Both the position numbers and the translations under genes were made by a program. A model generated the notes under the pieces. It made no database searches, was not told where the DNA came from, and saw only the letters and a program-made list of their open reading frames with translations. Below are positions 1 to 64,000 of a stretch of DNA of 64,000 nucleotides, piece by piece (position 1 is the first letter of the stretch; each line of letters starts with the position of its first letter). Source of the DNA: Yersinia hibernica. GTDB taxonomy: Bacteria; Pseudomonadota; Gammaproteobacteria; Enterobacterales; Enterobacteriaceae. The stretch spans positions 1,302,001 through 1,366,000 of the forward strand of contig NZ_CP032487.1 of NCBI RefSeq assembly GCF_004124235.1. The letters are read 5' to 3'.

Positions 1-505
1 TGAGCGCTATGGTTTTGCTGATGATGATATCATCGTCAATGTGCAGGGTGATGAGCCACTGGTACCGCCGGTGATTATTCGTCAGGTAGCTGATAATCTG
101 GCGGCATCCAGTGCAGGGATGGCAACATTAGCCGTACCGATTGAAAGCAGTGAAGAAGCTTTTAATCCGAATGCGGTAAAAGTGGTTATGGATGCACAAG
201 GTTATGCATTGTATTTCTCGCGCGCAGCAATCCCGTGGGAGAGAGAACGTTTTGCACAGTCGAAAGAAACCATTGGTGACTGTTTCTTACGCCATATTGG
301 TATTTATGCTTATCGCGCTGGGTTTGTGCGCCGCTATGTTAATTGGGCACCGAGTAAACTTGAGCAAATAGAGCTATTAGAGCAACTTCGCGTGCTGTGG
401 TATGGCGAAAAAATCCACGTCGCAGTGGCAAAAGCTGTGCCGGCGGTTGGAGTGGATACTCAAGAAGATTTAGACCGCGTGCGGGCTATTATGCTAGGCC
501 AGTAG
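1..505 (+). CDS. kdsB: 3-deoxy-manno-octulosonate cytidylyltransferase, 3' part
   Basis: KdsB activates Kdo with CTP to give CMP-Kdo, the donor for the inner core of lipopolysaccharide; it is cytoplasmic. The reading frame is open from base 2, so the gene enters from the left edge and about a third of the protein is missing. What remains shows the nucleotidyltransferase motif VNVQGDEP early on and the conserved stretch ending in [11 protein letters not shown] near the C-terminus, both typical of the family. The stop is TAG at 503-505 and a hairpin follows. The gene order kdsB-ycbJ-elyC-cmoM-mukF is the same as in E. coli. Confidence 0.95.
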
Positions 506-531
506 CAAAATAGACAACTGAACTGCTGTTT

Positions 532-567
532 ACGCCAGGCTCCATTGGGTCTGGCGTTGCCATTTTT
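532..567 (+). terminator. probable kdsB terminator
   Basis: A hairpin with stem ACGCCAG/CTGGCGT and a 12-nt loop lies 27 bases past the kdsB stop and is followed by a short T-rich run (ATTTTT). The loop is large, so the call is moderate. Confidence 0.5.
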
Positions 568-690
568 ATGCTGCTGCCCTTGCGCTATTTTACTTTTATT
601 GTGGCTGTTATTTGATCTGTATTCTGGAAATATCCAACCTGCCATTCCATTATGATGAATCAATTTCGTCAGATAACTGGACAGAGCCTT

Positions 691-1584
691 ATGGAACAGC
701 TGAAAGCTGAATTAAGTGTCGTGCTTGGGGAGTCTATTACCCGCCTTGAACGTATCAGCGAGCAGCCCTATGCCCACCTGTATGCCATGTATAACCAGCA
801 GGGGCAGGCCATCCCATTGTTGGCAAAGAGTTATATCTGTCAGGGAATTGCACAGCAAGAGGCGTATAAACTGTCAATGTTGTCGCGTGAGGGCGATATC
901 CGCTTGCCGACAGTGTACGGTTTAGTCATGACCCATCAGTCCCCTTATAAAGAAATTCTGCTGATGGAGCGCTTACGTGGCGTGTCGGTGGAAGCGCCGA
1001 CCCGGACAGGTGACCGCTGGAATGCGCTGATGGATCAGATAGTTGAGGGCGTATTGGCTTGGCATCGAATTGATAGTCATGGTTGCGTCGGCAATGTTGA
1101 CAGTACGCAGGAAAATGATTGGTTCAGTTGGTATCAACAGCGGGTTGAAGTGCTGTGGGCCACACTATCCAATATGAATTCACCCGCCATGACCTTGGCA
1201 GACCGCGCGGTACTTTATCGGGCTCGGGCATCCTTAAGTACACTTTTCGCCGGTTTTGACGACAGTTCGGTGCTGGTTCACGGTAATTTGACTTTGCGCA
1301 GTATGCTAAAAGATCCGCGCAGTGACCAGCTGCTGGCGATGCTCAACCCTGGCCCGATGTTATGGGCACCACGTGAGTATGATTTATTTCGCCTCAGTGA
1401 GGAGGGTATGCCGAGCCAGCTATTTTACCGCTATCTTAATAAAGCGCCGGTGTCGGAATCTTTTGTCGCCCGCCGCTGGCTCTATACTCTCTGGGAGTTG
1501 GTTGCCCGCTTTATTCACACCGGTAATTTAGACCGCGCATTATTTGATAGCGCGGCTCGGCAACTTCTCCCCTGGCTAAATTAA
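691..1584 (+). CDS. ycbJ: YcbJ, phosphotransferase-fold protein (probable pseudokinase)
   Basis: Member of the aminoglycoside/choline kinase-like fold; no defined function is known to me. The start at 691 (MEQLKAEL) gives 297 residues, the length I recall for E. coli YcbJ; the frame is also open to an ATG at 652. The catalytic loop that in active relatives reads HGD is HGN here (VLVHGNLTLR), and the following metal-binding motif, normally with Asp, reads LNPGP before APREYDLFRL. Both catalytic acids are therefore replaced. The gene converges on elyC and their stop codons overlap. Fold assignment is firm; enzymatic activity is doubtful. Confidence 0.88.
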   Translation: MEQLKAELSVVLGESITRLERISEQPYAHLYAMYNQQGQAIPLLAKSYICQGIAQQEAYKLSMLSREGDIRLPTVYGLVMTHQSPYKEILLMERLRGVSVEAPTRTGDRWNALMDQIVEGVLAWHRIDSHGCVGNVDSTQENDWFSWYQQRVEVLWATLSNMNSPAMTLADRAVLYRARASLSTLFAGFDDSSVLVHGNLTLRSMLKDPRSDQLLAMLNPGPMLWAPREYDLFRLSEEGMPSQLFYRYLNKAPVSESFVARRWLYTLWELVARFIHTGNLDRALFDSAARQLLPWLN

Positions 1585-2351
1585 TCTTCTTCGTTTTTTG
1601 GGCTGGTGAGTTTTTGCCACATCAAACCCAATGTTTCATACCAAGCTCGCTCAGAATGCCCTAAATAAGTTGCTGCTGGAATCGTGCGCTCCCAGCTGTG
1701 CAATGGGGTGGTAATAGCTAATTGATTGGCAGGGGCTGGAATAGGGTGTAACCCTTGAGCGGTAAAGAATTTTATTGCTCGCGGTAAATGGCTGGCTGAG
1801 GTCACCAATAAAAAAGGTTTATCACCCACTAAAGTCGCCACTGCGGCGGCTTCTTCCACGGTATCTTTCGGCTGCTCCAGCACAATAACATCTGCCGCCG
1901 GGACACCTAAACTTTCTGCTACTTGGGCTGCTGTCTTGGCACTGCTTTGGCTATTCGGGCCCGCGCCGCCAGTAAAGACCATTTTTGCATTAGGATGAAT
2001 ACGATACAGCCTGACGCCCTCGGTTACGCGTGGCAAACTATTTGCGAATAAATTCGCACTTGGCGCCCAATTCGGATTAAACGTGTAGCCGCCACCGAGC
2101 ACAACAATGTAATCTACCGGGTCGTTTCCCTGATAAGTCGCATATTGTTTTTCCAACGGTAATAGCAGGCTGTCCGCGACAGGTTGCAAGCTAATAAGCA
2201 ATAATACCAGCCAACTTACGGCAAAAAGTGTTTTGCCGCTTTTTTGCCAGCGGGTAAAGCATAATAAGATTAATGCCAGCCCCATTACGATAAGCAGCAA
2301 GGGCAGAGGCATTAATAAGCCGCCAACAAACTTTTTTAGGGTAAAAAGCAT
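1581..2351 (-). CDS. elyC: ElyC, envelope biogenesis factor (DUF218)
   Basis: ElyC is an inner-membrane protein of the SanA/DUF218 family. In E. coli its loss disturbs peptidoglycan synthesis at low temperature, linked to undecaprenyl-phosphate availability. Two hydrophobic segments lie in the first 55 residues, followed by a periplasmic DUF218 domain with VDYIVVLGGG and, further on, TSASHLPRA. I chose the ATG at 2351 (MLFTLKK) because it matches the remembered E. coli N-terminus; an upstream in-frame GTG at 2363 is possible. The gene is convergent with ycbJ, sharing 4 bases, and divergent from cmoM. Confidence 0.92.
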   Translation of the reverse strand: MLFTLKKFVGGLLMPLPLLLIVMGLALILLCFTRWQKSGKTLFAVSWLVLLLISLQPVADSLLLPLEKQYATYQGNDPVDYIVVLGGGYTFNPNWAPSANLFANSLPRVTEGVRLYRIHPNAKMVFTGGAGPNSQSSAKTAAQVAESLGVPAADVIVLEQPKDTVEEAAAVATLVGDKPFLLVTSASHLPRAIKFFTAQGLHPIPAPANQLAITTPLHSWERTIPAATYLGHSERAWYETLGLMWQKLTSPKNEED

Positions 2352-2532
2352 AAAAATAGGCACCTTTTGGCTGAAAAAACGGCATTTGGCGCTGATTACG
2401 GGCCAAGAGGATTTATTCTAAGTCAGGCTGTGCCAAAATAGCAGGTTGGGAGTCATTCTTTTTGCTGTAGCCATTGATTTGCGTGTCTCTATCAAGGCTG
2501 ATAAGTCAATAGTTATAGCGGAGCAATTGTCC

Positions 2533-3318
2533 ATGCAGGATCGCAATTTCGATGATATCGCCGAGAAATTCTCGCGTAATATCTACGGCACAACGAAGGG
2601 AATGATCCGCCAAGCAGTAGTGTGGCAAGATATCACTGGGCTATTAGCACAGTTACCGCAACGCCCGTTACGGATTTTAGATGCCGGTGGTGGTGAAGGG
2701 CACATGGCTTGCCAACTGGCGGCATTAGGTCATCAGGTTCTATTATGTGACCTGTCCGCTGAGATGATCCAGCGAGCAAAAGTGGCGGCGCAAGAAAAAG
2801 GTGTGAGCCACAACATGCAATTTGTACAAAGTGCGGCGCAGGACATCACCCAACATTTAGAACAGCCGGTTGATCTGATATTGTTCCATGCGGTTTTAGA
2901 ATGGATTGCAGAGCCTCAACCTGTTCTGCAGGTCCTTTTTAATGCGCTAAAACCCGGTGGCGCACTGTCATTGATGTTTTTCAATGCCAATGGCTTGGTG
3001 ATGCGTAATGCGGTATTAGGTAATTTTCAGTTAGCGATACCGGCGGTAAAAAGGCGTCGCCAGCGCTCATTATCACCGCAATATCCTTTAGACCCACCGA
3101 CGGTATACGGTTGGCTTGAGCAAATGGGTTTATCCATTAGCGGTAAGACGGGAGTGCGGGTGTTTCACGATTACATGAAAAATAAACAGCAACAAGTCGA
3201 TGAGTTTGCTGAATTATTGGCGTTGGAACAGCGCTATTGCCGGCAGGAGCCCTTTATCAGTTTGGGGCGCTACGTGCATGTCTCGGCGTTTAAGGCGAAT
3301 CTGAAGGACCCATTATGA
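2533..3318 (+). CDS. cmoM: tRNA 5-carboxymethoxyuridine methyltransferase CmoM
   Basis: SAM-dependent methyltransferase (formerly SmtA) that converts cmo5U34 to mcmo5U34 in a subset of tRNAs. The SAM-binding motif [11 protein letters not shown] lies at about residues 45-55 and the motif IV-like segment [11 protein letters not shown] at about 115-125. Starting at MQDRNFDD gives 261 residues, equal to the E. coli protein; GGAG lies 10 bases upstream. It is the first gene of the cmoM-mukFEB operon: its stop overlaps the mukF start (ATGA). Confidence 0.96.
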
Positions 3319-4637
3319 GTGAATTTTCCCAGACAATACCCGAACTGGTCGCCTGGGCGCGAAAAAATGATTTTTCGATTACTCTGCCAACCGAGCGCCT
3401 GGCCTTTCTTATGGCGATTGCCGCCTTAAACGGCGAGCGACTGGACGGCGAAATGAGCGAAGGCGAGTTGGTTGATGCATTTCGTCATGTCAGCAAAGGT
3501 TTTGAACAGACCACAGAAACCGTGGCAGTGCGCGCCAATAACGCCATCAATGATATGGTGCGCCAGCGTTTGCTCAACCGCTTTACCAGTGAAATGGCCG
3601 ATGGCAATGCCATTTACCGCCTGACGCCATTGGGCATTGGTATCACTGATTATTATATTCGCCAGCGTGAGTTCTCCACTTTGCGGCTGTCGATGCAGTT
3701 GTCAATTGTGGCGCAAGAGCTGCAACGCGCAGCGGAGGCAGCAGAAGAGGGCGGCGATGAGTTTCACTGGCACCGCAATGTATTTGCCCCGCTGAAATAT
3801 TCCGTCGCTGAAATCTTTGACAGTATTGATATGACGCAGCGCTTGATGGATGAACAGCAGCATAGTGTCAAAGAAGATATCGCCGCGCTATTGAATCAAG
3901 ATTGGCGCGCCGCGATTGCCAGCTGCGAAATGTTGCTGTCAGAAACCTCCGGTACTCTGCGGGAGCTACAAGATACGCTGGAGGCGGCGGGTGATAAACT
4001 GCAAGCGAATTTATTGCGCATTCAGGAAGCCACTATCGGCAATGTCGGCCTAGATTTGGTTGACAAGCTGGTCTTTGACCTGCAAAGCAAACTTGACCGC
4101 ATTATCAGTTGGGGCCAGCAAGCCATTGATCTTTGGATTGGTTATGACCGCCATGTCCACAAGTTCATTCGTACTGCGATTGATATGGATAAAAACCGGG
4201 TATTCGCCCAGCGCTTGCGCCAGTCAGTCCAGAATTACTTTGATAGCCCTTGGGCCCTGACCTACGCCAATGCAGATCGCTTGCTGGATATGCGCGATGA
4301 AGAACTGACGTTGCGCAGTGAAGAAGTTACCGGGGAGCTGCCGCCGGATCTGGAATTTGAAGAGTTCAATGAGATCCGCGAGCAGCTAGCCGCTATGATT
4401 GAGCAGGCGTTGCTGGTTTATCAGCAACAGAAGTTGCCACTTAATCTGGGGGAAGTGATGCGCGATTACCTCGTGCAATATCCGCGTGCTCGTCATTTTG
4501 ACGTGGCTCGTATCCTGGTCGACCAGGCAGTTCGCCTTGGTGTGGCCGAAGCCGATTTCTCAGGGTTACCGGCCGAATGGCTGGCAATCAATGATTACGG
4601 AGCCAAGGTGCAGGCACATGTCATCAACAAATATTGA
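3315..4637 (+). CDS. mukF: chromosome partition kleisin MukF
   Basis: Kleisin subunit of the MukBEF condensin; it bridges MukB heads and binds MukE. Length is 440 residues, the same as E. coli MukF. An N-terminal winged-helix region (about 1-115) is followed by long helices and a C-terminal winged helix. The start overlaps the cmoM stop by 4 bases and the end overlaps mukE by 20 bases, so translation is probably coupled across the operon. Confidence 0.97.
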
Positions 4638-5346
4638 AGTAGTCATGCCAGTTAAACTGGCTCAGGCATTGGCCAATTCACTGTTTCCGGCGCTCGACAG
4701 TCAGCTGCGCGCTGGCCGCCATATTGGTATTGATGAGCTGGATAATCATGCTTTCCTGATGGATTTTCAGGAGCAATTGGAAGAATTTTATACTCGTTAT
4801 AATGTGGAGTTAATTCGCGCCCCGGAAGGTTTCTTCTATCTGCGCCCACGTTCAACCACCCTTATCCCGCGCTCGGTGTTATCTGAGTTGGATATGATGG
4901 TGGGAAAAATTCTCTGTTATCTGTATCTCAGCCCGGAACGGTTAGCTCACGAGGGTATTTTTGCCCAGCATGAGCTGTATGAAGAGCTACTGAGCTTGGC
5001 CGATGAGAGCAAATTGCTGAAGTTCGTTAACCAGCGCTCAACCGGTTCCGATTTAGATAAGCAGAAGTTGCAGGAAAAAGTTCGCACGTCACTTAACCGG
5101 CTGCGCCGATTGGGCATGATTTACTTTATGGGCAATGACAGCAGTAAGTTTCGTATCACTGAAGCGGTGTTCCGTTTTGGTGCCGATGTACGCAGCGGCG
5201 ATGATCCACGCGAAGCTCAGTTGCGTATGATCCGCGATGGCGAAGCCATGGCAGTCGAGAATAGTCTGTCACTCCATGATGAGAGCGATGAAAACGACAT
5301 CACTATGGGCAATGCAACGGACAGTGTAGAGGATGAACAGGAATGA
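4618..5346 (+). CDS. mukE: chromosome partition protein MukE
   Basis: MukE dimers bind MukF and modulate the ATPase of the MukB heads. The frame is open further upstream inside mukF, but the ATG at 4618 ([18 protein letters not shown]) matches the known N-terminus and gives 242 residues, a little longer than the roughly 234 of E. coli; the extra length is in the acidic tail. Conserved segments include [17 protein letters not shown] and [14 protein letters not shown]. It overlaps mukF by 20 bases and mukB by 4. Confidence 0.96.
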
Positions 5347-8300
5347 TTGAACGCGGTAAATTTCGCTCACTGACCCTAGTTAACTGGAATGGTTTCTTTG
5401 CCCGCACATTCGATCTTGATGAGCTGGTGACGACCTTATCGGGGGGTAATGGTGCGGGTAAATCCACCACCATGGCCGCTTTCGTCACCGCATTGATTCC
5501 CGACCTGACGTTGCTGCATTTTCGTAACACGACTGAAGCCGGGGCCACCAGTGGCTCACGTGATAAAGGCTTGCACGGTAAATTGCGTGCCGGGGTATGT
5601 TACTCCACGTTAGATGTGGTTAATTCCCGCCATCAGCGCGTGGTGGTCGGGGTGCGCTTGCAACAAGTGGCTGGGCGTGACCGTAAAGTTGATATCAAGC
5701 CGTTCACCATTCAAGGATTGCCCACCGCGATTCAGCCGACCGAAATTCTCACGGAAGTGGTTGGTGAGCGTCAGGCCCGGGTGTTGTCGTTACAAGAATT
5801 GAAAGAGCGCGTTGAGGCGATGGAGGGCGTGCAGTTTAAGCAATTTAACTCCATCACCGATTATCACTCACTGATGTTCGATTTAGGTGTGATTCCAAAA
5901 CGGCTGCGCTCGTCGGCTGATCGCAGCAAATTCTACCGTTTGATTGAAGCATCATTGTACGGCGGTATTTCCAGCGCCATCACCCGCTCTCTGCGCGATT
6001 ATTTATTGCCAGAAAACAGTGGGGTACGGAAAGCCTTCCAGGACATGGAGGCGGCGTTGCGTGAAAACCGCATGACTCTTGAGGCTATCCGCGTTACCCA
6101 GTCCGACCGCGACCTATTCAAGCATCTGATTTCTGAGGCGACTTCCTACGTTGCGGCGGATTATATGCGCCATGCTAATGAACGGCGCATTCACCTTGAT
6201 GGCGCTTTGGTTTTGCGCCGCGACTTACTGACTAGCCGCAAGCAACTGGTGACTGAGCAGTATCGCCATGTGGAAATGTCACGTGAATTGGCTGAGCAAA
6301 GTGGGGCTGAGTCTGATCTTGAGACTGATTATCAAGCAGCCAGTGACCACCTGAGTTTGGTACAAACCGCCATGCGTCAGCAGGAAAAAATCGAGCGTTA
6401 TCAAAGCGATTTGGAAGAGTTGACCTATCGGCTGGAAGAGCAAAACGAGGTTGTTGCCGAGGCCTGCGAGCAGCAGGCTGGTAATGAAGCACGCGCCGAA
6501 GCCGCAGAGCTGGAAGTGGACGAACTGAAAAGTCAGTTGGCCGACTATCAGCAAGCGCTAGATGTGCAACAGACGCGCGCTATTCAATATCAGCAAGCTT
6601 TACAGGCTTTAGAACGTGCGCGCGCATTGTGCCAGTTGCCAGAATTAACGGCGGATAACGCCGAAGATTGGCTGGAAACATTCCAGGCCAAAGAGCAGGA
6701 AGCAACCGAGTCTTTATTGCAGCTCGAACAAAAACTGAGTGTTGCCGATGCCGCCCACAGCCAATTTGAGCAAGCTTATCAGTTGGTTGTCGCGATTGCC
6801 GGCCAGGTCAGCCGCAGCGAAGCTTGGCAGGCTGCGCGGGAATTATTACGCGATTGGCCATCCCAACAACATTTGGCTGAGCGGGTTCAACCCTTGCGCC
6901 TGCGCCTGTCTGAGCTGGAACAGCGCTTACGCGCCCAGCAAGATGCCGAGCGCTTATTGCAAGAATTCTGCAAACGTCAGGGGCAGGAATATCAGCCGGA
7001 AGAGCTTGAAGAGCTGCAGCGCGAGCTGGAATCACAAGTTGAAGAGCTTTCTCTCACTGTCAGTGATGCCGGTGAGCGGCGCATGGAAATGCGCCAGGAG
7101 CTGGAACAACTGAAGCTGAAAATTCAGGAACTGACGGCGCGCGCCCCCATTTGGCTGGCCGCACAGGATGCCTTGAGCCAACTGAGTGAGCAAAGCGGAG
7201 AAGCGCTGGAAGATAGCCGTCAAGTGACGGAGTACATGCAGCAGTTGCTGGAACGTGAGCGCGAAACCACGGTCGAGCGTGATGAAGTGGCGGCGAGCAA
7301 ACGCGCTATTGACGCACAAATTGAGCGCTTGAGCCAACCGAGTGGGGCTGAAGACCCACGGATGATTGCACTGGCCGAGCGTTTTGGCGGTGTGCTGTTA
7401 TCCGAGATTTATGACGATGTCACCATCGACGATGCGCCATATTTCTCGGCACTGTATGGCCCGTCGCGCCACGGTATTGTGGTGCCCGACTTATCATTGG
7501 TGCGTGACCAATTGTTGGGGCTGGAAGATTGCCCGGAAGATTTGTACCTCATTGAGGGGGATCCGCAGTCATTTGATGACAGTGTATTTGCCGTCGAAGA
7601 GCATGAAAAAGCGGTGGTGGTGAAAATTGCCGATCGCCAATGGCGTTATTCCCGCTACCCGCAAGTGCCACTGTTTGGCCGTGCCGCCCGTGAAAACCGG
7701 CTGGAATCACTGTATCAAGAGCGCGATAGCCTAGCGGAGCGCTATGCGACCCTGTCATTTGATGTACAAAAAACCCAGCGTTTGCATCAGGCATTCAGCC
7801 GGTTTATTGGTTCTCATCTGGCGGTGGCATTTGATTCGGATCCAGAAGCTGAAATTCGCTTGCTGAATACCCGCCGTGGTGAAATTGAGCGCGCTTTGAC
7901 TGCGCACGAAGAAAATAATCAACAGCAACGTCAACAATTCGAACAGGCCAAAGAGGGTATCTCCGCTCTTAATCGGTTGATTCCATTGGTTTCATTGTTG
8001 CTTGATGATACGTTGACTGACCGCGTCGAAGACATCACTGAAGAGCTGGCCGAGGCACAAGAGGCGGCCCGTCATATTCAGAAGCACGGCGCTGCTCTGA
8101 CCAAGCTTGAACCTCTGCTGGCGGTGCTGCAAAGTGACCCGCAACAACACGAACAGTTGCAGGAAAACTATGCGCAGGCGCAAAACAGCCAGCGCCAGGC
8201 GAAGCAGCAAGCTTTCGCTTTAACTGAAGTGGTTCAGCGCCGGGCGCACTTTAGCTATACCGACTCTGCGGGTATGCTGACTGAAAACTCGGACTTGAAT

Positions 8301-9788
8301 GATAAACTGCGCCAGCGCTTAGATCAGGCTGAAGCAGAACGTACCCGTGCGCGCGAGCAATTGCGCCAGTATCAGGCCCAATTTACCCAATACAATCAAG
8401 TATTAGCGTCATTAAAAAGTTCCTATGACGCCAAGCGCGACATGCTCAAAGAGTTGAGTCAGGAGCTGGTGGATATTGGTGTTCAGGCAGACCCCGATGC
8501 TGAAGCCCGCGCCCGTACTCGCCGTGATGAACTGCATGCCGCATTGAGTGCCAACCGCTCACGTCGTAATCAGTTAGAAAAGCAACTGACTTTCTGCGAG
8601 GCCGAGATGGACAGTTTGCAGAAGAAACTGCGCAAGTTGGAGCGGGATTATCATCAAATTCGCGAGCAAGTGGTGCATGCTAAAGCGGGCTGGTGTGCGG
8701 TGATGCGCATGGTGAAAGATAATGGTGTTGAGCGCCGCTTGCATCGGCGCGAATTGGCTTATATGGATGGTGATGAACTGCGCTCAATGTCGGATAAGGC
8801 GCTGGGGGCCTTGCGTTTGGCGGTGGCTGATAATGAGCATCTGCGTGATGTGCTGCGATTGTCGGAAGACCCTAAACGACCTGAACGTAAAGTTCAGTTC
8901 TATATCGCGGTATACCAGCATCTGCGCGAGCGCATTCGCCAGGATATCATCCGCACTGACGACCCAGTTGAAGCCATTGAACAGATGGAAATTGAGCTGG
9001 GCCGCCTGACCGAGGAGTTGACCGCCCGTGAGCAGAAACTGGCGATCAGTTCAAAAAGTGTGTCGAATATCATCCGCAAAACTATTCAGCGCGAACAGAA
9101 CCGTATTCGTATGCTCAATCAGGGCTTGCAAGCGGTGTCATTCGGTCAGGTGAAGAGTGTGCGGCTGAATGTGAATGTGCGCGAAGCCCATGCAACCTTG
9201 CTGGATGTGCTCTCTGAGCAGCAAGAACAACATCAGGATTTGTTCAACAGCAACCGCCTGACCTTCTCTGAAGCACTGGCAAAACTGTATCAGCGCCTGA
9301 ACCCACAAATGGATATGGGGCAGCGGTTGCCGCAAACCATTGGTGAAGAGTTACTGGATTATCGTAACTATCTGGAGTTGGAAGTTGAGGTTTACCGTGG
9401 TGCTGATGGCTGGTTGCGGGCAGAGAGTGGTGCATTGTCTACCGGTGAGGCTATCGGTACCGGGATGTCTATTCTGGTGATGGTGGTACAGAGCTGGGAA
9501 GAAGAATCGCGCCGCTTACGCGGTAAAGATATTTCCCCTTGCCGTTTACTGTTCCTCGATGAAGCTGCGCGTTTGGATGCGAAGTCTATCGCAACACTAT
9601 TTGAATTGTGCGAGCGGTTGGAAATGCAATTAATTATTGCGGCGCCGGAAAATATTAGTCCAGAAAAAGGGACAACCTATAAGCTGGTGCGAAAAGTCTT
9701 CCAAAATCATGAGCATGTACACGTGGTTGGTTTGCGCGGCTTTGCCAATGAAATACCAACATTGCCAGCGGTACCGCTTGAACAATGA
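5343..9788 (+). CDS. mukB: condensin ATPase MukB
   Basis: SMC-like ATPase of MukBEF that organises and helps segregate the chromosome. Length is 1,481 residues against about 1,486 in E. coli. Walker [10 protein letters not shown] lies near residues 33-41. Two long Gln/Glu-rich coiled coils flank a central hinge at about 650-780. The C-terminal head carries the ABC signature STGEAIGTG (about 1365) and Walker [12 protein letters not shown] (about 1400). It is the last gene of the operon, with a terminator just downstream. MatP, which displaces MukBEF from the Ter region, is encoded 32 kb away at 42,100. Confidence 0.98.
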
Positions 9789-9841
9789 TATTCGCGGTTA
9801 ATTATTGCGCAATAAAACCGCAATAATAATTAATCCTATTA

Positions 9842-9867
9842 AATGGTCGCTTAGCGGCCATTTTTAT
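9842..9867 (+). terminator. mukB terminator
   Basis: Stem AATGGTCGC/GCGGCCATT (one G-U pair) with a 3-nt TTA loop and a T-run directly after it, 54 bases past the mukB stop. Confidence 0.85.
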
Positions 9868-9945
9868 TTATGGTTACATCTGAGGGTTATATTTTATAAC
9901 CAAGGAAAATCTGTTAGCGTAACGTAAATGGCTAAATTTGTAACA

Positions 9946-9978
9946 TTGACCACTCGCTGGCATTTCTGTTTGTATAAT
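9946..9978 (+). promoter_or_regulatory. possible ldtD promoter in the mukB-ldtD gap
   Basis: The 356-base gap between mukB and ldtD holds the mukB terminator and a perfect TATAAT at 9973-9978. The nearest -35-like hexamer is TTGACC at 9946, with a 21-bp spacer that is longer than optimal, so the -35 assignment is weak. Nothing else in the gap is recognisable. Confidence 0.35.
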
Positions 9979-10144
9979 AGGGTTAATACCTAAAAGTCGT
10001 GAATATTACCGTCGACGAATAAACTATGCTGAGCGAGTTCCCGTCAGTCATTCGGGTGAGAAAGCCGCTAGCATGCTGCCACTTCAGGGAAGAAAGGTAA
10101 CGACAGACTATGACGTATTTAGACAAGCATACCGGGGGCATAGA

Positions 10145-12004
10145 ATGTCGGTAGAGAAAAGAAATTCGCAACGCGCATTAGCGTTATATTGCGCTTTAAT
10201 TTGTAGCGTGATGCCAATATTCACTGCATCGGCGACCGCGCCAGTGGTTCCTGTCGCTTCATCTTTAGCATCACCCAGTATCACGGTGGCGCAAAGTCGC
10301 GCTCAGTTATTGGCGACACTGCCAAAAAATGTGATTCCACACTATTTTTCTGAATTAGCGGTGTTGTATGCCGCGAATCAAATGCAGCCCATGTGGCAGG
10401 ATAGAACGGCCGTTCAGCATTTTCAGCAGCAATTAGCAGAAGTGGCTCTTTCCGGCATTCAACCACAATTTATGCAGTGGGTGAAGTGGCTCAGTGATCC
10501 TGAAGTGACTGGCATGGCCCGTGATGTGATCCTCTCCGATGCTATGCTGGGTTATTTGCAGTTTATTTCCGGTGTTGATGCTAACGGCAGCGTCTGGTTA
10601 TACAGCAATGTGCCATACAAGATGGCCATGCCACCGGCGGCGGCTTTAAATCGCTGGCAGCAAGCCGTGCATGAGGGGACGACAGCGCCTTATCTGGCAT
10701 CCTTAGTACCTCAGCATCCGCAATATGAAAAAATGCATCAGGCGTTGAAACAGCTGCTGGCCGACCGGCGTCCATGGCCGCAAATGACCAATGGCCCGAG
10801 TTTACGCCCGGGTCAGCTCAGTGATGATATTCCGGCGTTGCGGGAAATTCTCGACAGAACCGGTATGTTGCACCCGGTGGTGGCAGCGGCTCCGGTGAAA
10901 ACCCCGGAAGTCATTCCAGCCGATAATCCCGCGGTCGCGGCAGTCAATGACGACCTCTCAGTCGATGAAGAGAAAAACCGCGCTCAGGCACACAGCTTGG
11001 TGGTTAGCCCATCAGCCGCGCCAGTAGCAGATACTCCAGTGACCGGAGGCGCTGTTGCACCATCATCGACACTCCTGAACGCCACGGCCACTGACAATAT
11101 TTACACGCCGGAACTCATGGAGGCTGTTAAACGTTTCCAACAGTGGCATGGTCTGAGTGATGACGGGGTCATTGGTGTCCGTACTCGCGAATGGTTGAAC
11201 GTTTCGCCGCAAACACGAGCCACATTATTGGCGCTAAACATTCAGCGCTTACGTATTTTGCCGGGTCGGGTTGATAATGGCATTATGGTTAACATTCCAA
11301 ACTATTCGCTGAATTATTATAAGAATGGCGCTGAAGTGCTTTCGTCGCGAGTGATTGTGGGCCGCCCAAGCCGCAAAACCCCATTGATGAGTAGTGCGCT
11401 GAATAATGTGGTGGTTAACCCGCCATGGAATGTGCCGACCTCGCTGGTACGCCAGGATATCGTGCCGAAAGCGCGTTATGATGCCAGTTATTTCCAGCGC
11501 CATGGCTATACCGTACTGTCAGGTTGGAGCAATGATGCTGAAGTTGTCGACCCATCAATGATCGACTGGAGCATGATTTCCCCGAATAATTTCCCGTATC
11601 GCCTACGCCAGGCACCTGGTGCCAGCAATTCATTGGGGCGGTTCAAGTTTAATATGCCAAGCTCTGATGCTATCTATTTGCATGACACACCGAATCACGG
11701 TTTGTTCCAGAAAGATATTCGCGCGTTGAGCTCGGGCTGTGTTCGCGTCAATAAAGCCTCTGACTTAGCCAATATGCTGCTACAGGATGCGGGTTGGAAT
11801 GATGCTCGAGTTTCCTCGACCCTCAAACAGGGGGATACCACTTATGTCAACATTCGCCAGCGAATCCCAGTGCAGTTGTATTATTTGACGGCATGGGTGG
11901 CAGAAGACGGCAAAGCGCAGTTTAGAACAGATATTTACAATTATGATCTGACGGTGAGATCAGGTTCACAAATCTCCCATCAAGCCGAACTTTTACTGCA
12001 ATAA
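10145..12004 (+). CDS. ldtD: L,D-transpeptidase LdtD
   Basis: LdtD (YcbB) forms meso-DAP to meso-DAP (3-3) crosslinks in peptidoglycan, a bypass used under envelope stress and beta-lactam exposure. I chose the ATG at 10145 because GGGGG lies 7 bases before it and it begins a signal peptide (about 1-30, ending TASA). The protein is 619 residues. Order: signal peptide, scaffold region, a Pro/Ala/Val-rich linker at about 245-320, a PG_binding_1 domain ([13 protein letters not shown], about 330-390), then the YkuD catalytic domain with the HDTPNH and SSGCVRVN motifs; the nucleophile is Cys532. The next gene encodes an endopeptidase that cuts the same bond. Confidence 0.95.
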
Positions 12005-12209
12005 ATGCAGTAAAACTCAATAACTAACGGTCTCAATATCGGGTTGTCTTATGTGCGCTCCTGAGCGGGCGCACCTATAACCTGGACTAAACGCACAGTG
12101 AATGCGTGCCGAATGCGGGTTGACTGGTTTTCCGTAGGCGGTTATGGTTCGGGACGGCACATTATACAGTGCTTACTTTTGACATTCTTGCCGAGTATTA
12201 ACAGAGACC

Positions 12210-12758
12210 ATGGACAAAATTGATAATTATCGCCGTAAATGGCTAGCATTAGGCGGGGTAGCGCTAGGTATGTCGCTGCTCCCTGGACAAGCATTTGCTA
12301 CTCTCTCTACACCTCGTCCACGCATTTTGACCCTGAATAACCTGAATACAGGTGAGTCTATAAAAGCTGAATTTTTTGACGGTAGAAACTATAACAAAGA
12401 TGAACTTTCCCGTTTAAATCATTTATTACGCGACTATCGGGCTAATAAAGTCAAAACTATCGACCCTCGCTTATTTGATCAGCTATATCGCCTCCAAGGC
12501 CTCTTAGGTACGACTAAACCGGTGCAGCTAATTTCAGGTTACCGCTCATTAGATACGAATAATGAACTGCGCGAGCGGAGTCGCGGTGTGGCTAAGCACA
12601 GCTTCCATACCCAAGGGCGGGCGATGGATTTTCATATTGAAGGTATTCAATTGAGTAATGTCCGCAAAGCGGCATTAAAAATGCGCGCAGGTGGTGTAGG
12701 ATATTATCCTCGCAGTAATTTTGTGCATATTGATACTGGGCCAACACGAGCTTGGTAA
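12210..12758 (+). CDS. mepK: murein endopeptidase MepK (YcbK)
   Basis: Peptidase M15-like (DUF882) periplasmic enzyme. MepK of E. coli cleaves 3-3 crosslinks, the bonds made by LdtD. Length is 182 residues. The N-terminus has a Tat-type signal (YRRKWLALGG followed by a hydrophobic run ending QAFA, about residue 30). Zn ligands of the M15 pattern are visible: His133 and Asp140 in FHTQGRAMDFH, and His173 in NFVHIDTG. It lies 205 bases after ldtD, so it may have its own promoter. Confidence 0.94.
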   Translation: MDKIDNYRRKWLALGGVALGMSLLPGQAFATLSTPRPRILTLNNLNTGESIKAEFFDGRNYNKDELSRLNHLLRDYRANKVKTIDPRLFDQLYRLQGLLGTTKPVQLISGYRSLDTNNELRERSRGVAKHSFHTQGRAMDFHIEGIQLSNVRKAALKMRAGGVGYYPRSNFVHIDTGPTRAW

Positions 12759-12818
12759 TACATATTTTTATGCCAATGCTTTTTAGTTTGTAAGTTATCG
12801 CATTGGGGTTGGAGTTTT

Positions 12819-13466
12819 ATGAAATATCAAATTATTCCGGTGACGGCTTTTAGCCAAAATTGCACACTTATCTGGTGCGAAGAGACAAGACAGGCTGCTG
12901 TTGTAGACCCCGGTGGTGAAGCTGCCAAGATCATTGCTGAAGTTGCTCGTCAGGATGTTAAGGTTAGTCAGATTTTACTGACACATGGTCATTTAGACCA
13001 TGTGGGAGCTGCGGCTGAATTAGCCGCGCATTTTCAAGTGCCGATTTATGGCCCAGAAAAAGAAGATACGTTTTGGTTGGAGGGGCTACCCGCTCAAAGC
13101 CGAATGTTTGGGTTGAGTGAGTGTGAAGCTTTTACTCCGACTCGTTGGCTTGACGAGGGTGACAAAATCACTGTCGGTGCGATTGAATTATCAGTATTGC
13201 ATTGCCCTGGGCATACACCCGGTCATATTGTCTTTATTGATAAAAAAGATCGGCTAGCGCTAGTCGGAGATGTCATTTTTAATGGTGGTGTTGGGCGCAG
13301 TGATTTCCCGCGCGGTGACCATCAGCAGTTGATTAATTCTATCCGAACCAAATTGTTACCTTTGGGTGACGATATGGCGTTTATTCCAGGCCATGGCCCA
13401 ATGTCTACATTAGGGCACGAGCGGCAGACCAATCCGTTTATACGAGAAGAACCTGCAATTTGGTGA
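12819..13466 (+). CDS. gloC: type II glyoxalase GloC
   Basis: Metallo-beta-lactamase fold hydrolase (YcbL) that hydrolyses S-D-lactoylglutathione to D-lactate and glutathione in methylglyoxal detoxification. Length is 215 residues, as in E. coli. The metal-binding motif THGHLDH is at residues 55-61, with later ligands in [16 protein letters not shown] and PGHGP. Methylglyoxal synthase (mgsA) is at 50.5 kb in this window. An rho-independent terminator follows. Confidence 0.94.
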
Positions 13467-13513
13467 TATTTTGAGTTTATTACCATAAATACTGAACTCA
13501 AATGATTGAATCG

Positions 13514-13545
13514 TAAAAAAGGCGCTGATTAGTGCCTTTTTTACG
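13514..13545 (+). terminator. gloC terminator
   Basis: Stem AAAAAAGGCGCT/AGTGCCTTTTTT with a GATT loop and one G-U pair; the T-run is part of the right arm. It lies 48 bases after the gloC stop. Confidence 0.9.
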
Positions 13546-13750
13546 TTATATTGAATACGCATGGTTAAAGCTTTTTGTGAACTAATAATCAGTTATCTTT
13601 CGGTGTTACTAACATAATGATGATAGCTACCAAGTCCAGCATTCCCCAGCGGTATTGATAGTACATAGCATAATAAAAAGAGATAACGGATATTAGCCGG
13701 GCAAATTCTTTTGTTGCCGTTTTGAGTCCGTAGAATTGCGAGCGCTTTCA

Positions 13751-15292
13751 ATGGAACCTACTATGCCATTTCGTCGTTTCAGACTTAATAATTTATTGTC
13801 GCGATTAGGCTTTTCTTGCATGATTTTATTACTGTTTCTGTTGTTAGGAGCCGTAATTATCTACATGCAAACAAAAGCCAATATGCACCAAACTGCTGAG
13901 ATTAAACTGCAACAGGGCAAGGAGCGTTTTGAGCAGATATTTAATAACTTACAACATGCTGCTATTCAGGTAGAAACTGGGCTAGGAAAACCTTGCATGC
14001 AGGTCGTCCAGAATTTACGTGACCAAGTGGTATTGATTCCGGATGTTCGCTCTGTTTCTTTAGCTAAAGGCACCAGTATTTATTGCTCATCGATATATGG
14101 CCCCTTAGCTACCCCCTTCGATTTAGATGTATTTGTTAATGGGCAATTAGAATTAATGTCGGGCAATGATGTTACTCCTGATCGCGCTTTGATGGTTTAC
14201 CGGCAAGAGCGCGGGGATTACAGCATTTTAGTTGCGGTTGATGGCTATTATTTGCGTAGTATTCTCAACCTGCTCAGCAATTCTATTGATGTGCGGCTGA
14301 GTGTCGGTGATAAGTGGCTAGATGCAGCGGGGGCAGTGCATTCTGGTCGGCCGCCTGATAGTGGAGATCTGCTGTCTCTGGCCTCAGACAAATATGCCTA
14401 TTCATTAAGTACCACTCTATCTCATCAGCAATATTTAGATTATGTCCGTCAATATGCCCAAGGCAGCGTAATTTTCTTTATATTAATGAGTGTGGGGTCT
14501 GCTGCCCTTATTTTCTGGCTGACCGGTAGGGCGGCCTCACCCACATTGGTATTAAGACACGCACTAGAAAATAACGAATTCATTCCTTATCTACAGCCGA
14601 TTGTATCTGGTAAAGACCAATGCTGGGTTGGGTGTGAAGTATTAATGCGTTGGCAGCATTTGGGGCAGGGGCTTATTCAGCCGAATAAATTTATCCCTAT
14701 GGCGGAAGACAGTGAACTTATCGTGCCGATGACGCGGGCAATTATGCAACAAGTGAGCGCAAAGTTTGCCCCTTATGTGAATCAATTACCCGCAGGTTTT
14801 CACTTTGGCTTTAATATCAGTGCCAATCATTGCCGTGATTTGAGTTTGGTCGATGATTGCCGCAATTTTATTCAGGCTTTTGGCGGCAATAAGATTAACA
14901 TCACGTTGGAGTTAACTGAGCGCAAATTGATTGTTGCAGATGAAACCACCGACAGATTATTTGCCGAGTTACATGCTTTAGGTGTCTTTATTGCCATTGA
15001 TGATTTTGGTACCGGACATTCAAGTCTGACTTATTTGCAAAAATTTAAAGTCGACTTTATAAAAATTGACCAAAGCTTTGTTGGGATGATTGGCTCGGAT
15101 GCATTGTCGAGTCACATTGTTGGGAATGTTATAGACCTGGCTACCCGGTTGGGATTAAAAACGATTGCCGAAGGGGTCGAGAACGATACTCAAATGCGCT
15201 ATTTGCAAGCCCACAAAGTTGATTATCTGCAAGGTTATATGTATGGGCGACCAATGCCAATGGCGGAATTTGCCAAATATATGTTCCATTAG
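13751..15292 (+). CDS. membrane cyclic-di-GMP phosphodiesterase (CSS-motif plus EAL)
   Basis: Predicted to hydrolyse c-di-GMP. From the ATG at 13751 (MEPTMPFRR; an upstream TTG at 13736 and an ATG at 13763 are alternatives) the protein has 513 residues: one membrane segment at about 19-40, a periplasmic CSS-motif domain with YCSSIYG near residue 112, a second membrane segment at about 238-258, and a cytoplasmic EAL domain. The signature is EVL rather than EAL (Glu296). The other catalytic residues are present: FNISAN, LELTER, DDFGTG (417-422), DFIKID, AEGVEN and the Gln of LQGYMYGRP, so it should be active. The redox-sensitive class of E. coli PdeC/PdeB has this architecture. E. coli has no gene here between gloC and aspC. 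Confidence 0.88.
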   Translation: MEPTMPFRRFRLNNLLSRLGFSCMILLLFLLLGAVIIYMQTKANMHQTAEIKLQQGKERFEQIFNNLQHAAIQVETGLGKPCMQVVQNLRDQVVLIPDVRSVSLAKGTSIYCSSIYGPLATPFDLDVFVNGQLELMSGNDVTPDRALMVYRQERGDYSILVAVDGYYLRSILNLLSNSIDVRLSVGDKWLDAAGAVHSGRPPDSGDLLSLASDKYAYSLSTTLSHQQYLDYVRQYAQGSVIFFILMSVGSAALIFWLTGRAASPTLVLRHALENNEFIPYLQPIVSGKDQCWVGCEVLMRWQHLGQGLIQPNKFIPMAEDSELIVPMTRAIMQQVSAKFAPYVNQLPAGFHFGFNISANHCRDLSLVDDCRNFIQAFGGNKINITLELTERKLIVADETTDRLFAELHALGVFIAIDDFGTGHSSLTYLQKFKVDFIKIDQSFVGMIGSDALSSHIVGNVIDLATRLGLKTIAEGVENDTQMRYLQAHKVDYLQGYMYGRPMPMAEFAKYMFH

Positions 15293-15319
15293 GATTTTCT
15301 TGTCTGCATATAAAAACAG

Positions 15320-15343
15320 AAGGGTGCCTAAGGCACCCTTTTT
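15320..15343. terminator. bidirectional terminator between EAL gene and aspC
   Basis: AAGGGTGCC, TAA loop, GGCACCCTT, then TTT on the plus strand; flanking A/T runs make it usable for both convergent genes. Confidence 0.85.
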
Positions 15344-15364
15344 ACATGCGGTTGAGTTGCTTAA

Positions 15365-16555
15365 TTAGAGCACTGCAACAATAGCTTCACACAGTGGAGC
15401 CATATTGTCTGGTGTCATACCCGCAACGTTAACACGGCCAGAGTTAACCGCATAAACAGCAAACTCATTGCGCAAGCGCAGAACTTGTTCTTTCGTCAAG
15501 CCACTGAATGAGAACATACCATTCTGGTTAATGATAAAGCTGAAATCTTGCTGAGCGCCTTTCTCTTGCAATGTATTAACAAACAACTGGCGCATACGAT
15601 GAATACGCTGGCGCATATCTGTCAGTTCTTGTTCCCAAATAGCACGCAGCGCAGGATTGCTGAGTATGGTCGCAACAACTGAAGCACCATGAGCTGGTGG
15701 GTTGGAATAGTTAGCCCGAATAACTGCTTTCACTTGGCTAAAAGCAATATCAGCCACTTCACTGCTTGCGGCAACCACTGTGCAAGCCCCAACACGCTCA
15801 TTATATAAACCGAAGTTTTTGGAATAAGAACTGCAAACAATCAATTCTTGATGCTTAGCGGCAAAAATACGCAAGCCCTGAGCATCTTCTTCCAAGCCTT
15901 TAGCAAAGCCCTGATAAGCGAAGTCAAACAGCGGCAACCAACCTTTTGCGACCGACAGTTCAGCCAATTGGCTCCACTGCGCTTCTGTTGGGTCGATCCC
16001 GGTTGGGTTATGGCAACAGCCATGGAACAGCACGACATCGCCCGCTTGCGCTTCTGACAGGCTATTTAATAAGCCATCGAAGTCCAGCGCATGGTTTGCA
16101 GCGTCATAATAGGCATATTCAACAACTTCTAATCCAGCAGCAGCGAAGATGTTTTTATGGTTTGGCCAGCTTGGATTGCTGACCCAGACACGTTTGGCGC
16201 TGGTTTGGTGGGCAATAAAGTCAGCGGCGATACGTAATCCACCAGTACCCCCGGGGGTTTGTGCGGTGCGAGCACGTTTATCAGCAATAATCGCACTGCT
16301 AGCCCCGAACAGCAGTTCCTGAGTACAACTGGCGAAAACTGGCAGGCCATCAATACCTAAATAATTTTTGGTGACTTCATTTTCTAGCAAATACTGCTCA
16401 GCTTTCTTTACGCTGGTCAGCACCGGCGTCTTCCCGGTTTCGTCTTTGTAGACACCAATCCCCAGGTTAATTTTATTAGGGCGGTCATCCGCGCGGAAAA
16501 TATCGGTCAGGCCCAGAATTGGGTCCGCTGGTGCAGCAGTGATTTTTTCAAACAT
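15365..16555 (-). CDS. aspC: aspartate aminotransferase
   Basis: PLP-dependent enzyme converting aspartate and 2-oxoglutarate to oxaloacetate and glutamate; it also accepts aromatic substrates. The start at 16555 ([16 protein letters not shown]) gives 396 residues, identical to E. coli AspC; the upstream in-frame ATG at 16570 has no homology support. The PLP lysine lies in [22 protein letters not shown] and CCHNPTG are also family motifs. Gene order aspC-ompF-asnS-pncB matches E. coli. Confidence 0.97.
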
Positions 16556-16738
16556 GTCAGAGGCTTCCATGGCTTAGCGTTAAGCAAACAGAACCATCAG
16601 GGTAGCGCCAGTTGCAGACTTTGCCAACCGTTTGCGAGAAAAAGAAATGAATGTTGTGAGGCGAGGGGATTCAGGGTGAAAAATCGGCAGAATAGGCCAA
16701 TCAGTAGCGTAATATCCCTAAATTGACTAAGGTGAAAA

Positions 16739-16770
16739 CAAAAAGACAGAGCCGAGGCCCTGTCTTTTTT
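16739..16770 (-). terminator. ompF terminator
   Basis: On the minus strand AAAAGACAG, a 10-nt loop and CTGTCTTTTT, 40 bases beyond the ompF stop. Confidence 0.8.
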
Positions 16771-16809
16771 AACTTACATCAGCAGATGAACTGCGTGATT
16801 AAGTTTAAC

Positions 16810-17898
16810 TTAGAACTGGTAAACCAAGCCAACACCAACAACGTTGTCTGTGTTCAGACCGTTTTTAACAGTGAAGGTGTCTTCGTCCAGCAAGTTGATT
16901 TTGTAATCAACATAGGTAGACATGTTTTTGTTGAAGTAGTAGTAAGAACCAACAGAAACATATTTCAACAGGTCATGGTTGTCGCCAGTTGCGTCATTCA
17001 GATCCTTGCCTTTAGACTGAACATAGCCTAAAGATGGACGCAGACCGAAGTCGAATTGGTACTGTGCAGTAATTTCCAGGTCACGAGTTTTGTTCGCGAT
17101 AGTGTTAGTTGCAGTACCGTATGGAGTCATGTTCTGAGTTTCAGCATACATAACAGCCAAGTATACGTTGTTAGCGTCGTATTTAGCACCAACGTTCCAT
17201 GCTTGCGCTTGGTTACCTGGAGCGGTAGAAGAATCTTTCTGCAGAGTCGTACGGTTTGCAGTAGAGTAACCAGCACCGAAGTTCACGCCGTAGCCGATGT
17301 CGTAAGTTGAAGACATGCCGAAGCCGTCGCCATTAGACTCTTTAACATTGCCATTACGTTCGTTTTTGCCTTGGTATTGCAGGGCAAAGTTCAGACCGTC
17401 AACCAGACCGAAGAAGTTGGTGTTACGGTAAGTTGCCAGGCCAGTAGAACGGCCAGTCATGTAGTTGTCAGAGTTGGAGATTGAATCACCACCGAACACT
17501 GGCAGCATGTCAGTCCATGCGTTGACGTCATAGATTACGCCGTAGTTACGGCCGTAGTCGAATGAACCGAATTCAGCAAATTTCAGACCAGCAAAGCCCA
17601 GGCGGGTTGCGTTGCCATCTTGAGCGTCACCGCCTTCGGTGTTGTTGGCTTGAACGTTGTATTCCCACTGGCCGTAACCGGTCAGTTGGTCAGTAATTTG
17701 GGTTTCGCCTTTGAAGCCAAAACGAACATAAGATTTGTCGCCGTCTTGTTTAGCGTTATCAGAGAACTGGTGACGCGCGTCAACTTTACCGTACAGGTCA
17801 AGTTTGTTGCCGTCTTTGTTGTAGATTTCTGCTGCATTAGCTGCGCCAGCTGCTAACAGTGCTGGGATTACTACTGCAAGAATATTGCGCTTCATCAT
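16810..17898 (-). CDS. ompF: general trimeric porin OmpF
   Basis: Outer-membrane 16-strand porin for small hydrophilic solutes. The start MMKRNILAV (GAGGG 8 bases upstream) gives 362 residues with a 22-residue signal peptide ending ANA. The mature protein begins AEIYNKDGN and ends with a terminal Phe (VYQF), the assembly signal. Its position between aspC and asnS identifies it as ompF rather than ompC. The constriction loop L3 reads DMLPVFGGD: the Glu of the usual PEFGGD is Val (mature residue about 112), while the preceding Asp is kept. The leader upstream is about 175 bases and holds an OmpR-like site. Confidence 0.93.
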
Positions 17899-18072
17899 TA
17901 TTATTACCCTCATTGGTGTTATTCGGACACCTGCCACTGCCGCCAATAATTTTTTTGGAACTATTGTTGAGAGTTTGGTGTCGTCTGTGTCTGAACGCAG
18001 TGTTCCATTCACAGGCCCTATAATCCACACCGAAAATGCTACCAATTACCAGAATATGTTTCATTAGGGCAC

Positions 18073-18092
18073 AATGTGTTACTAAATGTAAA
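18073..18092 (-). promoter_or_regulatory. OmpR-like box upstream of ompF
   Basis: Minus-strand sequence TTTACATTTAGTAACACATT closely resembles, from memory, the F1 OmpR site of the E. coli ompF promoter. It lies 175-194 bases before the ompF start, compatible with a long leader and an upstream activator site. The intervening 17899-18072 segment is the probable promoter and 5' leader. Confidence 0.65.
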
Positions 18093-18124
18093 TATCAGGG
18101 AACTTTGTGATTCAGATCGAACTT

Positions 18125-18160
18125 TAAAAAATGACAAAAGCCAGCAGAGCTGGCTTTTAT
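18125..18160 (-). terminator. asnS terminator
   Basis: AAAAGCCAGC, TCT loop, GCTGGCTTTT on the minus strand, followed by GTCATTTTTT. It lies 37 bases after the asnS stop. Confidence 0.88.
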
Positions 18161-18196
18161 TTATACAAAAATACAAATTTTTTCTAAATGACGAAC

Positions 18197-19597
18197 TTAG
18201 AAACTGGCATTTCTTGGTGTCCGAGGGAATGGAATTACGTCCCGTACGTTTTGAACCCCTGTTACATATGAGATCAAACGCTCAAATCCAAGGCCAAAAC
18301 CTGAGTGTGGCACTGTGCCATAGCGACGCAGGTCACGATACCACCAATAATCTTCTTTATTGAGGCCCATTTCTGCCAGACGAGCATCCAGGACATCTAA
18401 ACGCTCTTCACGTTGTGAACCACCGATAATCTCACCAATGCCAGGGGCGAGAACATCCATCGCCGCCACGGTTTTGCCATCTTCGTTCATCCGCATATAG
18501 AAAGCTTTGATATCTTTTGGATAGTTTTTAACCACAACCGGAGCTTTAAAGTGTTTCTCAGCTAAGTAACGTTCATGCTCAGAAGATAAATCAATGCCCC
18601 AAGAGACATCATTTTCAAATTTCTGTCCAGAAGCTACCAAAATGTCAATGGCGTCAGTGTAGTCAACCTGAGCAAAATCTGAAGTCACAAAGCGCTGCAA
18701 GCGATCAACGGCATCTTTATCTACGCGTTCGGCAAAGAACTTCATATCATCAGCACGTTCGTTCAATACTGCCTGGAAAACGTATTTCAACATGCTCTCA
18801 GCCAAACCAGCGACATCATCTAATGACGCAAAGGCTACTTCGGGCTCGACCATCCAGAACTCAGCCAAATGACGGCTGGTGTTGGAGTTTTCAGCTCGGA
18901 AAGTGGGGCCGAAAGTGTAAACTTTGGATAAGGCGCTGGCGTAGGTTTCACCATTAAGCTGACCGGACACTGTAAGGAAAGCTTCTTTACCGAAGAAATC
19001 TTCGCTGAAATCAATCGCACCGGTGTCAGTACGCGGTAAATTTTCCAGATCCAAGGTTGATACGCGGAACATTTCCCCCGCACCTTCAGTATCAGATGCG
19101 GTGATCAGTGGAGTAGAAACCCAGAAATAGCCATTTTCGTCGAAGAAACGGTGAATCGCCTGCGCCAAAGTATGACGCACGCGCGCGACGGCTCCGATCA
19201 GGTTGGTTCGTGGGCGTAAGTGAGCCACTTCGCGCAAGTATTCTATGCTGTGGCGTTTAGCTGCCATTGGGTAGGTATCAGGGTCATCAACCCAACCGAC
19301 CACTTTGATAGTGGTTGCCTGAATTTCAAAACTCTGACCTTCGCCTGGAGACGCAACCACCGTGCCAGTCACTTCTACTGAACAGCCGGTAGTTAAATGC
19401 AGCACTTCATCCTGATAATTAGGCAAAGTATTATTCACGACGGCCTGTAACGGGTCAAAGCAGGAACCGTCATAAACGGCAACGAAGGAGATACCCGCTT
19501 TAGAATCTCTCCGGGTACGCACCCAACCGCGCACGGTGACTTCACTGTCAACCGCAGCACGGCCTTGCAGTACGTCGACTACAGGCACTACGCTCAT
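18197..19597 (-). CDS. asnS: asparaginyl-tRNA synthetase
   Basis: Class IIb aminoacyl-tRNA synthetase charging tRNA-Asn. Length is 466 residues, identical to E. coli AsnS. An N-terminal OB-fold anticodon-binding domain ([11 protein letters not shown]) precedes the catalytic core; motif 2 lies around [18 protein letters not shown] and motif 3 around [11 protein letters not shown] near the C-terminus. Start at [12 protein letters not shown]. Confidence 0.97.
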
Positions 19598-19723
19598 AAA
19601 TTTCTCTCTTTAATAGTTTTGATAAATAGTTAACAACCCAACAAAATGGGGATATTGCTATGTTACTTGCGGCGGTGCAGGACACAAGTAGAAATCACCA
19701 GTTCAGCGTAACATTTCTATAAA

Positions 19724-19793
19724 TATACCCGCCATACTGGCCACATTCATTACTTGCTGGTTGCTTTCGTGTCATTCGAATTATTTGGGGTAT
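19724..19793. repeat. internally deleted ERIC-like element
   Basis: The 310-base gap between asnS and pncB holds a segment that opens TATACCCGCCATACT and closes TCGAATTATTTGGGGTAT. These resemble the two ends of Yersinia ERIC/IRU elements, with only about 45 bases between instead of about 100. I read it as a deleted copy. Nothing else in the gap is recognised except the pncB terminator. Confidence 0.5.
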
Positions 19794-19870
19794 CGATTCG
19801 ATAGCGACAGAGAAATGATTGAATAGTGAAATGTGGCGGGGTAAAGCGGGTGGAAAAGCGCGAATATGAA

Positions 19871-19900
19871 AGGCACCGGGCAGCATCTGCCGCCCGGCAA
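19871..19900 (-). terminator. pncB terminator
   Basis: Hairpin CCGGGC...GCCCGG just 10 bases beyond the pncB stop on the minus strand, followed by a modest T-rich stretch (GCCTTTC). Confidence 0.6.
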
Positions 19901-19907
19901 TTAAGTA

Positions 19908-21113
19908 TTAGCTGGCTTTCTTGACCAGAGGCAGCGCAAATGCTTCGCGTAATTCATCAACAAAAGCAGGGTCATGACAAATGGTTTTACCTGGGCTGTC
20001 AGACAGTTTCGCGACTGGTTTATCGTTACATTCGACCAACTTAATAACGATATTCAGTGGGTTGATACCAGGAATATCACAGGTTAAGCGCGTGCCAATA
20101 CCAAATACCAACTTGATCCTTTGGTAGAAATGGCGGTATAGCGACACTGCTTTTTCCAAATCTAAATTATCGGAGAACACCAATGTTTTAGTCATTGGGT
20201 CGATGCCCATTTTTTCATAATGGGCAATAGCTTTTTCACCCCATTCGATAGGGTCACCCGAGTCATGGCGTAATCCCTGATAGCGATGAGCGAATGTTTC
20301 ATCAAAATCGCGCAGGAAAGCATCCATAGCTATACAGTCTGTTAATGCCACACCTAATTGGTTTGGATACTCGTCTAGCCAGACTTGTAACGCGACACGC
20401 TGGCTGTTGGCCAGCACTGGGCTAATCTGTTGGTGGGCCTGGAACCATTCATGCGCTTGTGTTCCGACCGGTGCCAAATACAAATTCCGGGCTAAATCAT
20501 AATTACTGGTGCCAACAAGATAGGGGAACTCGTCTTTTAAGTGGCTAACAATGGCGTGCTGTATTTCACGGGAGAAGCGACGGCGTGTGCCAAAGTCCAT
20601 CAACTGGAAGTGAGTGATGTCAATATCCGCACTGAGCGCTTTAAATTGCTGAAGTTTGCTGCGCAACTGTGCAAGGGCCTGATTTGTCGTGACATGCGCA
20701 GAGCGTCGACGATGGACGATTTCACTAATGACCGCCAATAACGGGACTTCCCACAGAATAGTTTCGCACCATAATCCGGTAATCCGAATCTCTAATTTGC
20801 CACCATTATCAGATACGCTGACTTGCTCGGGGTTAAAACGAAAAGCCCGCAACCAAGTTAAATAGTCATTTTTAAAGAAAGGCAAACCGGAGAGATAGTG
20901 ATACTCATCATCAGTTAGTGCCAATTGGCTCATTAATGTTATCTGGTGGCGGATTTCATCGGCATATTCGCCCAGCAGCTCATCACCACGGCAGCGGAAC
21001 TCCGCGGCCACGGTAATATGGCGATAACGATGGAACACTGCTTGTTGCATATGGAGCTTATAAGCATCCGTATCAAGCAATGAAGTCAAAATCGGTGAGG
21101 AGTCTTGGGTCAT
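19908..21113 (-). CDS. pncB: nicotinate phosphoribosyltransferase
   Basis: Converts nicotinate and PRPP (with ATP) to nicotinate mononucleotide in NAD salvage. The start at 21113 ([20 protein letters not shown]) gives 401 residues, against 400 in E. coli; longer in-frame starts upstream (21128, 21158) lack homology. Conserved segments include [33 protein letters not shown] and [10 protein letters not shown]. No NadR-type box was found upstream by eye. Confidence 0.96.
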
Positions 21114-21489
21114 GGCGCTATATAGCATCCTCGTAGGAGCGTTTTCCACAGTCGGCATAATCTAAAAGTTGCAGAAGTATACCGGTATTATCCTGTTATT
21201 GAAGCCTCATCACACCATAAATGCTAATCAGAGGTCTAGGATTAAACGTGCCATTATCTGCTAAGTGGCTTTTTTCTTAAATGGGCGATGCTGTTAAGGC
21301 CAAAATTTGGGGGCATGAGAGAATATTAGATAAATATTGCCTTAAAAAATATAGGGTTGCTAAGCTGGGTATAATATCAACAAAGAGTAAGTTTCTATGT
21401 CCGTCTTAATCAGGAAATGGGGGAAATAGAAACTTTCATGCTAGCGACTAAAATATATTGTAAAGAATATCTGTAGTGTTATCACTCCG
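21114..21489. other. pncB-pel intergenic region
   Basis: 376 bases, AT-rich, containing the pncB promoter (minus) and the 3' flank of the pectate lyase gene. I see no gene, convincing hairpin or repeat in it. Confidence 0.5.
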
Positions 21490-22596
21490 TCATGGTAACT
21501 GACTATATTGTATGCCGGAGCCGGCTTGATTGCGGATGTAATCTGCAAATGCTTCAGTCACATCCACTGCATCATAGATATAAGGAGGAACCCAACCTAT
21601 ATTCGCATCAAATCCACAACTATTCAGTTCAGCGGTGTTGTTATTGAAGGTCGAGCCACTGTCATCAATTTTATCGCCACCGAACGCTTTCATCACTTGG
21701 CATTGAGCGGCTAAGCCGCCAATCAAAAATATATTTTTTTCAGATAAAATACTGGACTGATAACCTAAGCCATAACTGTATTGATAAGGATATATTGGGT
21801 CTGATTTATCATTATCAAAGAAGTTATTATAGAGGTGTATGCTCCCGAACCGAACACGAGGAGTGCGTTGTATTATCCGCGTAAAGTAATTATTGAAGAA
21901 TGTCACATGCATAGTGCCAGTATCTTGTTCAGCATTGCTATCGCTGTGGCCAATCAGGATGGTTTTATCATGTAATTCAAAGCGACACGATGAAACCGTA
22001 ACATAATCAGAACCGCGCTTAATATCCAGCGCACCATCATGTTGAACATATTTCCAGCCATCTTTCTCAATATACTGGTCAATAGTAAAACGACCATCGC
22101 TGAATGTGACATGGTCAATCCAAACATGATGTGAAGTAATAATGTTGAGGCCATCCCATTCAGCATTCCAGCCATCACCCTCTTCAAACTGGGGATCAAC
22201 ATCTACTGGGTTTTCAATAAAAATATTATGAATAATAACATTATGAGTATTTTGGATAATTATTGAGCCCTCGATAAATTTCGCATTCTCAGTAACACCA
22301 ATTAAGCTGGTATTCGCATTGAGATACACGATGCCACGTGCTTTTTGATCCTCCCGGTCTTGATACGCAATACCTTCACTGACATCAATAAGACCATATA
22401 CCTGAATTATCTTAGGGCGCTCCCCTGACTCCTGCAGTGCTCGCCTGAGTTCCGACACCGTGAATACCAGATAGATATCATCGCTGGTTGCATCTGACCC
22501 TCCCGTTGTTCCCCCAGCTTCAGCCGCCCATCCCCCAAGAGGGGAAATATTTCTTGCTGATTGATGAACGATAGGTGCATTTATCCTGTTGGTCAT
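21490..22596 (-). CDS. pectate lyase, polysaccharide lyase family 1, no signal peptide
   Basis: PL1 parallel beta-helix lyase cleaving polygalacturonate by beta-elimination with Ca2+. Length is 368 residues from ATG with AGGAG just upstream. Family motifs: EWDGLNI (147-153), vWiDH as VWIDH (158-162), the Ca-binding region around GALDIKRGSDYVTVS (188-202), and the catalytic RTPRVR (244-249). The N-terminus MTNRINAPIVHQSARN is polar, with no Sec or Tat signal, so the enzyme is either cytoplasmic, acting on imported oligogalacturonides, or exported by another route. It sits between pncB and pepN, which are neighbours in E. coli; AT-richness suggests acquisition. A KdgR-like box lies 45 bases upstream. 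Confidence 0.88.
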   Translation of the reverse strand: MTNRINAPIVHQSARNISPLGGWAAEAGGTTGGSDATSDDIYLVFTVSELRRALQESGERPKIIQVYGLIDVSEGIAYQDREDQKARGIVYLNANTSLIGVTENAKFIEGSIIIQNTHNVIIHNIFIENPVDVDPQFEEGDGWNAEWDGLNIITSHHVWIDHVTFSDGRFTIDQYIEKDGWKYVQHDGALDIKRGSDYVTVSSCRFELHDKTILIGHSDSNAEQDTGTMHVTFFNNYFTRIIQRTPRVRFGSIHLYNNFFDNDKSDPIYPYQYSYGLGYQSSILSEKNIFLIGGLAAQCQVMKAFGGDKIDDSGSTFNNNTAELNSCGFDANIGWVPPYIYDAVDVTEAFADYIRNQAGSGIQYSQLP

Positions 22597-22640
22597 AATA
22601 ACTCCTGTTATATTCGCATTTCTTAATAGTGTAAGATTTT

Positions 22641-22662
22641 AAATAGAACATAATTTCACTTT
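22641..22662 (-). promoter_or_regulatory. KdgR-like operator upstream of pectate lyase
   Basis: AAATAGAACATAATTTCACT fits the KdgR consensus (imperfect palindrome, TGAAA...TTTCA) at about 15 of 20 positions. It lies 45-66 bases before the pel start, where a promoter operator is expected. Confidence 0.45.
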
Positions 22663-23226
22663 AAATAAAATGATGTTTATATTAACTGGGTTAAATCAAC
22701 AATAAATACTATTAAGTTATTTTTATATGGGCCTATTCACTATTTTCTGATTTTAAAATGGGATGTATTGCTATCAGTTAAACTTATTAAGAAGATAAAA
22801 GCGTTGTAATGATAGGGAAAAGCACTGTCAGTATCATAAATTTTATTAATATACTGCTAGAGGTGGCAGCAATGATAACGTAACTCACACACTTTGCTGG
22901 GTAATTCCGGTGGGTAATATTGTGAGAGTGAAGAGGTTGATTTAATCGGCAGAGTCGCCGCACATGACTTGCCGCCGTTACTGATAAATAACAACAGAGC
23001 AATAGGCTTGCGAACCGGCTCGAAAAACGTACATGTAACACTGCAATTGCCGTAATAGCACGGGTTCCCAACTGGGTTTTTTTCACAATTGTGATACATT
23101 GAAAAGACTATCTGAGTCTATGATGAAGTCGCTGACCAGACTTGCTTTGAACCCAAAATTTGGGGCAAAACGACCATAAATATAGACTTGATAATCATAT
23201 TCACTGATGACGTCAAAAGGGTTTTT
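22663..23226. other. pel-pepN intergenic region
   Basis: About 560 bases, AT-rich near pel and more balanced near pepN; it should hold the divergent promoters. Overlapping frames on the minus strand (up to 99 codons) have no ribosome-binding site and unlikely composition. I recognise no element here. Confidence 0.4.
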
Positions 23227-25842
23227 ATGACACAACAGCCGCAAGCTAAATACCGCCACGATTATAAATCGCCGGATTACACTATCACCGATATCGATCT
23301 GGATTTTGCCCTTAATGCACAAAAAACGACGGTAACGGCGGTTAGTAAGGTAAAACGTCAAACAGCAGACGTGACACCGCTGGTTTTGGACGGTGAAGAT
23401 TTAACGCTTATTAGTATCAGCGTTGATGGGCGAGCATGGCCACATTATCATTTACAAAGCAACTCACTGGTTATTGAGCAATTACCTGCGCATTTTACAC
23501 TGACAATCGTCAATGAAATTCACCCTGCAACGAATAGTGCACTTGAGGGCTTATATCTTTCCGGTGATGCACTTTGTACACAATGTGAAGCCGAAGGTTT
23601 CCGTCATATTACTTATTATCTCGACCGCCCTGATGTATTGGCGCGTTTTACAACTCGCATTGTTGCCGATAAGTCACTTTACCCTTATTTACTTTCCAAC
23701 GGGAACCGTGTGGATCAGGGGATTTTGGCTGATGGTCGCCATTGGGTTAAATGGGAAGACCCGTTCCCGAAACCTTGTTATCTATTTGCATTAGTTGCGG
23801 GTGATTTTGATGTCTTACGCGATAAGTTCATTACTCGCTCTGGCCGCGAAGTCGCGCTGGAGCTTTTTGTTGATCGCGGTAATCTGGATCGCGCCGATTG
23901 GGCAATGACCTCATTGAAGAACGCCATGAAATGGGATGAAACCCGTTTTGGCCTGGAATATGACCTCGACATTTATATGATTGTGGCGGTTGATTTCTTC
24001 AATATGGGGGCCATGGAAAATAAAGGGCTGAACGTATTCAACTCAAAATATGTTTTGGCAAAAGCAGAAACGGCGACAGATAAAGATTATCTAAATATTG
24101 AAGCTGTTATTGGCCATGAATATTTCCATAACTGGACAGGTAACCGCGTTACTTGCCGTGATTGGTTCCAATTAAGCCTGAAAGAAGGACTGACGGTATT
24201 CAGAGACCAAGAATTTAGCTCTGATTTAGGTTCGCGTGCGGTTAATCGCATAGAAAACGTCCGGGTGATGCGGGCGGCACAGTTTGCCGAAGATGCCAGC
24301 CCGATGGCTCACGCTATTCGTCCAGATAAAGTCATTGAGATGAATAACTTCTATACCTTGACCGTGTACGAAAAAGGGTCAGAGGTGATCAGGATGATGC
24401 ATACTTTACTGGGGGAGCAGCAATTCCAGGCTGGCATGCAACTCTATTTTGAGCGCCATGATGGCAGTGCCGCGACCTGTGATGACTTTGTACAGGCAAT
24501 GGAAGATGCCTCTAATGTCGATTTGTCTTTATTCCGCCGCTGGTATAGCCAATCTGGCACACCAATACTGACTGTCCGTGACGATTATGATGCTGAAAAG
24601 CAGCAATATCATCTACATGTTAGCCAAAAAACATTACCCACCGCTGACCAGCCGGAAAAACTGCCACTGCATATCCCATTGGATATTGAGCTGTATGACG
24701 GCAAAGGTAATGTAATTGCATTACAGAGAAACGGTTTACCGGTTCACCATGTTCTGAATGTGACAGAGCTTGAGCAGACTTTCACCTTTGATAATGTTGA
24801 GCACCCGCCTATCCCGTCTCTACTACGCGAATTCTCTGCGCCAGTTAAATTGGATTACACCTACAGTGACCAGCAGCTCACTTTCTTGATGCAGCATGCC
24901 CGCAATGAATTCTCGCGTTGGGATGCGGCACAAAGTCTGCTGGCAACATATATCAAACTCAATGTTGCTAAATATCAACAGAAACAGCCCCTGAGTTTAC
25001 CTAGTCATGTGGCCGATGCTTTCCGTGCAATATTGCTTGATGAAAATCTTGATCCTGCCCTGGCAGCACAAATTCTGACATTGCCGTCGGAAAATGAAAT
25101 TGCGGAGCTGTTTGCGACTATTGATCCGCTAGCAATCAGCGCAGTACATGAAGCCATTACCCGTTGTTTGGCAAATGAATTGGCTGATGAATTATTAGCC
25201 GTCTATGTAGCAAATATAACTCCAGAATATCGAATTGAGCACAGCGATATCGCTAAGCGAGCATTACGCAATACATGCCTGAGTTATTTGGCGTTTGGTG
25301 ATGTGGAGTTTGCAAATAAGCTTGTCTCTTCCCAATATCACCAAGCTGATAATATGACGGACTCGTTGGCGGCATTGGCAGCCGCTGTTGCTGCACAACT
25401 CCCTTGCTGTGATGAATTGCTGGCAGCCTTTGATGTGCGCTGGAACCATGATGGTTTGGTGATGGATAAATGGTTTGCTCTGCAAGCAACCAGCCCGGCG
25501 GCAGATGTTTTGGCACAAGTGCGTGGATTGCTGAAACACTCGGCATTTAGCTTGAGTAACCCAAATCGTACCCGTTCGTTGATTGGTAGTTTTGCTTCCG
25601 GTAATCCGGCAGCATTCCATGCTGCGGACGGCAGCGGTTATCAATTCCTAGTAGAAATACTCAGTGATTTGAATACCCGTAACCCACAAGTTGCTGCTCG
25701 CTTGATTGAACCATTAATTCGTTTGAAGCGATATGATTCAGGGCGTCAGGCTTTGATGCGGCAGGCTCTGGAGCAATTGAAAACATTGGATAATTTATCT
25801 GGTGACTTGTACGAGAAGATAACCAAAGCATTAGCGGCCTAA
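23227..25842 (+). CDS. pepN: aminopeptidase N
   Basis: Zn-dependent M1 aminopeptidase, the main cytosolic aminopeptidase of enterobacteria. The start at 23227 (MTQQPQAKYRHDYKSP, with AAGGG 5 bases upstream) gives 871 residues, against 870 in E. coli. The exopeptidase motif GAMEN is at 261-265 and the zinc motif HEYFH at 297-301 with Glu320 in LKEGLTVF. The C-terminal helical domain is complete. In E. coli the ssu operon separates pepN from pyrD; here pyrD follows directly. Confidence 0.97.
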   Translation: MTQQPQAKYRHDYKSPDYTITDIDLDFALNAQKTTVTAVSKVKRQTADVTPLVLDGEDLTLISISVDGRAWPHYHLQSNSLVIEQLPAHFTLTIVNEIHPATNSALEGLYLSGDALCTQCEAEGFRHITYYLDRPDVLARFTTRIVADKSLYPYLLSNGNRVDQGILADGRHWVKWEDPFPKPCYLFALVAGDFDVLRDKFITRSGREVALELFVDRGNLDRADWAMTSLKNAMKWDETRFGLEYDLDIYMIVAVDFFNMGAMENKGLNVFNSKYVLAKAETATDKDYLNIEAVIGHEYFHNWTGNRVTCRDWFQLSLKEGLTVFRDQEFSSDLGSRAVNRIENVRVMRAAQFAEDASPMAHAIRPDKVIEMNNFYTLTVYEKGSEVIRMMHTLLGEQQFQAGMQLYFERHDGSAATCDDFVQAMEDASNVDLSLFRRWYSQSGTPILTVRDDYDAEKQQYHLHVSQKTLPTADQPEKLPLHIPLDIELYDGKGNVIALQRNGLPVHHVLNVTELEQTFTFDNVEHPPIPSLLREFSAPVKLDYTYSDQQLTFLMQHARNEFSRWDAAQSLLATYIKLNVAKYQQKQPLSLPSHVADAFRAILLDENLDPALAAQILTLPSENEIAELFATIDPLAISAVHEAITRCLANELADELLAVYVANITPEYRIEHSDIAKRALRNTCLSYLAFGDVEFANKLVSSQYHQADNMTDSLAALAAAVAAQLPCCDELLAAFDVRWNHDGLVMDKWFALQATSPAADVLAQVRGLLKHSAFSLSNPNRTRSLIGSFASGNPAAFHAADGSGYQFLVEILSDLNTRNPQVAARLIEPLIRLKRYDSGRQALMRQALEQLKTLDNLSGDLYEKITKALAA

Positions 25843-25891
25843 CTCGCCTGTCTGCAAAAATAAATAATTTGCAGACATTATTGTTTAAATA

Positions 25892-25921
25892 ATAGGGGGC
25901 ATAACGGCCCTCTATTTTTTT
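25892..25921 (+). terminator. pepN terminator
   Basis: ATAGGGGGC, loop ATAACG, GCCCTCTAT with one G-U pair, followed by TTTTTTT. Confidence 0.88.
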
Positions 25922-25982
25922 GTCATGATAATTATTAACACCGCGGTAACTTTAGAAAGTCGGGTCTTTGCATGGCTTTACT

Positions 25983-25998
25983 TCGCAAACGTTTACTT
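25983..25998 (+). promoter_or_regulatory. PurR box upstream of pyrD
   Basis: TCGCAAACGTTTACTT matches the PurR consensus ACGCAAACGTTTTCNT at all but two defined positions, 64 bases before the pyrD start. PurR represses pyrD in E. coli. Confidence 0.75.
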
Positions 25999-26061
25999 TC
26001 CTGAAAGATGAATTTACCATTCCCGCATCAACGGCTAGTCACCGCTCGCTCAGGAGATAAC

Positions 26062-27072
26062 ATGTATTACCCACTTGTCAAAAAAGCACTCTTTCAGCTT
26101 GATCCAGAACGTGCCCATGAATTCACTTTTCGTCAGCTAAAACGGGTTACCGGCACACCACTTCAATTTTTGGTTAGCCAATCAGTGCCGACCAAGCCGG
26201 TAAGTTGTATGGGCCTGTCATTTAAAAATCCATTAGGTTTGGCTGCTGGTTTGGATAAAGACGGTGAGTGTATTGATGCTCTTGGGGCCATGGGGTTTGG
26301 CTTTATTGAGGTCGGCACGGTAACGCCACGGCCACAGTCAGGGAATGATAAACCAAGATTGTTTCGGATCGTCGAGGCTGAAGGTTTGATCAATCGTATG
26401 GGATTTAATAATCATGGGGTTGATAACTTAATTGATAACGTCAAAAAATCACATTTTGGCGGTATTTTAGGCATTAATATTGGTAAGAATAAAGATACTC
26501 CGGTAGAACAAGGCAAAGAAGATTACTTGATTTGTATGGATAAAGTTTATCCATATGCTGGATATATCGCGATTAATATTTCATCGCCAAATACTCCTGG
26601 GTTAAGATCTCTTCAGTATGGTGAAGCACTGGATGATTTGTTAGCCGCAATTAAAAATAAGCAAACTGAATTACATCAGCGGCATCATAAGTATGTTCCG
26701 GTGGCGGTAAAGATCGCACCAGATCTTACAGAAGAAGAATTGATCCAAATAGCGGACAGTTTGGTTCGTCATAATATAGATGGTGTTATTGCCACTAATA
26801 CAACTTTAGACCGTTCTCTTATTCAGGGATTAAATTATTGCGAGCAAGCCGGTGGATTAAGTGGCCGACCATTACAATTACGCAGCACTGAAGTGATTCG
26901 CCGCTTATCACAAGAACTGCAAGGCCGCTTACCTATTATCGGTGTAGGTGGAATTGACTCAGTTACTGCTGCTCGTGAAAAAATGGCCGCGGGTGCTTCA
27001 TTGATTCAAATTTATTCTGGATTTATCTTCCACGGCCCACGTTTGATTAAGAATATCATTACTCATATCTAA
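26062..27072 (+). CDS. pyrD: dihydroorotate dehydrogenase (quinone)
   Basis: Class 2, membrane-associated FMN enzyme oxidising dihydroorotate to orotate with quinone as acceptor, the fourth step of pyrimidine synthesis. CAGGAG lies directly before the ATG at 26062 ([16 protein letters not shown]), giving 336 residues as in E. coli; the frame extends 18 codons further but without support. An N-terminal amphipathic helix region for membrane contact is present. Motifs include [31 protein letters not shown] and the catalytic Ser within it, and GVGGIDS for FMN phosphate. Confidence 0.97.
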
Positions 27073-27246
27073 TTATTTATCTTCTTTACTTGCTTGGGGG
27101 TTTATTTATTCCCCCAGCTCGTCTATATTTTGTTCCTATAGATTAAATATACATCAAAAACCTTATATGAATTTAGTCTCATTTGGCGAGTGAAACTCTT
27201 GGTCATTGAGCCAATGATGTTGGCGGCAGAGTGGGAAGGATAAAAT

Positions 27247-27798
27247 ATGCGGATTAAACCGGATGACAAATGGCGTTGGTATTTTGATACCGAACATGAC
27301 CGACTCATGTTGGATTTAGCTAATGGTATGATATTTCGCTCGCGTTTCCCGTCTAAAATGTTAACTCCTGATGCGTTTGATGAGAGTGCATTTTGTGTTG
27401 ATGATGCTGCGCTTTATTTTGAATTTGAAGATCAATGCCGCCAAATTAAAATGGGCCATGAGCAACGTTCAGAATTGATATTAAATGCTTTGGTTGCATT
27501 TCGTTTTCTAAAACCATTAATGCCTAAAAGCTGGTATTTTGCACAACAGCCAAAAACTTGGTTGCCACAGAATGCTGAACTGGCGACAGTAACCGTATTA
27601 GATAGCGGTGAAGATATTAGTTTGTTGGTGGTTGAATCGGGTGAATCTGCAAGTTTGTGTTTATTGGCACAATCTCAGGTGATATTAGCCGGGCGTCAGT
27701 TAGTATTGGGTGACGCGATAAAGATAATGAATGACCGTTTGCTGCCGCTAGTCATTGAACAGACATACACCGCGCCAGCTTACGACCGGGCGATGTAA
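27247..27798 (+). CDS. zapC: cell division protein ZapC
   Basis: FtsZ-ring stabilising protein that promotes lateral bundling of FtsZ filaments. Length is 183 residues (about 180 in E. coli). The N-terminus [14 protein letters not shown] and the segments [21 protein letters not shown] and [12 protein letters not shown] are characteristic. A good ribosome-binding site (AAGGA) precedes the ATG. The gene is convergent with ycbX, 66 bases apart. Confidence 0.95.
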
Positions 27799-27864
27799 TA
27801 TCCATTATCTTTCAAGCAACAGCTGTATTAGCTGCCTAACTGATGTCAGTGAGCCGGGGCTCTC

Positions 27865-28977
27865 TTATTTGCCGCTGAGAGTAATATCCCCTTTAGGTAT
27901 ACAACTGCAACAAAGAATCGTCCCGTCATTACCTATAGCACTCTGTTTTAAAGGTGAGACATCACCATTGATTAAGGTAATTCTGCAACTGCCGCATATT
28001 CCTGCCCGACAGGAGTAAGGAATACGGATATTTTGTTGCTCCAGTTGTTCTAATAATACCTGCTGGTTATTACCATTAAAGCGGATGCCATTATATTCAA
28101 TAGACAACGTTTTCGATTGGTCTTGTGGCGCGGCTAAGCTCTCAACCACGGCACCGGTACTATAGGGGCGTGGCGGTTTGGTTGACAAAATTTCCACTTC
28201 ATCCCCAACCCGAATAATTCCACTGTTCCTGGCCACCATATTCTGGCCAAAATCGATATCACCATTCTCAGCAGTTCGGAATGTTTGCAGTGTTTGCAAT
28301 GGTTCGCCAGTTGGATGCTTCCGCCCACGCTCAATGCTAACCGTGGTTAATACGCAGCGACTGCATGGTTTGACCAAATCAAAGGTAATATCGCCCACGC
28401 GGATAACCTGCCAACTGTCTTCTGCAAATGCACTGGCCCCTGTCACGACTAAATTAGGACGAAACTGTTCCAACTTAATACTGCCGGGGCAGCGTTGCTG
28501 CAATTCTTTAAATGAAGCTTCATTTATCAATAAATAAGGGAAGCCATCTGCAAATGACAGCGGAATTTCCGGCATGGGTTTTACCCGCCGGGTTAATTCT
28601 GTCCCGAGCCAGCGCAATTGTACTTCTCGCTGAAAATAGCCGCTTAGCCAGTTGTTGATAGCAGCAGGCGCAATTAGCGCGGTAAAATGATTTCCCCAAA
28701 CTTCAGTTGGGGCAGCATTGGCTAAAAAATCATTAAAGCGGATATTGGCACTCTCGCCATCGGGGGCGGTGAGATATAAACCATCTGACATTAACGCGGG
28801 GGTAAACATCACCATCTTCGGATATTGGCGCGCGGTAATGAAAGTGCCATCTGGCTCAGTAATCATAAATACGCGGTCAAAGGCTAACCCGCTGCTGCTG
28901 ACTTGGGCATGAGAAAGCTGCAAGCCACGCATAGATTTTACCGGATGAACATAGAGCCGGGAGAGGGTAATCACCAT
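27865..28977 (-). CDS. ycbX: YcbX, MOSC-domain 2Fe-2S N-hydroxylamine reductase component
   Basis: Molybdenum-cofactor protein that protects against N-hydroxylated base analogues such as 6-N-hydroxylaminopurine. Length is 370 residues. MOSC_N beta-barrel at about 1-120 ([11 protein letters not shown]), MOSC domain at about 125-270 with the conserved Cys in [13 protein letters not shown], and a plant-type 2Fe-2S ferredoxin domain at the C-terminus with CRAGICGSC and CCSC. It is divergent from rlmL. Confidence 0.94.
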
Positions 28978-29076
28978 TACCTCCGTGCGAGTATTAAATT
29001 AGAGGGAGCAACTTTATGACAAGCTGCTGGGATTAGCTATAATGCGCAACAATTTTCTTTTTGGTGATAGTGCGAT

Positions 29077-31197
29077 ATGAACTCTCTGTTTGCCAGCACG
29101 GCGCGTGGACTGGAAGAACTGTTAAAAAGCGAACTCGAAGCGCTGGGCGCTCACGACTGTAAAATAGTGCAGGGTGGGGTACATTTTCAGGGCGACGATC
29201 GACTCATGTACCAAAGCCTGTTGTGGAGCCGATTGGCTTCACGCATTTTGTTACCGCTCAACGAATTCAAAGTTTACAGTGACTTAGACTTGTATCTTGG
29301 GGTGCAAGCCATTGATTGGCCGTCAATCTTTGGGGTAGATAAAACTTTCGCCGTACATTTTAGCGGTGTGAATGATGAAATCCGCAATAGCCAGTATGGG
29401 GCATTAAAAGTCAAAGATGCCATCGTGGATAGCTTTACCCGCAAACTGGATCAGCGCCCGACGGTAGCTAAACAGCAGCCAGATATCCGGGTGAATGTGT
29501 TCCTGCAACGGGATATGGCCAGTGTAGCACTTGACCTCAGTGGTGAGGGGCTACATCAGCGCGGTTATCGTGATCTGACGGGGCAAGCGCCACTAAAAGA
29601 AAATCTGGCGGCAGCGATTATCCAACGTTCGGGTTGGCAGCTGGGTACCCCGATGGTTGACCCGATGTGTGGTTCCGGTACGTTGCTGATTGAAGCTGCG
29701 ATGATGGCCTCTGACCGGGCTCCGGGTCTGCATCGTGCGCATTGGGGCTTTACCGCCTGGAGTGCGTTTAACGAAGCGCTGTGGCGCGAATTGACGGCTG
29801 AAGCGCAAGTTCGTGCGCGTCGTGGTTTGCAAGAAACAGCGTCTCGCTTCTTTGGGGCAGATATTGATCGCCGGGTTATTGAGATGGCGCGGGCCAATGC
29901 GCGCCGTGCCGGGGTATCAGAACTGATTACCTTTAATGCTAATGACGTCAGTAAGCTGGTGAATCCATTACCCGAAGGGCCGGTGGGGACAGTTATCAGT
30001 AACCCGCCTTATGGTGAGCGGTTGGAAAGTGAACCTGCGCTGATTGCACTGCACAATATGCTTGGGCGCATCATGAAAACGGCATTCGGTGGCTGGCGTT
30101 TGTCACTGTTCAGCGCATCGCCTGAATTGCTCAGCTGCTTGCAGTTACGTGCTGAGCGCGAATTCAAAGCTAAAAATGGCCCATTGGATTGTGTGCAGAA
30201 AAACTACCAGTTAGCGGCTAATGCACAAGGTGCTGCGGGTGTTCAGGTGGCGGAAGATTATGCCAATCGCCTGCGTAAGAATGTGAAAAAGCTGGATAAG
30301 TGGGCTAAGCAGCAGGGCATTGAATGTTACCGTTTGTATGATGCCGATTTGCCGGATTACAACGTGGCAGTCGACCGTTATGGTAGCAAGGTTGTCGTGC
30401 AGGAATATGCGCCGCCGAAGACGATTGATGCCCAAAAAGCGCGTCAGCGCCTGTTTGATGTGATTAATGCCACTTTGGCTGTGCTGAATTTGCCATCCAA
30501 TCAGTTGGTGTTGAAAACTCGCGAACGTCAGAAAGGGAAAAGCCAATACGAGAAATTAGCCCAGAAAGGCGAGTTCCTGCTGGTGAGTGAATATAATGCC
30601 AAGCTATGGGTTAACCTAACTGATTACCTTGATACCGGTTTGTTCCTTGACCACCGCATTGCTCGTCAAATGCTGGGCAAAATGAGTCAGGGTAAAGATT
30701 TTCTTAACTTGTTTGCTTATACCGGCACTGCCAGTGTCCATGCAGGTCTGGGCGGTGCGCGCAGCACGACCACAGTTGATATGTCGCGTACTTATCTGGA
30801 ATGGGCTGAGAAAAACCTGCGCGCCAATGGCTTAACTGGCCAACAACATCGTCTGATTCAAGCTGATTGCCTCTCATGGCTGAGTAACACCGATGAGCAA
30901 TTCGATGTGATTTTTATTGATCCGCCGACATTCTCTAACTCCAAACGAATGGAGACCACCTTTGATGTTCAGCGCGATCATTTAATCTTAATGAAAGAAC
31001 TTAAACGGTTATTGCGCCGTCAGGGAACCATTATGTTCTCGAATAATAAGCGCGGTTTCCAGATGGATTTGGCCGGTATAGCTGCGTTAGGGCTGGAAGC
31101 GAAAGAAATCACAGCGCAAACGCAATCTGAAGACTTTGCCCGTAACCGTCAAATTCACAACTGCTGGCTGGTCACCCACAGCCGCGAGGAAAAGTAA
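29077..31197 (+). CDS. rlmL: 23S rRNA bifunctional methyltransferase RlmKL
   Basis: Fused enzyme: the N-terminal half makes m2G2445 and the C-terminal half m7G2069 in 23S rRNA. Length is 706 residues (702 in E. coli). THUMP domain at about 45-155, first methyltransferase with [13 protein letters not shown] (about 190) and catalytic NPPYGERL (309-316), second methyltransferase with [13 protein letters not shown] (about 545) and DPPTFSNS (615-622). uup follows after 5 bases, implying an operon. Confidence 0.97.
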
Positions 31198-31202
31198 AAA
31201 CT

Positions 31203-33116
31203 ATGTCGTTAATTAGCATGTCCGGTGCCTGGCTGTCGTTCAGCGATGCACCAATATTGGATAATACTGAATTGCATATTGAGGCAAACGAGCGCGTTTG
31301 TCTGGTGGGGCGCAATGGTGCGGGCAAATCCACCTTGCTGAAAATTCTGAGTAAAGAAGTTCCCTTGGATGATGGCCGCATTATCTATGAGCAAGATTTG
31401 ATTGTTGCTCGCTTGCAGCAAGACCCCCCGCGCAATGTTGCCGGAACAGTGTTTGATTTTGTGGCTGAGGGCGTACAAGAGCAGGCTGAGCATCTGAAAG
31501 CCTACCATGCTACGTTGCACCAGGTGGAACTTGACCCGAGTGAAAAGAACCTTAATCGCCTGGCCGCATTACAGGAAATTCTGGACCATCAGGGCTTATG
31601 GCAATTAGACAGCCGGATTCAGGAAGTGCTGGTGCAACTGGGCTTATCGGCGGATGCTGAGCTTTCGTCACTGTCTGGTGGTTGGTTGCGTAAAGCGGCA
31701 TTGGGCCGCGCGCTGGTGAGTTCACCAAAAGTGCTGCTGCTGGATGAGCCGACCAACCACTTGGATATCGAAACGATTAATTGGCTGGAAGGCTTTTTGA
31801 AAGAGTTCCAGGGCAGCATTGTCTTTATCTCCCATGACCGCTCCTTTATCCGTGCTATGGCCACGCGTATTGTCGACCTAGACCGCGGCAAATTGGTGTC
31901 ATGGCCAGGTAATTACGAACTGTATCTTGCCAGCAAAGAAGAAGCCCTCCGGGTTGAAGAGCTGCAAAATGCCGAGTTTGACCGCAAATTGGCGCAAGAA
32001 GAAGTCTGGATTCGCCAGGGCATCAAAGCTCGGCGCACCCGTAATGAGGGGCGTGTTCGCGCGCTGAAAGCATTACGGATGGAGCGCTCACAGCGCCGTG
32101 AAGTGATGGGTACGGCCAAGATGCAAGTGGAAGAAACGGTGCGCTCGGGCAAAATTGTCTTTGATCTGGAAAATGTGAATTATCAGATTGATGGCAAAGT
32201 GCTGGTGAAAGATTTCACGGCCCAAGTACAGCGTGGCGATAAAATTGCGCTGGTGGGGCCGAATGGCTGTGGTAAAACCACCTTGCTGAAACTGATGCTC
32301 GGTCAGCTTAAAGCCGATAGCGGTAAAGTGCATTGTGGCACTAAACTGGAGGTGGCCTATTTTGATCAGCATCGTGCCGAGTTGGATCCAGAACGCACAG
32401 TGATGGATAACTTGGCTGAAGGTAAGCAGGAAGTGATGGTCAATGGCCGTTCCCGCCATGTTCTGGGCTATCTGCAAGACTTCCTATTCCACCCGAAACG
32501 CGCCATGACGCCAGTAAAAGCTTTGTCTGGTGGTGAACGTAACCGACTGTTATTGGCTAAGTTATTCCTTAAACCCAGCAACTTGTTGATTCTCGATGAA
32601 CCGACCAATGACCTAGATGTGGAAACGCTAGAACTGTTGGAGGAGATGGTTGATAGCTATCAGGGCACTGTACTGTTGGTCAGCCATGATCGTCAATTCG
32701 TTGATAACTCGGTGACGGAGTGCTGGATTTTTGAGGGCAATGGCCAAATTAGCAGCTTCGTGGGCGGGTATTATGATGCTCACCAGCAGCGCGCCGAGGC
32801 GAAACCTATTCGTCAGGTAGCCGCTAAAGTGGAAGATACCAAAGCTGTTGCTCCCGCAAAAAGTCCGGCACCTGCGGCAAAGCGCCCCGGCAAACTGAGT
32901 TATAACTTGCAACGCGAGCTGGATCAGTTACCGCAGAAACTAGAAGAGTTGGAAAATGAAATCAGTGGGTTACAGGCAGAAGTCAGCCATGCAGACTTCT
33001 TCTCCCGCCCACATGAAGAGACACAGCAGGTTTTGAAAGCCTTAGCAGATGCCGAACAAGCTTTGGAAGTTGCATTTAGCCGCTGGGAAGAGCTGGAAGC
33101 TCAGAAAAATGGCTAA
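31203..33116 (+). CDS. uup: ABC-F ATPase Uup
   Basis: Soluble ABC-F protein acting on the ribosome, with branched-DNA binding; it lowers precise transposon excision in E. coli. Length is 637 residues. Two ABC domains: Walker A GRNGAGKST (about 36-44) and GPNGCGKTT (about 352-360), signatures LSGGWLRK and LSGGERNR, Walker B LLLDEPTNHLD and LILDEPTNDLD. A Pro/Ala-rich linker at about 545-570 leads to a C-terminal coiled-coil domain. Confidence 0.96.
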   Translation: MSLISMSGAWLSFSDAPILDNTELHIEANERVCLVGRNGAGKSTLLKILSKEVPLDDGRIIYEQDLIVARLQQDPPRNVAGTVFDFVAEGVQEQAEHLKAYHATLHQVELDPSEKNLNRLAALQEILDHQGLWQLDSRIQEVLVQLGLSADAELSSLSGGWLRKAALGRALVSSPKVLLLDEPTNHLDIETINWLEGFLKEFQGSIVFISHDRSFIRAMATRIVDLDRGKLVSWPGNYELYLASKEEALRVEELQNAEFDRKLAQEEVWIRQGIKARRTRNEGRVRALKALRMERSQRREVMGTAKMQVEETVRSGKIVFDLENVNYQIDGKVLVKDFTAQVQRGDKIALVGPNGCGKTTLLKLMLGQLKADSGKVHCGTKLEVAYFDQHRAELDPERTVMDNLAEGKQEVMVNGRSRHVLGYLQDFLFHPKRAMTPVKALSGGERNRLLLAKLFLKPSNLLILDEPTNDLDVETLELLEEMVDSYQGTVLLVSHDRQFVDNSVTECWIFEGNGQISSFVGGYYDAHQQRAEAKPIRQVAAKVEDTKAVAPAKSPAPAAKRPGKLSYNLQRELDQLPQKLEELENEISGLQAEVSHADFFSRPHEETQQVLKALADAEQALEVAFSRWEELEAQKNG

Positions 33117-33203
33117 ACATCTGTTTTCGCCGGGCTGTTAAATGATGTGCTATACGATAGTATGTTTATTGTTATATTAGCACCATAATAATAGACATTT
33201 AAC

Positions 33204-33300
33204 TATACCCAATAGGCCTCAATGTGCAGGAAGATGGCTGACATAACTCACTGATTCTGGTGAGCTAAAACAGCTAACACTCCTGCACTTTGACGAGTTG
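33204..33300. repeat. degenerate ERIC element before pqiA
   Basis: The uup-pqiA gap holds a segment running from TATACCCAATAGGCC through ACTCACTGATTCTGGTGAGC and CAGCTAACACTCCTGCA. The central inverted repeat and the CAGCTAACAC...CTGCA arm are those of ERIC/IRU elements, but the copy is shortened and diverged. Confidence 0.55.
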
Positions 33301-33320
33301 AGGGGAAATACAGATAAGCC

Positions 33321-34631
33321 GTGAGGGATCCGATATTGTGTTCTGTAATTCAGCCTGAGCACGGCGACCACTCTGGCCAGTCAGGGAACATTATCCTGTG
33401 CCGGCAGTGTGACATGACAGTGGCCTTACCCTCCTTGCCTTATGGCACAAAAGCGGTATGTCCGCGTTGTAAAACGACATTGACTGCGCAGTGGGATGAA
33501 CCGCGCAAGCGCCCAGTCGGTTATGCAATTAGCGCGCTGTTTATGCTATTGCTGGCTAATATGTTTCCTTTCGTCAATATGCGCGTGGCGGGGATCACCA
33601 GCGAAATAACCTTGATCCAAATACCCAAAGTGATGGTGGCCGATAACTATGCCAGCATGGCGACGTTGTTTATGGTTTTGGTTCAGTTGATACCGGCTTT
33701 CTGTATGGTGGCTATTATTCTGCTTTGCCTGCGGGTGCGCATGCCTCATCGCTGGAAGGCACTGATAGCAAAGGTATTATTCCAGTTTAAAACCTGGTGT
33801 ATGGTTGAGATTTTCCTCGCCGGTGTGCTGGTTAGCTTTGTCAAACTGATGGCGTATGGCCAAATCGGCATCGGCAGCAGTTTTGTTCCTTATTGTTTAT
33901 TCTGTTTGTTACAGGTGCGCGCTTTCCAATGTGTCGACCGCCATTGGATGTGGCAAGATATCGCCCCTGCACCGGCATTATCTCAACCCCTTATTGCCGG
34001 CCAAACTGGCCTACGCCAAGGCCTGCGCTCTTGTGCCTGCTGTACCGCCATTTTACCGCAAGCCCAGGTGGAGTGCCCGCGCTGCCATACCCATGGTTAT
34101 ATTCGTCGTCGCAATAGCTTACAGTGGACAATGGCATTATTAGTCACGTCAATCATGCTGTATATTCCTGCTAATCTGTTGCCAATTATGATCACCGAAA
34201 GTTTGGGGAACCAAATGAACTCCACCATTATGGCAGGGGTGATTTTCCTGTGGAGCGAAGGTTCTTATCCGGTGGCGATGGTGATTTTTATTGCCAGTAT
34301 TATGGTGCCGTCATTAAAAATGTTGGCGATCGGCTGGTTGTGTTGGGATGCGAAAGGCAAAGGTAAGACTGATACTGAACGAATGCATTTTATTTATGAG
34401 ATAGTCGAATTTGTTGGCCGCTGGTCAATGATTGATGTCTTTGTTATCGCGATATTGTCGTCATTAGTGCGTATCGGGCAACTGATGAGTATCTACCCGG
34501 CGATTGGTGCGCTGCTATTTGCCATGGTGGTTATCCTGACCATGTTTGCTGCATTAACCTTCGATCCTCGTTTAACTTGGGATCGGATAAATGAAACAAC
34601 CCAAAAGGAGCCGCAAGGTGACGGAAAATAA
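33321..34631 (+). CDS. pqiA: intermembrane transport protein PqiA
   Basis: Inner-membrane component of the PqiABC lipid-transport system across the envelope, paraquat-inducible in E. coli. Two repeats, each with a CxxC...CxxC zinc-ribbon-like motif (CRQCDM with CPRC, and CACC with CPRC) followed by four membrane segments. The start is uncertain: GTG at 33321 gives 436 residues, but GAGGG at 33323-33327 is well placed for a TTG at 33336 (431 residues, beginning MCSVIQ), closer to the remembered E. coli MCEHHH start. The end overlaps pqiB. Confidence 0.92.
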   Translation: MRDPILCSVIQPEHGDHSGQSGNIILCRQCDMTVALPSLPYGTKAVCPRCKTTLTAQWDEPRKRPVGYAISALFMLLLANMFPFVNMRVAGITSEITLIQIPKVMVADNYASMATLFMVLVQLIPAFCMVAIILLCLRVRMPHRWKALIAKVLFQFKTWCMVEIFLAGVLVSFVKLMAYGQIGIGSSFVPYCLFCLLQVRAFQCVDRHWMWQDIAPAPALSQPLIAGQTGLRQGLRSCACCTAILPQAQVECPRCHTHGYIRRRNSLQWTMALLVTSIMLYIPANLLPIMITESLGNQMNSTIMAGVIFLWSEGSYPVAMVIFIASIMVPSLKMLAIGWLCWDAKGKGKTDTERMHFIYEIVEFVGRWSMIDVFVIAILSSLVRIGQLMSIYPAIGALLFAMVVILTMFAALTFDPRLTWDRINETTQKEPQGDGK

Positions 34632-36270
34632 TCCCAGCCAGGGTGTGGCAGAAATTGAAAAAATCAAGCGATGGTCGCCAGTGTGGATCATCCCGATTGT
34701 CACGGCGTTGATTGGCGCATGGATACTGTTTTATCATTTTAGTCATCAGGGGCCGCAGGTGGTGATGACCACTTCGAATGCTGAGGGTATTGAAGCCGGT
34801 AAAACAAAAATAAAGAGCCGTAGCGTGGATGTTGGCATTGTTGAACAGGTTACCCTGAGTCAAGATCTCAACCATGTTATTGTGCAAGCGCGATTGAATT
34901 CCGGTATGAATACCCTGTTGCATAGCGATACGGTTTTCTGGGTAGTTAAACCGCAGATTGGCCGCGAGGGAGTCTCTGGGCTGGGAACTCTGCTGTCAGG
35001 TGCCTATATTGAACTGCAACCGGGCGGGAAAGGTAAGGCATTGGATGAGTTCACATTATTGGACTCTCCGCCTCTTGCATCGCCAGATGCGAAAGGCATC
35101 CGTATTACACTTGATAGCGAACAAGCCGGGCAGTTGAATGCCGGTGATCCGGTGTTGTTCCGTGGCTATCGTGTTGGCTCGGTGGAAACCAGCACCTTTG
35201 ATGCTAAATCACGCCTGATGCGCTATCAGTTATTCATCAGCGCGCCTTATGACGGCTTGGTCACCACCAATGTGCGGTTCTGGAAAGACAGTGGCGTGGC
35301 GGTCGACCTCTCCGCACAGGGGATGCGTGTTGAGATGGCATCACTGGCGACCTTGTTCAGTGGCGGTGTGAGCTTCGATGTGCCGGATGGTCAGGATCTG
35401 GGTCAACCAATCACACAAAATAAAGCTGAATTCAAACTGTTTGATAACCGCAGTAGCATTCAAAACTCGCTGTACACCGAACATGAAGATTTCTTGCTGT
35501 TCTTCTCTGATTCCGTGCGCGGCTTGCAAACCGGGGCACCGGTTGAATTCCGGGGGATTCGTGTCGGCACCGTGGGAGATGTACCTTTCTTTACTGCGGG
35601 TATGAGACAGCGGGTGGACAATGACTTCCGCATTCCGGTACTCATTCGCATCGAACCCGGCCGTTTCCGCGATGATTTAGGCCCGGATGCTAATTTTGAA
35701 CAAATATTGAAAACTGCCAAAGAACGTGGTCTGCGCGCCTCCTTGAAATCAGGCAACCTGTTGACCGGGGCATTGTTTATTGATCTGGACTTCTACCCGG
35801 ATGCAAAACCATGGAAGGGGCCGCTGGAAGTGGCGGGTTATCCATTGCTGCCAACCGTCAGTGGTGGTTTGGCGCAAATTCAGCAAAAAGTGATGCAGAC
35901 ATTAGATAAAATTAATAGCCTGCCGCTGGACCCAATGGTGAATGAAGTCACTAAGGCATTGGTTGAAAGCCAGAAAACGATGCGCGAAACACAAAAAACC
36001 TTGGAAGCATTGACCGCGATCACCTCTAGTCCGGCGATGCAAGGGCTGCCAAAAGATCTGCAAAAGACGTTGAATGAGCTGAATCGCAGTATGAAAGGTT
36101 TCCAGCCAGGTTCACCGGCCTACAATAAAATGGTGGGTGATATGCAGCGGTTAGATCAAGTCTTGCGTGAATTACAACCGGTATTGCGCACGCTGAATGA
36201 AAAGAGCAATGCACTGGTATTTGAAGCGGCAGGAAGTCAGGATCCTCAGCCTAAGAAGGCCAAAAAATGA
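34618..36270 (+). CDS. pqiB: intermembrane transport protein PqiB (MCE family)
   Basis: Periplasmic MCE-domain protein whose hexamer forms a tube linking inner and outer membranes for lipid passage. I chose GTG at 34618 because AAGGAG lies 8 bases before it and the resulting MTENNPSQGVAEIEK fits the E. coli N-terminus; this gives 550 residues (an in-frame ATG at 34591 is the alternative). One membrane anchor at about 20-42, three MCE domains at about 45-145, 160-275 and 285-390, and a long C-terminal helix. It overlaps pqiA by 14 bases and pqiC by 4. Confidence 0.93.
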   Translation: MTENNPSQGVAEIEKIKRWSPVWIIPIVTALIGAWILFYHFSHQGPQVVMTTSNAEGIEAGKTKIKSRSVDVGIVEQVTLSQDLNHVIVQARLNSGMNTLLHSDTVFWVVKPQIGREGVSGLGTLLSGAYIELQPGGKGKALDEFTLLDSPPLASPDAKGIRITLDSEQAGQLNAGDPVLFRGYRVGSVETSTFDAKSRLMRYQLFISAPYDGLVTTNVRFWKDSGVAVDLSAQGMRVEMASLATLFSGGVSFDVPDGQDLGQPITQNKAEFKLFDNRSSIQNSLYTEHEDFLLFFSDSVRGLQTGAPVEFRGIRVGTVGDVPFFTAGMRQRVDNDFRIPVLIRIEPGRFRDDLGPDANFEQILKTAKERGLRASLKSGNLLTGALFIDLDFYPDAKPWKGPLEVAGYPLLPTVSGGLAQIQQKVMQTLDKINSLPLDPMVNEVTKALVESQKTMRETQKTLEALTAITSSPAMQGLPKDLQKTLNELNRSMKGFQPGSPAYNKMVGDMQRLDQVLRELQPVLRTLNEKSNALVFEAAGSQDPQPKKAKK

Positions 36271-36818
36271 TGAAATGGATGGCAGTTATTGCAGCGCTGT
36301 TACTGAGTGCATGCAGCAGTACACCCAGTAAAACATACTATCAGTTACCTGCACTCAGTGCGCCTGCTGGCGCGACCAGCAGTGTTGCATCACGGCAACT
36401 GTGGGTTGAACATGTTGGCGTGGCTGATTATCTGGCCGCTGCGGGCGTGGTATATCAAACCAATGATGTACAGTACGTGATTGCCAGCAACAATCTGTGG
36501 GCCAGCCCATTGGATCAGCAGTTGCAGCAAACCCTGGTGACTAATCTGAGCAATGCATTGCCGGGTTGGCTGGTGTCCTCACAGCCACTCGATAGTGATC
36601 AGGATGTCCTTAATGTCTCGGTCACCGGCTTCCACGGCCGCTATGATGGCAAAGCTATCATTCGTGGTGTTTGGATACTCAAACATCAAGGGCAGCTGAT
36701 TAAGCAGCCATTTGATTTAGAACTTAAACAGAGCGAAGATGGCTATGATGCACTAATTCGCACCCTAGCCGAGGGCTGGCAGCAGGAAGCTAAGGTGATG
36801 GCAGCCCAACTGCGCTAA
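36267..36818 (+). CDS. pqiC: outer-membrane lipoprotein PqiC
   Basis: Lipoprotein partner of PqiB on the inner face of the outer membrane (ABC-type transport auxiliary, DUF330). Length is 183 residues. The lipobox is LLLSAC, Cys16, followed by SSTPSKTYYQLP. It starts within the pqiB stop (ATGA); MKWM at 36270 is an equally possible start. It is the last gene of the operon. Confidence 0.92.
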   Translation: MMKWMAVIAALLLSACSSTPSKTYYQLPALSAPAGATSSVASRQLWVEHVGVADYLAAAGVVYQTNDVQYVIASNNLWASPLDQQLQQTLVTNLSNALPGWLVSSQPLDSDQDVLNVSVTGFHGRYDGKAIIRGVWILKHQGQLIKQPFDLELKQSEDGYDALIRTLAEGWQQEAKVMAAQLR

Positions 36819-36848
36819 CCGTTAGTCATATTTTGTTCCAAATGAGTC

Positions 36849-36895
36849 TAATCCTCTTTCATCGATGATAATAAACTTATCGTGAAAGAGGATTA
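36849..36895. repeat. 47-bp inverted repeat between pqiC and rmf
   Basis: A 13-bp perfect stem, TAATCCTCTTTCA at the left and TGAAAGAGGATTA at the right, extended by CGAT/ATCG after a one-base bulge, with a 12-base loop. It lies 30 bases past pqiC. No T-run follows, so it may be an RNA-stabilising 3' hairpin or a small dispersed palindrome rather than a classical terminator. Confidence 0.7.
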
Positions 36896-37096
36896 TCAAT
36901 AAATATCAAATAGTTAATATCACCCACCCCAAATCAATCACTTAGCCAATTCAGCGTGCATAGCTCACAAATGTGACATTGGCGTGAATATTGCGCATTG
37001 CTTTTCTGTTTCCTAAGGTCTATCACTTAACTGTGACTGAGCATAAAGTAGTCACTGTTTTCTTTCCACCAGACAGAAAGATGAGGGAAACGAGGC

Positions 37097-37264
37097 ATGA
37101 AGAGACAGAAAAGAGATCGCTTGGAAAGGGCGTTGTCACGTGGGTATCAAGCCGGTATTTCAGGGCGTTCAAGGGAAATTTGCCCCTATCAAGCTTTAGA
37201 CGCCAGATCGCATTGGTTAGGAGGGTGGCGACAAGCCGTGGAGGATAGGGCTGTGACCGCTTAA
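37097..37264 (+). CDS. rmf: ribosome modulation factor
   Basis: Rmf binds 30S subunits and dimerises 70S ribosomes into inactive 100S particles in stationary phase. The 55-codon frame begins MKRQKRDRLERALSRGYQAG, the length and N-terminus of E. coli Rmf, and ends DRAVTA. It is short and strongly basic. GAGGG lies 9 bases before the ATG. A strong terminator follows. A longer overlapping frame at 36991-37248 is a shadow. Confidence 0.96.
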   Translation: MKRQKRDRLERALSRGYQAGISGRSREICPYQALDARSHWLGGWRQAVEDRAVTA

Positions 37265-37289
37265 GCGGCTCTCTGTCAGACTAAGGGAT

Positions 37290-37330
37290 AACCTCCGCTT
37301 TATGCGCATATTGCGGAGGTTGTTGTTTTT
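37290..37330 (+). terminator. rmf terminator
   Basis: AACCTCCGC and GCGGAGGTT form the stem, with a 14-nt loop containing TGCGCA; TGTTGTTTTT follows. Confidence 0.85.
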
Positions 37331-37347
37331 ACTCTTCGTTCTTGGTG

Positions 37348-37433
37348 CCGCAGTGTTGTTAGCTGCTCTCATGCACCCGAATCATTGACTGGCGTCAACT
37401 CATCGGGATTTATTCGTTTGCCGCCTAACTGCA
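37348..37433. repeat. ERIC-like repeat, copy 1 of a tandem pair
   Basis: 86-bp unit from CCGCAGTGTTGTTAGCTG to CGCCTAACTGCA; differs from copy 2 at one base. Inner sequences TAGCTGCTCTCATGCACCCG and TTTATTCGTTTGCCGCCTA are those of Yersinia ERIC/IRU elements read from one strand. The similarity to copy 2 extends upstream to TACTCTTC (about 37330). Confidence 0.8.
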
Positions 37434-37472
37434 ACACCAATTACTTTGAGTAATACTCTTCATTGTTTGTCC

Positions 37473-37558
37473 CCGCAGTGTTGTTAGCTGCTCTCATGCA
37501 CCCGAATCATTGACTGGCGTCAACTCATCGGGGTTTATTCGTTTGCCGCCTAACTGCA
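37473..37558. repeat. ERIC-like repeat, copy 2 of a tandem pair
   Basis: Second 86-bp copy at a period of 125 bases, with a single A-to-G change relative to copy 1. It ends 14 bases before the KAS II stop codon, so it occupies the 3' flank of that gene. The rmf-KAS II gap holds nothing else apart from the rmf terminator. Confidence 0.8.
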
Positions 37559-37571
37559 TTTATACACTGGA

Positions 37572-38846
37572 TTATTCAGCCCAGCGCTTGAGCAAGATAC
37601 TTGCATTCACGCCACCAAATCCAAAACCATTTGAAAGGGCATACGTGATTTCATGGGGTTGCGCTTTACCGGCAATGACATTCAGCCCCTGGGCGGCGGG
37701 ATCCAGATTTTCCAGGTTCAACGTTGCCGGTACGATTTGGTCGCGCAATGCCAGTGCGGTGAAGATAGTTTCTAACCCACCGGCGGCCCCCAGCAAGTGG
37801 CCGGTTGCTGACTTGGTTGATGTCACCGCTAAGTTGTCACCGGTGCCAAACAAATGCTTAATGGCATTGATTTCACCCAGATCACCCACTGGAGTTGAGG
37901 TCGCATGCGCATTTAAATGCTGAACCTGCGCCGGCGAGATCCCGGCCTGGCGCAGCGCAATTTTCATGGCACGATATGCGCCGTCACCATCTTCAGCGCC
38001 CGACGTCATATGGTAGGCATCGGCACTGGTGCCGTAGCCGACAATCTCGGCTAAAGGTTGTGCTCCGCGCGCCAAAGCATGCTCTAACTCTTCAATAACC
38101 AGTAAACCAGCACCTTCCCCCATGACAAAACCATCACGGGCACTGTCGAATGGGCGAGAGGCTTTTTCCGGGGCATCATTAGAACCGGTTGATAATGCGC
38201 GTGCAGCGGCAAAGCCCGCCAGGCTAACTTTATCTATTGCCGCTTCGGCACCACCACAAAGTGCAATATCTGCCTCATCATTGCGGATTAGGCGTACCGC
38301 ATCGCCGATAGCTTGCACACCCGCGGCACAGGCGGTAACCGGCGCGCCAATTGGCCCTTTGAAATGATGTTTGATAGAAACATGGCCTGCGGCCAGATTT
38401 ACCAAAAATGAAGGCACGGTGAAAGGTGAAAGGCGTTTTGGCCCGCGGCTATCGGTGGTGCGCACCGCATTTGCAATAGAGGGGAAGCCACCAATCCCTG
38501 AGCCAATGATGGTTGCTGTGCGCTCTTGTTTCTCACTATTATCGGCCTGCCAGGCCGCATGGGTAATGGCTTCATCTGCTGCGGCCATGGCAAATTCAAT
38601 AAAACGATCCATTTTCTTTTGATCTTTCGGCGCAACCGCCTTATTGGGATCAAAGCCCCCGGCGGGGTCTGCTGAAATGGTTGGAACTTGTCCACCAATC
38701 TTTGCCGGTAAATCATCGACAATCTCATCGGGCAGCACACGGATACCTGATTGCCCAGCTAACAGGCGTTGCCATACCACCTCAATACCGCAGCCTAATG
38801 GGGAAACCACCCCCATTCCTGTAATCACTACACGGCGCTTGTTCAT
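37572..38846 (-). CDS. 3-oxoacyl-ACP synthase II paralogue (FabF-like)
   Basis: Condensing enzyme extending acyl-ACP with malonyl-ACP. Length is 424 residues. The catalytic triad of KAS II is intact: Cys173 in VTACAAG, His314 in NAHATSTP and His350 in KSATGHLLGAAGG; the glycine-rich NGFGFGGVN lies near the C-terminus. The housekeeping fabF is expected in the fabH-fabD-fabG-acpP cluster elsewhere, so this is probably a second copy. Its start overlaps the stop of the HxlR-type regulator by one base (TAATG), so the two form an operon. E. coli has no genes here between rmf and fabA. Substrate is unknown. Confidence 0.9.
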   Translation of the reverse strand: MNKRRVVITGMGVVSPLGCGIEVVWQRLLAGQSGIRVLPDEIVDDLPAKIGGQVPTISADPAGGFDPNKAVAPKDQKKMDRFIEFAMAAADEAITHAAWQADNSEKQERTATIIGSGIGGFPSIANAVRTTDSRGPKRLSPFTVPSFLVNLAAGHVSIKHHFKGPIGAPVTACAAGVQAIGDAVRLIRNDEADIALCGGAEAAIDKVSLAGFAAARALSTGSNDAPEKASRPFDSARDGFVMGEGAGLLVIEELEHALARGAQPLAEIVGYGTSADAYHMTSGAEDGDGAYRAMKIALRQAGISPAQVQHLNAHATSTPVGDLGEINAIKHLFGTGDNLAVTSTKSATGHLLGAAGGLETIFTALALRDQIVPATLNLENLDPAAQGLNVIAGKAQPHEITYALSNGFGFGGVNASILLKRWAE

Positions 38847-39388
38847 TATTTTTCCTTTAGAGACTGAATTGAATGGGGGGAATACTTGGCATTTGCTGAA
38901 TCTTTCAGTTGCATCAGCGCCAATCGTTTATTAATTATATCGCTCCTGACTGAACCTGCCGCGAGGGTAACATCTTCTGCACGGATAGGTTGCTGAGTGG
39001 CATTGTTCAACAGGATTGGCTCGACAGGTGCGCCGGTGTGGCGATCTGCAAGTATCACTGCCGGTCCGTCGGGAGCAAAATGTTGATTACCCCAGTGAAA
39101 CAAGGCGGCTATCACGGGGAAAAAGTCATTACCACGTTCCGTCAATAAATACTCATAGCGGGCAGGGCGAGAGTGATAAAGCCGTTTTTCCAAGATGCCG
39201 TTTTCCACCAAATACTTGAGACGGCGGGTGAGGATAGTGGGTGAAAGCTGCAAACTTTGCTGGAATTCATCAAATCGTGTTAACCCCTGAAAAGCATCAC
39301 GGATGATGAGTATGCTCCACCATTCTCCAACCCGTTCAAGGGAGCGGGCCACCGGGCAGGGTAGGTCTTGAAAGCAAGTTCTTTGCAT
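38846..39388 (-). CDS. HxlR-family transcriptional regulator
   Basis: Winged-helix MarR-like regulator of the HxlR group. Length is 180 residues. The N-terminus has the two-Cys stretch MQRTCFQDLPCPVARSLE and then VGEWWSILIIRDAFQGLTRFDEF, LSPTILTRRLKYL (recognition helix) and a wing around YHSRPARYEYLLT. The HxlR domain spans about 8-100; the C-terminal 80 residues are less conserved. The Cys pair resembles redox- or aldehyde-sensing members, but that is inference. It is upstream of and translationally coupled to the KAS II gene, which it may control. Confidence 0.88.
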   Translation of the reverse strand: MQRTCFQDLPCPVARSLERVGEWWSILIIRDAFQGLTRFDEFQQSLQLSPTILTRRLKYLVENGILEKRLYHSRPARYEYLLTERGNDFFPVIAALFHWGNQHFAPDGPAVILADRHTGAPVEPILLNNATQQPIRAEDVTLAAGSVRSDIINKRLALMQLKDSANAKYSPHSIQSLKEK

Positions 39389-39550
39389 ATCACCCTCAGA
39401 GCTGTATGGGCATAGCGGCTATGTCCCGCAGCAAGTTTATTAGTCACTACATTTATTGTAGTTACTGGTGATAAAAAAAATGCCATTGGCATCATTGATA
39501 ATAGTACAGGGGAGTTAGCTGCCCCTGTACCGGCATTACGGGTCGAAATA

Positions 39551-40069
39551 TTAGAAAGTGTTGGTGTCTTTAAACAGGCCGACTTTCAAGTCAGTGGCAG
39601 TATAAATAACTTTGCCATCCACTAATACTTCGCCATCAGCCACACCCATAATCAGTTTACGCATAATAATGCGTTTGAAATTAATACGGTATGTTACCTT
39701 CTTGGCATCTGGCAGCACTTGCCCGGTGAATTTCACTTCACCCACCCCGAGTGCGCGGCCTTTGCCCTCGCCACCCAACCAACCAAGATAGAAGCCAACC
39801 AATTGCCACATGGCATCAAGGCCCAGGCAACCAGGCATTACTGGGTCACCAATAAAGTGGCAACCGAAGAACCATAGGTCCGGATTGATATCCAGTTCCG
39901 CTTCCACATAACCTTTACCATAGGTACCGCCGTCTTCTGTCATTTTGACGACACGGTCCATCATTAACATGTTGCCTGCTGGCAATGGTGGCCCGCCTGC
40001 GCCAAACAGTTCGCCACGGCCTGATGCTTCAAGGTCTTCTTTTGTATAGGATTCGCGTTTATCTACCAT
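39551..40069 (-). CDS. fabA: 3-hydroxydecanoyl-ACP dehydratase/isomerase
   Basis: FabA dehydrates 3-hydroxyacyl-ACP and isomerises trans-2- to cis-3-decenoyl-ACP, the branch point to unsaturated fatty acids. Length is 172 residues, as in E. coli. The active-site His71 lies in [12 protein letters not shown] and Asp85 in [10 protein letters not shown] perfect palindrome of FabR type lies upstream. Confidence 0.97.
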
Positions 40070-40107
40070 GTTCTCAGTAAGCCTTATTGTAATGAAGTGC
40101 GCAGAAT

Positions 40108-40125
40108 AGCGTACAGCTGTACGCT
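40108..40125 (-). promoter_or_regulatory. FabR-type operator upstream of fabA
   Basis: AGCGTACAGCTGTACGCT is an exact 18-bp palindrome, 39 bases before the fabA start. It matches, from memory, the FabR site of E. coli fabA (AGCGTACA half-site). FabR represses fabA according to the unsaturated acyl pool. Confidence 0.75.
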
Positions 40126-40137
40126 GAGCAAGTCCGA

Positions 40138-41910
40138 TCAGCCCTGGTTAAACCAGTTCAGCCAACGTAACGGCCATGGCCAACGGCGTCTGTCCTGCGG
40201 ATTTACTTGTGAGATTCGCTCTTGAATGATACCTAACAAGCTGGGTTGCTGCTCATCGGCATAAACTATGCCTGTTAACAATGGTAATGCTTCAGCGGCG
40301 GAATCGACAGCCCATAAATGGAACTGCTCTTTCTGTACGGCATCAATCACCGCTTGATTCAAGCATAAATGACGGATATTGGTCATGGGCAAAATAACCC
40401 CCTGACTGCCTGTTAGCCCGCGGCGTTGACAAGCCTCGAAGAAGCCTTCAATTTTTTCATTCACACCGCCAATAGGCTGCACATTACCAAATTGGTCAAC
40501 AGAACCGGTCACGGCAATTTGCTGATTAATTGGCTGTTGCGATAGCGCACTGATCAGCGCACAAAGTTCTGCCAGCGATGCACTATCACCATCAACCTCA
40601 CCATAAGATTGCTCAAAAACAATGGAGGCGGAGAAAGGCAACGGTTGATCAAGTTCTAGCTCTGAAATCAAGAAAGCCTGCATAATCATCATGCCTTTCG
40701 CATGAATATTACCGCCTAATTCGGCTTTACGTTCCACATCAACAAATTCACCATCGCCTAAATGGACAACACAACTGATACGTGCCGGCTCACCAAAGGC
40801 GTAAGGATGACCAGGATATTCTAATACTGACAAGCCATTAATCTGGCCGACGACTTGGCCTTCGGTTTCAACCAGAATCTGCCCGAGCTCAATTTCATCT
40901 TGCATCCGCTCGGCGAGGTAGCTATTGCGCCAATCACGGGCATTCAAAGCAACTTCCAATGCATTGGCGGTAATTGCGTCTTCTTCGGCATATAAAGCGG
41001 CTTCAGCCAACTGGTGGGTAAGCCATTGTGGGCATAATGGCAGGCTACCTTGGTCGCCACTGTGACGCACCGCCTGGCGGAACAGCACTGGCCAAGCATC
41101 CGCTGATAAGGAAGGCAACTGTTTCTGCTGCAAAAGCGTATTGATGTAGCCGCACCATAACGTCATACCGTCAATATCGACTAGCGGTAGTTCGGCTTCG
41201 AACTCACCGTAAATAGCCAATTCGCCCAATTCAGGTTCCATATCATGGAAATCACCCAGCCCTAGGCGATCTCCGACCAGAATCAAACGCAACTCAAGTG
41301 GCATTGAGGGGATATGCACCGGTAAAGGGCGGGTTTCATCCGGTGATAGCCAGTCAAAGCGCTGCTGAGCAATCATCTGTTTGAGACGCAGCCACATCAG
41401 TGGTTGAGCTTGTAATGCCCGTACCGATAAGATTAATACCCCACCATTCGCCTGGTGAACCAAGCCGGGTTGCAGGCTTATTTGATCTTTATGCCATCTG
41501 ACACAACCAAATAACTGTTCTGGTTCAACCCATTCCTGATAAAGACAGCGCGAAATCGCCGCAAACGGCTCGTCACCGTGTTGCGCTGGCTGCCAGCTCA
41601 CCTGATGCCCGTGCACGAGGTAGTCTCCACCAAACAAGGTAGAGGCCTCAGGTTGCAGCTCTTTAACAGCTTGAGCGATCAATGCTAGATACTCAGTACT
41701 TTCCTGTGCTTTGATCAACATAAAACGCGGATGTGATTGTGGATGACAAAATAATGTCATTCCATTTTCAAGCCGGGGTTGAATCGCCGCGAAAGGAACA
41801 GGCTCCAACTGGGAGGCAGTAGCAAATAACGCTTCATATGGCGTTGTGTTCGGCAGCAGTGACTGCCATTCAAGTCTGTTATTGGTCAAAGTGATAGATG
41901 CAATCGTCAA
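40138..41910 (-). CDS. lonH: Lon protease-like protein LonH (YcbZ)
   Basis: Lon-type serine protease without a canonical AAA+ module; its role in E. coli is unclear, with weak proteolysis. Length is 590 residues. The N-terminal 330 residues have a degenerate ATPase-like region. The C-terminal Lon peptidase domain has the catalytic Ser in [14 protein letters not shown] and Lys in [17 protein letters not shown]. The last residues are Trp/Arg-rich ([13 protein letters not shown]). It is divergent from matP, the E. coli order. Confidence 0.93.
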
Positions 41911-42099
41911 AAAGGGAAAGGGCGATTATACAAGAATAAAGCAGACTGCATATACGTAGAGTGGCAGTTGGTGATAAGGAGTAAGATATCAGCCATATTC
42001 CGTACAAAAAATACACTAATGATGCATTTTTAGTAGGGTGAAATTCTACGTAAAACTGTTATGCTTGAGTTAAGTTACACGGTCACTGAAGAGCTCACG

Positions 42100-42555
42100 A
42101 TGAAATATCAGCAACTGGAAAATCTGGAAAGCGGTTGGAAATGGGCGTATTTGGTTAAAAAACACCGTGAAGGTGAAGCCATTACTCGCCATATAGAAAA
42201 CAGTGCGGCTCAGGATGCTGTAGAGCAACTGATGAAGCTGGAAAGTGAGCCTGTGAAGGTGGCGGAATGGATTGATGTGCATATGAATGTGCAACTGGCT
42301 AATCGGATGAAGCAGACTATCCGCGCCAGACGTAAGCGGCATTTCAATGCGGAGCATCAGCATACTCGCAAGAAATCAATCGATCTGGAGTTTCTGGTGT
42401 GGCAACGTTTGGCGGCACTGGCAAGGCGTCGAGGCAATACGCTGTCAGAGACAGTTGTTCAGTTAATTGAAGATGCCGAACGTAAAGAGAAATATAGGAG
42501 CCAGATGTCGTCTTTGAAACAGGACTTGCAAGATATTCTTGGCAAAGAGATGTAA
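42100..42555 (+). CDS. matP: macrodomain Ter protein MatP
   Basis: Ribbon-helix-helix DNA-binding protein that condenses the Ter macrodomain by binding matS sites and excludes MukBEF. The ATG at 42100 ([15 protein letters not shown]) gives 151 residues, against 150 in E. coli; an in-frame ATG at 42061 is not supported by homology. A four-helix bundle (about 1-70) is followed by [25 protein letters not shown] (RHH region) and a C-terminal coiled coil. Confidence 0.96.
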
Positions 42556-42643
42556 CTCGAGTGGCTATGAACCAATATTGACGCTACTGAAGTATTGTTA
42601 TTAAGAAAATATAAGATGACTCGGATTTTCTTAATGGTAGGAT

Positions 42644-42673
42644 AAAAAAAACCCCGCAATGCGGGGTTTTTTA
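42644..42673. terminator. bidirectional matP/ompA terminator
   Basis: AAAAAAACCCCGC, AAT loop, GCGGGGTTTTTT: a perfect stem with A-run on one side and T-run on the other, between two convergent genes. Confidence 0.93.
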
Positions 42674-42687
42674 CGAAAGTAGTAAAC

Positions 42688-43764
42688 TTAAGCCTGTGGC
42701 TGAGTTACAACTTCTTTGTAGCCTTTAACTTCGATCTCTACGCGACGATCTGGTGCCAAGCACTCAATCAGCGCAGCACGTGGTTTCACGTTGTCACAGG
42801 TGTTGCCTGTAACTGGGTTTGCTTGGCCTTCACCGCGAGCGGTGATTTTGTCAGCAGGGATACCTTTAGAAACCAGGTAATCACGCACGCTGTCAGCACG
42901 ACGCTGAGACAGAGCTAAGTTAGGAGCTGGTTGACCGATACGGTCAGCGAAGCCCAGAACAACTACAGAACCGTCTTTAGGATCGATAGAGCTCAGTTGT
43001 GCATACAGTTGGTCCAGAGCTTGCTGGCCTTCTGGTTTCAAAGTTGCTTTGTTGAAAGCAAACAGCACGTCAGATTTCAGAGTGAAACGCTTAGTGTCCA
43101 CAACTGGAGCTGGAACTGGTGCTGGAGCAACTACTGGAGCAACTGCATCATCTTGACCGAAACGGTAAGAAACACCAACGCTCAGCATGCCGTTGTCTGG
43201 ACGAGCACCAACGGTAGCTTTATCACCGATCTGGCTAACCCACTGGTATTCCATACGGGTTGCCCAGTTTTTAGTCCACGCGTACTCAGCACCCAGAGCT
43301 ACTAATGGAGAAACACCGGTGTCATGGTTGTTCAGACGCTCGCCAGAAGCGGCGTTAAACGCGCTTGAGTCCGCACGCCAAACCAGACCACCCAGACGGG
43401 TGTACAGGTCTAAGTCCTGAGCAATTGGGTAGCTCAGTTTTGCAGCCAGCTGAACGCCTTGTGCTTTAAAGTCGCCGTTACGAACGTCGCCTTTATAAGG
43501 CATACGGCCAAGCCAGTCGTATCCCAATTCAAAGCCCAGGTATTGGTTTGCTTGGTAACCCAAGAACGCACCAGCACCTAATTGGTCTTTATGAGTTGGA
43601 CCGTCATTGCCTTGGTCGCCATAGATACCGCCAGTACCAGTATTTTGATACTGAGACCAACCCAGTTTACCACCAGTGTACCAAGTGTTATCTTTCGGTG
43701 CGGCTTGCGCTACTGTAGCGAAACCAGCCAGTGCCACTGCTAATGCGATAGCTGTCTTTTTCAT
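42688..43764 (-). CDS. ompA: outer membrane protein A
   Basis: Eight-stranded beta-barrel joined to a periplasmic OmpA/MotB peptidoglycan-binding domain; it anchors the envelope. The start at 43764 ([19 protein letters not shown] upstream) gives 358 residues, about a dozen more than E. coli, with a signal peptide ending AQA (about residue 21). The barrel runs to about 195 and ends in SYRFG, followed by a Pro/Ala/Val hinge, then the C-terminal domain with [15 protein letters not shown] and [16 protein letters not shown]. Two Cys near the C-terminus ([12 protein letters not shown]) form the usual disulphide. Confidence 0.97.
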
Positions 43765-44122
43765 TTTACGCCTCGTTATCATCCAAATAGGCAATGAGCT
43801 TTAAAAGCTAAGCCCTTGGTTAAAATTCTTCGTCAAGGTTTTAACGCTCCCGTTAATCACGCTGCCAGTATAATTTGGCGTTTTAGAGCAACCTTGGCGA
43901 TGTAAAGTCTACAACGTGGCGAGAAAGTTACAAGTGTGATGTGATAAACCGGCTGAAAAAAAAAGCAAAATTGTGCATAATCTTTAACGATTTAGCCATA
44001 AAATAGCACTTTTCCTAGACGTTATTTTTTGCCGCAAGCCGCATTCTGACTCGCTTTATGCCGACTTTACAGGAGTAAGTCCTAAACATTGTAATAATTC
44101 ATGGGATAAATCCTAAATTTAC
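43765..44122 (-). promoter_or_regulatory. ompA promoter and leader region
   Basis: 358 bases between ompA and sulA. The minus-strand segment ACGTTGTAGACTTTACATCG (around 43895-43920) matches my memory of the E. coli ompA promoter region, so transcription probably starts roughly 100-130 bases before the ompA codon and gives the long, stabilising leader known for this gene. Exact hexamers are not assigned. Confidence 0.5.
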
Positions 44123-44629
44123 TTAATGATACAAAGAAGAATGAATTTTTAACGTTGCGCACTGTCCTTGATCGGATTTTGTGTCATCCAAAGGACGCAT
44201 AACAAACCCATAAGCATTTCCAAACTGTGCCGCCATACGCAATCTGATGCGGTCATTCTCCGATAATTCTGGTAACCAACCAAGAACAACACTGTAATTT
44301 CCCGTCAATAATGCCTTTTCCATTGCATCCACAGTTGATAATGGATTTATCTGCCTCGCCTGCACGACTTTTGTCATTGGTAAACCTGACTGCTGTAGCC
44401 ATAAGCGACTTAATTTTTGTTCAGGGGTTAGCCACAGCAGCCATCGGGATTGTTTAGCAAGCTGTTGTAATAACGGAAGCAATAGCTGAGCAACCGCAGG
44501 TTGGTTTTCACTGTACACCAGTTCACTGATAAGGCCACTATCTGTAGGGGCATCAACTCTTGTCGGGGTATCCTGAGTAACAAGAGAATGATAATTAGCA
44601 TTATAAGGTTTTAGTGATTGAGTGCGCAT
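44123..44629 (-). CDS. sulA: SOS cell division inhibitor SulA
   Basis: SulA binds FtsZ monomers and blocks Z-ring assembly during DNA damage; it is degraded by Lon. The start at 44629 (MRTQSLKPY) gives 168 residues, against 169 in E. coli. The core [28 protein letters not shown] and the C-terminal LKIHSSLYH (the Lon-recognition tail ends in His) are conserved. A LexA box sits 21 bases upstream. Confidence 0.94.
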
Positions 44630-44649
44630 TATGAACCTCGCCTGTAGTG

Positions 44650-44669
44650 TGCTGTATGCATATACAGTA
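44650..44669 (-). promoter_or_regulatory. LexA (SOS) box of sulA
   Basis: Minus strand TACTGTATATGCATACAGCA fits the consensus TACTG(TA)5CAGTA with one change in the right arm. It ends 21 bases before the sulA start. Confidence 0.88.
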
Positions 44670-44858
44670 GTCACTGTTTATCTGAAGATCAACTAAATTT
44701 TTACAAGACGCTTCGCATTATTGTGATGTAAATACGTGAAAGCTGATTTTGTGTTTGGCTCAGTTATCTATATTGCGTATTTTCTAATTAGTTGTTCCTC
44801 TTACACTTATTGCAACTAAATAGGGACGTTGATTCGGATTTTTACTAAAGGAGTAGTG

Positions 44859-45500
44859 ATGGAAAACGTATCTAAGAGCAAGATAATGCAAGCACAAAGC
44901 CGTTTTGATTTTTTAGGCCAAATCACGGTTCGCTCACAATTTGGTGGGTATGGCCTATTAGCCAATGGCATTATGTTTGCTGTGGTTTCGGAGGGGGAGT
45001 TGTATTTACGGGCCAATGACTTAATTGAGAATTTTTTTCGTAATCGAGGGATGGCTAATCTTATTTATGCCAAACGGGGGCTTCCGGTATTATTGCGATA
45101 TTATCGGGTCGATGCGTTTTTATGGGATGATGACCTCGCATTACGTCACTTTGCAACACTGGCGTATCAAGGAGCTAAATCCGAGGTTTTAAGTAAAAAA
45201 TGCCCTCCAGCGCGTTTGAAAGATTTACCTAACCTCAGTGCCAGCCTTGAGCGATTATTGTGGAAAGCCGGAATTACAAGTGTGGCAGCGTTGCGACTTG
45301 AGGGGGCTAAACGCTGTTATTTGAAGTTACGGACTTTAAGATGTTCGCTCGGCTTTAATGTACTGTTGGCTCTTGCCGGGGCTATCAGCGGTCACCATTA
45401 TGCTGTGCTGCCTCTTGTCATGCGCAGTGAGCTTATGGAATGGTTCGAAATGCATATCCGCCCGGCTGATATCATCATTACACAATATGAAACAGCATAA
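44859..45500 (+). CDS. sxy: competence regulator Sxy (TfoX)
   Basis: Co-activator that works with CRP at CRP-S promoters of DNA-uptake genes. The ATG at 44859 has AAGGAG 4 bases before it (MENVSKSKIMQAQ), giving 213 residues. TfoX N-terminal domain at about 15-100 (FGGYGLLANGIMFAVVSEGELYLR), TfoX C-terminal helix-hairpin domain at about 115-200 (LKDLPNLSASLERLLWKAGI). It is divergent from sulA and convergent with yccS. Confidence 0.93.
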   Translation: MENVSKSKIMQAQSRFDFLGQITVRSQFGGYGLLANGIMFAVVSEGELYLRANDLIENFFRNRGMANLIYAKRGLPVLLRYYRVDAFLWDDDLALRHFATLAYQGAKSEVLSKKCPPARLKDLPNLSASLERLLWKAGITSVAALRLEGAKRCYLKLRTLRCSLGFNVLLALAGAISGHHYAVLPLVMRSELMEWFEMHIRPADIIITQYETA

Positions 45501-45504
45501 AGAA

Positions 45505-45525
45505 GGGCCATTGAGCAATTGGCCC
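45505..45525. terminator. hairpin between sxy and yccS
   Basis: GGGCCA and TGGCCC arms around a 9-nt core in the 34-base gap between two convergent genes. No T-run, so termination is only inferred. Confidence 0.45.
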
Positions 45526-45534
45526 AGAGTGCCA

Positions 45535-47670
45535 TTAACCCACCTGGCCAATGCGTTTATTCAGTTCACTGAGCTCAGGCAATAATTCAAGTAACAAGCC
45601 AATCTGTTGTAAAACCAACTGATCTTTGCTCTCCGGCTCAGGATTACAACTCTGTAGCCGGGTTGATAAACTCGCCAATACTTGCGCCATTTTTACATGG
45701 TCGGGTTGTTCTTGCTCAAGAGTCCCTTCCACATAGCAAATCGCATCGTTGAGTAAATTCAGTGTGGTGGTATTGGTCAGTTTTTCGCGATGAGCCCCTA
45801 GAGCGGAGATGTAACTCAGCATGGTGTGGTTTAGGCACAGTAAACGAAACGCAGCCTCCTGAGTTTCTTTATTATTTTTGGGCTCCGCGGACATATTAGA
45901 AATGACGGACGCTAATTCTGCATCACAATTATGAGCATCGCGGCGGGCGATACGGTAGGGCAGGCTATTATCTTTACCTTGATAATACTGCACTAAGATA
46001 GCATCGAGATAACGGCAGTTTGCATTAAGTGTTTTACGGACTACGGCCGGAAGTTGGCGGAACTTCCAGTCCGGCCAGATAAAACTGACCGCAACCCAAG
46101 CAATTGCACAGCCGAGCAATGTGTCAAATACGCGCGGTGCAGCAACCTCAAACCCTTCGCCAAGTAAGTTAAAACATAACAAAACCAGTAAGGTAATGAA
46201 CATTGTTGCATGAGCATATTGAACATTGCGGAAAGCAAAAAAGAGTACGCCAGTAATGACTATCAGGATGAGTTGCCCCTCAATCGAGGGGACGAAATAA
46301 AGGATGGGCAACCCGATAAGTATGCCCGCCAAAGTGCCAATGATGCGCAGCGCCAGGCGGCGTCTTGTTGCATTATAGTTGGGTTGGCAAACAAAAAGGC
46401 TGGTCAGCAAAATCCAATAACCATGGCGCATGCCGGTGAATTGAATGAATGCATAACCCACACAAAGCACCACGGACATGCGAACAGCATGGCGCAAGAG
46501 TGCGGATTGCGGTGTCAGATGGCGGCTGATGCGTAACTTAATATCGCTCCATCCAGTGATGCGGTCATCAGATAAGCGGCTTTCAGGTTGCGGGTCTTGG
46601 GCTAAGACTTGCTCTGACTCAATCCCTGCCAATTGGGCATCAATAGCGCGTAAGTTTTTGAGTAAATGTGAAAGTGCTTTAACTTGTGGCACATTCTCAT
46701 TTTGGGCCAATTCCCTAGCCAGTGCAGCATCTAAGAATGTAAATGCACGTTCAAAACGCGGGTCATGCTGGTATTTCTGCCTCATTAGAATAGATTGCGA
46801 AAGTTGCATGCAGGCTCTGGCTTGCATGCTTAATAAACGCTGAAAACGAAACAATACATCGCTGTAGCGGAATTTTTCTCGCAATACCTGATATTGGACA
46901 TGTGATGAACTGGCACGTTCGTGAATATCTTGCGCGACAAAATAATAATGGAGAGTTCGTCTTGTTTCGCGTTGGCCGCGATCACCTTTCAGCCGTGTAA
47001 CAAGTGAGGTTTTAGCTTGATTCAGTGTCGAGACTAATGTGCTATTGGCCATCGCGACATCAATAAGAGGTTGATTAACATCAGATTCAATATCTGGATC
47101 AAACAGATTGGCTTTGGCTTCCAAGTAGTGGGCTAAGTGTTGATAGCAGCGGGCCAGATTATCCTGTAAAGGACGAATAGGGAAAATAAGGTGGCCGCAT
47201 AAAGTCAAAATGTTATACCAAACGGCACCGAGTATCAGTAACAGTGGTTGCTGATACCAAATATGGTACATCGAAGTGCCGAGCATGGTGTAGATGGCAA
47301 TTAGCAATGCACCGAAGGCGATAGTGGCATAACGTTGGCCCAAGGCGCCCAGCAAAATAAAACCGCAGGTTGAAAAGGTCAGGCCAAGAGCAAATAGCCA
47401 AGGGTAAGGAAATAACAACTCAATAGAGGCTGATGCGATAAAAAAACAAATCAGCGTAATGAATAAGTTACGTAACCGCCCAGCGAGGCGGTCATCAAGG
47501 TCAGTTAATGCTGCTGCCACGACCCCCAGAGTTAAGGGGATTGTCAGTTTTGGTTGGTCAATCCACCATGGAACCGCCGTTACACCCACCAACGCGATAA
47601 ATATACGAACATGATAAAGCAGGCTGCTATTGTAGATATAACGGCGTAAACCAGTGACGAAAGTGAGCAC
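45535..47670 (-). CDS. yccS: YccS, FUSC-family inner-membrane protein
   Basis: Predicted efflux-type membrane protein of the fusaric acid resistance (FUSC) family; substrate unknown. Length is 711 residues with a GTG start preceded by AGAGG. Two blocks of hydrophobic segments (about 15-150 and 395-520) are separated by a cytoplasmic helical region, and a second soluble region ends the protein: the duplicated FUSC layout. GQRYATIAFGALLIAIYTMLG is highly conserved. yccF lies 25 bases upstream, so they are co-transcribed. Confidence 0.92.
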   Translation of the reverse strand: MLTFVTGLRRYIYNSSLLYHVRIFIALVGVTAVPWWIDQPKLTIPLTLGVVAAALTDLDDRLAGRLRNLFITLICFFIASASIELLFPYPWLFALGLTFSTCGFILLGALGQRYATIAFGALLIAIYTMLGTSMYHIWYQQPLLLILGAVWYNILTLCGHLIFPIRPLQDNLARCYQHLAHYLEAKANLFDPDIESDVNQPLIDVAMANSTLVSTLNQAKTSLVTRLKGDRGQRETRRTLHYYFVAQDIHERASSSHVQYQVLREKFRYSDVLFRFQRLLSMQARACMQLSQSILMRQKYQHDPRFERAFTFLDAALARELAQNENVPQVKALSHLLKNLRAIDAQLAGIESEQVLAQDPQPESRLSDDRITGWSDIKLRISRHLTPQSALLRHAVRMSVVLCVGYAFIQFTGMRHGYWILLTSLFVCQPNYNATRRRLALRIIGTLAGILIGLPILYFVPSIEGQLILIVITGVLFFAFRNVQYAHATMFITLLVLLCFNLLGEGFEVAAPRVFDTLLGCAIAWVAVSFIWPDWKFRQLPAVVRKTLNANCRYLDAILVQYYQGKDNSLPYRIARRDAHNCDAELASVISNMSAEPKNNKETQEAAFRLLCLNHTMLSYISALGAHREKLTNTTTLNLLNDAICYVEGTLEQEQPDHVKMAQVLASLSTRLQSCNPEPESKDQLVLQQIGLLLELLPELSELNKRIGQVG

Positions 47671-47695
47671 AAAAAACCTCTAAAAAACTGAAAAT

Positions 47696-48148
47696 TCAGC
47701 GTTGCTGATATTGGCGTTGGGCATTAGCCATTCTTGCTTGTTGTGCCATTTCGACAGAAACAACACGGCGTCCCACTGGCCATAAAGCGATAGCAGCAAT
47801 CTTAAAATTGGCGATCCCGACGGGAATCCCAATTATGGTGATACATTGCACAATGCCGGTGGCAATATGAGATAAACATAGCCACCAACCAAATAAAATA
47901 AACCAAACAATATTCAGTAAAGATCCACCGGCAGAGAGCAGAGGATTACTTTTTTCTGGGTATAATTCATTGACATGGATCGCCTCATTGCCATAAGGGA
48001 GAAATGATAACTTGGTAATCTCCCAGCAAGAGCGGGTTAATGGTAAGGTGAAAATGAGAATGACACTGACCACTGTTGCCAATAGCCAACCTAATGTGGT
48101 GAAAAAACCACCTAAAACAAAATTAAGAATGTTCAGTACAGTACGCAT
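47696..48148 (-). CDS. yccF: YccF, inner-membrane protein
   Basis: Small membrane protein with two YccF repeats (GWLLATVVSVILIFTLPLTR and TIIGIPVGIANFKIA), about 150 residues, four hydrophobic segments and a polar Gln/Arg-rich tail. Its function is not known. It is upstream of yccS and divergent from helD, the E. coli order. Confidence 0.92.
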   Translation of the reverse strand: MRTVLNILNFVLGGFFTTLGWLLATVVSVILIFTLPLTRSCWEITKLSFLPYGNEAIHVNELYPEKSNPLLSAGGSLLNIVWFILFGWWLCLSHIATGIVQCITIIGIPVGIANFKIAAIALWPVGRRVVSVEMAQQARMANAQRQYQQR

Positions 48149-48341
48149 AGTGATTAATCTGCCTAGCTGAATAAAAAAACCGCAGTGCGGGTGAATGATA
48201 ACCGCTGCAAGCTATTCTGTAGGGATAGCGCCGGTTAGTTTCCTCCATTAACTATCGGATACCTGTTGTTTAAACTCAATTATTTTATTTACACTCCATA
48301 GGTTATTTCAATTCACTTAATACGGGTTATGGCGCGCAGAT

Positions 48342-50396
48342 ATGGAACTTAAAGCGACATCTTTTGGCAAGCATTTGGCTCAACACCCTTACAATCGGGT
48401 TCGGTTGCTGAATGCGGGCATCGAAGTATGCGGTGATAAACATCAATACCTGATTCCTTTTAATCAGTTGGTTAACATTCAATGTAAGCGCGGTATTGTT
48501 TGGGGTGAGATGGAGTTTGAGCTGCCAAATCAACAAGTTGTGCGTTTACACGGCACCGAATGGCAGGAGACGCAACGTTTCTATCATCATTTACTGGGCA
48601 TTTGGCAACAATGGAGTGAGGAGATGTGCTTGGTTTGTGCGGCAGTTTTGCATAAACAAGTTGAATTAATTAAGCGAATTGAGCAACAGGATAAATGGTT
48701 TAAACGCAGTGAGCTAAATCAGCTGCAAGCATCTATCCGTGAGGCTTTCACATCACTTCCGATGCCGGTTCAGCGCTTAACCGAATTTGAGTCTTGCCGC
48801 GCAGATTATGAGCTTTGTTTGCGCTGGTTACAGCAGGGCAATCGCAGTGTTGACCATCGCAATCAACAATGGACAAACCGCATGCTGGAGGAATATCAAG
48901 ATTTCTTCCAGAGCGTAGAAACCTCACCGCTTAATGAATCGCAAAGTCGCGCAGTTATCAATGGCGAAGATTCGGTATTGGTGTTGGCCGGTGCGGGCAG
49001 TGGCAAAACCTCGGTACTGGTTGCCCGTGCGGGCTGGCTATTGCGTCGTAATGAAGCATTGGCAGAGCAAATTTTGCTGCTCGCCTTTGGCCGCCAGGCC
49101 GCTGATGAAATGAATAGCCGTATCCAGCAACGGCTCGGTGTCGAAGATATTCAAGCTAAAACTTTCCATGCGCTTGCTTTGCAGATAATCCAGCAAGGCA
49201 GCCGAAAAACGCCGGTGATAAGTCAGCTTGAATCAGACAGTCAGGCCAGGCGGTCACTGCTGATTAAGCATTGGCAACAGCAATGCAGCGAGAAAAAAGC
49301 CCAGGCTAAAGGGTGGCGAGAATGGTTAACTGACGAGCTAGAATGGGACGTTGAAGACGGTGATTTCTGGCAGGATAAGCGCCTTGCGGCCCGCCTTGCT
49401 GGGCGACTTGAGCGCTGGTTGGGGTTGATGCGCATGCACGGTGGCAGTCAGGCCGAAATGATTGAGCAGGCTGATGAAGAAGTGCGTGACCTGTTTCAAA
49501 AACGTATACGACTGATGGCCCCGTTACTGAAAGCATGGAAAACGGCGCTGAAAGAAGAGGGCGCCGTTGATTTCGCTGGGCTAATTCATCAGGCCGTCAA
49601 CTTGCTGGAGAAAGGGCGATTTGTCAGTCCCTGGAAGCACATTCTTGTTGATGAGTTTCAGGATATCTCGCCGCAGCGGGCCATGTTGCTGACTGCCTTG
49701 CGTAAGCAAAATAAGCAAACCTGCCTGTTTGCGGTTGGTGACGATTGGCAGGCTATTTATCGTTTCAGTGGCGCTGAGCTTTCGCTGACAACTGCGTTTA
49801 ACCAGAATTTTGGTGAGGGCGCTGAATGTGCATTGGATACCACTTATCGCTTTAATGACAGGATTGGTGAAATTGCAAACCGGTTTATCCAGCAGAACCC
49901 ATACCAACTGAAAAAGCCCCTGAATAGCTTGAGTAAAGGAAATAAAAAGTCAGTCATTATTTTGCCAAGTGAACAATTGGAGTCACTGCTTGATAAGTTA
50001 AGTGGTTTTGTTAAGGCTGATGAACGCATTCTTATTTTGGCCCGTTATCACCATTTACGCCCCGACATTTTGCCAAAAGCAGCCACGCGCTGGCCAAAGT
50101 TAACCATTGATTTTATGACGATTCATGCCAGTAAAGGTCAACAGGCAGATTATGTGATTATCGCTGGTTTACATCAGGGGGGGGATGGTTTCCCGGCGGT
50201 GGCTCGGGAGTCAATTCTGGAAGATGTATTGCTACCCGCGCCTGAAGAGTTCCCTGATGCGGAAGAGCGGCGTTTGTTGTATGTGGCAATGACGCGAGCA
50301 AAACATCAGGTCTGGTTACTGCAAGACACGGCTAACCCGTCCATTTTTGTTAGTCAACTTAGCGAGTTGGGTGTGCCGACTCAGCGAAAACCCTAA
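48342..50396 (+). CDS. helD: DNA helicase IV
   Basis: SF1 UvrD/Rep-type 3'-5' DNA helicase with an accessory recombination role. Length is 684 residues, identical to E. coli HelD. An N-terminal PH-like domain (about 1-90) precedes the motor: motif I AGAGSGKTSVL (about 215-225), motif II VDEFQDISP (about 437), motif III VGDDWQAIYRFSGA, motif IV TTYRFNDRIG, motif V IHASKGQQADYV and motif VI LLYVAMTRAKH. Confidence 0.96.
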   Translation: MELKATSFGKHLAQHPYNRVRLLNAGIEVCGDKHQYLIPFNQLVNIQCKRGIVWGEMEFELPNQQVVRLHGTEWQETQRFYHHLLGIWQQWSEEMCLVCAAVLHKQVELIKRIEQQDKWFKRSELNQLQASIREAFTSLPMPVQRLTEFESCRADYELCLRWLQQGNRSVDHRNQQWTNRMLEEYQDFFQSVETSPLNESQSRAVINGEDSVLVLAGAGSGKTSVLVARAGWLLRRNEALAEQILLLAFGRQAADEMNSRIQQRLGVEDIQAKTFHALALQIIQQGSRKTPVISQLESDSQARRSLLIKHWQQQCSEKKAQAKGWREWLTDELEWDVEDGDFWQDKRLAARLAGRLERWLGLMRMHGGSQAEMIEQADEEVRDLFQKRIRLMAPLLKAWKTALKEEGAVDFAGLIHQAVNLLEKGRFVSPWKHILVDEFQDISPQRAMLLTALRKQNKQTCLFAVGDDWQAIYRFSGAELSLTTAFNQNFGEGAECALDTTYRFNDRIGEIANRFIQQNPYQLKKPLNSLSKGNKKSVIILPSEQLESLLDKLSGFVKADERILILARYHHLRPDILPKAATRWPKLTIDFMTIHASKGQQADYVIIAGLHQGGDGFPAVARESILEDVLLPAPEEFPDAEERRLLYVAMTRAKHQVWLLQDTANPSIFVSQLSELGVPTQRKP

Positions 50397-50426
50397 TTAA
50401 AACAACGCGTTTATTTCTCAAAAATG

Positions 50427-50455
50427 AAGCCCGGAGGTGTTATAGCCCCGGGCTT
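50427..50455. terminator. hairpin between helD and mgsA
   Basis: AAGCCCGG and CCGGGCTT arms with a 13-nt loop in the 64-base gap between convergent genes; no long T-run. Confidence 0.6.
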
Positions 50456-50460
50456 GATGA

Positions 50461-50919
50461 TTATTTCAGACGTTGCTGCAAGTAACGATCATAATCGGGG
50501 ATAGCAATGGTGACTTCATTGCTAAATAAGGCCGAATCAATCAAGAAGTCTGCGGTAGAGCGGTTGGTCGCGACGGGGATATTCCACACGGTTGCCAAAC
50601 GTAGCAGCGCTTTTACATCTGGATCGTGTGGGACGGCATTGAGTGGGTCCCAGAAGAAAATCAAAATATCAATTTTCTTTTCGGATATCAGCGCACCCAC
50701 TTCCTGATCACCCCCCATGGGGCCGCTGAGCAAACAGTGGACATCAATACCTGTTGCTTTCTGTACCAGATTCCCGGTGGTCCCGGTGGCATAAAGTTCG
50801 TGCTGTGACAAAAGACTGCTGTTATCCATGACCCATTCGAGCAGTGATTTTTTGCAATGGTCATGGGAAACCAGCGCAATATGCTTGCGAGCCGCGATAG
50901 TGCGGGTGGTGAATTCCAT
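50461..50919 (-). CDS. mgsA: methylglyoxal synthase
   Basis: Converts dihydroxyacetone phosphate to methylglyoxal and phosphate, a bypass of lower glycolysis. The start at 50919 ([20 protein letters not shown]) gives 152 residues, as in E. coli. Expected active-site residues are present: His19, Asp71 in GGDQEVG, Asp91 and His98 in [11 protein letters not shown]. The 5' side abuts a full ERIC element, so the promoter must lie within or beyond it. GloC, which helps remove the product, is at 12.8 kb. Confidence 0.96.
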
Positions 50920-50940
50920 CAAGTTTTCCTTTAATGTGGC

Positions 50941-51066
50941 CGCCATATATCAAGCTGCATATATGTTGGCGGCGTTCAATCACCCAAATCACTCACTGAT
51001 GTAAGCTCTACAGGGTTCTTTCGCCGCCGCTTGCTTGCTGCTCGACTTATTTAGGGTATGTATACC
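50941..51066. repeat. ERIC element upstream of mgsA
   Basis: About 126 bases, the usual ERIC length, from GCCATATATCAAGCTGCATA to CTCGACTTATTTAGGGTATG. The central inverted repeat is CCCAAATCACTCACTGATGT with AGCTCTACAGGG. It begins 22 bases before the mgsA start codon and would be part of, or directly border, the mgsA leader. The rest of the mgsA-csgI gap has no other element. Confidence 0.8.
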
Positions 51067-51169
51067 AGTGGTTTATAGACAGATTACTGAAATGGCGATT
51101 TTGTGCATAGTAGCAACGCAAAAAAATGCGAGGAAACAAGCATAACCTGATGTTTAAGAATGGCCTGAG

Positions 51170-51853
51170 CTACTGTTCGGGTTGTTTTTTAGCCCAAAGT
51201 AGAAAACGTTGTTGAGTCCCCGCATCGGCTTGCAGGAACCAATATTGCAGCATCTGCTCTGCCACATTCTCACCTTGTAAATTGGTCGTTTTCTGTGCGG
51301 AATTAGTGCCAGCAACCGCAATGGTCGTCCCAGGAACAGCACTTATCGGTGAGGGGGGGATGGTGGCAAAAGAGGGCACCGAAGCACTGAATTGCCCGAC
51401 GTTATAGGTCGCCATTGCCGTCTCAAGTGTCGCTGCGGTATTCAGATTATCTTGATGCAGTACATCGTGCCGTATGGATAATGGCCGCCCATTATCCCCG
51501 ATAAGTTGATAAACCGGGTTTTTAGAGAATTTGCTGCCATCTCGCTCGGTCTCGATAGCGGGTAATTTTATCGCCACTGAACGGATGTTGCGAGTGTTAA
51601 ATACCACGACCAAGGGGGGGGAGGAATACAATACTTTGGGGTCCGCCAGGAGCGGTTTTGCAATTTTGAACAGAATCTGATGCTGGCCGCTATTTAACTC
51701 CAAGCTATCGGCCCCTTTGAGTAAAGAGCCTGACATATTTTTGCCATCGACCACCAACAGGTCGATTTCCGGTGCGAGTTTTAAGGTCGTGGCTATAGCT
51801 GGAGCACTACAGCAAACGGCCAGAATCCCTGCGACCACCAGACCAAATTTCAT
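51170..51853 (-). CDS. csgI: CsgI/YccT, curli synthesis inhibitor (DUF2057)
   Basis: Periplasmic DUF2057 protein; in E. coli YccT lowers curli production. Length is 227 residues with a signal peptide of about 21 ([15 protein letters not shown], ending AIA). The segment [16 protein letters not shown], then [15 protein letters not shown], marks the family. AGGAG precedes the ATG. No csg genes lie in this window. Confidence 0.88.
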
Positions 51854-52063
51854 GTGCTACTCCTGAGCGTGATACTTACTTATATTGTCAGACAGGCTAG
51901 ATTATGTGTCAAAGTCTTTCTAGTTGCCGCTATTTATTTACTTTTTGAAACATTCAGTATAAGTATGTAGCTATTATCTCGATGAATTCTAAAGAGAAAG
52001 ACATCAATCTAACAGTTATTTCTGCCACAGCGATTAAACCAAATCAATTAGGCGGCGTTTATT

Positions 52064-52180
52064 ATGATTTTTGCGCATGATATACACTTAGGTGCCGTCT
52101 GGTATTTGCAAAGTGATCCGCAAGCAAATGGATTGGAATATTCTTTTAGCGCATCAGAGGAACTGAAAAATGCACGATAA
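52064..52180 (+). CDS. possible 38-codon small gene overlapping yccU start
   Basis: The 316-base divergent gap between csgI and yccU contains a frame starting [15 protein letters not shown] and ending ELKNAR, with GGCGG 8 bases before its ATG. Its stop overlaps the yccU ATG region by 11 bases, so translational coupling is possible. I recognise no homologue, and the length makes chance plausible. Confidence 0.25.
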
Positions 52181-52586
52181 AGACATTGTCGACATTCTCC
52201 AGCAGGTAAAGACGATCGCCTTAGTGGGGGCCAGTGATAACCCCGCTCGGCCAAGTTATGGCGTGATGGCGTATTTATTACAGCAAGGGTATGAGGTGAC
52301 TCCGGTCAGCCCGAAACTCGCCGGCAAGACCTTATTGGGTCAGCAGGTTTATGCTGAATTAGCTGATATTCCCTATCCAATTGATATGGTTGATGTATTC
52401 CGTAATGCTGAAGCAGCCTATGGTGTCGCACAGGATGCTATTGCGATTGGTGCCAAGGTACTCTGGCTGCAAATTGGTGTGATTAATGAATTAGCGGCAA
52501 CTTTGGCGGCAGATGCTGGGCTAAAAGTTGTGATGGACCGCTGCCCTAAAATTGAAATCCCACGACTAGGATTAGAAAAAAAGTAA
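52170..52586 (+). CDS. yccU: YccU, CoA-binding domain protein
   Basis: Rossmann-type CoA_binding_2 protein of about 138 residues, function not established. [17 protein letters not shown] is the nucleotide-binding loop; [17 protein letters not shown] and DMVDVFRN follow, and the C-terminus [13 protein letters not shown] is strongly conserved. It converges on hspQ with a shared terminator. Confidence 0.94.
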
Positions 52587-52621
52587 TATTTACAGCGCGA
52601 ATGAGCCTAAGTTTCACCCAT

Positions 52622-52655
52622 AAAAAACCCGGCTATTAGTGCCGGGCTTTATTGG
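52622..52655. terminator. bidirectional yccU/hspQ terminator
   Basis: CCCGGC, TATTAGT loop, GCCGGG, with AAAAAA on the left (T-run for hspQ) and CTTTATT on the right. Confidence 0.85.
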
Positions 52656-52668
52656 TGGCGCTCATCGT

Positions 52669-52986
52669 TTAGTTGCGCAGGCGCGGGGCCTGTAACTGAT
52701 GGCGAATGGAAGCGGCCAATTCATCTAATGACGGTTGCTCCGGGTGAGCATCCAGATCTTCATACGTCAGCTGTGCTTCCGCCAGATAAGTATGTATAGG
52801 TTGCCCCTCATCATCCTCAATGACCACGTGATACCAAGGTGATGAGCGCAAAGTATCATTGTTTGCAACCTCATCAGGGGCAGGTGGCTCAAGAGAATAT
52901 TCAGGATCGATATCAATCACTACACCCAAATAGCCGTGTAGGCTGTGGCGAACCTGCTGCCCAATACCGAATTTACTGGCGATCAT
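52669..52986 (-). CDS. hspQ: heat shock protein HspQ
   Basis: Small hemimethylated-DNA-binding-type protein that acts as a specificity-enhancing factor for Lon and is itself degraded. The ATG at 52986 ([21 protein letters not shown]) gives 105 residues, the E. coli length. [11 protein letters not shown] and the C-terminus LQAPRLRN are conserved. Lon also degrades SulA, encoded 8 kb away. Confidence 0.95.
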
Positions 52987-53047
52987 GATAACCTCCTGAG
53001 AAACATTACGCTGCCTTCTATATGAGGGCAGCGCAGGGCATTTCAAG

Positions 53048-54232
53048 TCACATTATCCGGCATGCAAATCCTTTCAGGTACAAACCTTCAGGGTATGTCG
53101 CGATAACAGGGTGATCCGCTGCCTGACGGAACTGCTCTATAAATTGTATATCATGACCTGCATCTAACGCAGCATCTGCTAAAATTTTCTGGAATAAATC
53201 TGTCGGCATCAAGCCCGAGCAGGAGAAACTTAATAAAATACCGCCCGGCCGTAATAGCTGTATCGCTAACATATTGATATCTTTATAACCGCGACACGCA
53301 CTGGCCAGTTGGCTTTTATTTTCTACAAATTTTGGTGGATCCATGATGATCATGTCAAATTTTTCCCCTTGCGCGCGGTAATGGCGCAGCAATTGGAATA
53401 CATCATCACGAATAAACTCGGCTTTGCTCAAATCTAACTGATTTAGCTCAACATTTTGTTTGGCAACATCCAGAACGGATTGTGAAGTATCAACGCTGAT
53501 TACTTGCTGGCAATTGCCCATCAATGCAGCGACAGCAAAAGCCCCGGTATAAGAAAAACAGTTCAGGACACGGCGGCCATCCGCATAATGGCGGGCCGCC
53601 AAGCGGCTATCACGCTGGTCTAAGTAAAAACCTGTCTTATGGCCCTGCTGAATATCTACCAGCAGTTGCATACCATGTTCAGTAATGGGGAGCAGTGCCG
53701 GGGGCATATCACCACAAACAGTGCCTTGGGTTAGCGGCAATCCCTCTTTTTTGCGCACAGAGACATCGGAGCGGTCGTAAATAGAGCATTGCGGATAGCA
53801 CTGTTGTAATGCACTGACCAGCGCAGCACGCTGATATTCAGCCCCAGCTGACAGTAATTGTAATACTAGGAAATTTTGGAAGCGGTCGATGGTGATGCCC
53901 GGCAAACCGTCGGACTCACCTGCAATCAGGCGGTAGCCATTCAAACCATCGCGCTGTGCCAACCAATCCCGCCAGCTTTGCGCTTGTTGTAGACGGCGAA
54001 CAAAGAATTCACGGTCGATAACTTCATCTTGTTGGAACGTCCAGACTCGCGCCACAATTTGTGATTCAGGCGAGTAGGCGGCGCGTGCCAGCCATTTTCC
54101 CTGACTATCAAGAATATCAATGGTTTCACCGGGAAGCGCATTACCCTCAAGGCGCTGAACGGCCCCAGAGAAAATCCATGGGTGGCGACGAAGTAAGGAT
54201 TTTTCACGTCCTTTAGCAAGAAATAGGCGCAT
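53048..54232 (-). CDS. rlmI: 23S rRNA m5C1962 methyltransferase RlmI
   Basis: SAM-dependent methyltransferase for C1962 of 23S rRNA. Length is 394 residues (396 in E. coli). N-terminal PUA domain (about 1-75, [18 protein letters not shown]), central EEHEE linker region, and Rossmann methyltransferase with [15 protein letters not shown] (about 220) and DPPKFVENK (about 297). Family catalytic Cys in SFSCSG (about 338). Confidence 0.95.
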
Positions 54233-54263
54233 TTTAATATTCTTTTTAAATCAAATAGTTAAA

Positions 54264-54283
54264 ATTGATAAGTTATTATCAAT
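54264..54283. promoter_or_regulatory. 20-bp inverted repeat upstream of rlmI
   Basis: ATTGATAAGTTATTATCAAT: perfect 8-bp arms around GTTA, 32 bases before the rlmI start. The spacing does not match FNR, and I cannot assign a regulator. Confidence 0.4.
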
Positions 54284-54475
54284 CAAAATAAGCTCATAAT
54301 CATATAGCAATATCATCCCGCTCACTACCACGACTGTCTTGATACTGACGGGTGATTTAGGCGCTTCAGTATTTTATTGGCCGTCATCTCGCATTCAATA
54401 GAAAGATTAAAATTTTTTCACTAATATATTCATAGAGCTATAATGACTGTCATTCTACAATATAGGAATAGCATC

Positions 54476-54685
54476 ATGACTAATAAGCCAGCTCACTCAG
54501 AACTCACAGAAAAACAAAAAGCAGAAATCGACTTAATCGCGCTACAACGGGTTGAGGCGATGAACAGTGATGAGTTTCTTTGTAATGATATTGACCAAAA
54601 GATCCACGCGATGGAAGAACAGGTTAAATCCTATTTTCAGTCGCGTTTTTCTTTCCACTTGAACCAAAAAAACGGCGGCAAATAA
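54476..54685 (+). CDS. small hypothetical protein, 69 residues
   Basis: Not recognised. The ATG at 54476 (MTNKPAHSELTEKQKAEID) has AGGA 9 bases upstream. A TATAAT at 54439-54444 with TTCACT 16 bp before it is a likely promoter. The protein is charged and helical, with an Asp/Glu/Gln-rich middle (CNDIDQKIHAMEEQVKSYF) and a basic end, no signal or membrane segment. It sits in a gap that in E. coli directly joins rlmI to acyP. Confidence 0.6.
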   Translation: MTNKPAHSELTEKQKAEIDLIALQRVEAMNSDEFLCNDIDQKIHAMEEQVKSYFQSRFSFHLNQKNGGK

Positions 54686-54806
54686 ACACTCTTTCATCTC
54701 ATAGCGCCAGTTCTGTTACCCCAATTCCTTGGATAATATAATTAAGGACTAGGAACGGCGCTGTAATGAGATGCTAACAACTAATTGATAAAAATGGACA
54801 ATTCCC

Positions 54807-55187
54807 TTGGAAAGCATAAAAGAAATTCTCATTTACATTTCTCAATCATTGCAGCTTTTCTTAGAGTTCTTGTCCGTTATTTGTGTGTTTGTCGGATTGG
54901 TAAAGTCACTCCCTACCGCCATAACAAATGTTAAAAATCAGTCTATTCTCCATTTAATGAGAACACGTTTTGGTACCTGGCTTGCTTTGGCCCTGGAGTT
55001 TCAATTAGCTGCTGATATCTTGGCAACGACAATCAACCCTAGCATGGAAGAGTTGATTAAATTGGCTATTATTGCGGTGATACGGACATTCCTTAATTAC
55101 TTCTTGTCTAAAGAATTAGACTCCGCAGAGAATAATTTCTCTGTCGCCAATGACACTCGCTCCGATACACAGCACGGGGAAAAGTAA
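54807..55187 (+). CDS. DUF1622-family membrane protein
   Basis: 126 residues from a TTG start, the only in-frame initiation codon I find before residue 50; GGA lies about 10 bases upstream. Three hydrophobic segments are visible (about 15-35, 55-75, 80-98). The order LRTRFGTWLALALEFQLAADIL-type loop followed by an IKLAIIAVIRTFLNYFLSKEL motif is typical of DUF1622, whose function is unknown. The C-terminal 25 residues are polar. It is inserted with the preceding small gene between rlmI and acyP. Confidence 0.75.
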   Translation: MESIKEILIYISQSLQLFLEFLSVICVFVGLVKSLPTAITNVKNQSILHLMRTRFGTWLALALEFQLAADILATTINPSMEELIKLAIIAVIRTFLNYFLSKELDSAENNFSVANDTRSDTQHGEK

Positions 55188-55290
55188 AAATATCAAATGA
55201 GGGCCTTAGCCACCTGTTGAATGAGTGCAGATATTTATCGTCATGGCTCACAAGCAAGGGATATTTAATGATTACGTCAGTGAGGGGGAT

Positions 55291-55569
55291 ATGGCAAAAA
55301 TATGTATTGCAGCTTATGTTTATGGCGTCGTTCAGGGCGTGGGGTTTCGCTATAATACGCAACGCCAGGCGCTGGCGCTAGGGGTGACGGGCTACGCCCG
55401 AAATTGTGATGACGGCAGTGTAGAAGTGGTGGCTTATGGCGAGCAACAAGCAGTCGAACAGTTGCTGGAGTGGATTAAGCAGGGCGGGCCACGCGGTGCG
55501 CGAGTCGACCGCCTGCTGACTGAGCCTTATCCGGCCAGGCCATTTGAGACATTTAAAATCCGCTATTAA
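55291..55569 (+). CDS. acyP: acylphosphatase
   Basis: Small enzyme hydrolysing acyl phosphates (YccX). The ATG at 55291 ([16 protein letters not shown]) with GAGGGG just upstream gives 92 residues, as in E. coli. The phosphate-binding loop [10 protein letters not shown] includes the catalytic Arg23; Asn41 is in [13 protein letters not shown]. It converges on tusE. Confidence 0.95.
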
Positions 55570-55608
55570 CCTATCAGTAAGGTGAATTATGAGCCATGGC
55601 TTGATTGG

Positions 55609-55938
55609 TTAAATACATTTCACCGGTTTTGGCAGCCCGGCAATTTTAGTGGCTTGTTTTGCCGGCCCTTTCGGGAATAGGCGATAGAGATATCGGCTGT
55701 TACCTTTTTCTTCGCCATATTTCTGCGCCATGGCTTTTACCAGCATGCGTATTGCTGGTGACGTATTGAATTCCTGATAAAACGCGCGTACAAACCGCAC
55801 CACCTCCCAGTGAGGTTCGGTGAGTGTAATATTTTCTTGTTCCGCCAACACTGTTGCCAGGGCTTCACTCCAGTCCGCACTGTTTTTCAGGTAGCCCTGC
55901 GCATCGGTATCAATCATGCGCCCTTCAAATTCCAACAT
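55609..55938 (-). CDS. tusE: sulfurtransferase TusE
   Basis: Last persulfide carrier of the Tus relay, passing sulfur from TusBCD to MnmA for 2-thiouridine in tRNA (DsrC family). Length is 109 residues, as in E. coli. The conserved penultimate Cys108 is present (KPVKCI); [13 protein letters not shown] and [12 protein letters not shown] are family segments. Confidence 0.95.
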
Positions 55939-56141
55939 ACAACCTCGGTTATCCCATCAATCAAGCGGCTGCTAATTTAACAAATATTTGGTCATATCCC
56001 AAAGAAGTCTGTGTTTTTGTTTGCTAAAGCTGCTGGGGAAGCTGGCATTGCAGCGCTTGTACAGCGAATCATCAGCATGACGATTAATTCATCATTCGAT
56101 AATCAGATGGCGGCTTTTTGGGCGATTAAACACAAACAAGC

Positions 56142-56170
56142 TTTACAAGCGGCGGAGCTCTGTTTATAGT
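56142..56170 (+). promoter_or_regulatory. tRNA-Ser promoter
   Basis: TTTACA (56142-56147), 17-bp spacer, TATAGT (56165-56170), 13 bases before the tRNA; a strong sigma-70-type promoter. Confidence 0.75.
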
Positions 56171-56182
56171 TCGGCTCGTTGC

Positions 56183-56270
56183 GGAGGGGTGGCCGAGTGG
56201 CTGAAGGCAACGGTCTTGAAAACCGTCGACGGGAAACCGTTCGAGAGTTCGAATCTCTCCTCCTCCGCCA
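56183..56270 (+). tRNA. serT: tRNA-Ser (anticodon UGA)
   Basis: 88 nt with encoded CCA. Acceptor GGAGGGG pairs with CTCCTCC (one G-U) and discriminator G. Anticodon stem ACGGT/ACCGT with loop CTTGAAA gives anticodon TGA. A long variable arm (CGACGGGAAACCGTTCG) marks a class II serine tRNA; T-arm is GAGAGTTCGAATCTCTC. I saw no second copy of the 3' end downstream, so no attachment site is evident. Confidence 0.97.
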
Positions 56271-56514
56271 TCTTCTCTTAGTCAGTTCATGCAATCACTT
56301 GCCAAATAAATATCCCGCAAAATTCATTACCAATTCCGCTTTTCTCACTGTTGAACGATGACAAATCATAGCCCTAATTACACCGCGCTATGGGGATTTT
56401 GTGCTGTTACTTGAGAGTGCATCCCGACAGGGCCACACCGGGATTATCCGTGTCATTCCTTTACCCAAGTCGCGCAATAATCCCCTAGAAACAGTAGGGG
56501 GCCAAATGACGGGC

Positions 56515-56586
56515 AAAAAAAACCCTTACCAATCTCATTTGGTAAGGGATGCCAAATCGGCCAACACCAGGGAAACATTATAACCG
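56515..56586 (-). ncRNA. putative FNR-controlled small RNA
   Basis: On the minus strand a hairpin CCCTTACCAA, ATGAGA loop, TTGGTAAGGG is followed by eight T: a strong intrinsic terminator with no coding gene before it. About 40 bases ahead of the transcript is a promoter with -10 TATGAT (56594-56599) and an FNR-like palindrome centred 41.5 bases from the inferred start at about 56586. The RNA would be about 72 nt, with single-stranded CCCTGGTGTTGGC ahead of the terminator. No ribosome-binding site or closed frame lies in it. A second -10 (TATAAT, 56576-56581) could give a shorter form. I do not recognise it as a known RNA. Confidence 0.5.
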
Positions 56587-56620
56587 TTTATTTATCATAC
56601 GATTAATTTAGGTTACGGAC

Positions 56621-56634
56621 ATGACTTAAGTCAA
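56621..56634 (-). promoter_or_regulatory. FNR-like site for the putative small RNA
   Basis: Minus-strand TTGACTTAAGTCAT against consensus TTGATNNNNATCAA: 7 of 10 defined bases match, with the symmetry of the arms kept. Its centre is 41.5 bp from the inferred start, the class II activator position. Confidence 0.5.
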
Positions 56635-57247
56635 GTTTATCAAAATTACATTAATATGTTTAATGTTTATATGTCCTGGAAGGATATTTTTTTTCACTTT
56701 TAGCACAATTAGTGCTCAAACAAGCCCTGCCATGGGATTATTGGCATTGAAGGTAACAACAAAGTAGTGGGATATGCTGATAAAATCGTCAGGGTTGGCG
56801 GGTGCAGCTTATTCAGTCAATAAGGACGAGCAGCAAAAGTATTCATTGGATGGGGTCTATAGGATCGGATTTTGTGGCCATCTGAATGTAAAGACATCCA
56901 GATGGCAGGGTAAAACGAGTTCGTGGTAAATGAAGAGAGCCCTGGTGTTGGCGGAAATATATTCTTTTCAGACTAACTTTCTTAACGGCAGTACGCTAAG
57001 ATACTAGTTCTATTATATTTAAAGCTAATCCTGCGAAGCAAAAACAGTTTAATTAACATGGGGGTATAATAATAGCTAGCCTTAGGTACAGTTTTCAAAA
57101 CTATACTTTAGTACAGGTTTGTTCTCATAAGGTCAGTGCATTCTATATTAGGAATATCTGCATGGGTGCTTTATACCGAATTTCTTATTGAAAACAATGT
57201 GATAAAATTGTATTGTTACATTATACATAGTGTGAAATTGGTTTATT
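56635..57247. other. AT-rich region upstream of luxR
   Basis: About 610 bases with no convincing gene. It contains a hairpin GCCATCTG...CAGATGGC (56877-56906), a 13-base segment at 56940-56952 that repeats in reverse the core of the putative small RNA, a TATAAT at 57065-57070 and a 13-bp palindrome AGTTTTCAAAACT at 57090-57102. The last two could belong to a long luxR leader or promoter. Confidence 0.4.
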
Positions 57248-57982
57248 ATGATAATTGATTATTTTGATAATGAAAGTATTAATGAAGATATAAAGAATTA
57301 TATTCAACGTAGAATAAAATCCTATGGTGACCTTCGTTATTCTTATTTAGTGATGAATAAGAAAACTCCATTGCATCCGACTATTATCTCTAACTATCCT
57401 CAGGGTTGGGTGAAAAAATATAAGAAGAACAGTTATCATCTTATTGATCCTGTCATTTTGACGGCAAAAGATAAAGTTGCGCCCTTTGCATGGGACGATA
57501 ATTCTGTTATTAATAAGAAATCAACAGACTCCGCAGTATTTAAGTTGGCGCGAGAATATAACATTGTTAATGGCTACACTTTCGTGTTGCACGATAATAG
57601 CTATAATATGGCAACCCTAAACATTTCCAATGGAAGTGATGATAGTATCTCTTTTGATGAGAGCATTGAAATCAATAAAGAAAAAATTCAAATGCTACTT
57701 ATCCTCACCCACGAGAAGATGTTAGGTCTTTACCAGCGTAATAGCGATAAAAATGAAAAGCGGAATCTGAAAATAGAGAGAGATATATTCTCCCCACGGG
57801 AAAACGAAATTTTATACTGGGCCAGTATGGGTAAAACGTATGCTGAAATTTCAATTATATTGGGGATAAAAAGAAGTACAGTTAAATTCCATATTGGCAA
57901 TGTTGTGAGGAAGTTAGGTGTTTTAAATGCCAAGCACGCAATAAGGCTTGGCATTGAATTGAAGTTAATTAAGCCTATTTAA
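57248..57982 (+). CDS. yenR: LuxR-type quorum-sensing regulator (YenR/YpsR group)
   Basis: Acyl-homoserine-lactone-responsive regulator. Length is 244 residues. The N-terminal ligand domain (about 1-165) keeps the residues that contact AHL in the family: Trp54, Tyr58, Asp67, Pro68 and Trp82. The C-terminal LuxR HTH (about 180-240) reads [17 protein letters not shown], then [20 protein letters not shown]. It is convergent with luxI and overlaps it by 8 bases. Convergent pairs of this EsaR/YenR group usually bind DNA without ligand and release with it; that is family knowledge, not visible here. Base composition is AT-rich compared with the flanking core genes. Confidence 0.92.
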
Positions 57983-58619
57983 TGATACCTGGCACAATCA
58001 TTGGCCAAGTTTCGAGGGTGCCTAGCTCAATCTGATGTATTTTCATGATTTTATTTATAAGTTTTTTCTGGCTGTCTGTATCAACGCCCAAATGCAAAAG
58101 ATAAATAACTTCATTTTTCTCTGATTCACCTTGGTTCAATACTGTAATACTCCATCCAGAACGTTTCAGTAGTGTAAACATCCCTCTGCTTACAACGGTC
58201 AGAATTCCTTTGTGCCCACGATATATGGCGTAATTTACCATTGCTAGAAATAGTATCGTACTCAGAGAACTATTATTACCTACCATATCTCTTGCTAATG
58301 TTTTCTCAACAAAAAATCGGCTGGACTCAATAAAACCGTCAATAGGCAAATCTACATCAGAGAAGTAAGGAGCAAATGGCCCAGTAATCATGGTTGGATA
58401 TTTCATATCAATAAAGCGAACACTGCAAACAATTGTGTCGTCTATTGTTCCCAATATATAATTGGTATTTTCATCATCATATTGGTCACTTTCCTTGCCA
58501 TCGATACAGGTCACTTTCCAATCTAAGCGATCTTTAAACGTTATTTTTCTAAGTGAGAAGATCTCGTCTAACTTCCTTTCAGGCATATTATTAAAATTTA
58601 CGTTAAAGAGTTTTAACAT
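57975..58619 (-). CDS. yenI: N-acylhomoserine lactone synthase (YenI group)
   Basis: LuxI-type enzyme making AHL from S-adenosylmethionine and acyl-ACP. Starting at 58619 ([16 protein letters not shown]) gives 214 residues; an in-frame ATG 12 bases upstream is possible. All invariant residues are found: Arg24, Phe28, Trp34, Glu43, Asp45, Asp48, Arg68, Glu98 and Arg101. The start of the plus-strand regulator's end overlaps its 3' end by 8 bases, so read-through from either side is antisense to the other. The acyl chain made cannot be told from the sequence. Confidence 0.94.
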
Positions 58620-58651
58620 AATAAAAACCAAAGTTATTTAATGAAAACAAC

Positions 58652-58673
58652 ATCGTACACGATCTCTAGCGGT
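58652..58673 (-). promoter_or_regulatory. weak lux-box-like site upstream of luxI
   Basis: ACCGCTAGAGATCGTGTACG shares GATCGT and the outer ACC with the lux box ACCTGTAGGATCGTACAGGT but needs a gap to align. It sits 33-54 bases before the luxI start, where a repressing or antisense-activating site could be. The rest of the 300-base luxI-transporter gap shows only the KdgR box. Confidence 0.3.
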
Positions 58674-58877
58674 TAGTGCAAACATTGAACGAAACTAAAC
58701 ACGGGCGTAAATAGCAAATAAAGAGTTTAGCCATTGTACGTTTATTACGCAGCCAGAAATGTGAGTCGCTGGTGATTTTGACTCAAAATGCGCTATAGGT
58801 CGAGAGAAATAGGGTTGTCTAAAACTTTTTAGGAGAAAAGTGACATTAGTCAGGATTTTTATACAATAAATGGTTAT

Positions 58878-58897
58878 AACGAAACAATGTTTCATTT
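58878..58897 (+). promoter_or_regulatory. KdgR operator upstream of the EamA transporter
   Basis: AACGAAACAATGTTTCATTT is nearly identical to the KdgR consensus AAATGAAACANTGTTTCATTT and contains the perfect palindrome GAAACA-ATGTTTC core. It ends 22 bases before the GTG start of the transporter. Confidence 0.7.
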
Positions 58898-58919
58898 CAT
58901 GACTGAATAGGATGTTGAC

Positions 58920-59855
58920 GTGGACCGGAGTCCTCCGCTTTTTACAAATAAAAAATTTGTTTTCCTCGTGGCGACGTTTTGTTGCCTTCTATGGGGCAGT
59001 GCCTATCCCGCGATAAAAAATGGCTATGCGCTATTTCATATTGCCGCCGATGATATTCCGAGCAAAATGGTGTTTGCAGGTTATCGTTTTTTATTGGCAG
59101 GGGTGGTATTGCTGCTTTTTGCCGTAGCCAGTGGTAAGGCAATTGGCCGCCTGAAGAGAGGGCAGTATCAGCAGATTGCTATTTTAGGGTTAACACAGAC
59201 CACCTTGCAGTACGTTTTTTTCTATATTGGTCTGGCGTATACCACCGGCGTTAAAGGTTCCATCATGAATGCCACCGGCACGTTTTTCAGTGTGCTGTTA
59301 GCACATTATATTTATAAAAACGACCGCCTGACATTTAATAAAATCATGGGGTGCATCCTGGGATTTGTCGGTGTGATGGTCGTGAATTTCGGCTCTGATT
59401 TGATGGACTTTAATTTCTCACTGATGGGTGAGGGCTGTGTTGTATTGGCGGCTTTTATTCTGTCTGCTGCCAGTATTTATGGTAAGCGTATTTCACAAAC
59501 AATGGATACCACAGTGATGACTGGCTATCAGTTAGCCATCGGTGGTTTAGTTTTAACTGTGGGCGGTTATCTGTTTGGCGGCCATTTGAGTGATTTTGGC
59601 GGGCGAGCTTTATTGCTACTGGCCTATCTGGTGCTGTTGTCATCAGCGGCTTTTGCATTATGGAGTTTATTGCTCAAATATAATCGGGTTGGTATGGTGG
59701 CCCCATTCAATTTCCTTATTCCCGTCTCTGGTGCGGTTTTGTCCGCTATTTTCCTGAATGAAAGTATTTTGGAATGGAAGAATGCCTTGGCGTTAATGCT
59801 GGTCTGTGTAGGAATTATATTAGTTAATCGAATAAAACCGAGCAGTGCGTCTTAA
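58920..59855 (+). CDS. EamA/DMT-family transporter
   Basis: Ten-helix inner-membrane permease built from two EamA repeats (about 12-145 and 160-300), the drug/metabolite exporter superfamily that includes RhtA and PecM. Length is 311 residues. Start GTG at 58920 with AGGA 8 bases before. Helix-capping motifs CLLWGSAYPAIKNG and VGMVAPFNFLIPVSGAVLSAIFLNE are visible. A KdgR operator upstream ties it to pectin or hexuronate use, so an intermediate of that pathway may be its substrate; this is inference. Its position next to luxI is like exporters linked to quorum-sensing loci, but no shared promoter is seen. Confidence 0.85.
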   Translation: MDRSPPLFTNKKFVFLVATFCCLLWGSAYPAIKNGYALFHIAADDIPSKMVFAGYRFLLAGVVLLLFAVASGKAIGRLKRGQYQQIAILGLTQTTLQYVFFYIGLAYTTGVKGSIMNATGTFFSVLLAHYIYKNDRLTFNKIMGCILGFVGVMVVNFGSDLMDFNFSLMGEGCVVLAAFILSAASIYGKRISQTMDTTVMTGYQLAIGGLVLTVGGYLFGGHLSDFGGRALLLLAYLVLLSSAAFALWSLLLKYNRVGMVAPFNFLIPVSGAVLSAIFLNESILEWKNALALMLVCVGIILVNRIKPSSAS

Positions 59856-59938
59856 GTAGAACGTTTGGCCTCGTGCCACCGATTATTTCAGCGCCACACT
59901 TTATTACTCAGATTACCTTGCCTACCAATCTCTCGGAT

Positions 59939-59967
59939 TAACGGGACGTTAAGTCCCGTTGTTGTTC
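59939..59967 (+). terminator. EamA-transporter terminator
   Basis: AACGGGAC, GTTAA loop, GTCCCGTT, then GTTGTT. It lies in the 121-base gap between the convergent transporter and cvrA. Confidence 0.7.
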
Positions 59968-59976
59968 TCACGGTAT

Positions 59977-61704
59977 TTAGGCTTTATCCGTCACTATTTT
60001 GACCCCGACCCGGCTCACACGGTCAGATTCCATTTCTGCAATTGTCCACGTCAGCCCATCCCACTCAATCTGGTCACCAATTACCGGCTCACCGCCAAAC
60101 AGATAGAGCACGAATTGGCCCAATGTTTGTTGTTTATCAACCCCCGGTTCCAGATTGAGACCATAAATCTGCGAAATATCGTGAAGTTTTGCATCGGCAT
60201 CAAGAATAAAGTCACCAAAGAAACGTTCATCCAGTTGAATGCTGGGTGACTGACTGAACAGTTTCCCGAGTGCGGGTAAGTCATGTTCTTGACCAATAAC
60301 ACACAAAATATCGCCTTCTTTCAGGCGCGTATTACCGCTGGGGTGTAGCAAGTCTTTGCCACGAAATAGGGCCGCGATACGGGTTTCCTTGGGCATTTCC
60401 AAATCACGTAATGCCGCGCCGATGCACCATTTATCGGAGCTGAGCTGGTAAATAAATTGCTCCCACTGGTTATTCTTATCAATATCTAAACCGATGCGGG
60501 CCACCGGTGCCAAGGCGGGTGGCACCACCAGTTTGGTTTTGCGCGCAGCAAATGACAAACTGGTGCCCTGTAGCAGCAGTGAAACCAACACGACAAAAAA
60601 GGCCACATTGAAGAACAAATTCGCGTTGGGTATACCCGCCATCATCGGGAATACCGCCAGAATAACCGGCACGGCGCCGCGCAAACCGACCCATGAAATA
60701 AAGATGCGCTCGCGCAAATTAAAACTTGGGAATGGCAGTAAACCGATGAATACCGACAGAGGGCGAGCGAACAAAATCATCCACAATGAGAGAATTAATG
60801 CTGGAATCGCAATGGGCAGCAGCTGACTTGGGTTAAGTAACAGCCCCAATACCAGGAACATCCCGATTTGACTCAGCCACGCCAACCCATCGAAAGTCTG
60901 CAAAATCCCCGAGCGGTTGCGAATAGGGCGGTTGCCCAGTAGCAAGCCGCAGAGATAGACCGCCAAAATCCCGCTACCGTTCATCGCGGTAGTGAGTGAA
61001 AACACTAAAATCCCACCGCTGACCGCCAATAATGGGTATAAGCCACTGGGTAACTCTATCCGGTTGATAAGCAACAATAATAACCCGCCACCGCCCAGCC
61101 CGATGAAAATACCCAAACCAAATTGTTGAATAAGATGGACTAAAAACATCCAGCTTAGGCTGGTTTCACCGGCTGAAATCATGGAAATTAAGGTAATGGT
61201 CAAGAATACGGCCATGGGATCATTACTGCCCGACTCTATCTCCAAAGTGGCGCTGACACGTTCGTTGAGGCCTTTCCCTCCTAATAGCGAGAAGACCGCC
61301 GCTGCATCGGTTGAGCCTATAATCGCGCCAATTAGTAAGCCTTGAATAATATCTAAATCAAATAGCCAGGCGGCAGCCATTCCTGTCAGGCCGGCAGTAA
61401 TCAACACCCCGACGGTTGCCAATGACAGGGCTGGCCACAATGCCACGCGGAAAGAGGAGGCGCGGGTGCGCATACCGCCATCTAATAGAATAACGGCTAA
61501 TGCCAAGTTACTGACCAGATACGCGACTGGATAATTATCGAAAGCAATCCCACCGATACCGTCGGTGCCTGCTAGCATCCCAATGGCCAAAAAGATAACC
61601 AAGATGGGGATGCCCAAGCGAGAAGAGAGTGAACTCAGTAAAATACTGGCTCCTACCAGCACTGCGCCAATTAAAAAAAGGCTGTTAATAGTGATGGCGT
61701 CCAA
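59977..61704 (-). CDS. cvrA: K+/H+ antiporter CvrA (NhaP2)
   Basis: CPA1-family cation/proton antiporter regulating cell volume and K+ at low osmolarity. I chose TTG at 61704 ([16 protein letters not shown]), matching the E. coli start MDATTIISLF, with GGAG 10 bases upstream; ATG at 61731 would give 584 residues against 575 from here. About 12 membrane segments (to about 390) include [22 protein letters not shown] and [13 protein letters not shown], the transport Asp motif. A cytoplasmic TrkA_C domain (about 395-480) and a C-terminal CorC/HlyC-like region follow. Confidence 0.94.
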
Positions 61705-61943
61705 TGTGGGAGGTCTCCTGCGATAAAACATAAATTAATGAGGGGTGAGGAGAATTATTATACACAGATTTTAAGGGGTTGATGGGAAGATATGACCCAA
61801 TTCAATGTGTTAAATAAGAATATTTAGCGGCTATTTCTCATGCAAACGTTGTCGTGTTCAGCAAAGGTAGCAGCGGTGGGATATCAGGTCGCTCACCTTT
61901 AATCGCCCAGAGGGGAATCAAGGGTGAGCGTTGGATAATAAAA

Positions 61944-62189
61944 CTAGTCGCGTTTTAGTGTCTCTAAAGCTCTTTTCAAGGCTTCAGACGTCACTGATTT
62001 TTCCTGCTCAGGAAGGTTTTCGACAGTAAGTTGTGAAAGTTCATTAACTAATACACTGCGGTCTTTGCCAGTTATCGCGCTATCCAGCGCACCGCTAAGG
62101 CGGCTTACCAAAGTAAGCAAGGTACAGAACTCAATAGTTGGCGCAGTATCAAATGTGGGATTTTTCTCAAAATTTTCTTGTTTACTCAT
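61944..62189 (-). CDS. small hypothetical protein, 81 residues
   Basis: Not recognised. The ATG at 62189 (MSKQENFEKNPTFDTAPTIEF) has GAGGAATT before it; an open frame extends 58 codons further upstream but without support. The protein is soluble and acidic; a hydrophobic-helical middle (FCTLLTLVSRLSGALDSAI) is followed by a charged tail (EKSVTSEALKRALETLKRD). It may be a small regulatory or connector protein, but nothing proves it. It stands alone on its strand between cvrA and opgC. Confidence 0.65.
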   Translation of the reverse strand: MSKQENFEKNPTFDTAPTIEFCTLLTLVSRLSGALDSAITGKDRSVLVNELSQLTVENLPEQEKSVTSEALKRALETLKRD

Positions 62190-62399
62190 CACAATTCCTC
62201 TTTTTGTTGTCACTGCAAGTGAAACAAATCCTGATAAGGAATCAACAGGATAATTGCTCTGAAAGCAGAGCGCACAGTGAGGCATTTGCCATCCCGCATC
62301 CACATGATGGCCTAACAGTGTAGCGGTTTTATGACCAAGGCGGTACGCGGATAAGTCGATCACTTAGCAATAACATTATTCCATTGAATAACACTTTGA

Positions 62400-63539
62400 T
62401 TACGCCGTTTGCTGCTGCGTCTTGCCAGAAAATAAGAATTTCAGCAAAGGAATACGGCGGTGCACCTCATACAACAGAAATGAAGCCAAGCATACAAAGA
62501 CCATTCCTAGTATGAAACCCAGGCCGTTGTTGTCAATTTTTGGCGTCACGAATGCACCATAAATCAAGGTTAATGGATGATGAACCAGATAGATGAAAAG
62601 AGAGGCATTCACCAAGTAATTGATGCGTGGGGAAGGGTAGTTCAGTAACCGGTGGCCAAGAGAATAGACCACATTGGTCATGGTCACGCCCATGACTGCC
62701 TTGATAATAAGGTCCAATTCAAAGGAAAAAAACTCAGCAGTATTAGTGTGTTGGTTTAAATAATAAACACCAAATAACAGGATTGAAGCGAGCAATGCAC
62801 CGGGCGAAAAGGTGAGGAAAATCTGTTTGAGTGGGGGGGAGATAAAACTGTAAGCGCCTAAAAGAAAGAATGGCAGATAAAACACGGTTTCCATAACAAA
62901 GAAATTAAACACACTGTTAAAGAGTATTTCGGGGTTAAGAAGATATATTATGCGCCGTATTACTGAATAAATGAATACATATAGAAACAATGATAGTGAG
63001 ACTTTTCCTATATTATTCATTCTCTTTATCAAGGCAGGAATTGCGTGCTGTTTATTCTTCATTGTCTGGAACAGATAAAAACAGATACCGGTCAGTAATG
63101 CGAGTGTTAACAAAAACCATAAGTGCGAAACAACTTCCCAAATAGCAATATTTATTTTTTGATAAATTGTAAATGAATTCCAATCTTGTAATTTGTTGGT
63201 GTAATACTTAAGTAAGAAAAACTGTGGCAATGTAATGAGGGGGATAGCGGTAATTAATGGGATAACCACCCGCTCCAGACGAACCTGCAGCCAGCGCTGG
63301 CGCTCATAACGCTGATATAACATGAACGAAAAATAACCGGAAATAACAAAGAATACTTGCATGCGAAAAGCATGAATAAAATCATTCAATACGGTAAACA
63401 CCCATAAAGGATGGGCGCTATTCACCGCCCAATGATTGCTGGAGTATATAAGAGAAAGATGAAAAGGAATGCCGAGTAACATCAAATAGGCGCGGATGGC
63501 GTCTAAAAAGTACTCCCGCTGGTTAGTGTTTTTTTTCAT
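62400..63539 (-). CDS. opgC: glucans biosynthesis protein C
   Basis: Membrane acyltransferase (Acyltransferase_3 fold) that adds succinyl residues to osmoregulated periplasmic glucans. Length is 379 residues (385 in E. coli). About ten hydrophobic segments; the conserved loops around RAYLMLLGIPFHLSLIYSS (with the catalytic His of this fold) and FRMQVFFVISGYF are present. Start ATG at 63539. It is divergent from opgG, as in E. coli. Confidence 0.92.
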   Translation of the reverse strand: MKKNTNQREYFLDAIRAYLMLLGIPFHLSLIYSSNHWAVNSAHPLWVFTVLNDFIHAFRMQVFFVISGYFSFMLYQRYERQRWLQVRLERVVIPLITAIPLITLPQFFLLKYYTNKLQDWNSFTIYQKINIAIWEVVSHLWFLLTLALLTGICFYLFQTMKNKQHAIPALIKRMNNIGKVSLSLFLYVFIYSVIRRIIYLLNPEILFNSVFNFFVMETVFYLPFFLLGAYSFISPPLKQIFLTFSPGALLASILLFGVYYLNQHTNTAEFFSFELDLIIKAVMGVTMTNVVYSLGHRLLNYPSPRINYLVNASLFIYLVHHPLTLIYGAFVTPKIDNNGLGFILGMVFVCLASFLLYEVHRRIPLLKFLFSGKTQQQTA

Positions 63540-63732
63540 ACTTATTCGCTGTTTGTTATCGGAATTAGAATAACGAATCCGATTTGGGCCAGGATCTTTA
63601 TTTATAGTAATTATTCATTGGTAACTATATACGTTATCAATGGATCAGCGCGACAAGAAACACTACTATAAGGGTTAATAATTTTCCATAGCGTGTTTTA
63701 GCTAGGTTTGTGGTTTAGCCATGGGTTTAAAC

Positions 63733-63751
63733 AATGGCAGGCAGTGCCATT
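63733..63751. promoter_or_regulatory. inverted repeat in the opgC-opgG divergent gap
   Basis: AATGGCA, GGCAG loop, TGCCATT: perfect 7-bp arms, in the 313-base divergent gap between opgC and opgG. It could be an operator or part of an RNA leader; no regulator is assigned. No other element is obvious in the gap. Confidence 0.35.
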
Positions 63752-63852
63752 CCGGGCATAACAATAACCGGGATTTATCTGCTTGACCTGCTGGATAAAC
63801 CGTCAATCATTTGGCCATTGTGATTTTGGGGGGAGATGTGGGAGTTAATATT

Positions 63853-64000
63853 TTGTCGAACGTCAATAGAATGTCAAAAGGGTTACGCGTCAATAGCGTT
63901 AGATGGCTGGGAGTCACTCTCTTGCTGTCATTATTTACTTCACCGGTCATGGCTTTCTCGCTAGATGATGTGGCTAAGCAGGCGCAGGCTCTGGCGGGAA
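63853..64000 (+). CDS. opgG: glucans biosynthesis protein G, 5' part
   Basis: OpgG is a periplasmic enzyme needed to build osmoregulated periplasmic glucans. The frame begins at TTG 63853 with GGAG 8 bases before it; GTG at 63838 is poorly spaced and ATG at 63871 has no Shine-Dalgarno. A signal peptide follows ([17 protein letters not shown]) and the mature start [15 protein letters not shown] is diagnostic: E. coli MdoG has [15 protein letters not shown]. The gene continues beyond the right edge. Confidence 0.9.

Follow-up and report, generated by a model that had tools for sequence, protein, structure and literature searches.

The quorum-sensing locus and an adjacent small RNA gene

The window, i.e. 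the whole 64,000-nucleotide stretch of Yersinia hibernica DNA analysed here, possesses an AHL-type quorum-sensing locus with yenR, yenI and the sRNA gene YenS (Table 1). On the minus strand of the same locus, the sequence gives good support to a further, unannotated sRNA gene that has an activator-type promoter of its own. This sRNA gene is flanked by yenR/yenI and tRNA-Ser, and arcB is not adjacent. The placement between tRNA-Ser and luxR given in a preliminary description holds for the window; across the 21 matching Yersinia loci, the tRNA was found within 1.5 kb in only 2. In Rfam scans the YenS model RF02374 matches the YenS gene and nothing over the new sRNA, and FnrS, an sRNA raised under anaerobiosis in Y. 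intermedia (PMC3792023), has no match in the window. Elsewhere in the window a PepN 5' UTR thermometer match (115 bits) is present at 23108-23256.

Table 1. Coordinates of the features at the quorum-sensing locus, in window positions
Feature	Position	Strand	Basis
Predicted sRNA gene, ~73 nt	56515..56587	-	Start inferred 7 nt past the -10; 101.6 bits to model R1, whose training set included this sequence among others
Intrinsic terminator CCCTTACCAAATGAGATTGGTAAGGG, 10-bp stem and eight T	Stem-loop 56523..56548, T-run 56522-56515	-	Terminator scan; compensatory changes among 25 copies
GCC-N5-GGC mini-hairpin	56551..56561	-	Alignment of 25 copies
Seed TTTCCCTGGTGTTGGC, same as the ArcZ seed	56560..56575	-	Sequence, Rfam alignment
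-10 element TATGAT	56594..56599	-	Exact in 18/21 Yersinia copies
CRP/FNR-type palindrome TTGACTTAAGTCAT, centre about -41	56621..56634	-	Exact in 19/21 copies; position
YenS sRNA gene, RF02374	56872..57039	-	Rfam 150.3 bits, gathering score 80
Anti-seed GCCAACACCAGGG within YenS	56940..56952	-	Perfect 13-nt complement of the seed
Two lux-box-like 20-mers, AGCTAGCCTTAGGTACAGTT and AACTATACTTTAGTACAGGT	57074..57118		Between YenS and yenR; "lux box" by resemblance
yenR, AHL-type LuxR regulator	57248..57982	+	PF03472, PF00196; name from the YenS/yenI setting
yenI, autoinducer synthase	57975..58631	-	PF00765

The predicted RNA is about 73 nt long, close to the 72 nt proposed earlier, and carries the unpaired segment CCCTGGTGTTGGC at 56572-56560. 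Its strong minus-strand terminator is confirmed at the stem length and T-run first described. The same scan yields two terminator-like sites in 1.6 kb against a mean of 1.1 in shuffled sequence, so the terminator by itself carries little weight; the gene as a whole stands above chance because it is conserved across Yersinia. Among 25 aligned copies the terminator stem displays both-sided changes in nine cells, matched by none of 500 shuffles, and in three pairs, matched by 5 of 500. The mini-hairpin has no support from covariation, since its pairs are invariant in the same alignment.

No evident coding gene precedes the terminator, as had been stated. A 41-codon ORF begins within the RNA, with its ATG directly 5' of TTTCCC, and could be taken for a small peptide gene; however, it reads on past the terminator, two copies (L018, L020) have an extra T after the ATG, the ATG is absent in three (L016, L021, L022), and other copies differ by indels of 1-2 nt. 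The coding reading is disfavoured because the frame is not kept among copies, and we regard it as extremely improbable.

Promoter

Both promoter elements of the preliminary description, TATGAT as -10 and a palindrome centred at the class II position of 41.5 bp, are present. The palindrome centre lies 28 bp ahead of the -10, at -40.5 or -41.5 according to which start is assumed (inferred at ~56587). The FNR half-site consensus is TTGAT-N4-ATCAA, and the window box, TTGAC-N4-GTCAT, agrees with it in 7 of 10 positions. Boxes of sister copies occupy the same position and range from FNR-like (TTGACTTAAATCAT) through CRP-like (CGTGACATGAATCACA), their halves from TTGA (FNR-like) to GTGA (CRP-like). 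The box centre is located 51-53 bp 5' of the seed in the 11 CRP/FNR-type copies displayed, and a -10 is recognised 27-28 bp past it in nine of these 11, the promoters otherwise differing. For L021 and L036 a box at such spacing is not among their best matches. Another promoter type among copies has TTGACGGGAACGTTCCC or a near variant.

The sequence supports an activator of the CRP/FNR family near the class II position, and control of the predicted sRNA by FNR is plausible. A second conserved block, ATATAAACATTAAACATATTAATGTAA, lies 5' of the palindrome (56646-56672), is well kept in the 21 genomes treated below and contains ACATTAA-N5-TTAATGT; it is possibly an extra activator site or an UP element.

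Conservation in Yersinia

Of 25 Yersinia genomes, 21 match the 126 bp of the unit fully or bar one base. Mean column identity over these 21 loci is 0.99 for the palindrome, 0.968 for the -10, 0.996 for the seed core and 0.986 for the terminator, against 0.878 for the spacer between box and -10, 0.735 upstream and 0.626 downstream. The conservation that had been named as a check on the gene is therefore found: -10, box and unpaired segment are kept and the flanks drift. The converse, a terminator kept after loss of the promoter, is not the pattern among the 21 loci (Table 1), one of which (L021) has both box and -10 decayed. Outside the 21, three genomes (G009, G016, G021) possess shorter matches with other promoters, and in G022 no copy of the sRNA was found. 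The sRNA is retained in four genomes (G012, G017, G019, G023) in which YenS is undetected and yenR was not found within the stretch examined. In Y. aldovae (L019, L063), where the sRNA is retained, yenR matches occur in separate tblastn pieces and the gene looks interrupted.

YenS is encoded some 285 bp upstream in the same orientation, and its 3' hairpin lacks a T-run. This would also suit a stem-loop with no RNA of its own that merely stops transcripts reading through from YenS or from elsewhere upstream. Against this, the conservation of box and -10 is close to that of the terminator, genomes with no YenS match still retain the unit, and copies elsewhere have other promoters, which makes such a stem-loop very unlikely.

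A multi-copy family with the ArcZ seed

The seed of the window sRNA is identical to the 16-nt seed of ArcZ, UUUCCCUGGUGUUGGC. According to the available text of PMC11331407, ArcZ acts via this seed in 330 of 335 interactions, can pair with and destroy another sRNA, CyaR, and is repressed at low oxygen. In an Rfam scan at relaxed threshold, the ArcZ model RF00081 aligns its seed with the unpaired segment of the window sRNA at only 20.8 bits, below the cut-off of 66, and the true ArcZ of the genome is located elsewhere (at 4196253, 70.9 bits). The earlier statement that the RNA is not a well-known one is thus correct for the gene itself and incorrect for its targeting part. Both RNAs share the 16-nt seed followed by a 3' terminator, whereas the window sRNA lacks the arcB neighbour and the ArcZ 5' domain, has another 3' part (GCC-N3-5-GGC and a different terminator), is a short predicted transcript with the seed near its 5' end and occurs in several copies.

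Three copies are present in the Y. hibernica genome. The two others, each with seed and terminator, score 86.9 and 69.8 bits; model R1, for whose construction these copies were used, the two included, gives them 91.8 and 78.2 bits. They are each located near a DUF1120 protein gene (L032:3004, L033:2969) and have other promoters (an FNR-like box; TTGACGGGAACGTTCCC); the DUF1120 neighbours yielded no mechanism. The 25 aligned Yersinia copies possess a near-fixed UUUCCCUGGUGUUGGCC-N3-5-UGGC under varying promoters. The family is a multi-copy one of seed, GCC-N-GGC hairpin and terminator, and the window sRNA has all three parts, besides an adjacent AHL-type luxR and an anti-seed partner (YenS) at its locus. 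For eight luxR-linked family loci, Rfam reports no family match at gathering score.

An RNWUU word, the RNase E consensus in the available text of PMC11331407, stands just 5' of the seed in 45 of 53 non-Yersinia copies, a count that includes ArcZ matches and has no null. Cleavage of ArcZ by RNase E yields a form of 55-60 nt. The window copy reads AATGTTTCC ahead of its seed, without RNWUU. A diverged copy, TTCCTTGGTGTTGGC, is found divergently upstream of a second luxR (L037:2527 in G014; L098:2524, Y. massiliensis). In the genome holding the Y. similis YenS sequence, which has no family copy, ArcZ is shortened past the seed (L142:1523).

YenS carries the complement of the seed

YenS contains a perfect 13-nt complement of the seed about 370 bp away from it, and with this anti-seed it is a predicted partner of the seed RNA rather than a candidate for it. 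Outside the family genes, the 13-mer GCCAACACCAGGG occurs in the whole genome only in YenS. The predicted duplex of seed and YenS has -27.8 kcal/mol, whereas 300 shuffled seeds give -11.9 +/- 2.3 and -19.8 at best.

The 14-nt pattern, two mismatches allowed, is present at 63 places in the genome, the three perfect ones being the family genes, and the reversed pattern, whose composition makes it less than a strict null, at 13. Twenty of the 63 near-matches were compared with the whole 73-nt RNA, gene names being assigned by eye. Two of them hold longer matches than YenS, both in a shifted register: a perfect 15-nt complement, CAACACCAGGGAAAC, within an rbsD-like gene on its coding strand (L202:1503-1517; G000:C1:12382), and a perfect 14-nt complement antisense to a helicase-like gene. 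Both are possible targets. YenS as the sole long complement in the genome is hence ruled out, and length alone does not single it out; what does is its position, some 370 bp from the seed within an established regulatory RNA.

YenS sites were read in 17 of 19 matches (G004 and the second match of G014 were left out). Twelve unbroken pairs, G.U included, are kept in 14 of the 17, in the variants CCAACACCAGGG (seven loci), CCAATACCAGGG (six) and CCAACGCCAGGG (one), the latter two kinds retaining a G.U pair; two sites break the pairing and one is shortened. In the YenS of G010 (L016, L175) the first site is followed some 24 nt on by another CCAACACCAGG site, resembling a two-site sponge, and that of G003 (L180) shows the beginning of a second CCAACACCAGG site.

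The sRNA and YenS adjoin in 17 of 25 genomes, counting the weak YenS of G004. They are nevertheless separable, since the sRNA is kept without YenS in four genomes and no copy accompanies YenS and ArcZ in G022, the genome with the Y. similis YenS sequence: neither requires the other. These genomes also bear on the alternative that YenS binds true ArcZ only, the window sRNA being a redundant copy that seldom meets it. Y. similis, with YenS and ArcZ and without the copy, speaks for this, as does the predicted pairing of YenS, 14 bp with ArcZ versus 13 with the window sRNA. The frequent adjoining of sRNA and YenS speaks against it, together with the Pantoea-type locus described below, where seed and anti-seed are neighbours too, and we consider it improbable.

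Pairing of the seed with the leaders of yenR and yenI is no better than chance (37 and 178 of 200 shuffles, respectively, are as good), and that with the flhD leader is weak and no more than suggestive, being equalled by 4 of 300 shuffles.

According to the available text of PMC3493969, transcription of YenS proceeds away from yenR, with YenR as its activator when signal is low. YenS also represses yenI (PMC3493969, PMC4773443) and promotes swarming by a route apart from yenI (PMC4773443).

Linkage to luxR outside Yersinia

Model R1 was run on 295 genomes of the bacterial family and matches 146 of them at E up to 0.001. Many lower-scoring matches are probably ArcZ; eight were verified as such at 41-48 bits. 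The best 56 non-Yersinia matches by E-value, inspected over 1.5-2 kb per side, comprise eight ArcZ genes beside arcB and 48 other copies. An AHL-type luxR is located within ~2 kb of 32 of these 48 best non-ArcZ matches, 24 times together with LuxI, a count drawn from score-ranked matches; less than one in 48 would be expected by chance, as a rough estimate that assumes a few such luxR genes per 5 Mb. The 32 span 17 genera, several coming from sister species or the same genome. The remaining 16 are not linked to luxR, and one of them (L229) is without a recognisable seed. In the opposite direction, 36 of 80 loci selected by their luxR carry a copy according to a simple script, ten of them from Yersinia; three of the 36 (L078, L102, L111) are absent from the locus listing.

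In the commonest layout, seen in about half of the 32, the sRNA lies upstream of luxR on the same strand. The distance from seed to luxR start is 175-258 bp in the 25 loci measured. In 15 of 26 loci, a set with some duplicates and no null, a lux-box-like AGTTAGACTTAGGTATAG with up to three mismatches occurs between copy and luxR; a word like it also stands at position 57074 of the window, in the interval from YenS to yenR. No common lux box was seen upstream of the luxR-linked copies; the shared box is the one between copy and luxR. G.U-tolerant anti-seed runs outside the copies number 262 at 55 luxR loci. There is no clear anti-seed site at the non-Yersinia luxR loci, because 2 of 20 shuffled seeds reach this level and the runs have no consistent place.

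The recurrence of the linkage bears on the view of the preliminary description, an FNR-dependent sRNA with oxygen targets of its own in an accidental quorum neighbourhood. In keeping with that view are the conserved box near the class II position with its -10 and the retention of the gene where yenR and YenS are not found nearby. Yet the seed is that of ArcZ and not a private one, luxR linkage recurs in 17 genera, the adjacent YenS contains an exact complement, and sister boxes grade into the CRP consensus. An independent FNR-dependent RNA is unlikely on this evidence.

Pantoea RNAs and other known systems

Two RNAs of Pantoea ananatis, pPAR237 and pPAR238, are Hfq-dependent, located beside eanIR and partly antisense to each other, and both abound at low density and become scarce at high density, as described in the available text of PMC6749038, which does not link them to ArcZ. 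One pPAR primer contains the seed word and is found exactly in one genome of 392. All eight pPAR237/238 primers map to one AHL luxR locus, six exactly and two with one mismatch, this locus having been chosen by one of the eight. By its own primers pPAR238 spans the anti-seed. The pPAR237 primers lie on the luxR strand upstream of luxR, with seed and terminator directly past them, and from its reported 191 nt and terminator pPAR237 would include both. Seed and anti-seed are neighbours here as in Yersinia, the difference being that the Pantoea partners are antisense to each other, whereas YenS has a gene to itself. For an anti-seed outside Yersinia the evidence is antisense transcription, documented only for P. 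ananatis.

In Pantoea stewartii, PesaS and PesaR run in opposite directions, and EsaR without its signal activates PesaS (available text of PMC13365800); EsaS may for this reason be an antisense RNA of the same kind. Its resemblance to pPAR238 is deduced from promoter direction and control rather than from the EsaS sequence.

Several quorum-linked sRNAs with one common core are also known as the Qrr RNAs of Vibrio. The likeness lies in this arrangement; the signalling system is a different one, and sequences were compared by Rfam scan only.

Copies on phage-like DNA and plasmids

A phage-borne origin as the main explanation was rejected: a 60-nt piece of the window RNA is unmatched in 50,697 phage records. 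The same piece has no blastn match in E. coli genomes, a search that excludes close relatives only, since the ArcZ of E. coli itself was also unreported. The core word is present on nine IMG/VR contigs, five of which (L165-L169) have a terminator after it, four sharing one copy. The copy of the 3.7-Mb Yersinia genome G021 (L023) recurs on L165-L168, identical over the stretch displayed; prophage-like DNA may thus be a vehicle for some copies. Five plasmids match weakly (E 0.03-0.1), and two of these apparently recur as L247 and L251. Clear copies beside luxR occur on these putative plasmids of Duffyella gerundensis (L247) and Candidatus Erwinia impunctatus (L251), and the family unit would accordingly be plasmid-borne as well.

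Interpretation

Gene anatomy, conservation, seed identity, complementarity and luxR linkage, as read from the sequence, point to a quorum-locus mimic of ArcZ with an anti-seed partner, YenS here and an antisense RNA in Pantoea, that adjusts the ArcZ regulon. We give this reading a probability of roughly two in three. The ~73-nt RNA would be transcribed in Yersinia from its own promoter, present the ArcZ seed near its 5' end, close with the strong terminator and, together with Hfq, regulate targets of the ArcZ type. It would be turned on by an activator of the CRP/FNR type, bound at about -41, when true ArcZ, which is repressed at low oxygen, is scarce. YenS, made at low autoinducer, would oppose it, its anti-seed titrating or co-degrading the window RNA and ArcZ, and removal of ArcZ-type seeds at low density would free flhDC. 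In Y. ruckeri, flhDC and swimming both rise when arcZ is deleted, according to the available text of PMC12112432; a gain of motility on loss of arcZ and the promotion of swarming by YenS are what would be expected of an anti-seed RNA. YenS could also act on ArcZ alone. Against the mimic reading, pPAR237 and pPAR238 both drop at high density, which is not simple opposition.

A wider reading is a serious though still tentative possibility. LuxR-type quorum loci of Enterobacterales would carry an sRNA/anti-sRNA switch, made up of a seed RNA that copies ArcZ together with an anti-seed RNA that LuxR activates in the absence of signal (YenS, or the pPAR238/EsaS type). The ArcZ regulon would thereby be reset by cell density and, in Yersinia, by oxygen or carbon state as well; the swarming effect of YenS would then be the titration of ArcZ-type seeds off flhDC.

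Neither ArcZ paralogues nor a link of YenS or of pPAR237/238 to ArcZ was found in the available text of open-licence PMC literature (supplements excluded). The available text of PMC10168573 uses "ArcZ2" to name an allele. The Yersinia "mutated arcZ alleles" of PMC11331407 were obtained by BLASTN, according to its available text, and could include paralogues from the seed family; searches for arcZ alleles in Yersinia could generally pick up such paralogues.

If the wider reading is true, the targeting sequence of a core sRNA has been copied under new promoters at signalling loci, together with an anti-seed RNA controlled by LuxR. This would connect to ArcZ both the motility effect of YenS, which has no known second target, and the pPAR237/238 pair beside eanIR.
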